A stretch of 64,000 nt of DNA from Diploptera punctata (taxonomy: Eukaryota > Arthropoda > Insecta > Blattodea > Blaberidae): positions 72,001 through 136,000 of the forward strand of contig JASPKZ010007288.1 of assembly GCA_030220185.1 (NCBI GenBank), read 5' to 3'. The notes beneath the pieces were generated by a model. The model made no database searches, was not told the origin of the DNA, and saw nothing but the letters and a program-made list of their open reading frames with translations. The first letter of the stretch is position 1. Every line of letters starts with the position of its first letter. Below are positions 1 to 64,000 of this stretch, piece by piece. Made by a program: the position numbers and the translations under genes.

Positions 1-1710
1 TAGCAGGAGTTCTGTTTTTACGCGAATCAAGTATGCGCTGAAGGCAGTTTGTACATGCGAGTCGAGTTTTTAGCACATTCCACACGTGTTTCAAAAGGTG
101 AACAAAAAACCTAACAGGAGATTTAGGAGACACTTTTTCGCCTCTGCTAATGAAAACTATGTTTTTTTTTTCTGTGAGTACGAACTCCCCATCCCTTGCG
201 CCACATTCTCGACATAATCTGATGAAGAATGTATAAGCCAGAGCGAGGAACATGCTGACAGAGGAAGATAATCTACGATTCTCTGAAAATTTTATCAAGA
301 AAAAGATTGCTACATTTACGTTTGTGCAGTTTCGTTTCCTAATTAAAGTACACTAGAGCAAAATGATACTCCTTTTTTTTCGATATGTTTCATCATATCT
401 CGCCTAAAATATTTTTACATGTATATACCTATAGGCGTTGTAGGGTACGTCTATTGTTTACTTTCTTATCGCTTGGAGAGAACGCAAAAAAACAATTCGT
501 AATGATTATGAAATGGGGAAGCGATATAAAACAACATACGTGGAACCATAAGGTTACGTACTCGGATGGTGTCAAGAGTTTTAAAGTGGCCTTAATTTTA
601 AGGCGGCACCATAAATTTGGGTCGATTCAGTCTTTTCCAGAAATGGGGATATACGCGGCCGTCACATAGGGCTGAAATTCTGGATTACATATCGTGGTAA
701 TTGTCTAAACTGATAGGCCGCTTAAGATCTGTAGTGGGGTGACTATCTTTGTAGCGATATATGTAATGTGACAGACATAGTAAGAAATTCAATCCCTAAT
801 TTCCTTGTGATCTGAGGAAAATGCGGAATAATACTCAAATTCGTAACTGAAATATAACAATTTGTAATTTCTTGAACTGAATAATCAGCAAAAAAATTAA
901 GATTGACCTCACATTTAATTAATAATATTTAAATTTACATTTTTATCATTTCTCTACTGTAGAATAATTCTTAAATGGTATCTTTTCTCTATTGTAATCT
1001 ACTATGGATCTATAAAGTATACCAGGTTTTTATATTTAATGTTTAATTAGAGACACTTGAACACAAAGTAATTATTTTCTTTGTGCAGATCTATCCAGTA
1101 GGAGACGAATTTCTATGATTCTGTGATCATGTGGTTTTTGTTGCCTTGATGAACGAGGAATTCACGAGAAATAACCCCGATTGCCTTTGTCTCCATTGAT
1201 CTCTTAATCCGGGATACATATCTGAAATGTTAACGTCGGACGAATAGAGAATTGTATAGATTATTACCTGGTACGCACGTAAAGGATTAATAAATAAACT
1301 GAAGTTGAGATCAGAGTTAAGTAGCAGATTTTTCTCTCAATATACATAAATTATATCCTATAGGCGCTTAGTGTAAAAAATATAATTTGAAAGGTTAGGT
1401 AGTAAAGAAATAAAAATTTTAAATGCCTGAGAGAGATTAACCGATTCTATATTGTTTTTCGAAGCAATTTCATAACCAAATATCAGTAAAAAAATATCAG
1501 CCGGACATAATTCTTAAAATTGTTAAAATTACGTCCTGTTGAAAGACCGTAAAGACTGTTTCTGTGCTTTTATGGCACGTATGAGAATTTAAGTTTGAAT
1601 ATTGTGTCCTCTGGGCAATATACATCGTTACATTGAACTACTTGGCTAAGACCGGAGTTAGTGAAGAACGTCGTTAACTAACAACTAGCTAATAAGATGT
1701 TTTAAATATA
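1..1710. other. AT-rich DNA, no feature recognised
   Basis: No recognisable gene, RNA or repeat family is visible. The longest open frame (385-669, 94 codons) has no familiar motif and no coding context, so I treat it as chance. Confidence 0.5.
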
Positions 1711-1712
1711 TA

Positions 1713-2744
1713 GGGAAATTCGGGTAATATGGACCATTCTGTTTGAGTGGACCCTGTTAATATCTTCTTTAATTGGTGCTCCTCTCGAACAGAAAATATT
1801 TCAACATCTTCCTTTCATCAACTTTAACGGGTTCAAGGCCAGTTTCTTTTATTCTTTGTGCGAACAAAGGTTTAGTTGTGATATTTATGAAAATGATCAC
1901 TTTAAACGTTTTTCAAGCTAAGAGTCAATTCTTAATTTCTGATATTGAATATTACAAATGTTGAAAAATCATCTACATATATTATATTATGTACATGCTG
2001 TTTTAATATACTGACGGGTTTGGTTTGATATTATTTGATATGGTTGGCTGTATAATATAATTGATCATAACAAAGAAATTCGGTTAATATTGACCCTCCA
2101 CGAGGGCCTGGATCCACTTTATACGAATACGTGTATTGTATCAATGAGGGTGCTATCTGTAAAAACCATTCACTTGATTAATTTTATTTAATATCCTTGT
2201 AATTTTACTAAAGTCAAGGACCGTCGCTTTCTCCAGTTGATTGAAGTGTGAATATTATAATGAACAATAATTTTTCAAAGCATTATATAAATACCAACGC
2301 CTTTAATATTATGATCAGTCGTAAATATTTTCAGATTAATCTGTGCCGCTCTGTATAAATTAATAGAGTGAATAAACTTAAAAACAGACTAAAAGCTAAG
2401 GCGAACTCTGGGGGTCTATATATAATTGTAGGCTTTCACGGCCGGCGTCTTGATCCATATTTGGTTCGTCTTCCGTGCTTATAGGCCTATAAGCCCGGCA
2501 GACGAACCAAATATGCATCTGGGGGTCTACTTTATCCGAATATGGTGGTTAAAGTGGACCTTTCATGTAATGTAAAAACGTTCATAATTTATGAGAATGT
2601 TTCCATATTTCAATAAAATAACGAAGATATCTCATAGTTACAACACTTGTGGTAATCACTGTAATTAAACAAAATTGAAATCCCTTAATTAAAGAAGAAA
2701 GACAACAAATTCAAAACATGGGTCCAAATTACCCGACGTTCCTC
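1713..2744. mobile_element. TA-flanked inverted-repeat DNA transposon, non-autonomous
   Basis: The left end at 1713 reads GGGAAATTCGGGTAATATGG. The right end, ending at 2744, read on the other strand contains GTCGGGTAATTTGGACC. The two ends match as imperfect terminal inverted repeats of about 24 bp. A TA dinucleotide sits outside each end (1711-1712 and 2745-2746), as expected for Tc1/mariner/pogo-type insertion. Related sub-terminal motifs recur inside, such as ACTTTATACGAATA near 2116 and CTTTATCCGAATAT near 2530. I see no transposase frame, so this 1.03-kb copy is probably a non-autonomous or internally deleted derivative. Assignment to the pogo/mariner superfamily is an inference from the TA and the end style. 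Confidence 0.6.
2419..2517. mobile_element. 99-bp hairpin insert with 12-bp target duplication
   Basis: The 12-mer TCTGGGGGTCTA occurs at 2407-2418 and again at 2518-2529. The 99 bp between contains a perfect inverted repeat: CATATTTGGTTCGTC (2456-2470) against GACGAACCAAATATG (2501-2515). A nested palindrome, CTTATAGGCCTATAAG, lies in the loop. Removing the insert and one 12-mer restores one continuous host sequence. It looks like a very small mobile or retroposed unit nested in the DNA transposon around it. I do not recognise the family. Confidence 0.6.
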
Positions 2745-2746
2745 TA

Positions 2747-3739
2747 TTATAACGTTTTTATAAACGTAGACATGTCGTTGATATATTCAAGTAATAGTTG
2801 TATTTATAATGCGGTTTAATTTTAATAAACTGAAGCTATTTTAAGAAACAGTTTTGTGAGCTTAAATGTCTTATTTTACTGTCAGAGTAATAAAATGACA
2901 CTGTTAACAGTCTCTTACCAGAGATAAATGGTACATTCTAGATAACTGCATGTCTGAGCAATAACATCAATTGTCTCTGTGCAGCTTAAGAGACATACTT
3001 ATTTCGGAGTATCGGCTTGGATGCTGTGGATAACAAGCATGGAATGGGTATTTACTGCATGAAAATAGAGTTTCAAAACCAGTTTTAATCTACTATACTG
3101 GGTCTTAGCAAAGCGAATTGTGTATTGCAAACCACAACCCTATATGAGCGCAATACTCTGACAATAGAATTCCTGGAGTCTAATATACAACCGCGTTGTT
3201 TTAGTCTTGTATGTGTTTAATTCTGAAAATACGAGAATCAGCTGTGGTTTCCTTTCAAACATGGTTAATCAGTCTTCATTTCGTATCTTCTCTCTTTGTA
3301 AACAAAAAGTCCAATTTCAAAAGAACATTACAATCCCTGTGGTCTATGTGTAATAATGTTTTAGTTTAGTTTTCCCGGAAAATTGTATGAGAGAGATATG
3401 GAAACTGTAAAATGTATATTGTCATTCCACTGGGTAATGGAATAGAATAACTAGCTCTCAATATAACTTTTCATAAATTACTCCATTGGGCATGTAACAA
3501 TTCAATGATCTAAATATTAAACTTTAAAATATTATTTCCATTTCATTATGGTGAACGATGTAATTTCCTTGTGGGACTGTTTTAATTTGCATTTTGTAGG
3601 AATACTTTCAACGGACTGTCACTAATTTCAAAGTAAAGTTAACTTTCATGACAGCAAAAGATACAAAAAACTATAATACGCATTACTAACATTGAAATGC
3701 ATATGCATGAAAATCTACTGGCGATATTTGTGAATTTCA
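2747..3739. other. AT-rich DNA, no feature recognised
   Basis: No gene, RNA or repeat family is recognised in this stretch. Confidence 0.5.
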
Positions 3740-4075
3740 GTTAGCGTATATTTAAATATGCCGAAAGGGTTACCCACGCCTGAGAGATTGAAGGTGATAA
3801 GCCAGATGAAAAAACTACCTTGGTCGAAAGAGTGGAGATCTTTCACCGTAAAAATACAACAGTCAAGAAACGCGGACATGGGTATCACTGGGGTCAAATT
3901 TTCCGGAGGTAAAATACAGTAGTCCCTCCATTCGGTTGTTCGGACGGGGACTACTTCAGGGAATAAGTGCATTATACAAGGAAACTTGGTAAATCTTAAC
4001 TCAGGATAAGGGTGTATGGAGAGGTTATGCCCGCGCGGTCATGAACCTACGAGTTCGATGCAGCCAGTGAGTTAG
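3740..4075 (+). mobile_element. LINE-A 5'-end/3'-end chimera (mini-LINE)
   Basis: Positions about 3740-3965 match, on the same element strand, the 5' untranslated region of the LINE-A copy at 57990-58200 (reverse). Shared strings include ACTTGGTCGAAAGAGTG-like and CGGAGGTAAAAT. From about 3970 the sequence switches to the LINE-A 3' end seen at 15925-16018 and 23930-24050, ending in a CCAGTGAGT-type tail. About 3 kb of coding sequence is missing. The junction lies at TCAGGGAA, a string also present in the LINE-A 3' region, so microhomology joining or template switching is plausible. An 85-codon minus frame here is only the antisense of the 5' untranslated region. Confidence 0.65.
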
Positions 4076-4079
4076 TTAA

Positions 4080-5174
4080 TCAGTTTTTGATCTATTTAGA
4101 TCCTGAGGTATTCTAACTTTTGGGGCCCATGGCTCGTTTGCTTCAAGTTAAATAATCATTTCTGTTAGTGTGGGCGTAAATATACTTAAGTTTCAGACAA
4201 ATGTTATCGATATTATTTTTATTTTATATCGCATTAAATATTAATATTTGTATTTTTTTAAATTTTAGAGCAGCTTATTCATGGCCTAAATCAATGGGAA
4301 GAATGAGTTTTTTTAATCACTTATTTAAATATGCAAAAGCTTTCCTCGAAATTTTAGGCATAATCACGATCTGAATTTGGGTTTGATAGTGCCACTGATA
4401 TAAACATTCCATAGATATGAAATGTCAGAAAATAAATAAGAACCCATAGGCCAGTTTTATCAATTTTTCAACAAACCTACAACACCAAGTTAAAGACTTC
4501 GGGAAGTGATAAACAATTTAATATTTATTTTAATATGGAGTATCAAGGAATATATACTTTAGTTCAGCAAGTAAAACATTAATGTATATTCTGCTACAAT
4601 TATTTACGTAATTAATCACTCTACGAATCGTTCCTATTGGAAGGTCGCGTGCTATTGAAGTCGTGATGTTAACATGAAATAAAACATATCGCTCAGTTTT
4701 AAAAATGCACTCACGTCATAGCTATGAAACACAGTTTTTCGGTGATCTAATAATCAAGCCTTGAAGTCGAATTATAACCAATTAAATTTATTTTTGCGCA
4801 GAATGACATTTTTGGATAATGTTAAAGTCAAAAGTTCTTCTTAGCTCCAAATACAATATGATGGACTTAATGAATTCAAAACTTATTTGGATTTTTATAA
4901 ATAAAAAAAAACAAAGTGGTTCACTTTTTTTGCAAAACAAAGTAAGGATTAAGTACGATGAGAGCTTAGTATTCAGTTTGGTGCTATAAAATGAGTTTCT
5001 ACCAAGATTGTAATATATACTCGTTCATGATCTAACATTGACAGAAATAAACAAAACTAAGAGCACAGAGTTATTGTCCTCACTGTAAAATTAATGAGTT
5101 CTTGCGTTGTTTAAAAGCTAGAAAAAACATGAAACATTTACGTACAATATAGGAATCAAATAGACTTCATCTAA
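4080..5174. other. AT-rich DNA, no feature recognised
   Basis: No gene, RNA or repeat family is recognised in this stretch. Confidence 0.5.
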
Positions 5175-5365
5175 TCTATAAACATGAATGTTTGTTCGTT
5201 CGTATTTTATGCACTGCCATGATGCGACTTTTTGCAAAATGTTCAGAAGATTCCCGGGATGAACATAGGCTATAAGAGAGTTCTGAAACCCAATTCCAAT
5301 ACCTTTAAAACCACACTTTGTAATGAAAAACGTGAAAAAGTAGCTTTATGGACGCTTAAATGACC

Positions 5366-7385
5366 TGACCTGACCAGCAATCTACTGAACTATACTGACC
5401 CAATCTAACCGAACATGACCTATACTGACTATACCTGACTGAATCTGACCGAACTTAACGTAACCTAACTTAACCTAACATAATCTAATCGAATCTATCC
5501 TAACCTAAACTAATCTAACTAAACTGAACTTGAATCTAACCTGAACCTAACTTCAAAATAATCTGAACCTAACTTGAACATAGTATGAACTTAACCCGAA
5601 CCTATTCAGAACCTAGCCTGATCCTAACCTTAACCCAGCATAAACTCAGCTTAAACCTAGCCTGAACCTAACTTGAACCTAGACTGAATTGAACCTAACA
5701 TAATATAACTTCAATCTAACTTAAACCTGGTGTGAACCTAATCTAAACCTAACTTGATCCTTGCCTGAGCATAACCTGAATATAATATGAACCTAACTTG
5801 AACCTATCCTGAACCTACCAAGTACCTAACATTATCCTAACCACATCTTAACCTGAACCTAGCCTCAACTAACCTCAACCTAGCCTGAACATAAGGTGAA
5901 CCTATCCTGAACCTAACCTGGACCTAACCTAAATCCATTTTCGACCTAATTTAAAATAGCCTGACCCTAATATAAACCTGAGGTTAACGTAACCAGAACC
6001 TAACTCGAATCTAGACTGAACCTACCTGAACGTAACTTGAACCTAACCTGAATTTGAGTTGAACCTAGCCTGCACCTAACATGAACCTAATTAGAACGTA
6101 TTCTTCACCTAACGTCAACGTAGTCTAAACGTAACTTGAATCTAGCTTGAACCTAACATGAACATATCCTGAACCTAACTTGTACCTAAAGTAAACATAA
6201 CTTGAACTTATTCTGAACCAAGCCTGAACATAACTTGATCCTAGCATGAAACTAACTTGAACCTAATATGTGTCTAACCTGAACCTAACACGTGTCTAAC
6301 CTGAACCTATCCTAGACCTTACCTGAACCTAACTTGAACATATCTTGAACCTATCGTGAACCTATCCTGTACCTAACTTGAACCAAACCTCAACGTAACC
6401 TTAACCAACCTGAAACAAGCCTGAACGTAGCCTGAACGAATATAAATCTAGCCTGAACCTAACCAGAACCTTACATGAACCTAACTGGAACCTAGCCTAA
6501 ACCTAATGTGAAACTGTGCTGAACCTAACTTTAAACAAACCTGAACCTAACCTGTACTTAACTTGAACTTAGCCTGAAACTAACCTGAACCTAACTTCAA
6601 CCTAGAGTGAACATAACCCGAACCAATCCTGAACCTAAAATGATCGTAACTTGCACCTAACCTGAATATAACCGAACCTAAATAGAACTTAAATCAAAAC
6701 TATATCTGACCTAAACCGATTCTAAACTGAATTTAAATTAAACCTATGCTGAGACTACACTGAAACCTACACTGAACTTACACTGGCCCTAAACTGAACA
6801 TAACAGGAATTTAATACGAAAATAAACCAAACCCAACCGAACCTTACTTAACCGTGCCTAACCTCACCTAAACCTTACCTGAATCCAAACAAGAAACCAG
6901 AACCCGAATCCAAAACAAAAAACGAGAAACCGAAACTAAAACCCGTAAAGAAGTGAACTCAATACTGAACCCAAAACTGAATTCAAACTGAGCCCAAACC
7001 CGAACCAAACTGAAACCGAACCCGATCTCAAACTGAACCCGAACCTAAACCCAAACCTGGACTTAACCCACAACTTTATCTGACCTAAACTTGACCTAAT
7101 CCGGGCATAACTCTATTCTAACCCGAAACTAACCCTGACCTAACCCGGACATAACACTATCCTAACCCGGAGCTAACCCTCCCAACCTAACCTAACCTTG
7201 ACCTAACCGAACTGTATCGAACCATACCGAACCTAGCTATACCTAACCTAATCTATCCTAACCTAACTCATCCTAACCTAACCGAACCTAACCCAACCTA
7301 ACCGAACCTGATCTGACCATACCTAATCCGACGATATCAGATCGATACCTGACCAAACCGATACCTAACCTAACCCAGAAATAAA
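5366..7385 (+). repeat. Degenerate CCTAA-type (insect telomere-like) tandem array
   Basis: About 2 kb is built from CCTAA and variants, with the C-rich strand on + throughout. Three zones can be seen. Near 5440-5520 and 7180-7320 the repeats are mostly plain CCTAAC. From about 5550 to 6660 the dominant unit is an 11-12-mer alternating CCTGAA with CCTAA (for example CCTGAACCTAACTTGAACC). From 6890 to 7170 the variants are CCGAACC-like and CCTAACCCGGACATAAC. Insect telomeres are (TTAGG)n, so this is either a heavily mutated interstitial telomeric tract or an independently expanded satellite. It lies between Helitron-like ends. Confidence 0.75.
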
Positions 7386-7680
7386 GTCCAAACGATCCGA
7401 TCAAACTACACCTAAAACCAATGAAATTACCTTTACAACTATGAAATTACCAGTAGCTAATCAAACTACCTCTATAAAGACCAAAATTCTCAATAAACAG
7501 GTTAAATTATCCCTAAAACATGAATCTATATGTACATCGATCACACTATCTCTAAAACGGTAAAATTACCCTTAAACGGATGAATCTATCTCCAAAATGA
7601 TCGACTTACCCGTAAACCGGCCGACATACATCTAACTCAACCAAACAACCCGTAAACTGATAATTACGATATAAAAGTAT
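7386..7680 (+). repeat. Degenerate ~33-bp minisatellite
   Basis: Successive units carry the motif GATC(A/G)AACTA-N-CTAAAAC and AATGAAATTACC with drift, about eight times. The array continues directly from the CCTAA-like tract and ends shortly before the 3' end of H1. Confidence 0.5.
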
Positions 7681-7776
7681 ATATTGTTTCATATGAATTG
7701 TTTAACGAGACATATATACACATTTAATTAATTTAGAGTAGGTGTAGCAGCTAAATCCGGGCATTGGCTAGTCAAA

Positions 7777-8695
7777 TCTAATATATATAAATTAATGTTT
7801 GTTTGTTTGTTTGTTTGTTCGTACTTTGATCCGGTTGGGATGGTGCTTCTTGCAAAATGTTCAGGACGACTCCCTGGATGAACATAGGCTATAAGAGAGT
7901 TCTCATACTCAATTACTGCACCCTTAAAACCGCCATATGTAGTGGAAAACGTTAAAAAAGTAGCTCTTTGGTCAATTAAATGGTTTACGCTGCCTAAACC
8001 ATTACAAATACACAAAATTAATGTACACAGAATTTAATGTCACAAAAAGCTCTACAAAAAAGTCCGCAACAGCATATGATTATCTCTTACGGATAACTCA
8101 CAATAACTATTTCTGTCTTTCATTGATGCCAAGAAGATCGAGACAAGTACGTAGATTCCTGTACAAGCATAGCAGCACATGTCGGGTATTTTTTACGGAT
8201 AACCCACAATAACGAATTTTGTCTTTTAGCTCATTTATGCCAAGAAGATCGAGATAAGTAGATTCCCACGCAAAAGCGGGTAATTTGCACGGGGAATCTT
8301 AAAATAATTACGAAATATATTCATAAATACTTTTCATTTCACTTATTCAACTAATCATAAGAAGTACATTAATTTTCGTCTTTCAGCTCATTTATGCCAA
8401 GAAGATCGGGATGAATAGATTCCCGGACTACGCCAGATATCTAAAAATAATTACGATGTATAATTTTTTTTCTCTTATTTATTTAACTAAACATAAAACA
8501 CATTAATTTTCGCATTTCAGCTCATTGATATCAAGAATGATTGTAATAAGTAGATTTCCGGGCAACGCCGGATAATCAGCACCGGGTATCTAAAAAATAT
8601 AAAATTTTAATTGTTTTTCCTTTAAATTATTCAACTAAACATAAAAGCACATTCGTTTTCATTTCTTTAGGCAGCGTACGCCGGGTATTAGCTAG
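7777..8695 (+). mobile_element. Helitron-like element H2
   Basis: The copy begins A|TCTAATATATATAAATTAATG five bases after the CTAG end of H1 and ends GGGTATTAGCTAG|T at 8695. The 5' 200 bp match H1 and H3. The 3' half is a tandem series of about four diverged units, each starting near a GCCAAGAAGATCG motif (about 8116, 8221, 8378 and 8511). Several units end in a CCGGGCAACGCCGG hairpin like the Helitron 3' hairpin (8558-8571). No transposase is encoded. Short frames in this stretch are chance. Confidence 0.5.
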
Positions 8696-8700
8696 TAGTA

Positions 8701-9690
8701 CTATATATACAAATGAACGTTTGTTTGCATCTTCGTATTTTATGCACTGCCATACCGTCCAGCCGATTGTGATGGGACTTTTTGCAAAATGTTCAGGAGA
8801 TACCCGGGATGAACATAGGTAATACGAGAGTTGTAATACTCAACCCCCTCACCCCTAAAAATGACCCTTTTAATGAAAAACATTAAAAAAGGAGTAGCAT
8901 TTGTACTTTTAATAGGCTTACGCCACATATACCATAGCAAATACACCTTATTAAGATACACAGAATTGGATATCTCTAAAACAGAAACTCCACAAAAAAG
9001 TCCACGACAGCATATGTTTATCTTTTACGGATAATTCACAATAACCACTTTTGTCTTTCATTCATACCAAGATCGGGATAAGTAGAAAATTTCCGGGCAA
9101 GCAGAGAAGCGCAAGGAGGATATTCTTTTACGGATAACTCAAAATAACGAATTTTGTTTTTGAGCTTATATATGCCAAGTACATCAGGATACGTATGTTC
9201 CCGGGCAACGCCGGGTAATCAGCATGGGATATCTGAAGTAATTACAATATGGCATTACCCATAGCGACTTCTTGAATATTACATTTTGGAAGAAGAGATG
9301 TTATTGACTATTTGGATTGTATACTAGGTAGTTATGAAATATAATCAATTAGTTTGTTGGTTGTTTTAGCTGAAATAACGAAGAGAGCAAATTTATATTT
9401 GTTTTCCCTTTTACTTATGCAACTAAAGATAAAAACATAATTTTAGTCCTTGAGTTATTTTCTGCAACGAAATCGCAGACAGACCTAAAGGTAACTATTT
9501 TATAGTTTTAACCGTACATTATATTACTGTGAACTAATACCTCAACGGAAACTTACCATGAATTTTACTGGTATCGGAAAAAGTAGATTATTGGGCAACA
9601 CCGGATAGTCAGAACAGGATATCAACAATTAATAAGGATATACATTATTATTTTTCCTTTTACTTATTCAACTAAATGTAAAAAAAAAAA
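8701..9690 (+). mobile_element. Helitron-like element H3, 3' end unclear
   Basis: The start, CTATATATACAAATGAACG, follows the CTAG of H2 by five bases. The body matches H2: TTTTGCAAAATGTTCAGGAG, then GATGAACATAGG. It carries further 3' repeat units with the hairpin CCCGGGCAACGCCGGG at 9200-9216 and a decayed one near 9590. No CTRR terminus is seen, so the right boundary is approximate. Confidence 0.4.
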
Positions 9691-9926
9691 AATATATTTT
9701 GGCGTATTAGCGCTCGCTGGGAAATTGCTTGTGTCTTATAAATATTATCACCAGTTGTTCAATATACACTCCATACCGCTGTTTTAAACTCGCTGTAGAT
9801 CAGGTTTACATTTTGTATTGTTAATTTCATCCATTCGTGCTACACACTTAGATGTATAAATAGTTTATTTAATTTTTACTTGAAAAACGCATTAACCAAA
9901 ATTGTGAAGTAGATTTCAACATTTGG

Positions 9927-11788
9927 ACGGCGTTATGCAACAACCGGCTAAGCGCCATTTTAAAAAATACATTTTGATGCCATCTGTTGAACTGGTTTAT
10001 GAAGTAAGTGTACGTACACTTTTAGCGCCAAGTCTTTAAATACAGCCCTATTGTTAAAGAAAAATATAAACGCCATCAGCACTTTCAGAGATTGCTATGA
10101 AAGGCTATGAAACTAGATCTTATTAAATACTTATCTAAATTTTGCATATGCAGCTTAGCGCCAAATTTACCGGTTCTTATACTGTAGATGCATAAATGAA
10201 TATTGTTTGTTTGGCGCTACAATAAAATAGTGAAGATTGTCAAATCAATGTGACGTTTTAATGTTGTAATGACATCCATACCTCAGAAAATTTTAGAAAT
10301 AGTTTGTACTGACTTCCTTGAAAATGGAAAGGCACCTTCTGTCTCACTGCTGATATGTAAGATTTTTATTTAATACGTGAATCATGTATTTTTGATAAAT
10401 CAAGTCCATATAATCCTAAGTCCACCTCTTTGGTCTCGAGGCAGCGTGCTGCCTAGTCATGCAGCGGGCCCGGGTTCGATCCCCGGTCGGGACAGTTTTT
10501 CTGGGTGAGGTTTTTATCGGGGTATTTACTCACCTCTAAGACAAATGTCAGGAAAACGTTAAGGCCGAAACGGTCCCCGAAATCATATGACCATCATCAT
10601 CATCCTTATCATTATCATTATCATCCTTCACCGGTGTGGAAAGCAACGGGAAGCTACCACACCTACAATTCCCTAGTAAAGCTGCAAGCACAGAATGAAA
10701 ATGCTATGATTGTAGTGAAAGACCTGCCCTCGGGCAGAATTACTATGGAAGGATATACTCCTATTTTATAAACATAAAAGATAAAAAATCAGGCACTGGC
10801 CAATTCACAAATCAATGTAATAGGCGACGGAGTTAAGAGATCCACATTTCTTCAGTTAGTAAAATTTAATCTATTTTTTATGAAATTAAAAGTGTATATT
10901 TTTACTAAATTTGTTATTTGGTAATAATTTTAATGTATATAAATTTCCAATGCGAATAATTCTTTCTAAAATATGAGATAAATATGGTTTGTATTATTTA
11001 CTGCTCTTCCACTTATTTTAAGTATTGTTTACAGTTACGTAAGCATATTATTAGTCAGGTATACGCATAAATATGTAACATGATTCAAAATTAAAATTTA
11101 GTGTGTAAGTTGATTGTTGTGTATCGATAGCTTATTTTCTATGGAATAAAAATTTGAGTTCACAAAATTGTTACAGAATGTTTTTTTTTTCGCTTTCTTT
11201 GTTTTTTATGTAAGCCTACTGTAATTGTATAAATAAATCGGACTTATTAAAGATATATTAATTTAACACATATATTTCATAATGTGATATGTACGAATTA
11301 TTACAAAACAACACAATAGATAAACGCGTATCACTAATAAATGCGTTCTGCATACAATATTATGATACAATATTTTACACAAACTGTATACCTTGACGCT
11401 TGGCTAATTGATACATAAAAATATATTCCACACTAATACGCATTAACAGTGTAAACGACCTCTTGTGGCGCTTAATAGATGGATGCAGAACGAATATGAG
11501 ACCATGATAATTACAACTAAGAGCAATATTGAAATCATCATCATCATCATGAACAAATTCGTTTTAGGCCATGTGGCCTGTACGGAATATTGAAATATTG
11601 ACCGTTAAAAATAAATAAAAATTGTTATACAGTATGATTTATACAATATTATCTACTAAGCGATTATCAGGTCAAAAATAATGAATTTTCTCTCGCTAGA
11701 CTTTAAAATGTAAAAAAAAAAAAAACGTTAAAAGTATTTTTCTCTGAACGTATATAGTGGCGCAATGCCGGTTGTTGCATAACGCCGT
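9927..11788. mobile_element. Element bounded by a perfect 22-bp inverted repeat
   Basis: ACGGCGTTATGCAACAACCG plus GC at 9927-9948 recurs as an exact reverse complement at 11767-11788, and similarity weakens but continues inward to GCGCCA. Short GCGCCA/GCGCTA motifs recur at about 9952, 10023, 10157 and 10211, resembling sub-terminal transposase sites. The 1.86-kb interior has no transposase frame and contains a SINE (10432-10765). No clear target duplication is visible. I cannot place it in a superfamily. Confidence 0.45.
10432..10765 (+). mobile_element. SINE family 1, copy S1
   Basis: The 5' part has a pol III B-box-like GGGTTCGATCCCC at 10472-10484 after a GTCTCGAGGCAGCGTGCTGC head. It is followed by a conserved body with a CATCATCATC-rich stretch, a GTGTGGAAAGCAACGGGAAG block, CCCTCGGGCAGAATTACTAT, and a short GGATA-like tail. 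The same unit is at 20785-21118 and 61268-61590 on the minus strand. An 88-codon frame through it is an artefact of the repeat. Confidence 0.75.
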
Positions 11789-11789
11789 T

Positions 11790-12717
11790 CATTTAATGAA
11801 CTGATATATTTAATTAAATTAATATTACAGGTTTCTATCAGAATATTTTACTTGATTGAAGGCTTCATTAGTATTCATCATGAAAAATGATCGCCAATTT
11901 AAAAGATAAACGAAATTGCAATCAAATGTACAAATGGGCTTTAATTTACACTAACACAAAAACACAAAATACTGTGCTGTCACATTAGGAGACGAGCTGC
12001 AGGCAATTTTTATTCATATCCCGCATACGAGTGATAGATTTATTTCCCCAACCGACTCTAATCAATCCATCTGTCATGTTCCACTAGCAGCTTGTTCACG
12101 CAATCGCCAAGATTTAAACATAAACATATTTTGCGTTACCGCTCTATTCATAACTGAAAGGCTAGATTACAAACGTAATATTGAAATGAATGTACTCGTG
12201 TAACATGTTCGCATGCAATAGATAAAAATATTACAACTGAAGAGACAAATATTTGTCTAAACCGGGATTTCAAACCAGCTTTACGGGCAAGAGCCAATTG
12301 TGCTACTTAGGCAAACCACGAGCAGACACAAATATTTCTCCAAATAAAATTCCCATGTAGACCTACCTCCTCCTCTAAGTGAACTTCACATTAAGAAGGC
12401 ATTTTATTTGAAATTTATTCTGTGCATAAAAATATATTTTTAGTAGAAGCGACCATGTTATAATATCAAAGAAGATCACTAATAAGGGTATACGGGAACT
12501 TTAAAGAGAGAAAGATTTGTGTCTGTTCCTGAAATGCCTAAGTATCACAATTATTTCATGCAACTGAGCATGAAGAAGTAGATCTTGGGTTAAAATCCCG
12601 GTTTGTTTAGACTTTTTGTCATTAGGTGTACTAAAAACTAGATTAAATCGGATTTATTATCGTATCCTCATGAGCTTCTACGCCTATTTAAATACACGTT
12701 TAATAAATTGGTTTCAC

Positions 12718-12720
<3 letters not shown>
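11790..12720. other. AT-rich DNA, no feature recognised
   Basis: No gene or repeat family is recognised in this stretch. Confidence 0.5.

Positions 12721-12755
<35 letters not shown>
12721..12755. repeat. (ATT)n microsatellite
   Basis: About eleven uninterrupted ATT units. Confidence 0.9.
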
Positions 12756-12756
<1 letters not shown>

Positions 12757-12846
12757 TATTTAGCAGGTTTAACTATGCTTCACGTAATCTTCCTTTGCCC
12801 AGTTATTTTTCTGTAATTCCCCTGCATATCTATATCGTTTAAAGTA

Positions 12847-14123
12847 ACTGAGGGTGTTATGACCCACTTAACGTTTGAGAATTTTTGCAGCCGCCATTTT
12901 GGCCCGAATGTGTTTGGTTTTCTTTGTATTATATTCTTGTATATGTTTACTTTCTTACAAAAAAAGCAATTATTTTACCTGCATGTTAAATTTTCTAAAC
13001 TAGTCGTTTCCCTAAAGCTTACCTTTGGGCCATAACACCAACATATGTATGTGATATGGCCCACTTCTCTTTCCATTTAAAACACTGGTTAAATATTGCT
13101 CAGGAATAAAATTAATATGTAAGAAAAGCAGTGTAATTTACAATATGAATAAGAACAGGTTACGACAGTATATTAATGATTAACTCAAAAATATATGTCT
13201 AATTATGGGAAACAAAGATTCATTCCCAAATGGGGCAAAGGAAAGGTTCGTGATCTTCTTTGGACAGCCCCACGCATTCCTCATGAACATAATTATTACA
13301 CATTATACACAGTCTCCTGTCCTTAACCTGGTCTTTTTGCAAACTGAGCAGTACTGTCTGAGAGTTTGGAATGGTAGATTTTTTGGGATTTCCTTTAGCC
13401 TGCGTTATTTCAGCTCTTTGGCATTTATTCGTCTTGCTAATGTTGTTGATCTTAGCTGTTATTTTCTTGGTGTTGCTCTCAGAAAGCAATTGTTTCCTCA
13501 AATGTACCCCATGCGAGTTGATCGCTGGTTTTCTGTTAGTAATTGTATTCTTCACCCTCTTAGGTGCGGGGAAGAAGTCACTAAATTATCTCTGCCCTGA
13601 AAAATTTCTTGATCCATTTCCCGGCGACTTATATTTAGATTTAGCATTCACATTGGTAGGCAAATCTGTTTAATATTGCAGTTATTTTGATCTATTATAA
13701 ATGTGTTGGTGATGTGGCCCATCAGGCAATGCCTGGGCCATAACAACGAACTGAGTAGTTTTAAAAACAATACGTGATAACCACCTCCATTTTTACTTTA
13801 CACAACAAATTACTCCATTGTTAGATTGTATGTTACTAAGTGATACAATATCAACAATCAAATCAATTTAAAATGGTGATTAGATATGAAAATATATATC
13901 ACATACCAGGAGCAAATATGACAACCGAGATTCTAGCTTCGCGTTCATGTACCAAATGGCGGCTTCCGGTCAAAACTACTTGGACTAACTTTCCTCCATT
14001 CATCCTAATCGACTTTTCAGAACGTCCTCACGTTCCGTCCACTTCCATCTACTGGCTGCTTCGTGTAATTCGTTCACATTAAACAATGGGCCATAACACC
14101 AACCGGGCCGTAACACCCTCAAG
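12847..14123 (-). mobile_element. Pogo/Tigger-like DNA transposon relic
   Basis: The left end, TA|ACTGAGGGTGTTATGACCCA, and the right end, GGGCCGTAACACCCTCAAG|TA, form imperfect terminal inverted repeats flanked by TA. The motif GGCCATAACACC, or its complement, recurs inside at about 13028, 13714, 13734 and 14088, as sub-terminal sites do. The minus strand carries the end of a transposase-like frame (13220-13555). At 1.28 kb it is too short to encode a complete pogo transposase, so it is internally deleted. Confidence 0.6.
13220..13555 (-). pseudogene. C-terminal fragment of a pogo-like transposase with a PHD-like zinc finger
   Basis: This 111-codon frame is lysine- and asparagine-rich for about 80 residues. 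It then ends in LCIMCNNYVHEECVG followed by FLCPIWE. The spacing C-x2-C-x4-H-x2-C and later C resembles the PHD-like finger found at the C terminus of many insect pogo/Jerky-type DDE proteins. The final cysteine pair is incomplete (CPIW instead of C-x2-C). No DDE catalytic region remains upstream within the element. Inverted repeats surround it. I infer a decayed transposase tail. A domesticated gene is unlikely because the frame is short and isolated. Confidence 0.45.
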
Positions 14124-14129
14124 TATCTT

Positions 14130-14275
14130 ATTTCTTTTTCCCCTCACGCTGTTCAAAACTTCATCAATCTATGCAATTTTAGGCCGTCCATTTCTCCTAC
14201 CAGGTAGCATCGAATCTAGTATTCTTTTTGGAAATCTGCCTTCCGTTATTCTTTTTACATAAACTTGCAATTGTA
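14130..14275 (-). pseudogene. LINE C-terminal fragment
   Basis: The minus strand translates with one stop to VKRITEGRFPKRILDSMLPG followed by RRNGRPKIA and IDEV. This matches the basic RR-x-GRP-x(4)-DEV pattern common at the C-terminal end of RTE/CR1-type LINE polyproteins. It is too short to assign further. Confidence 0.4.
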
Positions 14276-14424
14276 TATTTTTTGTGAAATGTATAATTGA
14301 AATTTAAACGTTCATATATACATTTGGATATCCAGTAGTAGGAAAATAGGAAAATGGAAATATGATTGCAAATTCTAGGAGTATATGAATTAGATGGAAG
14401 AGTTACTTTAATCAACTACTAAAT

Positions 14425-16018
14425 GTACATACAGAACAGGATATTGAAGAGGATAATTTGCAGTGAGCAGAAATGCTAAACCAAGTGCATTGGAGGTTGA
14501 AATGGCGATAGAAAAATTGAAGATTTATAAAGCATCAAGTGGATGGGATCCCGGCAGAACTGATAAAATAGGGGGCGAAAATTTATGGACAAGATACGTC
14601 GGTTCCTTAGTATGATTTGAGAAAAAGAACTTCTTACAAATTAATGGAAAGAATCGATTGTCTTACCAATCTATAAGAAAGGAGATACAACTGATTGCAA
14701 CAACTACATGAGCATCTCATTACTCTAAACTTCGTAGGAAATCCTAACAAATATATTAGTAAGTAGACTTACTCCCTATATTGATGACATCCTAGGAGAT
14801 CATCAATGTGGTTGTTGAAGAAACAGGTCGACAACAGATCAAATGTTTAGCATAAGAGCGATTTTAGAGAAGAAATGGGAATATATTGGTACTATACATC
14901 AACTGCATGTAGACTCCAAAAATAAACATGATTCAGTTAAGAAGGAGAAGTTATATAGTAACCTTCTGGACTTCGGAATTCCTTAAAAAATTAGACTTGC
15001 ACGAATGAATCTAAATGGAACAAAGATGGGGTGTGTGTAGACCAACAGTTTTCGAATACTTTTGAAATCCACAATGGGTTAAAACAATGAGATGTACTAT
15101 ACTATAACACGGGGACAGAGGGCACCTAACTAGCTCATGGCATCGAGTAAGCTCTCTTACCAATAGGTAAATATGACGGACATAGAGATTATAGCGTAAC
15201 AAAAAGTTCCTCAGTGTGACTTAACATGATATATCGCTTAACAAGAGAGAACTAAAATATAAATAGCTAGATATAGTATATTCGTGGCTGGGTTCAAAAT
15301 GTTCACGGAGGTGTTTATTACTTTAACTTGGGTAATAATAGGCACAAATAATCAAACTCGATAAATAATCTGATCTGGGTTAATAAATGTCCTATAATCA
15401 TGAGTCTTGACGGGGACACTTAAGTATAGACTCAGCTATTGGTAGACTGACGTTCAAGTAATCTGCTACATAAATAAAAACCCAGCATGTAAAATGAATA
15501 GATATATTTAAATAAATATGTATAAGTGATCCAATAATAATTTAAATACATAATTGACTTCTTCTTTACAAATATAAAGTGAAATCATAATTAACAAATG
15601 ATATAATGATAATAATAAACAGTTCATACCAACTACATTTAATCCATACACCATTTTCTCCTAAATAAAGCTTAGTTCCTCCAATGCTAATTCCTCGTTC
15701 CAGGAAGGCGGAGGAAACCATAAAAAGGCGATATACGCCAAAACGTAATTCTAATCCAGAAGGGAAGACTGTCGGTCGGTTAGACGCTGCTTACTGAGGG
15801 ATCAAAGAGGTGCATGAAAACTTCTTTTGGGAAGACCAAAGGGAAAACACCCAATTTGTAGACCAACGGACGAGGTGGGAGAATAACATGATCCAAGATT
15901 TCAGGGAAGTAGATTATACAAGAAATGATTGGTAAATATTAGCTCAGGATAGGGATGTATGGATAGCTTATGTCCGTGTGCCATGGCCCTACGGGTTCGA
16001 CAGAGCCATTAAGTTAGT
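14425..16018 (+). mobile_element. LINE-A copy, 5'-truncated and broken
   Basis: From 14425 the sequence follows LINE-A: connector and RT N-terminal region, the block around DDIxGDHQCG (about 14780-14815), and the FKxxYD region near 14910-14935. Many stops and frameshifts interrupt it. Similarity fades after about 15080, and 15090-15690 holds unassigned DNA, perhaps a replacement or insertion. From about 15700 to 16018 the LINE-A 3' end resumes, ending in GCCATTAAGTTAGTTAGTAG. LINE-B starts immediately after, at 16021. Confidence 0.6.
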
Positions 16019-16020
16019 TA

Positions 16021-18528
16021 GTAGTAGGAAAGTTTGGAGAAAACATTTTAAATGACAATGGAGAAAGGTTAATTGAATTATGTAGACAATCATCTTTAAA
16101 AATATGGAATGGCTTTTTCAATCATAAATATATTCATAAATACACGAGAGAAAGTCCAACACTATATCCAAAATACATTATCGATTATACAATTACAACA
16201 AAATTAAAAAGTTAAAATACAAGATGTCAGATCTTATAGAAGAACAAATTGGCAGACAGATCATAAATTAGTAATTGGAAAATTTGTACTTCCTTCTACA
16301 TATAAATAAAACAGAAAAAAAGAAAATGTTATGACAGAAACAGAAAGAAAATATAATGTAGCAAACCTACAAAACAAAAGTGTAAAGCGTTTATATCAAC
16401 TAAGATTGAATAAAAAAATAATACAAAGGGAACTCAGAGATAGAGAAGAGAGGTATTAGTACCTAAAAAGGTGCGTTCATGAAGCTATGAAGCATTGGGT
16501 GAGAAAGACAATAGAGGAAGGACAGCACTGTTTTGGAACGGAAATAGAGATAAAAATACGGAATATGAAACAGTTATTTTTAAGATGCCTTAGAACAAAG
16601 AATCAGAATGACAAAATACAATATCAAAAAGCACAAGCAAAATTGAGAATATTGGTTACTAAACACAGAAACGAGATTTAGGATAAGAAATGTATAGAAA
16701 TACAAACATATTTAGGAAGCATGGAGAATTCTGAATCGTGGATATTTATAAATAGTATACGTTCATCTAACAGAAATAAGAATCTTCTCAATCTAACAGG
16801 GACATACGAATGGGAAGAATGTTACAAAAACTTTTAGTAGAAGACCGAAAATAATTTTTGGGACAAAATGACGATTTATCATAGATTAAAACAGGAAACA
16901 TAATCGAGATTGATAAAAATACTGTAAAAAAAAGAAAATTATGGGAATGAAGAATGGTATAAATTCCGGTGAAGGAAATATTGCTAAAGAATTGACTAAA
17001 AGTGGCAGCCAGAAGTTATGGGAAATTATCACTGTATTGTTTAATAAATGATAAATGGCGAAGAAATGCCAGAAGAGTGGAAATATGTTATTGTAACATC
17101 GATACATAAAAAGGGAGACAAGAGAAATTGTGAAAATTATAGAGGCATATCAGTAACAAGTAGATTAGGTAGAACTTATAGTCGTATACTATTTAAATGG
17201 TTCAGCTAGTTTACCAAGATAAATAAATGGAAGAGCAATCTGGTTTTTGAAGTGGTAGATCATGCACGGATAATATATTATGCATAACGCAAGTGATTCA
17301 CAAAAAAAGAGCTACTAACCGAGATTTACATTTATGTTTTATCGATTTATTTAAAGCAAATGATAGTATTCCTCAAAATAATGTTATGGAGGAGAATTTA
17401 GACAATTCATAATCTGGAAATAAAAGATTAATAGTAACTATTAAACTCGTCCGTACACATTTTTAATTTGAAAAATATAAATTTTGAAAGCCAATCACCG
17501 AGGAATTTAATGTTACAAAATATTTAATGCAGGGTTACTGTTACCTTCAACTCGATTACCAATTTATATTGACAGAGTAGTAAGAGGGAATGAAGAAAAA
17601 TACGTCAAAAATGGCATACTCATCTCAAAATAATCATTGTTATATCACTCCTTCGGATCAGAATTTATACTTTTCTTTTTTTTTTTGTTTTCCCTTTTCG
17701 TTTTTTTTTTTGTTTCTTTCTTTCTTTGGTATTAATAGCACACGATCATGAGTACATAGAACACTAGGAAATAATACTAAAAGACGCCTATGAAAACTGC
17801 GGGACCTTATATAATTAGCCACGAAAAACTACAATATCTGTGCTACTAGGACGAAGAAAGGCCGAAAATATATATTTCAAAAATGAAGGAGAACTACAAA
17901 ACCTAATATTGACTGCACTTCTTTCGACAAAACATTAGACCAATCAGGCGATTACCACAGTGGGAAATTAAAAATAGCCAATCGCAACAAAACAGTAAAA
18001 GCTTTCAACTTTGTTTGGTGGAGAAAAATTACAATCCACAACACCCAGATCGCATAAAAGTTAATAAACAATACACCTAAAAGCATAGGTCAGAGTAATA
18101 TGAAGTTTGGCAAATGCCTACTAGGGAAATTAAAATACACTTTAAGTACAGAAATCGATGTTTTATGATCAGTTGGAAAATCTAGGACAGGATTGTAGAT
18201 ACGAAATAAGAGAAATTATGGGTGTACACAACTGGAGCCAGACATTAAAGAGCTATGCTATTAAGCGTACATTATATTAATTTGGTAAGGACATATAAAA
18301 CAGATTGCCCAGCGCAAAGCTTGCCTACAACGTATTGTGAAATGTATCCCCAATGGAAAGGAAACCCAAAGAAAAACCTTGATAGAACGTGTGCCAAGTA
18401 GCTATTATTATCAGAGGATTGGAGTAAGATCGTGGCGATGGCAAACGAGAGAAAGGAGAGAAATGAGTTTTGTTTCGCGCAGACGACCCCCCTAAGGACA
18501 TCATGATACCGGATGATGGTGATGACTA
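16021..18528 (+). mobile_element. LINE-B copy, 5'-truncated
   Basis: This copy is a reference for the interrupted LINE-B in the 43.7-55.9-kb nest. It begins inside the endonuclease region (GERLIEL, then HKYIHKYTRESPTLYPKYII, IDYTI). It continues through NIAKELTKSGSQKLWEIITV, EEMPEEWK, NYRGISVTS, and a C-terminal WYGHIKQI block near 18270. It ends in ATGATACCGGATGATGGTGATGAC, the ATGATGATG-type tail. Stops and frameshifts are frequent, and a T-rich low-complexity block sits at 17665-17725. It contains the uninterrupted sites GAATTATGTAGACAATCATC (16075-16094) and the GCTTTCAACTTTG region (18001) that are split by hAT insertions in the other copy. Confidence 0.7.
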
Positions 18529-18594
18529 AGGGAGGATTAAATATATAGATTATTTGAGAATAAAGTTAACAGGATAATATTTTAATCAAATAGA

Positions 18595-18680
18595 AACGAA
18601 CAGACGGGTGAATGGAGAAGTTTACATAACAGCGAGCAACATTCTGGGCATTAAAATTATCATCATCATCATCATCGTAT
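18595..18680 (+). repeat. LINE-A scrap and (ATC)n
   Basis: ACAGACGGGTGAATGGAGAA matches the LINE-A 3' region (GACAGGTGAATGGA near 23706). A short (ATC)6 run follows at 18658-18676. Confidence 0.4.
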
Positions 18681-18768
18681 ATAGGATTTTTAAAAAATCC
18701 TTATACAACCTTTGACAGTTTCTAGAGGAGGTAAAGCAAAACTCGTGAGTTATGTGAAAGAATTTTGA

Positions 18769-19632
18769 CAGGTTCTCCGTTTCCCCGCTATGGGTCCTTG
18801 AAGGGTTTTGTGCCGGACTTGACTTAGGCATACATTCACTGTAGTTTTAACTTCTTTCGTATGCAACACGGTAACATTGCAGTGTTGTTTTGACTCATTC
18901 GTATAAACATGTTGAAATTGGAAGGTAAGTTTTCATCACTGTCAGTAATGCTTCCGTCCCTGGATAAACACTTATAGTAATTATTATCAATATGTTATGT
19001 TGTGTTTACATTTAAAAAAATTATGGTAGTGATGTCTATTGGACCATGGCAGATTACAAAATACAGGAATATTGTTCACGATCATATGATGGGCAGTATC
19101 TTCTCGTTAGCCGAATCGCTGGGGGAAATTACTTTATTTTTCTTCGTGGCGTACTACCGGAACTGTTGGAGAATGTCTCGTTACCATTCAGAAAACGATA
19201 GTGGTTCCACCATGAAGGGGCCCCACAACACTTTGGCCATGATGTAAAATAATATCTAGACAATGCTTTCCCCAATCGTAGGATAGGGAGGAGAGGGCCT
19301 GTACAATGGTCACCATGTTCTCCCGATCTCACTCCATTGGATTTCTTATTGTGAGGAGAGATGAAACTTATAGCGCAAAATACACCGAAAGACTTTCCAA
19401 AAGTTCGGGTTTTCCGAATGGCTGAATTTACAGCAATTATTTGTGAGAAACCTGATTTTTATCGAATGTGTGAGACAGTCATTTGATCGCAGACGCCAGC
19501 TGTGCATTAATGTAAACCGACGACATTTTCAACAACATCTGTTAAACATTAATCACGCGCCAGGCTCAATACAGTCAAATAATCCGGCGTCTAACCGTTC
19601 AAGTGCCCCTAGCGGGGAAACGGAGAATATAT
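18769..19632 (+). mobile_element. Mariner-like DNA transposon relic with ~50-bp inverted ends
   Basis: The left end (18769-18822), read on the minus strand, gives a CCTTCAAGGACCC...TAGCGGGGAAACGGAGAA sequence. It matches the right end (19576-19628: CGTTCAAGTGCCCCTAGCGG, then GGAAACGGAGAA) over about 50 bp with few changes. Inside is a decayed DDE transposase reading on + (19030-19545). At about 860 bp it is deleted relative to a 1.3-kb autonomous element. Confidence 0.6.
19030..19545 (+). pseudogene. Decayed DDE (mariner/IS630-type) transposase
   Basis: Across several frames the sequence gives the recognisable blocks WFHHEGAPQHFGHDVK (19201-19246), YLDNAFPNRRIGRRGPVQW (19254-19310), SPDLTPLDFLL (19322-19350) and a C-terminal VRQSFDRRRQLCINVN block. 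These are the HDGAPxH...PVxWPxRSPDLTPLDFxLWG signature of insect DDE_3-type transposases, including the second catalytic aspartate (SPDLTPLD). Stops and frameshifts separate the blocks, and the N-terminal DNA-binding part is absent. It sits inside the inverted repeats of its own element. Confidence 0.6.
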
Positions 19633-19639
19633 TTTTTTC

Positions 19640-20780
19640 ATTAACAAAAGTTAGTTGGTTTTATTTATGATGTGCCCGTGGATATAATTAATACTAACAT
19701 GCTTAAGTGGTTTCAAACAACGGTCGCAGTTTACTAATCCTTGCCCGGGCTCATGAGAGGCAAAGTTTTGATCCATTTTTTCTGAGCTGTTTAACCAACA
19801 TATATGCAATAAACATGGAAACCTAAAGGTATTTAAGTTATTTAAAAACAGTATTTGATTCCTAATCAAAATACAATCATGCGAACAAGAAAGGGAAGGG
19901 ACCTAGATAGATATGAGAGAGCCTTACATAATAGAGGAATTTTACTGATCTATACAGCAATTTAATAGAAAATGTATACAACAAATAGGCAACTTTAACT
20001 AAAAATGGTCGTTAATATGCATAGAGCAAGCCATATAGATGAAATAATAACATTGATAGAAATAAACTGAATATCCTTGACCATGTATATAAATTAGAAG
20101 AACATTGAACAATATTAACTATGGAAAATTATATGAATTAGTCGTCCATAATTTCTACCCTCTTTAGAAATTATATATTGATAATAATAATGATCAACCA
20201 AACGTACAATCGCACAAAGTCCAGCCAAAGGTTAGGTTCCATAACCGGATTCCCTACCTGGGCTTTACGGACCTGCAAATAAAGCTCTGACCGAGCTCCA
20301 GACGACTACTCTTTCCTAGACTTCGTGAATTTTAGTTCCGGAGAAGAGAGGAAATTGCGCCTCGCAATATCCACGGCACAGGAGAGAGTGGATAAAAATG
20401 AAAGGAATGGAACTGTTCTCGAATCTTACAACAAGACAATGAAGAGATGACGTAGATTAGCAAATCCAAACATGTACTTTCGGTACGAAGTGATTTGTTT
20501 TATCTCCTCTACAAACTCTCAATGTTTATATTTGGATCTTTACAGCCTGTATATTCAGTATGAATGTATGTTTGATTGGTATGTTTTGTCCCCATGTTGT
20601 GAACGCTCAGAAGAGACCTTGACATTGAAATCACTCATTCAGATTGGTTCCCGTCCTCCATATCCTTGTGTGGTCAAAGAAGTACGTGTGTGATGATCTG
20701 TTTAAAATCCCAGGTCGTTTGACGGGCCCGGGTGGCATGTGAAATAAAAAGGTACCAAAAATCTGAGTGGTTAAAGAATA
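19640..20780. other. Unassigned DNA
   Basis: AT-rich with one GC-richer block at 20220-20410. No coding or repeat family is recognised. Confidence 0.45.
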
Positions 20781-20784
20781 TATA

Positions 20785-21118
20785 TCCATTCATAGTAATT
20801 CTGCCCGAGGGCAGGTCTTTCGCTGCAATAATAGCACTTTCATACTATGCTTTGCACCTTTACTAGGGATTTATACGTGTGGTAGCTTCCCGTCGCTTTC
20901 CACATCGGTGATGGATGATGATAATGATAAGGGTGATGATGATGATGATGGCCGGATGATTTTCGGGGACCATTTGGGCCCTACGCTTACTTACATTTGT
21001 CTTACAAGTGAGGAAAAACCGCGAAAAAAAAACCTCACCCGGGAGCCTGCTCCGACCGGGAATCGAACCCGGGCCCGCTGCGTGACAAGGCAGCACGCTA
21101 CCTCGAGACAACAGGGGT
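20785..21118 (-). mobile_element. SINE family 1, copy S2
   Basis: Reverse-strand copy of S1. The B-box-like GGGTTCGATTCCC complement lies at about 21058-21070. The body includes the GATGATGATG block and ends at GAATTACTATGAATGGATAT. A 122-codon frame across it is not a gene. A TATATATA-rich flank on both sides prevents a clear target-duplication call. Confidence 0.75.
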
Positions 21119-21124
21119 GGACTA

Positions 21125-22724
21125 TATATATATAATATTTATTAGCTGAAGTAAGATTAATCACGTAATATGCTACGTTCTGACTGATGTTTGGAACCTA
21201 TCATGCATTTTTTATGAATTCCTCTACTGCACAGATGGCGAATATTAGTTTTCATCGAACACTGCGGACAAGTTGTGGCATCCCGAAAAACCAACTGCGA
21301 AATTTAAACACATATATTTACCTATTAGAGTTAAGACCATAAGGAATTGTCATGAACTTCAAAACAGTTAAATTATATAAATTATATATTATATTAACTA
21401 CCAGTTTATAACAAAGGAGTAAGAAGATATTAATTATGGGTAACGAGGTGTAGATGGGATGTTTGGGCGCCAGGAGTATCAAAAGGAATTCTCCATGTAT
21501 GAGAACGTAGGTTGCTCAGGTTGGAAATTGGAAGAGTTGAGGTTCTTTTCTACAGGGATAAGCAAGGAGCTGGCCGGTGCGAGACTACGCGAGATGAATG
21601 TTAATAAATATACTTTATTAATCAATGGACACTGGTTACACATATGATTGTAGGCACATTAAGGTCGGACAAGGTATTGACCGCAGGAACGCATTTAGAA
21701 TCCAGATGGAATCTCTACTGATCTACCACGGATGAATAATTTCTAAGTGAAGTTATGTTTGTATTTTGCTAATTGATGGCCATGTCGGTGAGTCTGTTCC
21801 AACTCCCGCCTCGGTGAGCTACGAAGAACTCAAAACGCAGAACTTAGAACGTTGAACTATCTTTTATCTGTGGGCTGCGGAGAATTCCCCCCCGATGAGT
21901 TACGCAGAACTAACTTAACATAATTTTGTTGGGTATAAGGAAAACTTCGCTTACCCTCTCTCTGTAATCGTGTCTTCATGAGGTCATTACCTTGTCGTGA
22001 TATAACCCTTTACTATATTGGCTGACAACGATTCCTTAGTACCAAAGAAGGGATCGCCGTCTTTCGATTGGACAAGGATCCACCATGTTCCATGAATGAA
22101 TACTCCCATCCTAAAATACAGTTCTACCAAAAGTTCGTACACTGGGTAATTCCGGTCTAAATTTATTATATACCTTTCTTTATGTCAGTGATATTTTCCA
22201 GCTTGTTTGCTACGCTTCGCGTCCTCGCGGTTTGTCGAGTTGGTTAAAATGAGTTGTTTATTTCACGCTGTAGTTTCCAAGCCATACATCAATTCTTTGT
22301 TCATGACCTGTCAGCAAACCTCGGTTTAAGATCGTAAATTACTGGTCTACAAAGAAATGTCCGATAATCCGCTAGTACAATAGATTTCTTCAAATGATAA
22401 CACTTTTGTGGCCGCTTCAAGTACCTGTCGCTTGACAATAGCGGTACCATATACTTGCTAAATGGTTTCAGTAATTACTAACAGATCGTTTATTCAGGAT
22501 CCTATCAACTTCTTTAATTCAATTTATTTTTATTTAATGATATGAAATTCAAATCACTTGTGTTCTCAAGATTTCAAACCATTTACGTTTCATACAACTG
22601 CGATGATTATTTCATCCAATAGAGATTTAACATCATAATAATACACGTCCTAATTATTTATTCTAATTTCTAATTTCTAATTTCTAAATCCAGATGTCTG
22701 AGTGAATGATTTTGCTTCAGGAGA
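21125..22724. other. Unassigned DNA
   Basis: Mixed composition with a GC-richer stretch at 21540-22100 that might be part of a degraded LTR or other repeat. I cannot identify ends or coding. Confidence 0.4.
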
Positions 22725-23666
22725 TAAAATTGATTGCAACAATTGCAGGGGCATCTCATTACTTTCAATTTCGTACAAAATTCTAACAAATATATTAGTA
22801 AGCAGACTCACTTCTTATATCGATGACATTGAAGGAGATCATCAATGTGGATTTAGAAGAAACAGGTGTACAAAAGATCAGATTTTTAGTATAAGACAGA
22901 TTTTAGAAAAGACATCGGAATATATATGTACTGTACATCAACTATACGTAGACTTCAAAAACGTATATGATTAAATTAAGACGGAGAAGTTATATAGTAT
23001 CCTGCTGGAGTTCGGAATTCCTAAAAAGTTAGTTAAACTTATACGAATGTATCTAAATGGCACAAAGAGTAAGGTGCGTGTAGGCAAACAGTTTTCGGAC
23101 ATTTTTGGAATCCAGAATGGGTTGAAGCAAGGAGAAGCACTATCTCCTCTACTATTTAATTTTGTACTAGAGCATGCCATTAAATCTTTAGAGAATGAGG
23201 AAGGCTTACAACTGAATGGTATTAATAAGCGGTTCGTTTATGCTGATGATGTAGTTTTGTTGGCCGATAGCGAGGAGATACTAAAGGACAACACGCACAC
23301 AGTATTGAATAACACTAAGAAATTGAGACTGGAAGTAAATATCAATAAAACTAAATATATGGTCACACGTAGAAACACATGGAAATGGACAGCTAATGAC
23401 AAATGAGGAAAATTTTTAAGAAGTGGCTAAATTCAAATACTTAGCAACAATAATCACAAATAGGAATGAGATGCACAAAGAAATTAAACATAAACTCAAT
23501 TCTGGAAATGCCTGCTATTATACATTGCAGACTCTTGATGTCCCAACTCCTTTCCAAAGACGTTAAAATGAAAATATATAAAACTATTATTCGATCAGTT
23601 ATATTATATGAGTGCGAAACATGGACTCTTACTTTAAGGAAGGAAAGGAGAATACGAGTATTTTAG
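22702..23666 (+). pseudogene. Reverse transcriptase fragment of LINE-A
   Basis: RT blocks appear in order. NCRGISLLSISYKILTNIL and DIEGDHQCGFRRN are in the first frame (22702-22974). After a TAA at 22972, KVRVGKQFSDIFGIQNGLKQ and GEALSPLLFNFVLEHAI follow, then the catalytic FVYADDVVLLADS (about 23237-23275). After a further break, RSVILYECETWTLTLRKERR is the thumb region. The block order and the YADD box define a non-LTR reverse transcriptase. The endonuclease is absent because of 5' truncation. Similarity of other LINE-A copies to CFDP2-like proteins suggests the RTE clade. Stops and frameshifts make it non-functional. Confidence 0.75.
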
Positions 23667-24056
23667 AATGAAGTACTTATGAAAATATTTGGAGCAGAGA
23701 GAGATGGACAGGTGAATGGAATAGACTACATAACAATGAACTATATGGTCTTTATAGGAAGCCAGATATAATAATAACAGCTAAGTCTCGTAGACTGCGA
23801 TGGTCAAAACATGTTGGACGAATGGAGAATGAAAAACTTGCATGGAAGCTGCTTGTAGGAAAGCCAGAGGGAAATCGCCCCGTTCCTAGACCATCAATGA
23901 GGTGGGAGAATAACATTAACTATGCTTTGAGGGAAGTAGATTATACAGGGAATGATTGGAAAGCATTAGAATAATATAGGGATGTATGGAGAACTTATGT
24001 CCGCTCGGCCATGAACGAACGGGTTCGATAGTGCCAGTGAGTAAGTAAGTAAATAT
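22725..24056 (+). mobile_element. LINE-A copy, 5'-truncated, 3' end complete
   Basis: It starts abruptly in the RT palm (IDCNNCRGISLLSISYKIL) and runs to the 3' end CCAGTGAGTAAGTAAGTAAA at about 24056. It contains the whole RT core and C-terminal region of LINE-A and is the best-preserved copy of those parts. It lies tail-to-tail with another LINE-A copy that starts four bases later on the minus strand. Confidence 0.75.
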
Positions 24057-24060
24057 ATTT

Positions 24061-25185
24061 AGTATACTTACGTACTTACTCACTGGCAATATGAAACCCG
24101 TAGATTTATGGCCACGCGGACATAAGCTCTCCATAAACCCCTGTAGTTGATGTACAATACCATTATATTCCCATTTCTTTTCTAAAATCTGTCTTATACT
24201 AAAAATCTGACCTGTTGTAGACCTGTATCTTCTTAATACACATTGATGAGCTCCTAGAATGTCATCAGAATAGGGAGTAAGTCTGCTTACTAATATATTT
24301 GTTAGAATTTTGTACGAAGTTGAAAGTAATGAGATGCCCCTGCAGTTGTTCCAATCAGTTTTATCTCCTTTCTTATAAATTTATACCTTAATATAATTGA
24401 TTCTTTCCATTCATCTGGAAGAGCTTTTTCCCAAATCATACTAAGCAACCTGCGTATCTTGTCCACCAATTTTTCTCCCCCTGAATTTCTGAGTTCTGCT
24501 GGGATCTCATCTGAACCTGATGCATTATATATCTTCAATTTTTTAATCGCCATTTCAACCTATAATGCACTTGGCTCTGCGACTAGCATGTCTGCTGTCT
24601 GTAAATTATCCTCCTCAGTGTCCTGTTCTGTATGTACATTTAATAGCTGATTAAAGTAATTTTTCCATGTATTTAATATACTCCTGGAATCTGCAATCAT
24701 ATCCTCATTTTTATTCCGAAATATGTTTGTTCTAGCCTGAAACCCTTTCTTCTCTATAATAATTCCCTGATATAATTCTCTAATGTTCCTATTTTTTGCA
24801 TTCATTTCAAGGTCATTAATCTTATCTCTCAAATATTCCCTCTTTATACTCTTTAGTAACTAGGTGGTTTCCCGTCTAATACTACCCAATTTCTCTAAAT
24901 TTACGTCATTTTGCTCGTGTAACCATTTCATTTTTGCTAGCTCTTTTTTTCTTTACAATGTTGGCACATTCCTCCTCAAACCATTTCTTGTTTTGTCTTT
25001 TTTTTTAACAACTAATGCTTTCTGACGCTGACAATTTAATAGTATCTCTTATAGCCTGCCATTCTTTATTTATATCAGTTTCTTCTTCGTTTGCCACATT
25101 GTCTTCTGAAGATTCCAGTACTTCAAATCTATTAGCAATTTTTATTTGGTATTCTTGCTGAATTTCATCATTTTTCAAGTTTTTT
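24061..25185 (-). mobile_element. LINE-A copy on the minus strand with internal deletion
   Basis: On the minus strand it runs from the connector region through the start of the RT (KIYNASGSDEIPAELRNSGG, then DEWKES). At about 24147 it jumps to the last ~80 bp of the element (24065-24140). About 1 kb, holding the RT core and thumb, is missing between CATCAAC and TACAGGGG. Decayed coding frames lie at 24302-24553 and 24560-24832. Its 3' end faces the 3' end of the plus-strand copy. Confidence 0.7.
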
Positions 25186-25189
25186 AAAT

Positions 25190-25255
25190 ACGTATATTAT
25201 ATTAATATATATATATATATTATATACTATATTATATAATAAGTATATAGAGTTA
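25190..25255. repeat. AT-dinucleotide-rich palindromic tract
   Basis: TATA/ATAT runs including (AT)9-like sequence. Confidence 0.7.
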
Positions 25256-25461
25256 GAGCTAATAACACTATTCAGACCTTGTAAGGAGAGCACAAACATA
25301 TTTAAAAAATAAATAATAGTCTAAAGAAATGAAACAACAGGATTTACTAGAAAACCGAACTAAAAAATGAAAAATACTTTTAATTTCCAACACGTATGGG
25401 ATAAAAATTAATGTGGTCAACCAAATAACCATCCCCAACCCATCTAGATTAGAACTAGAAT

Positions 25462-25620
25462 TATTTACAAAGAAAATAATTTTACCATCAAAAGCGTTGG
25501 GTGCTTTCTACAGTTTTTACGTTTTCTTCTTAGAGACTTTACGTTTTCCAATATCGTTTTATTATCAAATATATTAATTGATAAAACACTCTACGCTTTT
25601 AATGGTAAAATTATTGTTTT
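25462..25620. repeat. Inverted repeat / hairpin of ~160 bp
   Basis: AATAATTTTACCATCAAAAGCG in the left arm pairs with the complement of CGCTTTTAATGGTAAAATTATT in the right arm. The centre (25555-25586) is itself nearly palindromic (GTTTTATTATCAAATA, then TTAATTGATAAAAC). The size and form suit a small foldback element. No target duplication is seen. Confidence 0.45.
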
Positions 25621-25887
25621 TGTAGATAACTGTAGCTTTATTCTCGATAGTGTTGGCGATGATTTTCTTGTTGATCACTTTAATTTTAATTCCAAGCGTA
25701 TTGGATATCAAAATTATGTCATTTTTTGATCGGTATCCTAATAAAGCGTGTTGTTTTAGTTTTTTTAAACTATTTGTTATTTTTTATTTTTTAGTTTTAA
25801 TATTTTTACAGAATAAGTTAAAAATATAATATCTTTAAATTCGATACTATTGCAGTATGAGCTAAAAGTAATACTCTATTAAAAATT

Positions 25888-26070
25888 CCTCCTGGCCGGA
25901 TTTGAACCAGCGACATATGGATTACTGAAATTATATACCACTACAGATTATTGTTTGTTTACCTCAGTCATTATTGGCTAATGAAAAAATTCAAAAGCCA
26001 TTGTATTTAAATAAATAAATATACCACTACAGTCCACCGCTCTACCAACTGAGCTCTTACAACAATTGAG
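25888..26070 (-). pseudogene. tRNA-Tyr(GTA)-like pseudogene, split by an insertion
   Basis: On the minus strand, GAGCTCAGTTGGTAGAGCGG (D arm, A box) leads to GGACTGTAGTGG, the eukaryotic tRNA-Tyr anticodon stem-loop with GTA. After intron-like sequence come AATCCATATGTCGCTGG and TTCAAATCCGGCC, the 3' anticodon side and T arm with B box. Intron placement after the anticodon is typical of eukaryotic tRNA-Tyr. The 3' acceptor strand (CAGGAGG) has no complement at the 5' side, and 72 bp are inserted near the anticodon. I call a pseudogene. It could also be the head of a tRNA-Tyr-derived SINE. Confidence 0.6.
25947..26018 (+). mobile_element. 72-bp retroposed scrap with 14-bp target duplication
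   Basis: ATATACCACTACAG occurs at 25933-25946 and at 26019-26032 and brackets 72 bp that end in AAATAAATAAAT. A perfect 14-bp duplication and an A-rich 3' tail are the marks of LINE-mediated retroposition. The source of the insert is not recognised. Confidence 0.55.
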
Positions 26071-26117
26071 TAAGAAGTTGATAAGTCCGCAACTTATTAT
26101 ACCGGTTTTTATTATTT

Positions 26118-26600
26118 TGATTTTCTGCTGATTCTGGCCAGGATTTTAGAAACATTTATGAAATTATTGTATTGTCACTGGTCCTTTACATGTATACAAA
26201 ATATCAAGTCGTTCCAATGATTTTAAGTGGGTGCAAATCGTGTACAAAGATTCAGTTACATAATTATACAGACAATTTTTGTTTTTTTGGCGATTCCAGC
26301 CATGATTTTAGAAAAAAAAAACATTGTGAAATTATTGTGTTGTCATTGGTCCTTTACAAGTATACAAATGTTGAAGTTGATCCAATGATTTTAAGTGGGT
26401 GAAAATCGTGTTGAAATTTTCCATTACGTAATTATACAGACACTTTTTTTTTATGATTCTGCCCAGAATTTTAGAAAACAAATGAAAGTATTGTATTGTC
26501 ATTGGTCCAAGTATGTAACGTTTCAAGTCGATCCAATGATTTAAGTGGGTGATAATCGCGTTGAAAGATTCCGTTACATAGGTAGATACAGGTTAATCTA
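26118..26600. repeat. Three-unit tandem repeat, ~160 bp period
   Basis: Each unit has TATTGTCATTGGTCC, a TATACAAA region, TCCAATGATTTTAAGTGGGT and ATCGTGTTGAAA. Anchors are at about 26171, 26341 and 26497. The units are diverged. Open frames across them are repeat artefacts. It may belong to a larger Helitron- or satellite-type repeat, which I cannot confirm. Confidence 0.65.
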
Positions 26601-27920
26601 ATGTAAAGCGTGTAATAAATAAAAGCATTAACCTTGAAATTGATTAAATTATTGGCTTTATATTTGAAATTATATAATAATAAAAATATACCTTGGACAT
26701 AGTTACATCTTATATTGTCTAAGAAAATGTTTATTAAGATTTTATTTTGAATTATCTTTGAGTTGGGCAGTCATTGATTTGAGAGAAGAGATAGCCGAAA
26801 TATACAGGATGAGGACAGTTTTCATTCCTCTCAAATTGTTTGAAAAATACCTGTTACAACAGATGTGATATTGTAGACAACACCGTAAAACCTCCAATGT
26901 AATAGACTACTTATATTTCCAAAAAAAAATCACTAAGAGGCGAGGTCTCTAAAAGGAAAATAAATATAGGGCCTACTGAAGTGTGAAAATAAAAAAGTAT
27001 ATACATTGATTTAATATAACTTACTTTACAGTTGTAAGGCCAACATAATTATCCATCACACTAATCCAATCATTTTAATAACTTAATTCCTAGCAAAATA
27101 TTCTTCAATATACTTTTTGTTTGCTTTTTAACTGGATTTTCTTTTCTCGCAGTTTAATTTTCCAAAGTGTAATAATTTCATAGGCCTATCTCGATTTCAG
27201 GAGAGTGTTAATCTGAATTTTAGCACATTTGGATATCTCCGCTAATTTTTATATCTGAAATTCCACTTTTCCGTTCACGAATAATTTGAACATGATCTTC
27301 CAGGTTGAACACAATTCTGGTCCTTTTATACATTTTCACTCTTGTACCTCTGTTAGTAAACTAAACGCAGTGCAGAGCCGGAGAAAACAAAACACATTCT
27401 TATTTTATTACGAATTGTGTGTTGTAGGATACCAATAATCCTTTAATGTAACATGTTGCTACCTTCTCGTCATGTGCTGCAGCGGTAAAAAATATCGTTC
27501 TTCGTACTCCTGTGATTGCTCTCAAACCATAAGAATTCCCAGTTTTGCATCCGCACAGACATCAAGTTTCCTTTGTCGTAAAATTTAATAACTGTGGGGA
27601 AAGGTATTTTAAGTACTTAAGATCGTGAAAATGTGATAGGAGTTGAAAGTTTAAAATAATCATTCAAGGCTGGTCTATGGTCGTGCTAATTCGTTGTATT
27701 TTAATAGAGATATTTATTACATTGATATTATGGATTTTAATGTTCGTTCCTAATATATTCGTTCGTTAAGAGGGATGGTTGTTTAATATGGTCTTTAAGA
27801 GGGGTTTTATTGTAATATTTCCAAAAATAATAATGCAAATGTGACTTCAGATGGAGTTTTTGAAGACAAAGAGTATATGCAAATGCAATTTTTTACAAGA
27901 ATTACATTCGGCAAAAAATA
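26601..27920. other. AT-rich DNA, no feature recognised
   Basis: No gene, RNA or repeat family is recognised in this stretch. Confidence 0.5.
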
Positions 27921-27924
27921 TAGG

Positions 27925-27995
27925 CTATACACACACACACATATATATGTGTATATGTATGTGTGTATATATATATAAATATATATATATATGAA
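27925..27995. repeat. (CA)n/(TA)n microsatellite cluster
   Basis: A CACACACACA run is followed by TATATGTGTATATG-type sequence. Confidence 0.85.
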
Positions 27996-28059
27996 AAGAA
28001 AAGCGAATGCTTGAGTCGGGATTTGACAATGAGGGCAAATATGATATGAAAATAAGAAT

Positions 28060-28130
28060 GAATGCTTGAGTCTGGATTTGAACCCTAGTCTATAAACTCC
28101 TAACCAAATGAGCTACTCGAGTATTCCAAC
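28060..28130 (-). mobile_element. tRNA-like SINE head
   Basis: On the minus strand, TAGCTCATTTGGTTAGGAG resembles a tRNA D arm and A box, and GGGTTCAAATCC about 30 bp later resembles a B box. The flanks repeat: GAATGCTTGAGTC(T/G)GGATTTG occurs twice (about 28000 and 28050). The CATATCATATTCGCC flank near 28180 is a reverse copy of the left flank. No clear anticodon stem remains, so a SINE or tRNA pseudogene is more likely than a tRNA gene. Confidence 0.45.
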
Positions 28131-28219
28131 ACAAACATATATTTTTCTTATATATGTAGAATTCATTTTTCTTTTCATATCATATTCGCCTTCATTGCCA
28201 AATGTCAGAAATATAGTTA

Positions 28220-28234
28220 TAGTTATAACATATA

Positions 28235-28280
<46 letters not shown>
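28220..28280. repeat. (TA)n microsatellite
   Basis: A near-perfect TA run of about 50 bp. Confidence 0.9.
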
Positions 28281-28286
<6 letters not shown>

Positions 28287-28789
28287 AGCTATTAGTAGTG
28301 ACTGTATGAGCTATGTCCACATCAAAACTTATCTAATCAGAGCGAATCTCTATATTTCTTTGCATTAATAATTATAATAAAGATTGTCACATAAAATAAT
28401 TATTGGCATTTTCAATGCTTCAAGAGTCACGTTTTGTTAGTGGTTGACAGTATTATCCCTTAAATTCAAAATGTATCCTTTTGTATACATCAGTTGGTTT
28501 AATTAACTTAATATTTTAAATAAATCAGAAGAAAACGAACAAAAAGAAACCACTTAAATGTGTGTTTAATTATACAATATACATAATGATAACAGTTATT
28601 CCGTTTTCATTGCGGTCCGCCACATTCAAATAACTAATAGAAGAAATTTGAATTCTGCCAATTTAAGGGTTATAAGAATAAAAGGTTTTCCGCACGAAGA
28701 AGGATGTTCTGTAATGGCGCCCTTTACACTGACAGTCAGACCGATAACTTCTATATTCCTCTGTTTATAATAGTTCTTATTTCATGAGA

Positions 28790-29240
28790 TAATCGGCTCT
28801 TAGATTTCTTCTAAAAAAACTTTCGCATATATTTCAGATCTAGGACGAAATATGTAACTAACAGCAGCACAATGTAAGAAAACGATTATGTCAAACCATC
28901 GAACGGTGTCATTCTCAGCGACCTGGTGAACCTCTTCACAGATGTTGTAACTATTATTGTCCAGGATTTTAGAACTAATATTACGGTTTCTGAATTTTCG
29001 AAGAGTTTCCACAATGGACAAGATTATCTAAGTTATATCTAGCTATGGCATGTTTTGCAACGGTTACTGTATTCAATTCTGTCCATAACGTGAAGCACTG
29101 GATCTTTCTTCATGTCATTTTAAGAGCATCTCGAAATTCTGTGTCCGAGAGGCCATCATAATTTTGTACCTAGAAATTAGCGGGAGTATATGCATCGTGT
29201 AGGTTGCCTCCTTTACATTTCTAATGGAACTGCCACCATT
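28790..29240 (-). pseudogene. C-terminal relic of an RLE-type (R2-like) LINE
   Basis: The minus strand reads ETLRKFRNRNISSKILDN and then YNICEEVHQVAENDTVRW with FDIIVF and SYIFRPR. This matches the pattern EEVHxxAENGxxRRxDIIxF...YIxDPTxRFE that I associate with the restriction-like endonuclease region of R2/R4-type retrotransposons, including the PD-(D/E)xK-style D in FDI. Upstream, about 29150, YDGLSDTEFRDALKM resembles the segment before the zinc knuckle. The relic is truncated on both sides. Confidence is moderate because the match is to remembered family patterns only. Confidence 0.45.
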
Positions 29241-29745
29241 TATGATACTATTGAAGTCGTAACATATTTTTCAATTTCATAAAATTTATTAAATTTTAAC
29301 CATTAATTTGGCGAAAGAAATTTTCTCTATTTCTGAGAAAACAAATCCTACATAATCGGAAATTACGATTATAGCATATTGTATTAATTTAACAAAAGTT
29401 TAAATAAAATGTGTGATTAATTTTGTAATTTTTTATTAAAAGTATGAAATAATTTCGAATTGTATCTTGTAGGATACTTAATCAATTACAGGAATAACAG
29501 CAGGTCACTTATGAACATAAAATATTCTAGAGTTCATATATAACAAGGAAGTGGAGTAAATATAATCTATAATTTTCTTTGTTTATTTTCATTCAGTTTT
29601 ATAGAATGAGAAATAGTTGATTGGTGATTATTTGGTCAAAGAATTGTATGTGTGAAAGAGAAAAAATATTTATATTATTCTAATGTTTGCATGTGGATAT
29701 AAAATTACGATACAAAGTTATGAAATATTTACCTAAACGTCCGTG

Positions 29746-30500
29746 TCCTCAACTTAAATGTTACTAATTATCTGTAGCGCTTTCCAGACTAGTCCCATCA
29801 TCAGCAGAAGTAACCGGATGAGGGTTCTTATCTGTCGACCACAGATTCAATACTGGTGTTCCACTGAAATCTGGTAGAGGGGATTACATGTACTGGGTGC
29901 GTTTACATTTATCAGAAGGTCATTTGTGTTAACTGCCTTCAAAATTTCCATCTCCCCGAGTACGTTTACCTTAGCTGGATTATTTTCTCTGTACATTATT
30001 GTTAGGGTGTTTTCAATATCTAACGTACGCTGTTCTTCATGGATAACCTGTCTTTCATGGCTTGATTTTCCTTCTGCGTGAATAAGGTCTCCAAAATTTT
30101 CTTTAAATGTAATATTAAAACTTCTGTTTGTTCTTCTTATATTCATTTTTTTTAAATCTCAACACGTCAAAGTTTTATTTTATACTCCGTTACTATTGAA
30201 ATTGTTATTTTATTCGATGTTATTGTTATAATGTTATTTAATTTGTTATTAGTTCTGTATGCTATTTTTATGTTTTTGTCAACTTTCTTTAATGAATTGG
30301 CTAACTTTGATGTTTCTGTTCCTGTATATGTAAGAGTTATCCAGGTTTTTTGTTATCAGATTCTCTTTCAAGTTTAGTCAAGTTAGATACATTGTTCTTT
30401 CTTTTTTGTTTACTTGATAGCTTATTTATAATTTGTTCATTATAGCTGTTAGTTTTTGCCATATATTTAATGCAGTTGAGTTCTGGTATATAAATGTCTT
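29746..30500 (-). mobile_element. Penelope-like element, left arm of an inverted pair
   Basis: The minus strand encodes the C-terminal part of a Penelope-like protein. First comes IPELNCIKYMAKTNSYNEQI with NKLSSKQKRKNN (30337-30600). Then, after breaks, comes the endonuclease region NRSFNITFKENFGD, HAEGKSSHERQVIHEE, ENTLTIMYRENNPAKVNVL and EILKAVNTNDLL (29847-30146). The 3' end is TTACTTCTGCTGATGATGGG, then AAGTTGAGGACACGGACGTT near 29746-29820. The right arm carries the same order in mirror image. The reverse transcriptase is absent, so this is a 5'-truncated copy. Confidence 0.7.
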
Positions 30501-30559
30501 TGCGTAATGGAAGTTTTAACATTCTATAGTTTAATCTGTTAAATGCACCTATTTTTTGT

Positions 30560-31318
30560 TGTTGTTGAAAAGGGTGAAAAGCAAGGAGAATTATATTGTA
30601 GAACTTAACGACATTAAATATATGGCAAAAATCAAGAGCTATAATGAGCAAATTGTAAATAAACTCGTACATAAACAAAATAGAAAGAACAATGTATCTA
30701 ATATGACTAAACTTGAAGGAGAATCTCATAGCAATACAAAGATGGATAACTCTTACATAGCCAATACAGGAAAAGAAACATCAAAGCTAGCCAATATATT
30801 AAAGAAAGCTGACAAAAACATAAATTAGCATACAGAACTAATAACAAATTAAATAACATAATAAACAATAAAATGGAATAAAATAACAATTTCAATAGTA
30901 ACGGAGTATATATATTGACGTGTAGAGATTTATAAAAATTGTATATAGGAAGAACAAACAGAAGTTTTAATATTAGATTTAAATAACATTTTTGAGACTT
31001 TATTCACGCAGAAGGAAAATCAAGCTATGCAAGACACATTATCCACGAAGGGCATCGTACGTTAGATATTGATAACACCCTAACAATAATGCACAGGGAA
31101 AATACTCCAGCTAAGATGAACGTACTGGAGGACATGGGAATTTTGAAGGCAGTTAACAACAACGAACATCTGATAAATTGAAACGCACCCAGTACGTGTA
31201 ATCCTCTCTACCATATTTCCTGTGTTGAATTAGGGATCGACTGAAAACCTGTATCGTGTTACTTCTGCTAATGATAATAATTTTTAAGTTGAGGAGACGT
31301 ACGTTTCAGGTAAATATA
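30560..31318 (+). mobile_element. Penelope-like element, right arm of an inverted pair
   Basis: The plus strand repeats the left arm: ELNDIKYMAKIKSYNEQI, then SKLANILKKADKNIN, then at 30906 GVYILTCRDL followed by KLYIGRTNRSFNIRF. The VYILTC...YIGRT block is the GIY-YIG endonuclease start as found in Penelope-like elements, and SSYARHIIHEGHRTL and ENTPAKMNVLED follow. Two or three in-frame stops interrupt it. The 3' end near 31250-31318 mirrors the left arm (TTACTTCTGCTAATGAT, then AAGTTGAGGAGACGTACGTT). The RT domain is missing. Confidence 0.75.
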
Positions 31319-31698
31319 TCATAATGTTATATTTAATTTTGAATAATATCGGAACGGAACTTTGTCATGAATTTTGTTAATATTGAACGTAGATTCAAGC
31401 CAAAAGACAATCGAAAGTCTCAGGTTTCATTATGCTTAACTTTCAAACACACATAATCTTTACCCTACATACCAAAGGTCAACCTACAGATATAGAAATG
31501 CGATTTTTAAATTTAGGTCTGAAATATTCCTAAGCTGTAATTTGTTTTGTAATGTAGTCTATTTGGTACATTACGAACAGCGATAGGCAGCATTATTTTA
31601 CCTTCTTTAGAAGAGGTGCAGTAACAGATTTGTTTAAATTCATATTTATATATCATCAGCATTAAGAATTAGACCTACTGGTCTGTTCCGATCTCATG

Positions 31699-32004
31699 TT
31701 AGAATTGGTCTATCCATATTTTACTCTGTCTTCCAACACTGCTTTGCCCTAGTTGTTTCGGAATTCTATTGTTATCCATTCTATTGATGTGGTCCATCCA
31801 TTCATCTCTGTATTGTGCAATTCTATCTAATAGTTTGAATATATTCAGTTCTCTTCGTACATGCTCACTTCGCCTTTGATCCACTACTGTATAGAATTGG
31901 TATATACTCCTCTGAAACATCGTTTCTGACGATTCTATTCTTCGTTCCTGGATTTCGGTTACGAACCAATGTTCCGATACACATAGTAGTGTTGGAACCG
32001 CCAT
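31699..32004 (-). pseudogene. LINE polyprotein C-terminal fragment
   Basis: The 101-codon frame reads AVPTLLCVSEHWFVTEIQER, then RRELNIFKLLDRIAQYRDEW, then DHINRMDNNRIPKQL. This is the conserved block after the RT thumb in many arthropod LINEs (LAVPxLLYGSExW...RI..Y...W..HI.RM...R.PK). The usual CxGSE reads CVSE here. Only this segment survives, and the frame is open by chance or from recent insertion. Confidence 0.6.
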
Positions 32005-32497
32005 TATTTTATAAAATAATATATATTATTTTATTTCTTATTCTAGCTTTGTTTTTTCGGTATAATTTGGGAACTTCAAGTTTTGAGTTTCCTCATGTGT
32101 AGCTTGTACTTTTCAATAGGTCTACTTGAAACCGTTTATATGTGAATGCACTAATATAGTTTTTCACGAATTTTAAATGATGTTTCATGATAAAATGAAC
32201 ACTGTTAATAACCTTTGCAATTTAATGAAAACTACATACGCCGGATGAACTCTTGACCTCTAGAATTAAGTTACTGCTGTTTTTTATGCCATAATGTCAA
32301 TTTGTGAGAAATATTGACAAGGTGTAATGAGATGTCCTAGTAACTTAGTAAAACGTTTTATTTACCCAAAAATAACAATATTTCCTGTGCGAGAGCCTCA
32401 GAGCTGGAACATAAAATGGTTTCTTAGTAAGGGTAAATGGTAAAGACGGGATTTAGTGGGCGGTAGGAATTAGAAAGGATTCCTCTTTAGTTGAGGA

Positions 32498-32580
32498 CCT
32501 CGGGTAGCTCAGTGGGTTGCGGTAGGATGAGATGCTCTTGATCCCGGGATATACAAGATTCTGCGGACACGATTATATCT
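32498..32580 (+). other. Weak tRNA-like/SINE-like promoter sequence
   Basis: GGGTAGCTCAGTGGGTTGCGG resembles a tRNA A box region and CTTGATCCCGGG about 30 bp later resembles a degenerate B box. No cloverleaf can be drawn. It is a possible SINE remnant. Confidence 0.25.
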
Positions 32581-32589
32581 CGTAGAGAA

Positions 32590-35320
32590 AAGACGACAAG
32601 ATTGTAGATTTAGTTTAACTTTAATGACTTGTAAGCACCTAGATGATACACGCATACAATTTTAAATGGCGTTACAACAAGCGGTAATTATCATTTGGTC
32701 CCGTTCAATAGTATGGAGACTTTAATTTACTGACAATTAATAGATAATCTCGTTTCCTATCCTCGTGCGAGACTTCACTCGAGGTTTGTTATTCAAACTT
32801 TATAACGATCACTTATATGAATCGTTTCACACGCGACTAAGTCCAGTAACAAGGACTATCCTAAAATTTGCAAGTCCCTACTGTTATTCACTAAGTAGAA
32901 TAAGTTATGTTGGTGCTAGATAGCAAAATAAGAAGTGCTTGTGCCCGTATCGGCACCATGAGAGACATATATTTTTGTTTCGCTTTCCTAGCCATGAGGT
33001 GAGCTCGCGTTGTCCCCTTCCATGTCTTGAGACCATATGATACTCCCCCTTGAAATGTAAAATTACAGATCATTGGTAAATTTGTTTATAATTTTGGGAT
33101 GGAAAGACTTTGAGGGCATGTTATTGGCTGTGACGTCAACGATTGTCTTAGGACCTTCCTTCTTTTGAGATTTAGATATAGTTGGAACATAAATTTATGC
33201 AAGAAGTCCAGGAATCCCAACTAATTTGGTAAAAGACTTTACTCCCAATATTGATTCTAGAAATTTCTGGTGGCTTATTTTGCCTCTAATTAGTTTGCAT
33301 CATTCTCTGTAAAAACGCCCGTTTACTGAGTTTACATAATTCCCAGCAATGTGTTTCCTATTGTATTCAACTGTCCAGCGTACAAGGCTTAGGCATTGTC
33401 AATTCTGACTGGCTGAATAAAATGTATCTAATTCTCTGGACTGAAAATCATTTTTAGACCTTTAACTTATTGTAAGTGTGTCTCGAGCCCATTAAAATAC
33501 AATAGTGTGTATTACAGTCATCAGCCATTTGCCTACATTACTCATAACGTGAACGTTCTTATTCCATTCCACGGGTTCATTTAATTTATGATTAATAATT
33601 ATATAATTGTATTGTACGTATTTGTCTGATTTGTTTCAATATAAATAAGATGTATGTCCGATTATTAATTAAATTATCTATATAATTAAATATTTATAAA
33701 TTATTTTCCCATATCCCGATTTTTAATTATTCAGCTGCTCATTTAGGGAGGCGGCTGAGTGAATGCCGCGCCTCAGAGCTTACTTGTACAAATGCAGCTG
33801 TTCCCAGTAATCAGTATCTCAAAACTATCTCATGGCACAATCTTATTTTTTGTGAATTCCGAAGATATTATGCTATTGAGATAGCACCCGTTACATATTT
33901 TTGAAAAATATTTATAAATCTTTAATCTAGTCATATAGGAACAACTTAAAAAAATAAGTTTGAGTTTTGTAGTCTGCAAATGTTGATCAAGAGGAGTGTT
34001 CAATAACCTAAAGAAAAGCGTTAAAAATTATTGAAGCGACTATTCGCAACGAAACTAGAAATATGCATTTAAAATAAAAATGTATATATGTTATATATAA
34101 ATCATAAAATCGGACTATTAACAGTAGGATGAACTAGAAATTTAAAATTTTAGTTGGAACATTTTGAATGCTCTACCGGCGCGTTATACTCGCATATTTC
34201 ACCACAATATAACTTGGTATAGGATAAGCTTGCCTAATTTCGTCATAGTTAATTACATTTTTATTCAAGTGTAACTTTTATATAATGGTGTCAAATTTTG
34301 AATAGAGGAACATAATACTAAATTTCCACCACAAGATTATTTATCGAATTCACACCAAACAGATATAGAGTTCTGCCCAAATATCTCATTCTCTTCTCCA
34401 AGACAAGAATTCATCTCATAAATCCGTGATAGTTGTATAGTAATGACGTGAGTAAGTTCCTAAATCCCCGATAATGAAACATAAATTTATAAATTAAAAA
34501 TTAAATTGAATTCGCTTGTTATCGAAATTTATATTCAATATTAGAAGCTATGGATAAGGTGTACTTACAGTCGCACATAAATTCTTCCACGTTCTATAGA
34601 ATCCCAGTGCGCATGAGCTAGTGCTTCATGTATTCCCAGAATGATAAATGCAACCTCCAGCAGTTGGCGGTATATGTATGTAAAATCAGTATGACCAACA
34701 CTGACACAAAATTCCCAGAACGTGTCTAAATATGTATAACACGAAATGAACTATTGGAAATATGATTTTACGTATCAAATCACATTTAAAAAGCAAGGAA
34801 CCTAAAAGCTAATCAAACCTAAATCAATTATTGTAACACAAATCAATTATTTTAACATGGGTGAAATCCAGGGAACGTGGAAGTGATGTTGGCAACATCT
34901 GGAGTATTTTGGGTTGTTGATGGTGGCAACGTTGGAACAACATAAGAAGAGGAGGGAAAATAGCAGCAAGTAGCAAGTAAGCAATGTAGCACGATCATGT
35001 TTTACGTAAATATATAAATACAAAAAAAAAGATCGTTGCAACATTGGAAGATGTTTAAAACGTGTTTAAAGGTGTTGCAAATTTTTTTTAACATGTTTAA
35101 AAGTGTTTAGTGCATCAGTGGCATAAGAAATAAGATTGAAAATTTTGTGCGACGGTTTGTACACCAAAACCCGATGCTATATTGGAGCAAATGCAGACAT
35201 TTCAATAGTTCGGTCTATTTACCTCTAAATAAACAACACATTAAATAATAATATTAATAATACACATGTTGATAAAATATCTGCACAAAATGCTAGTTCT
35301 ACTTTCCAGCAACAATATTA
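32590..35320. other. AT-rich DNA, no feature recognised
   Basis: No gene or repeat family is recognised. Short GTTTAAA-containing repeats occur at 35050-35110. Confidence 0.45.
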
Positions 35321-35324
35321 TTCT

Positions 35325-35990
35325 CTATAAACTTAAGCATGAAATGATAACAATATTAATTGTTATCATTTTCATTTTTTTTGATTGCGGATGAGCCCAT
35401 GTAGGACTACGCAAAGTACTTAGAGGCGTTTTCTTTGAGCCCAAATTCTTTAATTCTTTTGCTATGAGCTTGTTTTTTATCATGTGTCCAAGTTGTTCCA
35501 GTCTTTTTCTTCGGTTTGTCCTCTTGGTCAACTTGCCACTTATTCACCTTAATTCTAAATATATCTGTGTTTGGAGTATGCTTTTAGTAATTCCTGCCAA
35601 TTTTAAGTCCTTTTTGACTTCATCAATCCACTTCATAGTATACTGGAGCATTATTTCTGTTTTCGTAGAATTCCATTATCTATTTTGTAAGACTATTTGA
35701 GTTCATTCGTTTAACATGGACACATAATTTTTAACCTTCGTTTTCTAATGTCACTATGAACGTCTGTAAATATTTTATTTCCTTTTCACTTTTGAGTCTA
35801 AATGCTTTACCAATGACTTGTGGACCTAAAACTTTTCTTATAATTTTGCATTCTTTTTACACTATATTTTCGATATTTTTTTTCTGTTCAGAATTAATGT
35901 TTCTGCTCCATAGTGTCTTACATGAGATTAAGTCTAGCCCTTACTTAATTCAGAACCAAACCCCCATGTAAGCTAACCAGGCACAGTATC
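35325..35990 (-). pseudogene. LINE 3'-end relic
   Basis: On the minus strand, in several frames, it reads RKVLGPQVIGKAFRLKSEKE, then DIRKRRLKIMCP, then KWIDEVKKDLKLAGITKS, and ends HPQSKKMK just before the window-specific AT-rich tail. The order (template-tail block, RRLK/WxGH-like block, WIDEVKxDLxxAGI) matches the C terminus of RTE-like LINE polyproteins. Frameshifts and stops are frequent. Confidence 0.5.
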
Positions 35991-35993
35991 ATT

Positions 35994-36005
35994 ATAATAA
36001 TAATA

Positions 36006-36078
<73 letters not shown>

Positions 36079-36087
36079 TATTATTAA

Positions 36088-36133
<46 letters not shown>

Positions 36134-36160
36134 GTTATTTTATTATTATTATTATTTTTA
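35994..36160. repeat. (TAA)n running into (TTA)n, a long palindromic tract
   Basis: About 80 bp of TAA repeats is followed by TTA repeats, so the strand is self-complementary and could fold into a long hairpin. It separates two LINE remnants and could consist of two opposed LINE tails. Confidence 0.85.
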
Positions 36161-36504
36161 TGTAGAGAAATGACAACGAAAATAGGACATTCAGAGAAAC
36201 TCAATAATTTAACGAACAATGAAGAAATAATTTTAAGAATTTTACAAAACTGGTTCCAAACAAATACCTACTTGCCTTAAATATTATTGCTTAAATAATA
36301 TATACCTGTTAATAAGTAAACATGTCATTTTTAAATATAAATTATTTCTACGTAATGTGACTAATTTGAAAGTTTAAAAGTAATATTCTTAAAAATTGAT
36401 TCCTATTCTCAGCATTCACACGGTTAAGTACGAGAGATAGACTTATCACAAGAAAGATGATAGAAAACTAAAATGAGGTAGTTTCTGTACAATAGTTTAC
36501 TTTT
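36161..36504. other. Unassigned AT-rich DNA
   Basis: No gene or repeat family is recognised. Confidence 0.5.
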
Positions 36505-36726
36505 ATATTGTTAAGACTCCTGCCGTAGGCACCTTCTCTAGGAGACGAACACTCCGAAATTGCAGTACCCTGCCCTCCAGGAAGAGGGATTTGGCTAGAG
36601 GCCGGTAACCTCTACTAGTAAAAATAACTTACACATAAACTTCAGCAGAAGAAAAGCCGGATTGATAAACCTTAAGACGACTACAGCAAGAAAAAGGAAA
36701 AAAAAAGAGTTTTGGAATACATGGCC

Positions 36727-37733
36727 AGCTTAAAATAGCGACTTGGAATGTCAGAGGCTTGGGAAGCAAAGAATTCGAACTAAAAAAAGAAATGAAACAT
36801 AAAAATATAAATATATTAGCTGCCTCAGAAACAAGTAAAAGATTGAAAGGATCACAAATGATAAATCATATGATGATGTTTTACAGTGGAGTAAGTCAGA
36901 AAGAAAGAACGAAAGCACTAGTGGCGATATTTGTGGATAACTGTATTAACGAAAGAATAATGACAATGCGATTTAAGCATAATAGAGGACATATGACAAT
37001 TATAGCAATATATGCACCGGAGGAAGGGAGAGATGAAGAAACAAAAACATTTTATTCTACTCTACAAAAGGAAATAAATAAGATAAACAAGAACGACATA
37101 GTAATATTATTAGGAGACTTTAATGCTAGAGTGGGGAATCAACCATAGGCAAATGTAATTGGGTTCCATGGAAAAAATGTCATATATAAAAATGGACAAG
37201 AATTAAAACAATTCTCAATTTTTAATGATTTTAAAATAACAAATACATTTTATAAGAAAAAAGATATTCACAAATACACACGGTCAGCACGAGGTTATCG
37301 TTCACTGATTGATTATGTGCTAGTCAATAAGAAAGCATCGTCATTATTAACAGATACGAGAATATTTAGAGGAAGTGGTATCTATTCAGATCACTATTTA
37401 GTAATCTCAAAAATAAATATATTAGCGAGATGGAAGAAAACTAAAAACAAATATGGTAATAAAGAGACCACATTTAAAGTACATTTATTACAAGATAAAA
37501 TTATACAAAATCTGTATCAGAATATGCTAAATGAACAATTAATATTAAAACCTACTTCCCAAGAAATAAACCGAGAATGGGATAATATAAAAGAAAACAT
37601 TGATAAAGCAGCATATGAGGCATTAGGAACAAAATATAAAATATATAACAGGAAGGGTTTAACAATATGGAATGAAGAATTAGAGAGGATAATAAAAGAT
37701 AAAAAAGGCTTATCACAAATATTTACAGAATAG
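36727..37733 (+). pseudogene. LINE-F apurinic-type endonuclease and connector
   Basis: The frame opens KIATWNVRGLG (the N of TWNVRG is the first active-site residue). It continues with AASETSK, the catalytic glutamate block, and later VILLGDFNARVGNQP with the D and N of GDFN. A single in-frame TAG follows at 37146. The frame then resumes with NDFKITNTF, KKDIHKYTRSARG, IDYVLV and finally YSDHYLVISK, the SDH catalytic motif. All APE-type endonuclease motifs are therefore visible apart from the one stop. After about 37733 the coding shifts frame. The function in the parental element would be target-site nicking for target-primed reverse transcription. Confidence 0.75.
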
Positions 37734-38040
37734 AACACTAGAATTAAGAGCTGAATACAAACATAAAAGTGCAATAGCCAAAAGAGAAATTAAAAAAGCA
37801 CACAAAGTCAGTTGGGATAGATATATAAGCAGACTAGAATACGATATACATGGGCAGCTAAAATAGCCTTATAAAGTAATGAAACATCTAAATAAACAAG
37901 AAAACAATACAATATAGATCAATGTAATTGAGGAGAAACAATGGGAAGAACATTATAAAAAACTGTGGTATAATGAAAATAAAATAACTAAAGATAATAT
38001 GTATATATATTTATATGAGTGTGAGATAGTAATAGATACG

Positions 38041-39297
38041 ATAACAATGGAAGAATTAGAAGAAGTACTGAAAACAACCAAGAACAGAACGGCAGCTGGA
38101 ATAGATGGAATTAATATGGAATTAATAAAATATGGAGGATTTTTTTAAACTGAGACTATAACTTTTTTAAAATTTATGTTGGAAACAAGCAACAATACCA
38201 GAAACCTGGACAACAGCAATAGTACAATCTATTTTTTTAGAAATGAGAACGTAACGACTGCAATAACTACAGAGGAATAAGTATTGTAACTGCAGGCTAT
38301 ACAATATACTCAAGAATCTTAACATTTAAGTTAAAACAAATAGCAGAGGTAATGTTAACAGAAGGACAAAGTGGATTCAGACTAGGGCGTTCTTGTATGG
38401 ATAATATATTTACGATAAAAGAATTTATAAACAAAAGAAGAGAACATAACAAGGAAACACACATAGCTCTTATTGATTTTGTCAAGGCATTTGATAAAGT
38501 GGATAGAGGAAAACTTTGGACAATTTTAAAAGAAAAAGAATTCCGAAACACATAATAGCAGCTATAAAGAGTTTGTACTGGAACACAAATTTTGTTATAA
38601 AACTAGAAATGAAGTACGTAAAAATAAAATTCATACTAATCAAGGAGTTAAACAAGGATGCAGTATCTCTCCAGTTTTGATTAACCTATGCATCAATGAT
38701 ATAATAAAAAAAATGGAACGAAGAAACAAATAAAGGAATAAATTAGATAAAACACACTACTTGAAAACATTATTATACGCTGATGACCAGGTAATAATAG
38801 CACATACGGAAGACGAACTTCAAAGGAATATTTTTAAATAACATAATATATGTGAACAATATAATCTCAAAATATCCATAGAGAAAACCAAGGTAATGAC
38901 ATTCCAAGGGAAAAATCAAATCAGATCCAAAATAGTAATAGGTAACAAAATCATAGACAGGTGAACCAACTCAATTATCTCGGATGTGACATTCAATTTA
39001 ATTATGATAATGATATAAATAATAAAATTGCAAAATTCTTGGGAATATGTGGTACGATAAAACGATCACTAAATAACAAAACAACAAGAGAGACCCAATT
39101 GAAATTTTACAAAACATTGGCAGTACCGGTACTGCTCTGTGGTTCAGAAGCCTGGATACATAAAAAACAAGATCTAAGTAGGATAACGGCGGCAGAAATG
39201 AAATTTTTGAGATCTGTTAAAGAGTTCATTAAGGAAGATAGAATCAGGAACACAGAAATAAGACAGGAGATGTACTTCACTTGGATACTATATATTT
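38041..39297 (+). pseudogene. LINE-F reverse transcriptase and thumb
   Basis: Blocks in order are AAGIDGINMELIKYGG (38094), GQSGFRLGRSCMDNIFTIKE (38358-38417), IALIDFVKAFDKVDR (38464-38508), NQGVKQGCSISPVLIN (38638-38685) and the catalytic LLYADDQVIIA (about 38770-38802). These are followed by QLNYLGCDI, AVPVLLCGSEAWI and ITAAEMKFLRSVKE (38961-39297). The F-x-KAFD and YADD aspartates are intact, although several frameshifts and stops lie between blocks. The frame ends with LINE-F at the junction to LINE-G. Confidence 0.75.
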
Positions 39298-39339
39298 GAC
39301 TTTTCCTTAGCTAAGTCAGATCCTGCGATATGGACATCA

Positions 39340-40024
39340 TTTGTTTTCAGGAGGGTTAATAATTTAGGGGAGACACCGTCAACTTGCATATCTCGGACAG
39401 GACGAGCCTAGCAAGTTGCCAAGTCATGTACGAGATAAAAGACATAACCACGATGTCCATGGAAGCAGCATTTCAAGATTACACCCATAGCCACATACGG
39501 CCTCTAGCTGAAATGGGATCATCTGGACCCCAACAGCCTTAGACTCCACAGAAAGTAAAATCGATGTATTTGAAAAAGGCAGCGAGCCTGTCAAAGTTCG
39601 CACTCTCATGCACGGTCTATGAACTGACAAAGGAGCCATTTCTCATAGACGAGCTCCGACTGAAACTGTTCCTGCCACATACAGCGAGCTATAACATAGT
39701 ACTAAGAGAGCTACAGCAGAAAAAATGATTCATATGGACCGATTTCTACACCACCGATTCCATGACCTCAGAAGACTGGAAGAAGCCGAACTAAGAGCTA
39801 CGACATCTAGTGACCCGACTAGCTGTACACGGCTTCAATCACAGACTGTGCACAACAAAACCGTTTCATGACCCGGGGCCAGATTGCATGTGCGAGCGAT
39901 GCGACATGTCATGCAAGAGATACCATGTGCTAATGTTCAAACACAGAGGACAATCTCTGACAGGATTCTGTACAGACAGATAAATTAATTTAGATTAACT
40001 AATCTTTGCATATTGTTCGCTATA

Positions 40025-40088
<64 letters not shown>

Positions 40089-40090
40089 TG
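39340..40090 (+). mobile_element. LINE-G 3' fragment with (TTA)n tail
   Basis: One frame reads VYELTKEPFLIDELRLKLFL and then VTRLAVHGFNHRLCTTKPFH, DCMCERCDMSCKRYHVLMFK. Its LxxHGxFNxxL...CxC...H pattern resembles the C-terminal zinc knuckle of R1/I-type LINEs. A 5'-truncated copy of such an element ending in a long (TTA)n tail (40027-40088) explains the layout. Stops occur at several places. The 71-codon minus-strand frame at 39424-39639 is antisense noise. Confidence 0.5.
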
Positions 40091-42009
40091 CATTGGTTAT
40101 TCATATTCATACGCATTTTATTTCCTAAATCTGAGTCTTCATTCCACAATAACTTGAGGATTCATCGCACTTGAACATCATGAGCAATTCACTATTATAT
40201 TTTCTTCTTTTCAGTCTCAACTAGCTCCTTGTATTTTTTGTAATTACCAATGATTATAAATCTGGTATTTTAAAACAAATACAGATATTTTGGAGGAATT
40301 AAAAGTAAAACCCTTTCTAGACAAAGTCCAAAATTGTGAATCACGTTGGAAAAGATTTTAAACAGAATGTCACTTAATATAATGCATGTATTACGTACAT
40401 ATTACACCTCATGAGGTAAAAGAAACCAAAACTTTGAAGAGACTCCTAGACATCTGATTTGAGATCGGAACAGGTGAGCGGTGGCCTAACATCCTGAAAG
40501 CTACATGGTGATTTAATATGAAGAAAGGTTTAATCACCGAGCTTAAGACTCTTATGACAGCATGAACTTTATTACGCGCATTTTATCCAATTTAATTGAC
40601 ACACTTGGTCTGTTGGAACAAGGACTGACACTAAGTAGCGTTTGTGGATGAGACTTTATAAAGTGAGTCGTAATAGTTAAATAACATTGATTACTCCTTT
40701 AACATTGTTATGTGGTTGTGCATCACGTTTCGTATGAGGATATTTTTTTTGGTAAATTATATTACATATTGTTAAATTGAAAAATAAGCGAATATCTGTA
40801 ATGAAGATCCAGTAAGCATCTAATTTGTTGTCACGTTAATTAAAACAAATGATGCGGCCGCTTTTTCCTTGAATGAATAACATTCATTGCAAGTTAAACG
40901 AAAGAATTTGCTGCATTGTTACTCTGTAGCTTAATGTAATGTAATCCAAAAGGCAATAGAAATTGTTTGCTAACATGGGAACTGTCAAGCAGTGCATGCC
41001 TGAACCTACCTTGCAATATCTTACAGAGATATACCAAGAGAGTAACCAAATATATTTTTTGTCACTTTAACTGCAAGGCACCAACATTCAGTGCAAAATA
41101 TCTCATTTAAACTAAAAGTAAGTAATACAATTCCTAACTTGATGAATTGGATAAACCTCACTACCTGCCATCCGCACCGCATCCGCTTGCTTCCTCCTCT
41201 CTAAATCAAGCAGGGACGCCCATCTGCTACGCATAGCGGGTTACCATTGCTGGATTATGCCTTCGATTTCTGTGTCATTCTGTTAAAAGCGGCAATTTTT
41301 TTTGACACGGTACATCACAACGCTTTTCTGGGAGAAATTTCAAAGATATGTTTCGGTAGACTCCACTGTGTATTCCGTAAACTTTCCTATATTTATGCAG
41401 AAACTTAAAGAATATGTTATATATTTACAATTCGTTTACTGCCATTGGTACTTCATAAATACATATCAAACAACGGGCATCTAATTGAAACTCATGTCCG
41501 TTCTGAATAGGCCTTCATCTCCTGCTTAGAGATCCATTTTTCTGCATTTAAACACACGGCATATATTTTATGCAGAATAAAATCAAACTTTTCTTCTATA
41601 TTAAATTCATGTTTCAAGATATGTAAAAAAATCAAGGAAAATTTATGAAATAATACGCAATCAAGCGCATAATTACTTTCAACATTACTTTTCTTTTTTG
41701 AATATACAAATTAAAATGGAGACAGTGAAAGAAACGGAACGAATGAAGAAATTGTGTACTGTGATTCAGACCGTCAATGTTTAGTTCAATCTACAGATAA
41801 ATAAACATATTTTAATTTATTTTCCGTAATTATTATTACGTAAAAGAAATACATTTACGCTATTATATTCTTATTAGGATATTTACTTCCGTGTTACGCG
41901 ATTAGGACTTATCCTAATTGTAACTTACTGACCAAGTTAATTTAATTACGCTCATATACCCATACATGTCAGCGGAAAATAGGGGGTCGGTCTTGTGCCT
42001 CGAGGAGAC
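40091..42009. other. AT-rich DNA, no feature recognised
   Basis: No gene, RNA or repeat family is recognised in this stretch. Confidence 0.5.
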
Positions 42010-42785
42010 GTCTGGTTCTTATTTACTCACTGGCACTATCCAAACCGTAGGTTCATGGCCGCGCCGACATAAGATCTCCATACAATCCTATCCTGACCTA
42101 ACGCTTTCCAATCATTCCCTGTATAATTAACTTGTCTCAAATCATAGTTAATGTTATTCTCCCACCTCATTCTTGGTCTACCAACTAGACGTTTTCCCCT
42201 TTGGCATCCCTAAAAGAAGCTTCCATGCACATCGTTCATTCCCCACACGCGCAACATTCCTACCCATCGCAGTCAACGAGACTTGACACTTCTGATTACA
42301 TAAGACCATGTAGTTCAATGTTCCGTAGTAATCTCCATTCACCTGTCTGCTCATCTCTCATTGGTCCAAGAATTTTCCTAGGTACTTTATTCTCAAATGC
42401 TCGTAATCTCCTTTGTTATCTTAAAGTAAGAGTCCATGTATCGCACCCGTATAATATAACCGGTAGAATAATCGTTTTATGTATTTTCAGTTCAACGTTT
42501 TTTGAAAGGAGTTGGGACAACAAACGTCTCTGCAATGCATAATAGCACGCATTTCCAGAATTGAGCCTATGTTTAATTTCTTTGTGCATCTCATTCCTAT
42601 TTGTGATTATTGTTCCTAGGTATTTGAATTAAGCCACTTCCTCAAAATTTCACTCATTTGTCATTAGCTGTCCATTTCCATTATATACTGTAATTCAATG
42701 TGTGATCATATATTTAGTTTTATTGATATTTACTTTCAGTCCTAATTCCTTAGTATTACTCAATAGTGTGTGCGTGTTGTCCTTT

Positions 42786-42788
<3 letters not shown>
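42010..42788 (-). mobile_element. LINE-A nest copy: 3' part
   Basis: Minus-strand LINE-A from the region after YADD to the 3' end (complement of TTTACTCACTGGCAC near 42027). It matches 23300-24050 of the plus-strand copy, including NEMHKEIKHRLNSGNACYY, ILYGCDTWTLTLR and the CAGACAGGTGAATGGAGA segment. It continues upstream at 43581 after the LINE-D insertion. A 113-codon plus-strand frame here is antisense. Confidence 0.75.
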
Positions 42789-42846
<58 letters not shown>

Positions 42847-43580
42847 CTTTATTTTAGCTGGCAGAATTAAGGCCATAAGGCCTGCTCTTCCATTAACCAG
42901 CGAATAGTTGAATTATACAAAAATTACATACATACTATAATTTTAAGATATTATCAAAATGCAGACTAAACAAAATACAATGACGATGTGATATAATACT
43001 AGCTAATACTAAGAAATACATAGAATATAATAAAATTAAAGTTATGTAAAATAAAGTAAGTATCTTCCTAGATCATTATGTATAGAATGCTCTATATAGT
43101 TGTTATGCAGTCGAACTTAAGATATCAGGTAATTTGGATTTAAATGATGATAGCGATTGACAGTCCCTGACATTACTGGGAAGTGAGTTTTATGCTCTAG
43201 TCATAGATATTGTGTAAGATTCAGAGTATAGACATGTCCTGTGTTGTGGTATCAATAGGGAAGAAGAGTCTTGTGATCTTGTTCCTAATTTGTGATGAGC
43301 CATTATATTTCGAAAACGTGTTGTTAAATAACTTGGTAAATATATGTGCAGAATTTGGAATAGTAAGGTATGTGAATGTAAATTTTTCTGCCATTTAGGC
43401 GTAGCCATGGTAAGGCCACAAATTAAGGAAACACGTGGTCATAACTACGGAGATTGAACATAAATCTAATGCACGCATTTTGAGCAGGCTGTAGTCTGTC
43501 AGATAGATCAGTTGTCATATTTGTCACTGATATGTCGCAGTAGTCGAAGTGTGGCATTATAAGAGTCTGTACATGCATTT
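42789..43580 (-). mobile_element. LINE-D, 5'-truncated, inserted in LINE-A
   Basis: LINE-A is continuous on either side, from GGACAACACGCACAC at 42780 to CTCGCTATTGGCC at 43581. The insert ends in (ATT)n on its own 3' side (42789-42845). Its minus strand reads MQTLIMPHFDYCDISVTNMT, then LSDRLQPAQNACIRFMFNLR, which is the post-RT block of CR1/Jockey-type LINEs (LIxPHFDYCD...LQxxQNxCIR). More stops follow toward the 3' end. No target duplication is clear. Confidence 0.65.
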
Positions 43581-43690
43581 CTCGCTATTGGCCAATAGTA
43601 CTGCATCATCAGCGTAAACTAAAATGTTATTAATACCATTGAGTTGTGGGCCTACTTCATCCTCTAAAGATTTGATGGCATGCTCTAGTA
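43581..43690 (-). mobile_element. LINE-A nest copy: short middle piece with LINE-B target duplication
   Basis: The minus strand reads EHAIKSLEDEVGPQLNGINN, then LVYADDAVLLA, continuing the RT palm of LINE-A exactly where the 5' half stops at 55924. Positions 43681-43690 (TGCTCTAGTA) are the 10-bp duplication made by LINE-B insertion. The other copy is at 55914-55923. Confidence 0.8.
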
Positions 43691-44205
43691 TCATCATCAT
43701 CATCATCATCATCCGGTATCATGGCAGCTGCCGCGGTCTTCAGAAATCCAAACGCCATTCCTCTCTGTCCATTCATATTTCTTCCTCCATTCCTCTGATA
43801 TTCATAGCTGCTTGTACCCCTTCTCTCCAAGTTTTCTTCGGTCTTCCTCTCTTCCTCCTTTCCATAGGGATCCATTGCATAACAATTTTTGACAATTTTT
43901 GCCCTGGAATTCTTTTGACATGGCCATACCACTGTAATCTTTTCTTTTCTATAATGTCAATGAAGTCCGGTTCCTCTTGTACACGCATAATTTCCCTTAT
44001 TTCTTTATTTCGTATTCTATCCATTCTGGATTTTCCAGCTGATCTTCTTGAAACATCCATTTCTCTACTTAAAATTATTTTCAATTCCCTGGTAGGAATT
44101 ATCCAGACTTCAGTACCATCTGCTATATTGTCTCAATTATGGATTGATTTATTTGTAATTTTTTATTTTGTGTAATATTTTTGCTCCAATAAACAGAATT
44201 TAAAG
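43691..44205 (-). mobile_element. LINE-B nest copy: 3' end
   Basis: The minus strand carries the LINE-B C terminus: ELKIILSREMDVSRRSAGKS, then KKRLQWYGHVKRIPGQKLSK and RRKRGRPKKTWREGVQAAMN. The stop is followed by the ATGATGATG tail at 43691-43712. Two overlapping minus frames (43657-43932 and 43773-44084) are parts of this coding. It stops at the 8-bp hAT target site ATTTAAAG (44198-44205). The 183-codon plus frame over it is antisense. Confidence 0.8.
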
Positions 44206-46151
44206 CATAGAAGAGCAATCTCTGTGTCGCGACTGAATTTGAGTCGCAGTCTCGACCAGGTTATAGTGCCGTGCGGACGTAACTAAGCAGACCTGTACTT
44301 CAAAACTGTAAACAAGCTGTGGCGGATTTTTCTCAAAATTTTCGACCTCTTACAAGCAAGCGTAAATTTGAAGTAGAATGGGAAGAAGAGTTTTTTTTCT
44401 TGCAAGTGGAGAAAATGACACCTGTCTCCTGTGTTTCAAAACGCTATCAGGCGTATTTAAGGGAAACGTTAGACGCCATTATCAGTTGAACCACAAAGAT
44501 TATCACACGTTTGCGGGATTGGAAAGGCCGGTATTATAAATACAAGAATTAAAAAAACACTTGTTGTAAACAAAGTGAATAAGAGGCCGTACCAGACGAA
44601 GATGAAATGGCAAAAAAGTTGTTGATAGCCAGTTATTGTGTAGCATGGGAGATTTGTAAAGCTATGAAACCTTTTTCTGACAGTGAATTTGTGAAAATAT
44701 GTGTGTTAAAGTTAGCTGATGTTATATGTCCCCATGAAAAAATACTTTTTGGGAAAGTGTGTTTGTCCAAGCGCACTATTGTAAGAAGAGTAGAGGACAT
44801 ATCAAAATATATCGATCAAACGTTGTCAGTGCAATTAAAAGAATTTGAACAGTTATCAATAGCTTTGGACGAACGTTGCGATATAAGTGATACCGCACAA
44901 TTAGCCGTGTTTCTTCGTGGTGTGAATCAGGAGATAACAGTCTCTGACTCTTTTCTGGGTTTAATACCACTTGCCGGACATACATCAAGATAGGATATTT
45001 TAACCGCTGTTTATACTTTGATTACAAATAAGAAATTGGACTGGAAAAAAATAGTGTCCGTTGCAACAGATGGCGCTCGAGCTATGATTGTTGAAACCAG
45101 AGGTTTTGTAGGTAGACTAAGGGCATATTTACAAGAGATTGCTATAAATGAGAAGGTGTATTATTTTCATTGCATTATCCATCTGGAGGCATTCCGTACG
45201 AAAGTTCAGAATATGAATAGCGTCATGAATACTGTCGTAAAAACAATCAATATAATAAAATCCAAGGCTCTGAAACATCGTCAGTTCCGAACATTTTTGA
45301 AAGATACGGCTGAAAATTATGAAGATTTAATTTACTACACTGAAATCAGGTGGCTGAGTTGGAGTCGGATGCTACACAGATTCTTCGAACTTCGTGCGGT
45401 AATTGCTGAATTCATGCGAACACTGGGATTGCCTATTCCAGAGTTAGAAGACGAAGGCTGGTTAAATGACCTTGCATTTATGATCGATATTTGTGAACAT
45501 CTGAACCAATTAAATACCTATTTGCAGGGAAAACAAAAAGTATAGTAGATGCATATGGAGACGTAAAAGCATTCACTTCAAAACTAGATCTGTGGAAATC
45601 TCAAATTTTAGAATAAAATCTGTACCACTTTCCCTCTCTCAACTGTCTTCCAAATGTGAGAGAACAAAAACTACAACATTACAGCAGTGTATTAGAAAAC
45701 CTACATATAGTATTTGATTGTCAGCGATTTAGATATTTCCGACAAATGGAAAATCATTGTTTATTGTTTGTTAATACAATGACTGTTGACGTGCGAAGTG
45801 TGCATTCGCATTTACAGATGGAAGTTATAGAAATGAAAAATGACATACTTCTTAAAAGTAGGTGTGAAGTTTTATATTGATCAAGCATTTTTTAAATACT
45901 TCCAATCTCAAAATACCCTAATCTTCGTCAATATTGGTTCCTAAGTGTTAGCCATGTTGCGCTCCACTTATCTATGTGATCAATTATTCTCCTTTATCGG
46001 AACGTAGATCTCCTCTGAGAAATGAACATTTGTTAGCAATGTTAAATATTGCTCTCTCGGATGAAGAACCAGATTTTCAAGACATCTGCAGACAATAATA
46101 TAATGAGGCTTCCACCGCATGCCGGAATCCACCACTGAACAGTCCGAATCA
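44206..46151 (+). mobile_element. hAT transposon copy 1 (hAT1), main part
   Basis: The 5' end CATAGAAGAGCAATCTCTG follows the 8-mer ATTTAAAG. The sequence matches hAT2 (53032-55071, reverse) along its whole length with only scattered differences. At 46152 it is interrupted by LINE-C and resumes at 50667 for the final ~90 bp. Its two flanking 8-mers (ATTTAAAG left, ATGTAGGC right) differ from each other. Each matches a flank of hAT2. Confidence 0.85.
44410..46140 (+). pseudogene. hAT transposase relic (ZBED/GTF2IRD2-like), copy 1
   Basis: A BED-type zinc finger lies at 44423-44500: CLLCF then RRHYQLNH, i.e. C-x2-C...H-x4-H. The catalytic core follows in frame 44607-45545: SIALDERCDISDTAQLAVFL (first acidic site), an in-frame TAG at 44991, then SVATDGARAMI (second aspartate), FHCIIHLEAF (CxxH motif) and the EDLIYYTEIRWLS block. 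A frameshift follows near 45535. The C-terminal dimerisation region (45900-46090) is present out of frame. Stop and frameshift make it inactive. The TAG is shared with copy 2. Confidence 0.8.
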
Positions 46152-46522
46152 GATAGTAGTAGTAGGAATGTATTAGACAAAAAGTAAGATATTTACAATA
46201 TTATATACAAATATGGGTCGCACGGGCAGTAAGCCGTACGTGCTGTTGACAGTTCGTTACAAAAAAGTAATAATTGGTACTAGTGTAAAGAAAAATAAAC
46301 AAAAAAAAAGAAATAACATTACAATTACATAAAGAAATCACAATGATATTACAATTAAATAATAACACATTAGCATTATACACTAAAATAACATTAACAT
46401 TGAAATTACATTAAGAAAACAATAATATTACAATTAAATAATAACGAAATGGCATAATACACTAATTAATTTATATATAATTGTTCAGAATTAATGGTAT
46501 TGCATTTTGGTAACATATATAT

Positions 46523-49500
46523 TTATTCATGAATGCGTGTTGTCCTTATTTTCGGCGTTTTGTCCAGAAATATACCGAGGTTTATCCAATTTTCTTGATT
46601 TACCAATAACTCGTAGCATGACAATCTTTCCCAATTTGAATTTAGAAATCTTTTAGTTAATAACTGACGTCTCGAATATTCTAAATTATTACATTTTCCT
46701 AATATATGTACCTCATCTTCAAAGTACCCGAACATTTGACATATTCGCATATCATGATCGTCGCTAATTTTTAGAAATTTCTATGCCCCTAGCCTAAACC
46801 AAGAAAGCCCTGATCTCTCCTTAAATCCTAGGTTGAGTATATACGATTCTTTTTCCCAGACGTGTTTTAGGTCTCTTTGTAAATACAGTGAGCGTTTTCC
46901 TGTACATTCGGCGAAAGTATCTTGTTGGCTTATATCTAAGTACCTCCTCCTTATTTTTCTCCACACGTTCTTGAGATTTTCAGTCCCTTTTTAGCTTATC
47001 CAGCCCATCCCGATCTTTTGGAGTTCTCTCCTAACATCGACTGCCCAAAATTTAACATCTATGTTTTTAATTTGGTGGTCGTAACAAATTGCTCTAAGCA
47101 TTGTTTGTTCACCTTGGATTACTCGCAACCAGTATCTGAGTACACGAATTTTACAGTTTATGTCGTCCTGGAATGACCCGAATTCATATAAAATCCACAG
47201 TTAGAAACGGCCTTACTAAGTCCTGTAATATATTTTAGAAAATGCGTATATACCTTATTTAGTACTTCCGTTATTTGGAAACCCCAAATCTCACTACCAT
47301 TGTGCATTATTGGCCTGACCATCGCTCCATACATTTTTTCTAATGTGCTGACTGGAATATCAGGCACTAGACCCAGAATACCGAGTACACAGTTAAGTTG
47401 TCCCCTCCCTTTAAATAATGCTATATCAATATGTTTTTTCCACTTCCCGTTCATTTTCAACGTCGTGCCAATATATTCAAAATGTTTCACATTTTGAAGT
47501 ATTTGATCTCTGTATCTCCATTCCTCTGCTATACCATAAACCGTCCCACTTTTAAATTTTTAAAGGTCATTGTTTTTGTCTTACTAACATTTACAGTCAA
47601 TCCCCAATTCCTACAATTTATTTCCAGTAGGTCAAGACCTCTTTGCAATCCCTTGATTGTCTTGGAACATATAATTAAATCATCTGCATACAATAGGACT
47701 GGGACTTTAACATTTCTTATCTCCGGAGCCTCAATTTCTCCTTCTAGCATTACTTCTACAATATTATCAACGAATAGATTAAATAGCATTTGTGATGAAA
47801 TGGAACTCTTGTCTCACTCCCCGATTTGCTTCACTGCTCTCTGTAATGTGCCTACTTTTATACAAAATTTAACATGTTTACAAATTTACTTTAAAGCATG
47901 TATCATTTTATGAGACAATCCTTTCCGGTTTAATTTTTCCCAAAGAGCACTTCGGTCCACAGTATCTAATGCCATCTTAAAATCAATGAATGCACAAAAT
48001 AATTTACCACCCTTAATTTCCAGATTGTCAAGAGACAAATTCCCCTGTAACATTGTGGTAACTGTGCCCTACCTTTCCTTTTGTATAGCGGTTGGATGTC
48101 ACCTGTCGTACAGGCTTCCGGACAATCTTCTCCATTAAAAAGTTTGTTGAACGTAGTTTTCAAAACGTCTAATAATTTATTGGATGATATCATATTTTTC
48201 AAGAATTCCCCTGGTATTCCATCAATTCCAGGTGCTTTACCATTCTTTAAACATTTAATGGAAGAAACCACTTCATTTTTCGAAATATCCTGATCCAGTA
48301 AATGAAAATGAATTGGGTCAGGAATCTCAAACATTTTCCTTGATTATATCTTAACCTCTCATTTCCCACCACCCTATCAAAGTAACTTCTCCATTCCCGG
48401 GCGTTATTCTTGTCCGATTTATGGACTTTACTTTGAGTTCCTTTATCGCTTTCCATATGTCCGCAATGTTCCTACGTTCAGTCGCGACTCTCATCTCTTC
48501 GGATTTCTTATTTTGCCATGCCAGTTTTGTTTGTCCCAATAATTATTTATATTCCTTTCTCTCTTGCGCATATTTTTTTTTTGTTTTCATCTGTGCTTAC
48601 TTTTCTAAACTTTAAAAGACGAGTTTCTACAAACTTCTTCTTCTTTCTACATGCATTGTTTTACCACCCTTTGTACTTCTGGTCCATTGCGTATTTAACT
48701 TTGAATTTTTTCCCTGTTTTCTGAAAAGATTCTGTCAAAGTTTTAATAATTTCCTCCCCGCTAAGATCATTCAATTGCAGATCCTGTATTAGCGTTCACT
48801 AACTCCTGATACATTCTTCTCTCTGGTCCTCGAGCCACCTGAAACATGTAATAGGCCACAATATTGTTGCCACCTCATCATTAACTGTCTCACTAATACC
48901 TTTCATATTTAAAACAAGTTTGTTTGGGAAGTGGCGTGATTCGATTCTGGAAACTATACAGAAGTTACTTAGGACTGGAATCATGTCTTGTGTGCATATT
49001 GAATAATCGATTACGCTACCTCCATTTTTATTAATAAATGTCAGTTCTCCATTTTTATCTTCCCCATATTCCCATTCAGAATTTCAAGTTCAAATACATC
49101 GCAAAAAGCTAAGAATTGGTTTCCTTCTAAATTTATAATCTTATCTTTGCTTCTCCTACCCTCACCTCGTGTTTCAATATGATCTGATTTATAGTGATAT
49201 TTTCCTCCCCTATCCTACAGTTAAGGTCCCATAAATTATTATTTCCGCTTCCGGAAACCTATCTTTTATTTCTGCCAACGAGTCAGACAATTCAACGAAA
49301 AAATTTGGATTGGCATACCTGGAATTTAGTGGTTGGCGGTAAATAGACAACAGACACGTTTCTGCTCTTCCTGTATGGTAATATACACAAATTGCCTCTT
49401 TTAAAGCAATATTTACCTTTTTAATATATGGGTCTAAGTTAGCTTTATATAAAATGGCAACACCATCTGGATATCTATCTCTCTTCCCTCTAGTTTCATT

Positions 49501-49660
49501 ACTCTTAAAATAGCCTTTTATATTACATAGAATTACGCATTCATTAGCTTTTAACCATGTTTCACCTAGAGCTAATATATCAAAAGTCTCAATAAACTCT
49601 ATACATCTGTCCATTGAAAGTTTTGTTTTAACCCTTCGATATTCCATGAATCGACTGTCA
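46523..49660 (-). pseudogene. LINE-C ORF2 (endonuclease-reverse transcriptase)
   Basis: In order on the minus strand: SWNIEGLK (49652, the endonuclease asparagine), DILALGETWLKANE with the catalytic glutamate (about 49575), and LLSIYRQPLNSRYANPNFF. The RT follows: KCLKNGKAPGIDGIPGEFLK (48270), then VPVLLYADDLIICSKT (47700). Thumb sequence is HFEYIGTTLKMNGKWKKHID. A C-terminal knuckle, CQMFGYFEDEVHILGKC, lies at 46740-46690. The GDFN motif of the endonuclease is damaged (YGTLTVG). Frames are open for 60-145 codons each and separated by shifts. The clade is uncertain (L1/CR1-like mix of features). Confidence 0.75.
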
Positions 49661-49667
49661 ACAAACC

Positions 49668-50592
49668 CTATTGTGTTCCCTTGTCATTAGTCTTACCTGT
49701 ATTTTTCAAACCTCCCCCTCTCAAAAGTTCCTTTTCTGCGGGTAAATTCAGCAGTCTTAGTGATTTTCTTCTTTGAGTTCTTGAGTCCGCCGGTCGTTCA
49801 CTTCTTAGAAGTGGGGTATACTTTTTGCGTTCGGCTGTTTTGTGCAGAATGTTTATTGGATTCCTCGGAGTTAGTATCGTAGTGCTCCCTCTCTCTTTCT
49901 CTCGTATAGAATTTTCTTCCTCCTCTGCTGTAAGGAGACCACCTGCTGTTGAAGCGTCCCCTGTAGGTTTTGGGGACTCGCTATCAATGACCTCTTCAAA
50001 TTCATTTTCAGAGTTGTCCATATTTTGTAGTTGTTCCCTGCTCCAGATTTGTCCATTTATAATCAATTTATTAAATTGCAGGATAGCATGGCAGCCCTGC
50101 CTCCTCGCCTCGAGCATGTGTCACTTAAGAAAGTCCCTTTCGCGACGCACCTTCTCACTAAAGTCTTCGGCAATATTGATACCGGTCCCTTTAAGATATT
50201 TACTCTCTCTAAGGATCCAACATTTTATTTTGTAGTGTGATAATTTGCATACAATCGGTCTCTTTCCACTATTCCAACGACCTTCTCTGTGCGCTCTTTC
50301 AATATCACTGTCCACCAAATCAATCCCGATTTACGCCACTACTCTTTTAACTATATGTTCAGTTTCCTCCCAGCTCTCCCTGTCTCCTTCATGCACTTCA
50401 TATATCACAATATTATTACGGCGACACTGGTTTTCGAGATAGTCTAATTTAGATTCCAGCTATTTCAATCTCTCCTCCATCCGATGCATGTTCGTCTCAA
50501 TATCACAAATTTTTTTCACCCACGTTGCACTTTTCAAACCCCTCTTTCACTTCAGTTGACAATGTTTCAATCAGCTTTCTAACTTCTTCCAT
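49668..50592 (-). pseudogene. LINE-C ORF1 (L1-like RNA-binding protein)
   Basis: The ATG at 50592 opens MEEVRKLIETLSTEVKEGFE, a likely coiled-coil start. After breaks comes DIERAHREGRWNSGKRPIV, then KLSHYKIKCWILRESKYLKG, AEDFSEKVRRERDFL, and after a frameshift EARRQGCHAILQFNKLIING. This is the ordered signature of the L1-type ORF1 RNA-binding and C-terminal domains (R-HR-G...RPI, K..IL..ar.LKG, eDfs..VR..R..L, ar..G..A.l.fnKL.I.G). The tail is charged, ending NDKGTQ. In the live element it would coat LINE RNA. Two or more frameshifts disrupt it. Confidence 0.7.
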
Positions 50593-50666
50593 AATGCTTT
50601 GTCCCCTGCACACTTCAACCACTCTAACAAAAACACGTCCGCTCTTCTCGACGGTCTGCTTGGAAC

Positions 50667-50757
50667 CCGAATCATGTATGCTTACATCTCCACCCCTCCC
50701 AAAATTGCCCTGTACCGCGGGTTGCTTTACTATGAGTCACAGGGGGCCCCACCCCTG
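50667..50757 (+). mobile_element. hAT1, 3' terminal piece beyond LINE-C
   Basis: ACATCTCCACCCCTCCCAAA continuing to the terminus GCCCCACCCCTG at 50757 matches the 3' end of hAT2 (53032-53110, reverse) base for base with few changes. The flank ATGTAGGC (50758-50765) is the 8-bp target site. I first took this stretch for the LINE-C 5' leader. The CCGAATCA duplication shows it belongs to hAT1. Confidence 0.8.
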
Positions 50758-53031
50758 ATGTAGGCAATCATCTTTAAAAATATGGAGTGAATTTTTCAAT
50801 CGTAGAGATATCCATAAATACACATGGGAACGTCCAACACTAAATCAAAAATCCATTATCGATTACATAATTACAAAACAAAATTCAAAAATCAAAATAC
50901 TAGATGTCAGAGCTTATAGAGGACAAAGGTGTGGGACAGATCATGAATCTGTAATTGGAAAATTTGTACTTCCTTGCATTCTTAATAAGGAAAACAACCA
51001 CACAGGAAAATAAGTAAATGATAGAACAGAATCGAAAAGAAAATATAATGTAGAAATCCTACAAAACGAAAGTGTAAAGCATTTATATCAACAATGAGTG
51101 ACTAAATAATTAACACAGAGTGAATTCAGAGATGTAGAAGAAATGTATCAGCACCTAAAAAGGTGCTACAAACAAAAAGGAATGAGACTCCGTTGTTAAC
51201 TTAATTTCCGCCTTCTCAACTCTAGGACTAATTTTGAGAACACTGGTTATTAGTATTTATTAAAAGCTTAATTTAATTTTCACTGCAAAGATTTTAAGTT
51301 AAATTAAACTAATGACAAAATACAATATCAAAATGCACAAGCAAAATTGAGAAGAATGGTTACTAAACACAGAAACAAGATTTTGGATAAGAAATATACA
51401 AACATATTTAGGAAGTAAGAAGAGTTCTGAATCATGGAAATTTATAAAACGTATACGTACATCAAACAGAAATAAGAATCTTCTTAACCTAATAGGGATA
51501 CATGGAAGGCAAGAATATTGCAAAAAAACTTTTAGTAGGGGACCGAAAAGGATTTTTGGGAGAAAATGACGATTTATCAGAGATGGAAACATAATCGAAA
51601 TTGATATAAATACTGTAAAAAAGGAAATTATGAGAATGAGAATTGATAGTAATGCCGGTCCAGGAAATATTGCTACAGAAGTGATTAAAAGCGGCAGTCA
51701 GAAGTTATTGGAAATGATCACTGTACTGTTTAATAAATTAATAAATGGCGAAGAAATGCCAGAAGAGTGGAAGGTCGTTATTAACATCGATATACCCTCA
51801 GGGGTCCTCTTCTAGGGGATATGTGGATGGCGACCACAAGGTGCCCAAGCTGAGCAAAACATTTCTTCCACTTACTTGCGTTTTGCACTCTTTTAACTTT
51901 ACTATCTAACCTCTCTCGGTTAACTCTTGTTTTTTCGACCCCGACGCTATTAGGGCATCCGAGTGCTAGGGAGTCTTTCCTTTCTTGTATTTCTTCTTTC
52001 CTTTATTTTCTTTTCTTCTCCAGAAAAGCCTGACCAGAGGCTATAGGATGGCAGCCCCATCACTGGTCTTGCCTTCCTTTGGCCAGCAACCAATCGAAGG
52101 GACTATTATTATGCTTTCAAGTCTTATACGAGAATTTTCCAGAAGGATCAATTTTCTATAGGATCGTAACAGGCCTTGGCCTAATACTTGGAAGGAGAAG
52201 AAGAAGAAGAAGATATAAGAAGGGAGACAAGAGCAAGTGTGAAAATTATAGAGGCATATTAGTAACGAGTACAATAAGTAGAATATACGGACGTATACTA
52301 AGTAAAATGGTTGATATAGAATACCAGGATAAATAAATGGAGGAACAATCTGGTTTTAGAAATGGTAGGTCATACACAGGTAATATATTTTGCATAACAC
52401 AAATGATAGAAAAAAGAGCTACTAACAGAAATTTATATTTGCTTTTTGTCGATTTAACCAAGATATATGATAGTATTCCGCAAAAACTGTTATGGGAAAC
52501 TTTAGACAATTCTAACGTAACAAAAAAATTAGCAGAAGTTATAAAACATTATAAAAAGGATCTACTTCCAAAATAAAATTTGTAAATCATATGAGAAAGG
52601 GACTTACTATTACGAAAGCTTTAAGGCAAGTTTGCTGTTTATCTCCAACTCTATTTAAAATGTATCTCGAAAGGGCTACTACGAGACTGGAGGAAAAAAA
52701 ATGTCAACAAATGGGCATATCCATGCAAAATATATATATGTATATTCACTAAATTTTGCAGATGACCAAGTATTTATAGCACAAAACCACGATGACGTAG
52801 AATATTTGGCTAAAAAACTAAAAGAAGAATATGAATAATGGGGACTTTATATAAACATTGAGAAAACTAAATATGAGAAGAAATGGAAAATATAAATTTC
52901 AACAATGGAGAAGAACTAAAACCTAGTATTGAATGCACATATTTAGGAACAAAATTAGACCATTCAGGCGACAACACAATGGAAATTAAACATAGAAACG
53001 CACAAACAAACAAGCTGTAAATACTTTAAAC
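50758..53031 (+). mobile_element. LINE-B nest copy: middle segment, inverted
   Basis: Plus-strand LINE-B continues from the endonuclease (HKYTW, then KSIIDYIITKQNSK, SDHESVIGKF-like) through NAGPGNIATEVIKSGSQKLL and GEEMPEEWK. The RT includes NYRGILVTSTISRIYGRILS, EEQSGFRNGRSYTGNIFCIT, LYLLFVDLTKIYDSIPQ and NFADDQVFIAQ. It is bounded by the two hAT sites ATGTAGGC and CTTTAAAC. Its 5' and 3' continuations are on the opposite strand at 55080-55913 and 43691-44205. A stretch at 51800-52200 does not fit LINE-B coding and may be a further insertion or a diverged part. Confidence 0.75.
51630..52860 (+). pseudogene. LINE-B reverse transcriptase
   Basis: RT blocks appear in order: NAGPGNIATEVIKSG (51650), KLINGEEMPEEWKVV (51735), GDKSKCENYRGIL (52224), MEEQSGFRNGRSYTGNIF (52337) and LYLLFVDLTKIYDSIPQ (52434). 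Then come LRQVCCLSPTLFKMYL (52620), NFADDQVFIAQ (52756) and KLKEEYE. The FADD box keeps both aspartates. The region between the second and third blocks is interrupted by about 400 bp of unrelated sequence (about 51800-52200). Several frameshifts and stops follow. Confidence 0.7.
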
Positions 53032-55071
53032 CAGGGGGTGGGACCCCTGCGACTCATAGTAAAGCAACCCGCGATACAGGGCAATTTTGGGAGGGGTGGA
53101 GATGTAAAAATACCAGATTCGGACTGCTCAGTGGTGGATTCCGGCATGCGGTCGTAGCCTCATTACAGTATTGTCTGCAGATGTCTTGAAACTCCGGTTC
53201 TTCATCCGTGAGAGCAGTATTTAACATTGCTAGCAAATGTTCATTGCTCAGAGGAGATCTACGTTCCGATTTTACGTACTTGATTAAGGAGAATAATTTA
53301 TCACATAGATAAGTGGAGCGCAACATGGCTAACATTTAGGAACCAATATTGACGAATATTAGGGTATTTTGAGATTGGAAGTATTTAAAAAATGCTTGAC
53401 CCATATAAACCTTCACACCTACTTCTAAGAAGTATGTCATTTTTTATTTCTATAACTTCCATCTGTAAATGCAAATGCACACTTCGCACCTCAACAGTCA
53501 TTGGATTAACAAACAATAAACAATCATTTTCCATTTGTTGGAAATCTCTAAAACGCTGACAATCAAATTCTATATGTAGGCTTTCTAATACACTGCTCTA
53601 ATTTTGTAGTTTTTTTTCTCTCACATTTGGAAGACAGTTGAGAGAAGGAAAGTGGTACAGATTTTATTCTACAATTTGAGATTTCCACAGATCTAGTTTT
53701 GAAGTGAATGCTTTTACGTCTCCATATGCATCTATTATACTTTTTTCCCATGCAAATGGGTATTTAATTGGTCCAGATGTTCACAAATATCGGTCATAAA
53801 TGCAAGGTCATTTAACCAGCCTTCGTCTTCTAACTCGGGAATAGGCAATCCCAGTGTTCGCATGAATTCAGCAATTACCGCACAAAGTTGGAAGAATCTG
53901 TGTAGCATCCGACCCCCGCTCAGCCACCTGTCTTCAGTGTAGTAAATTAAATATTCATAATTTTCAGCCGTATCTTTAAAAAATGTTCGGAACTGACGAT
54001 GTATCAGAGCCTTGGATTTTATTATATTGATTGTTTTTACGACAGTAATCATCACGCTATTCATATTCAGAACTTCCGTACACAAAGCCTCCTGATGGAT
54101 AATGCAATGAAAATAATACACCTTCTCATTTAAACCAATCTCTTGTAAATATGCCCTTAGTCTACCGACAAAACCTCTGGTTTCAGCAATCATAGCTCGA
54201 GGGCCATCTGTTGGAACGTGCACTAATTTTTTTCCAGTCCAATTTCTTATTTGTAATCAAAGTATAAACAGCGGTTAAAATATCCTATCTTGATGTATGT
54301 CCGGCAAGTGGTATTAAACCCAGAAAAGAGTCAGAGACTGTTAACTCCTGATTCACACCACGAAGAAACACGGCTAATTGTGCGGTATCACTTATATCGC
54401 AACGTTCGTCCAAAGCTATTGAAAACTGTTCAAATTCTTTTAATTGCACTGACAAAGTTTGATCGATATATTTTGATATGTCCTCTACTCTTCTTACAAT
54501 AGTGCGCTTGGACAAACACACTTTCTCAAAAAGTATTTTTTCATGGGGACATATAACATCAGCCAACTTTAACACACACGTTTTCACAAATTCACTGTCA
54601 GAAAAAGGTTTCATAGCTTTACAAATCTCCCATGCTACACAATAACTGGCTATCAACAACTTTTTTGCCATTTCATCTTCGTCTGGTACGGCCTCTTCTT
54701 CACTTTGTTTACAACAAGTGTTTTTTAATTCTTGTATTTATAATACCGGCCTTTCCAATCCCGCAAACTTGTGATAATCTTTGTGGTTCAACTGATAATG
54801 GAGTCTAACGTTTCCCTTAAATACGCCTGATAGCGTTTTGAAACACAGCAGACAGGTATCATTTTCTCCACTTGCAACACAGAAAAATTATTTTTCCCAT
54901 TCTACATTAAATATACGCTTGTTTGAAGAGGTCGACGGTTTTGAGAAAAACTCGGCACAGCTTGCTTTCAGTTTTGAAGTACAAGTTTGCTTAGTTACGT
55001 CCGCACGGCACTATAACCTGCTCGAGACTGCGACTGAAATTCAGTCGCGACTCAGCGATTGCCCTTCTGTG
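53032..55071 (-). mobile_element. hAT transposon copy 2 (hAT2)
   Basis: A 2.04-kb copy. On its own (minus) strand it starts CACAGAAGGGCAATCGCTG after ATGTAGAC and ends CCCACCCCCTG before GTTTAAAG. An 8-bp target size and CA...TG termini fit hAT. The terminal inverted repeats are very short and imperfect. The 5' sub-terminal region is palindromic (GACTGAAATTCAGTC). Compared with hAT1 the 128-residue core segment differs at four positions. Confidence 0.85.
53054..54900 (-). pseudogene. hAT transposase relic (ZBED/GTF2IRD2-like), copy 2
   Basis: Same order as copy 1: zinc finger near 54840-54780, core SIALDERCDISDTAQLAVFL (54671-54285) ending at the same in-frame TAG, then VPTDGPRAMI and FHCIIHQEALCTE (54223-53735), and a C-terminal block LCDKLFSLIKYVKSERRSPL with SNEHLLAMLN (53335-53054). 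Relative to copy 1 there is one extra base just before VPTDG, shifting the frame. VATDGARAM has become VPTDGPRAM, changing the residues around the second catalytic aspartate. It is inactive. Confidence 0.8.
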
Positions 55072-55913
55072 GTCTACATAATTCAATTAACCTTTCTCCA
55101 TTCTCATATAAAATATTTTCTCCAAAGTGTCCTACTACTGGATCTCCAAATTAACTTCCTGTTCTTCCATTCATGTCTCCCAATAGTATCAAATATTTCA
55201 CAGTGCTAATTTCTATATTTCTTCAATAACTTTGTCAAAAATAAATCATTTTCCAGATTTGTAAATCCATTATCGTTAATAGGTGCGTATATTCGAAAAT
55301 ATGTTAACTTATAGCCCCATATATTCAAATCTTATTTTAAAATTCTCTCATCAACGGCTTCCCAATATCTTAGAGTGCCTTTCCATTTCTTATTAATGAA
55401 CATTGAAACACCACTTTTTGCTTTTTATGTTTAACTACGCCAGTGTAAAGGTGTAAATAATTGCCTAATATTTTATTTCCTGTGCCTTTCGTGTTACTTT
55501 CTGTTAAAATTGACAAATCCTAGTTTCATTGAAAATATTTCTTTAAATACATCCTCCATTTTATTTCTGCAGCTTTGAATATTGCATGTGCCAATTTTGA
55601 AAGTAATTTTTTCTTATCTTTAATCGTCCTAGAGTGTTTTTCCGAGGCATGATGTTTGGTTTTTAGCATTTGTTCTTTTTATGATGAACGAGGAGCTGGC
55701 CCGAAGCATCAACTTTCTACTTGGGGGACGGGTAATTTTTATTCAAGGTTTTCGTCTTCTAGGTTTTGATAGTCCAGTACCTTACTGCAAGGCCGCAGCG
55801 CTATTTTTGTGCCGCCCTGGTTATTTTATTTGCCCTGTACCCATCATACCTGGCTAGCGTTCTCTTATCCGCCACCTGGGGACGCGTCCGATGGGGACTG
55901 GCAACTCCACATG
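55072..55913 (-). mobile_element. LINE-B nest copy: 5' end
   Basis: On the minus strand the element begins CATGTGGAGTTGCCAGTCCC at 55913, immediately inside the 10-bp duplication. It passes through a GC-richer leader and an endonuclease start (APINDNGF, and a GDMNGRTG-like region near 55170) to NGERLIEL and ATGTAGAC at 55079, where hAT2 was inserted. The plus-strand frames at 54838-55209 and 55809-56078 are antisense or chimeric. Confidence 0.75.
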
Positions 55914-55923
55914 TGCTCTAGTA

Positions 55924-58265
55924 AAAAAATATATAGAAGAGGAAATAGAGTACCTCCTTGCTTCATCCCATTTTTCATATCAAAAGTATCCGAAAACTGT
56001 TTGCCTATACGCACCCTATTCTTTGTGCGATTTAGACACATTCGTATAAGTCTATCTTTTTATGAGTCCGAACTCTAGCAGGATACTATATAACTTCTCC
56101 CTCTTAATTGATTTGAAGCCTTTTTTAAGTCTACTTATAGTTGATGTAGAGTGCCATCATATTCCCATTTCTTTCCTAAAATCTGGCTTATACTAAAATT
56201 TTGAACTGTTGTAGACATGCTTATTCTTAATCCACATTCATAATCTCCTGGAATGTCATCAATATAGGGTGTAAGTTTGCTTACTAATATATTTCTTAGA
56301 ATTTTGTAGGATCTTGAAAGTAATGAGATGCCCCTGTAGTTGTTGCAATCCGTTTTATCTCCTTTCTTATAAATTGGTACGACAATAGTTTATTTCCATT
56401 CATCTGGAAGAGTTTCTTTTTCCCAAATCATACTAAGCAACCTGCGTATCTTGTCCATCAATTATTCTCCCCTTGATTTTATCAGTTTTGCTAGGATACC
56501 ATCTCAACTTGATGCTTTATACATCCTCAATTTTTCTATCGCCATTTCAACCTCTAATGCACTTGGTTCTGCAACTAGCATTTCTGCTGTCAGTAAATTA
56601 TCCTCTTCAATGTCCTGTTCTCTATGTACATTTAATAGCTGATTAAAGTAACTTTCCCGTCTATTTAATATACTCCTGAAATCTGTAATCGTATCATCAT
56701 TTTCATTCAGAATTATGTTTGTTCTATAGCCTGTAACACTTTCGTCTCTATATTAATTTCCTGATGTAATTATCTAATGTTCCTATTTTGGAATTCATTT
56801 CAAAACCATTAATATTCTCTCTCGAATATTCACTCTTTTTACTCTTTAGTAACCTCGTGGTCATCCCGTCTAATACTACCCAATTGCTCTAAGTTTACCT
56901 CGTTTGGCTCGTGTAAATATTTCATTTTTACTAGCTTTCTTTGCTTTACAATATCAGCACTTTCCTCATCAAACCATTTCTTGTTTTGCCTCTTTTTAAA
57001 ACAACCAATACTTTCTTATCCTGACGATTTAATAGTATCTCTCATATCCTCCCATTCCTTGGTTATATAAGTTTTTTCTTCGTTTGCCACATTGTCAACT
57101 GAAGATTCCAGTACTTCAAATCTATTTAAAATTTTGATTTCGTATTCTTGTCGCATTTCATCATTTTTGAAGTTTTTTAATTCATTTTTTTCAGAATCAT
57201 CTTTAGCGTTTGTTCCCCTCAAATGCGATAGCCGTTGTCTGAATTGCACTCTGACCAGAATATGCTGCGAATTGCAGTCTGTCCCCTCTAACTAATCTAG
57301 CATCGATAATGCTACTGTGCCAGCGTTTGTCTACTAATACTTTATCTATCTGGTTCCGAGTTTCTCCATCTGGAGACGTCCAGGTGTATTTATGAACATC
57401 CTTATGCTGAAATGTTGTGCTCTAAACAATGAGATTCTTTGATGAGGCAAAAGTGACTAATCTAACCCCAATGTCGTTACTATCTTCATGAAGACTGAAT
57501 TAACCTATTGGGTTTGTATATATCTTCCCGATACACTTTTGCATTAAAATCTTCTTAGACAATTTTAATATGATATCGTCATAGGCTATAAAGTACGCAT
57601 TCCAATTCTGTATAGAACTCATGTTTGATCTTGTCATCTTTATCTTCTATAGGAGCGTGTAGATTTATGATTACAAAATCATGTCGTTTACCCTTTAGAA
57701 TTACGTATGATATCCTATCACTGATATACTTAATATTTCCATCGGGCTAAAAAATCAGTTCCAAATTCAGGTCTTTCAGCACCCGAGTAGTATAGTACAA
57801 AGCTTACTGATTCCTGGCTACTTTATCGTGGCCACCTAACGTCCTGTAAAGTGACTTTATCTACGGGTTATTTATCTAATTCACGGGTTAATACCTCTAG
57901 TGCCCGCTATTGTATAAAGTCCTAACATTTCATGTTCGTAGGAACATGTCCCAGTGTTTGAACCTTTGGCATGAGTTCCCTAAAGTAGTCCACGACCGGA
58001 GAACCGAATGGGGACCATTTTACCTCCGAAACGTTTTACTCCAGTTGAACCCATATCCGAATTTCTTGACGGTTGTACGGTGAAATCTCGTCACTCTTTC
58101 GACCAAGTTACTTTTCTTGTTAGGCGTATCACCTTCTACCACTCCAGCATAGGAAACCTTATCGGCAGCAATACTACTGCCGGCATAGCCCTAAGGATCA
58201 TTTGAGCACGGAAGAACTCCACCACGACAAGGTACACCATGGAGGGAGGAGACTCTAGTGGGTAA
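55924..58265 (-). mobile_element. LINE-A nest copy: 5' half
   Basis: Minus-strand LINE-A from its leader (58265, CTAGAGTCTCCTCCCTCCAT) through the leader block shared with 3740-3965, an endonuclease region at 57950-57300 and a connector (57249-57016: QFRQRLSHLRGTN). The early RT (KIRRLLSMIWEK-like; DDIPGDYECG-like) follows down to GTACTCTATTTCCTCTTC at 55945, where LINE-B is inserted. Coding is heavily broken. It continues at 43690. Confidence 0.75.
57300..57560 (-). pseudogene. LINE-A endonuclease fragment (CFDP2/BovB-like)
   Basis: The minus strand reads SLHEDSNDIGVRLVTFASSK, then NLIV, STTFQHKDVHKYTWTSPDGE and RNQIDKVLVDKRWHSSIID. This SNDNGxRxVxFAxxxNL...HKYTWxSPDGxxxNQIDHxLxxxRxxSSIxDxR pattern is the C-terminal half of the endonuclease domain of RTE/BovB LINEs, known in annotation as craniofacial development protein 2-like. 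It suggests LINE-A is an RTE-clade element. The D of NQID is retained, and the H of the usual IDH is replaced by K. Stops occur upstream. Confidence 0.65.
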
Positions 58266-58279
58266 CTAAATTATTACTA

Positions 58280-58490
58280 GATAGGAAACGATCGAAAAAC
58301 TTTACGTAGAAGCCTTTTTATGATTTCTACGAGCCTGAAAATCTTCACACGCGGGACCCAGGTCTTATCCTTCCCGTTGGAATTGTTTCTTGGATTTTTC
58401 CATACTAAAATTCCATCGGACCCGACCGAGTTCGAACTCGCGTCCTTCGGAACTAGAGGCAAAAAATTATATGGGGCAACTAATTTAGAA
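58280..58490 (-). mobile_element. Possible SINE with B-box-like motif
   Basis: On the minus strand, CGCGAGTTCGAACTCGGTCG at about 58445-58425 resembles a tRNA T arm and B box. The body that follows shows mixed GC content and ends near 58300. No second copy lies in the window, so the call is tentative. Confidence 0.3.
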
Positions 58491-58669
58491 GCTCTATATT
58501 AAACTTGATATCTGTTTACATTCCCTTTTTCCAGCCACGTATTTTCAAAATACTGTGAGTTCATTATTCTTCCAGAATACTATAAATTAAAAATTAGTAA
58601 TGAAGGTAACCAAGTTCTGCTGTCTAATCTTTGCTACAGGAAGCATTAAGTATGAATTAACTATAGAGC

Positions 58670-59185
58670 GATTCCATGAAAATTTCATACCGAGGTGAAA
58701 ATTTTGAAACTGACGCAGCAATAATTTTGTTGATGTAATATATATCTGTAAATATCAAGTTTTATAATTCCATAAGAAAATGTTTCAAATTTGCATTCTT
58801 TTAGTTTAATAATAGCGGTACAACTTGTCATATTCCAAACCTGAAAAAAAAATATGCAAAATTTTACCAATTTCCTGTTTTAATGATTTGGTCGTATCAA
58901 TTATTTTTATTTCACAAAATCTTTCTTTTAAACCATGATTTGCTCCTCCTTGGTCGTAAATGAAACAATATTAATTGCATTCTAACATTCTATATACCGT
59001 AAAAGTGTCCTATAATTGTTTACTGTAAGTTATGATCAGTCAGTAACAGAAAACGGATAAAAATTACTGTACACAAGATAATAATTGATGGATTAAAATT
59101 TCCTCTTGGATTGTACGTTATCGATTCACAACTAAAAAAAGTATTGATGACATTTTCTTGTAAAGTCCTTATTTTTCCCTCTGGA
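58670..59185. repeat. Diverged tandem duplication, unit 1
   Basis: CATACCGAGGTGAAAATTTT at 58688, the TCATATTCCAAACCTGAAAA block at 58829 and the GATAATAATTGATGGATTAA block near 59080 recur in the same order and orientation in unit 2, offset by about 727 bp before the SINE. Overall identity looks like 70-75 percent by eye. No coding is seen. Confidence 0.7.
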
Positions 59186-59394
59186 TTCCCGTGACTGACT
59201 GACTTAATGTCCCCTCACTTATATTGCTAAAACGCATAACGCAATCAGTTGCTTGCTGGACTCCGCTGTGTTTTAACATAAACATTGTTTAGGACATCTA
59301 GTAGACTGTTCGACTCAGGTATCATAAAATAATTACTGGCCCTTCTTCTGTGACAAATTGAGATAGAAGGCAGTGAGCGGAAGGATTTAAATAT

Positions 59395-60225
59395 AGAATA
59401 ATTACACGATAATGCCATACCGATGCGAATATTTTGAAATTGGCGCAGGAGTAATTTTTTTTTCGATGAGATATTTTCTGTACATGAAATTTTCCGATTG
59501 TAGAAGTTAATGTTTGAAATACGGATTATTTTGATCCTAATTAATAGTAGAACATGATATATTCCGAAACCTGAAAACACATACAAAATTGAACGAAATT
59601 TTGTTATACGATTTCACTGTATAAATTTGTTTTGTTTCACCGACTCTTTTGGGGCACGCCGTAGCGTAGTGGTTAAGGCACTGAGCTACAAGCCGGAGGG
59701 TCGAGGGTTCAAGTCCCGTTGGGGTCAGGATTTTTAAACTGACCCAAACCCTCTGGCGGCACTATGGCCCTGGGGTCGACTCAGCCTCTAACGGAAATGA
59801 GTACCAGACGCTTGTTCTGGGGGTAAAGCGGCCTTCACGCAGGGCTGACAACCCGGCTGACATAAAGTGTCGAATGTCTAAAAAAAGTGGGAGCCTTAAC
59901 CTCCTACTACCCCAAGGGCCTCCTGAGGCCTGTTGTGGGATCACTTTACTTTACTTTACTTTACTTTACTTCACCGACTCTTTTGTTATACCATATTTCG
60001 GTCCTTCCTGATCATAAATGTAATATTAATAATTGTATTATAATATTCTAGATAATTATAATGCGCCATATAATTATTAAGGGTAAGCTACAGTCAGTCA
60101 CATAAAACATACAAAAATTATTGTACACAATACGATAATTGACGGATCCAAATTGCCTATGGGATTCCACGTTATCGGTACATAACTAACAAAAAATTAT
60201 TAACGACATTGTCTTGTAAAGTAAT
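59395..60225. repeat. Diverged tandem duplication, unit 2 (split by a SINE)
   Basis: This is the second copy of unit 1: CATACCGATGCGAATATTTT at 59415, GATATATTCCGAAACCTGAA at 59557 and GATAATTGACGGATCCAAAT near 60133. It is interrupted by the SINE at 59651-59970. Unit 1 has no SINE, so the insertion came after the duplication. Confidence 0.7.
59651..59970 (+). mobile_element. tRNA-derived SINE family 2 with (ACTTT)n tail and target duplication
   Basis: The head has a good A box (TAGCGTAGTGGTTAAGGCAC) and B box (GGGTTCAAGTCCC), as in a tRNA. The body is GC-rich and the 3' end is an (ACTTT)n tail. TTCACCGACTCTTTT occurs directly before the head (59636-59650) and directly after the tail (59970-59984), a 15-bp target duplication with no mismatch. 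The copy therefore looks recent compared with its neighbours. The 60-codon frame on the minus strand is not a gene. Confidence 0.85.
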
Positions 60226-61261
60226 TACATTAATTATATTAATTACTTTTTTATATTTTCATTAATGACACTTAAATAATTCATTATTATGCGATTCTTC
60301 AATATGCATGTTATTAAGTGAGTGGAATTAAAAACAAGTGCGCGGTTTTTATGTATTAGAAAATTTGTGTGTGGGAGTCCTTGAACTTGAAAGGTTCTCG
60401 CATTAGTTTGACCTTTGACATGCCATGTGTGTCTTATTATCGGGGATCCATAGTGCGATGTTGTCACATTATGCTAACATTCACATTGTGAAACAGAGTC
60501 ATGTTTGTTAATTGCAAAACAGTTTTATATCATATGAAGTTTCTTGTATAAAAAAATACAATTCGCGTGCAGTATATGTGATTAAGTATGTATAACCTGT
60601 AGTGTAAAATAAAATTATTATTGAGTTATTTTTTATTGGAAACCAACAGAGTGAAAATACGTATGGCAACGATGTACTATGTGCGCCACGTGGAAACTAT
60701 CAGTCATAAAGTAAGATTTCGCGCATTGTAAGAGATTTATTTCGATTGTTTAGTTTAAAAATAGAACTCATGTCAAAAATATAATTTGTAATCTGTTGCT
60801 TTGAAGGAATTATAACAGAATTTTCCACATTTAAATAAAAAAATTAATAATTTGTATACTGTAATTTTTCGTTAATTTTTTTTTTGTGTTTATATTTGAG
60901 ACGCGTGAAAGTTAATTTTAGTGTTCTGGAACGAACAATGCTAATTCCACTTCGGCATTTTCATTTATTTATTTCAATGGTTCAATCTATTAACTGCATC
61001 AGATAAATATTAATCAGTTAATATGGATGTAATAAAATTATACTAATATTAGACATATTTAACTATAGTGAACGTACTTTGTTGTTAAGAAGTTAATATT
61101 TTCTTTAGTTTGTGAAATTTAAAATGATACATGGTAAGCAAGTTAAATAAATTACAGTATTTATTTAATATTTTTACAGCATATAAAATTGTACATTTCC
61201 TACATATGATAAAAGGATTGAAGTTCTTTATTTATCTCCATATTATCGCTTATTAGATATT
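60226..61261. other. AT-rich DNA, no feature recognised
   Basis: No gene, RNA or repeat family is recognised. Confidence 0.5.
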
Positions 61262-61267
61262 ATCCAT

Positions 61268-61590
61268 CCATAGTAATTCTGCCCGAGGTCAAGTCTTTCA
61301 CTGCAAAGCATTTTCATGCTGTGCTTGTAGCTTTACTAGGGAACTGTAGATGTGGTAGCTTCCCGTTGCTTTCCACACCGCTGAAGAATGCTGATGATGA
61401 TAAGGATGATGATGGCCATATGATTTCGGGGACCGTTTGGGCCTTAAAGTTTTCTTGACATTTGTCATACAGGTGAGGAAAAACACCGATAAAAACCTCT
61501 ATCAGAAAAACTGTCCCGACCGGGGTTCGAACACGGGCTCGCTGCGTGACAAGGCAGCATGCTACCTCGAGACCACAGCGGTGGACTTAT
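61268..61590 (-). mobile_element. SINE family 1, copy S3
   Basis: Reverse-strand copy of S1 with the B-box-like complement at about 61522-61534, the GATGATGATG block, the GTTGCTTTCCACACC block and the CTGCCCGAGG end at 61280. It is close to S1 in the body. Short frames across it are artefacts. Confidence 0.75.
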
Positions 61591-61599
61591 CTATTATAA

Positions 61600-62379
61600 T
61601 TTCATATTATTTTGTAATATGTGTATAATATTTGCAGCTCCAGAATATTACAGTCTAAATAAAATTCAGATATGTCAGTCAGGCTCAGAATGCAGTCAGT
61701 CAGTCACACAACATATATTAGGTTATAACTCTGGTCTTAATTGTTTTATTTTTGTTTCGTTTTTATTGAGAATGTAACTTGAAATGTGTCCTCCAAACGG
61801 TATTTTGGAAAATTTAATTAGGACTCACACTTCAGAGCATGATGCAGATGAACATGTTAAGCTGTATGATGAGTTGACATTTATGTCAGTCAGTCACACA
61901 TACTTTGATAGATAATAAATAGCACTGTTTTTCTTTAAAAGTTGTATATTTAAGTACAGTCTTAACCGCACACTATTCCTCTATCATATCACGTAGATAC
62001 CACCCGTAATTTCAATCAATTTTAATATTTATGCAACCATTTTGCTGCAAAAGTGTATTGTAAATGTAAGTCAGTCACATATGGAATTGCTCTATAATGT
62101 ATTCTTCTACTCTGTTTCTAAAGTAATGTATCATTATTTGAAAGTTCTACGTAGGGACATTAATGCTACATTTTCACAGTATGTAAACATTCTTGATGAG
62201 AGGTGTGTAAAACTATTTTTCTTCCACAATGAGAGCCTTGTCGATCCGTAGATTCCTTTATATTGTTCCCCATCCTACACTGTCCAATGATATTCTTCTC
62301 CTGATGCCGAGTCAAGGAGTTTTCTAGAATCAGTAAGTTGTAATAGCATAAGTTAATCTTCCGTGAGATCTTCAAACTG
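61600..62379. other. AT-rich DNA with a recurring GTCAGTCACA motif
   Basis: The motif occurs near 61700, 61890 and 62070, about 190 bp apart, without clear similarity of the intervening sequence. Otherwise nothing is recognised. Confidence 0.4.
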
Positions 62380-62520
62380 GCCTTTATCTAATTTTCTTCC
62401 CTTCCCTTATTTGGTATCCTGTTTTCATCCATCTCATAGATTTCACCAGCCCATTCTAGTCTTCTCAATTTAATATAAGTGACCACGTCAGCAGTGTTAT
62501 GCTCTTCATTTAACTCAAAT
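62380..62520 (-). pseudogene. LINE C-terminal fragment
   Basis: The minus strand reads EEHNTADVVTYIKLRRLEWA, then GEIYEMDENRIPNKGREEN. It resembles the common (V/I)xxYIKxxRLxWxGHIxRMxxNRIPKK segment of arthropod LINEs, with the usual WxGH changed. It is about 45 codons long and isolated. Confidence 0.5.
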
Positions 62521-63079
62521 CTCCAATTATTGCTGTCTACTGGCTATGTACGCCTAGGTAAACATGTAAGAGGTAAGTGCAAGAAATTGGTCTTCCCAAT
62601 TATGTAGTATGAAAAAATTAGTATCTCAGAGAATGCACCGCAGTACTTTTTCATTATATCGGTTGATTTTTATATATTAACAAAATAAATCCTGATCCAT
62701 GAATAGGCCTAGATGTACTATAAAAGTAACAATTTTAATTTCCACGAAAAACCTGCTGTTAAATAATTTATTTTGTATATCATCAAAGTATTTAAAATTT
62801 CTATCACTTTCAACTTTCTTCATTTAATATTATTTCTAAAGTAATACAAACCTTTTCAAATAACCTAAAATAAAACTTCTCACAATAATGAGAAATTTCA
62901 AAACAACATAAAATAGCTCAATAAATTATGTTTGGAACTTTGTAAACGAATACATGTCATTCATTACATCTGGTAATATCAGAAAATATAATGTTATCTA
63001 TAATCCTAAAGAGGGTCAAACAATGCGCAATTTTTATTTTGAATACCTTACTAAAGTCTGCTAAAATGTACTAAGTAGA

Positions 63080-63690
63080 CTTGACAGTAGTCCCTATATA
63101 TAAAAAAGGCGACAGATATAACCAATATTATGACACAGGTACTGTATAAGCCTTTTGGGAACATGTAGCATAATCTATGCTAAATACTATCTAGAAGAAT
63201 TGGAAATATAAGTGATGAAATTATTTCAAATGAACATCATTGTTTCAGAAAAGGGCGCTCTACAATTGACTACATTTTTTCACTCAAACAGTTGATAAAA
63301 AATATAAGATAATTTAATCTTTAAACACACACATTGTGTATCGACTATGAGAAGGATTTTGATAAAATTATACGCTCTAAATCACTACCTAATTAAAGCT
63401 ATAAAAAGTTTATACGAAAATACAAAAAATCATATAAATAAAGGAAATGGTCCTGGAGAAACGTAGATGGAAATCAACAATGGACTTCAACAAGGTTACC
63501 CTTTTTGCCAATACTTCTTAATATATATTGAGACGATGTTATTAGTACAAACTCTTTTAGATGAACATTTTATGATAGAACGGTATAAAAATGAAGTCTT
63601 TTATTTGCAGATGACCAGGTCATTGTAGCTTCTTGGGAAAATCAACTACAAAAATCAGTTTTAATAGTAGAATATGAATAAAATTCTAAA
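63080..63690 (+). pseudogene. Decayed LINE reverse transcriptase
   Basis: In changing frames: VPIYKKGDRYN (63090), then GNISDEIISNEHHCFRKGRS with TIDYIFSLKQLI (63205-63295), HIVYIDYEKDFDKI (63332), LIKAIKSLYENTKNHI, MEINNGLQQGYPF (63470) and LFADDQVIVASWENQL (63602-63650). The block order matches RTE-like RT (KKGD, CGFRxGRSTxDxIF, DFxKAFD, GxxQGxxLSP, ADDxxI). Frequent frameshifts indicate an old copy. It is followed at once by the Penelope-like fragment. Confidence 0.65.
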
Positions 63691-63699
63691 ATAGTCATC

Positions 63700-64000
63700 T
63701 TATAGGACCGTCTCCTCATCTTAAAATGTTTTAACACTCCGTAGGCGTTTCCTGACTGGTCCCATCTTCAGCAAAATGAAGTATTTGTTGACTTTCGTTG
63801 AAGAACCGATTTGGTTGTGATCATTTTGTGTAGTTAATTGTGTGAAATGGGTGCGTTCTCATTACAAATCTGGTTGTTATCGATTTCTCTAAAAATCGCA
63901 ATTTCCTCCAGTATATTTATCCTTGTTGGCATGTTTTCTTTGTGTAATATTGTGAGAGCGTTATTGATGTTGTGCATAAGGTGCCCTGCTTGAATTATGT
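63700..64000 (-). mobile_element. Penelope-like element fragment, cut by the window end
   Basis: On the minus strand, HLMHNINNALTILHKENMPT, then INILEEIAIFREIDNNQICN is homologous to the Penelope-like arms at 29847-30146 and 31060-31180. The 3' end AGGAAACGCC and AAGATGAGGAGACGG near 63750-63710 also matches. It is a third, more diverged copy of the family. The upstream part lies beyond 64000. Confidence 0.65.

Follow-up and report, generated by a model that had tools for sequence, protein, structure and literature searches.

The arrangement of this locus raises the question of how the middle part of a LINE came to lie backwards between two hAT transposons. In the window (the whole stretch of DNA that was analysed, 64 kb in length) there is a nest of repeats in three layers, with two hAT elements inside a LINE (LINE-B) that is itself inside another LINE (LINE-A, on the minus strand). 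The coordinates of this nest are given in Table 1. The two copies, hAT1 and hAT2, are homologous, they lie in opposite orientation at both ends of a segment of 2.3 kb, and the ends that face each other are both right ends. The initial annotation explained this as two hATs that inserted into one LINE-B and then recombined. The inverted LINE-B middle between oppositely oriented hATs is strongly supported by the comparisons below, and we have high confidence that the inversion itself is real, whereas separate insertion followed by crossover is now the leading reading and not the only one. The sequence examined is decayed repeat, and it showed no effect on any gene.

Table 1. Features of the repeat nest, with positions in the window
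Feature	Position	Strand	Remark
LINE-B target-site duplication, 5' side, TACTAGAGCA	55914..55923	-	within LINE-A
LINE-B 5' piece	55080..55913	-	5' region and first endonuclease part, RTE-like
Target-site duplication X copy 1, ATGTAGAC	55072..55079	-	identical letters at 16080-16087
hAT2	53032..55071	-	2040 bp, dead transposase
Target-site duplication Y copy 1, CTTTAAAC	53024..53031	+	
LINE-B middle piece	50758..53031	+	inverted segment
Insert in LINE-B middle	~51793..52214	.	~420 bp, absent at 17104-17106
Target-site duplication X copy 2, ATGTAGGC	50758..50765	+	
hAT1	44206..50757	+	6552 bp with nested LINE, dead transposase
LINE-C	46152..50666	-	4515 bp, nested in hAT1
Low-divergence stretch of hAT1/hAT2	44429..45029	+	candidate gene-conversion or crossover tract
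Target-site duplication Y copy 2, CTTTAAAT	44198..44205	-	
LINE-B 3' piece	43691..44197	-	(ATG)n tail at end
LINE-B target-site duplication, 3' side, TACTAGAGCA	43681..43690	-	within LINE-A

The target-site duplications of the two hATs are exchanged. When the four octamers that had been placed beside the hATs were checked in the window sequence, all four positions were correct. The flanks of each copy do not match each other, as had also been claimed (4/8 for hAT1 and 4/8 for hAT2); crosswise, the match is 7/8 for the X pair and 7/8 for the Y pair. Random pairs of octamers from the window match at 7/8 or better with a frequency of 0.00088, and two such matches would be found by chance at about 8e-7, which is a naive figure since two pairings are possible. 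The duplications are 8 bp long, as in the hAT superfamily. The other LINE-B copy in the window (16020-18525) reads ATGTAGAC at X and CTTTCAAC at Y. The G at 50764 in the second X copy looks derived, and the last C of the Y copy at 53024-53031 is the same as in the other LINE-B copy, which in turn has one letter, at another position, that neither Y flank shares.

LINE-B had been described as split across the hATs into minus, plus and minus pieces, and the alignments of the pieces to the copy at 16020-18525 agree with this. The 5' piece at 55139-55072 (minus) aligns to 16020-16087, the first part of the middle piece (50758-51792) aligns to 16080-17104 and its second part (52215-53031) to 17106-18009, and the 3' piece, from 44205 downwards (minus), aligns to 18002-18525. 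On the uninterrupted copy the pieces overlap at the breaks by exactly 8 bp each, at 16080-16087 for X and at 18002-18009 for Y, and compared with that copy neither break has any deletion or duplication beyond the target-site duplications. The claim that rejoining the pieces restores an uninterrupted LINE-B is borne out by these overlaps. The copy that starts around 16021 has only about 60 bp before break X. The bulk of the 5' piece (55140-55913) is without a counterpart in it, and was assigned to LINE-B on the basis of an endonuclease-like reading (by eye) and the outer 10-bp duplication. Summed with each 8-bp duplication counted once, LINE-B comes to 3615 bp including the insert of ~420 bp, and its own length without the insert is about 3.2 kb. 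The insert has a (GAA)n end and a possible GATATA duplication.

The initial annotation had also raised the objection that the pieces could come from different copies of the LINE, and the outer ends answer this. The outer limits of LINE-B are 55913 and 43691, and just beyond each is the 10-bp duplication TACTAGAGCA. When the 12.2-kb complex is taken out and one TACTAGAGCA is kept, LINE-A is continuous as in the LINE-A copy from 22719 on, and this uninterrupted copy in the same window reads GTACTAGAGCATGCCATTAAATC at the LINE-B site with no break. The pieces thus belong to one LINE-B copy. LINE-A also has a second interruption at 42790-43580, at a point corresponding to 23274-23279; it is ~790 bp long and includes a (TAA)n run.

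The breaks were also examined with proteins. The LINE-B read-through used as a query matched 157 proteins at an E of 0.001 or lower (120 listed), and the organism names among the matches listed are arthropods. The best 36 of the 157 relatives are 921-1012 aa long and carry PF00078 with PF03372 and/or PF14529, so that endonuclease and reverse transcriptase are in one protein of ~900-1000 aa, and we take the clade to be RTE. These best 36 of 157 (120 listed) were the sample for the junctions. Under the loose rule a single tblastn match had to run on for 15 bases beyond the join in both directions; under the strict rule the local score also had to be positive on each side of it. The rejoined X was spanned in one frame by 36/36 proteins under both rules, with the protein reading ...GERLIELCRQSSLKIWSEFF... 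across it, and the rejoined Y was spanned by 27/36 (loose) and 19/36 (strict). The joins as sequenced served as controls and were spanned by 2/36 and 6/36 (loose, with one of these joins set 8 bases off) and by 2/36 and 3/36 (strict, at the exact joins). Part of the loose matches at Y passed the join via poorly aligned sequence. These comparisons make break X very firm, and for break Y the overlap of the DNA is stronger support than the proteins. The strict recount left the odds for the inversion and for its candidate mechanisms where they were, since it touches neither the DNA overlap at Y nor the evidence from LINE-A at the outer ends.

The hAT2 read-through matched 33 related proteins with organism names from mixed animals, and the best match has an E of 7e-117 and 38% identity over 98% of the read-through. 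Nine of the 13 named relatives bear the name 'general transcription factor II-I repeat domain-containing protein 2' or 2A, and we presume that this GTF2IRD2-type name is tied to hAT transposases. Four single hAT ORF pieces gave no match in Pfam, and Rfam gave no match within the 64-kb window. By eye, the right end of the hATs reads CAGGGG inward and the left end CA(C/T)AGAAG, and the two, compared as possible terminal inverted repeats, are only loosely alike. hAT1 is as long as it is only because of the LINE-C inside it, which is absent from hAT2 and is flanked by CCGAATCA at 46144-46151 and 50667-50674; one LINE-C piece gave a weak endonuclease match below the Pfam cut-off.

Both hAT copies are shown to be dead, as judged by frameshift-aware alignment to 3 of the 33 hAT proteins. 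The stops TAG 44991/54287 and TAA 45614/53666 and a frameshift near 45540/53740 are common to hAT1 and hAT2 in 3/3 comparisons. Another frameshift, near 45926-45953/53336-53354, was called in both copies in 3/3 comparisons, but its place moves with the reference and so it was not counted as firm. TAA 45893/53387 was called in both copies with P0001 only, and with P0003 in hAT2 only. A further stop (after RPVL) was seen by eye in both translations and was uncalled in the lesion alignment. hAT1 alone has a frameshift at 44412 in 3/3 comparisons, and hAT2 alone has two lesions in 3/3 comparisons, the stop at 54890 and the frameshift at 54233. With codons that differ at all three positions left out, pN/pS for hAT1 against hAT2 is 1.04 over 552 codons. 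Since inactivating lesions are shared and pN/pS is neutral, the common progenitor was very probably inactive before the copies were formed. Later movement would have required transposase from elsewhere.

The two copies are 94.6% identical (109 mismatches in 2013 aligned sites), and such a pair is a suitable substrate for recombination. The mismatches are spread unevenly: the first 200 aligned sites hold 25 of them (about 1 in 20000 permutations), the 600 sites of 44429-45029 hold 10 (0/2000 permutations, window lengths 100-900), and divergence elsewhere is 6.1%. An earlier scan with a length of 500 sites, which was picked after viewing the data, gave 1/5000 permutations. The copies are identical over 118 bp at most, and a mismatch-free run as long as the longest one is ordinary, being reached by 516/5000 permutations. 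Coding constraint was rejected as the cause of the low-divergence stretch because pN/pS is 1.01 in 44509-45009 (161 codons). The low divergence suggests that hAT1 and hAT2 exchanged sequence across these 600 bp. Gene conversion, possibly at the crossover itself, would account for the stretch, and it could also be the result of later gene conversion or uneven mutation. The mismatches include 45 transitions and 59 transversions, and an odd substitution pattern specific to hAT was considered and dropped because five other repeat pairs lean likewise. Transversions exceeded transitions in 6/6 repeat pairs counted in the window. Under neutral decay, transitions are commoner in most genomes.

Other features of the window were recorded as well. 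A 1.6-kb palindrome at 29701-31340 matches its own reverse complement at 78% and could be a long-inverted-repeat element. Another LINE at 36669-37730 has a comparatively open endonuclease-like frame (159 + 194 aa, with one stop between), of which the first part gave a weak Pfam match below the cut-off and the second part none. A degenerate array at 5433-7309 is rich in CCTAA/AACCT. The density of CCTAA is 32 per kb in 5400-7400 compared with ~1 per kb elsewhere, and no TTAGG was found on the plus strand within the 5400-7400 array. The telomere repeat of insects is TTAGG, to which CCTAA is complementary, and the array looks like an old interstitial telomere-like block. Together with the organism names among the LINE and hAT protein matches, this TTAGG-type array suggests that the DNA comes from an insect.

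Several explanations other than an inversion between hATs have to be considered. An assembly error at the inverted repeats, with a true order that is non-inverted, is very unlikely. Inverted repeats of 2 kb are the place where such errors arise, but these copies differ at 109/2013 sites with no identity longer than 118 bp, one of them holds a 4.5-kb insert, and the window contains no N. It is even harder to believe that the hATs sit in fragments of different LINE copies and that the cross matches arose by chance. The missing counterpart for most of the 5' piece would fit such an origin, as would an identity to the 16020 copy that declines along the LINE (93% over 68 bp in the 5' piece, 77% and 68% in the first and second parts of the middle piece, and 65% in the 3' piece). 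However, this reading is opposed by the exact 8-bp overlaps at X and Y, by the proteins that span both rejoined points, and by the single 10-bp duplication round the outer ends with LINE-A continuous across. Inversion of the LINE by twin priming was rejected because both breaks are hAT ends with exact 8-bp overlaps. Reversed-ends transposition, as described in PMC8225341, requires directly oriented copies in which a left end faces a right end, and the duplications that it leaves are new and match each other; it was rejected because the facing ends here are both right ends and there is no new matching 8-bp duplication (own flanks 4/8).

Two separate hAT insertions followed by ectopic recombination that flipped the segment is the reading that we favour, with a probability of roughly 0.6. 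The RTE-like LINE-B (~3.2 kb) would have inserted in LINE-A first. Two inactive 2.0-kb hATs of one subfamily, mobilised by transposase made elsewhere, would then have inserted in LINE-B in opposite orientation, ~1.9 kb apart in LINE coordinates. We infer that the intervening segment was flipped when the two underwent homologous (ectopic) recombination, which may have taken place within or close to 44429-45029. This would have made hAT2 a chimera whose left end comes from the insertion at X and whose right end comes from the insertion at Y, hAT1 would have the opposite combination of ends, and the target-site duplications would have been exchanged. Exchanged duplications and chimeric copies are what ectopic recombination between inverted copies predicts according to the available part of PMC2775673. 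Chimerism would be invisible here because only two copies are compared and a reciprocal crossover leaves no trace in such a comparison. Self-comparison (matches of at least 120 bases) found no third hAT copy in the window, and because of this and the shared lesions, hAT1 may be a product of hAT2 or vice versa.

The last point leads to hybrid element insertion, which is less probable but still carries considerable weight. In that case there would have been a single dead hAT at X (or Y), transposase would have joined ends from sister chromatids, and the hybrid (the left end of one chromatid copy and the right end of the other) would have inserted ~1.9 kb away in the same LINE. One such step gives a second identical copy, inversion of the segment and exchanged 8-bp duplications, and PMC2775673 describes an outcome that departs from that of ectopic recombination in the identity of the two copies and is otherwise strikingly like it. 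A single insertion into LINE-B suffices, and shared inactivating lesions are predicted, as found. These lesions had not been mentioned in the initial annotation; the firm ones are TAG 44991/54287, the frameshift at ~45540/53740 and TAA 45614/53666, and the differences between the copies are neutral (pN/pS 1.04). However, TAG 44991/54287 is inside the low-divergence stretch and could therefore have spread by conversion, and a non-autonomous subfamily moved in trans would equally show shared lesions. Additionally, copies that were identical at birth should have later differences that are neutral and evenly spread, so that the uneven divergence (25/200, 10/600 and 6.1% in the rest) requires conversion or uneven mutation to be added. 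No report of a natural hybrid element insertion of a hAT was found in the available parts of PMC2775673, PMC8225341 and PMC12368964. The locus may, with the lesser probability, be a fossil of one, in which a lone inactive copy would have been mobilised in trans on paired sister chromatids and gene conversion would have followed. The uneven divergence favours recombination between older copies, whereas the shared lesions and the nearness of the sites favour hybrid element insertion.

Galileo is a P-like element, and its inversions in Drosophila buzzatii are reportedly of chromosomal scale. Galileo gave rise to the inversions 2j, 2q7 and 2z3 of this species (Delprat et al. 2009, PMC2775673). As at the present locus, 2z3 has two opposite copies of one DNA transposon at its breakpoints, exchanged target-site duplications, and nested insertions in the transposon copies, a LINE-like one included (PMC2775673). 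The Galileo duplications are 7 bp whereas those of this hAT locus are 8 bp, the Galileo inversions are polymorphic, and chimerism was shown there with other copies whereas here it is a prediction (PMC2775673). Also, the inversion here is 2.3 kb, and both of its sites lie in a single LINE from which the ancestral order can be read. The reversed-ends inversions of maize Ac/fAc are similar in that the elements are hATs with 8-bp duplications and two elements bound the inversion, but they start from direct orientation, the intervening fragment is lost and the matching duplications are new (PMC8225341), whereas right ends face each other here and the duplications are exchanged. In Atlantic cod, hAT-derived copies are also found at inversion breakpoints and ectopic recombination was proposed, but those inversions are large and have tandem MITE arrays, and neither 'target site duplication' nor 'TSD' occurs in the main text (PMC12368964). 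For fly, maize, yeast and cod alike, the same source, naming earlier work, ties hATs to inversions.

The signature of exchanged duplications is already in print for another transposon, Galileo (PMC2775673), and this locus is a small, internally controlled new case of a known rearrangement type. Inversions linked to transposons are usually studied by comparing inverted with non-inverted chromosomes, as in PMC2775673. Here the ancestral order was obtained without a second genome, from three nested layers and uninterrupted stretches of LINE-A and LINE-B in the same 64 kb. The flanking footprints of ectopic recombination and hybrid element insertion are identical, and with genome-wide hAT copies this locus could separate the two.
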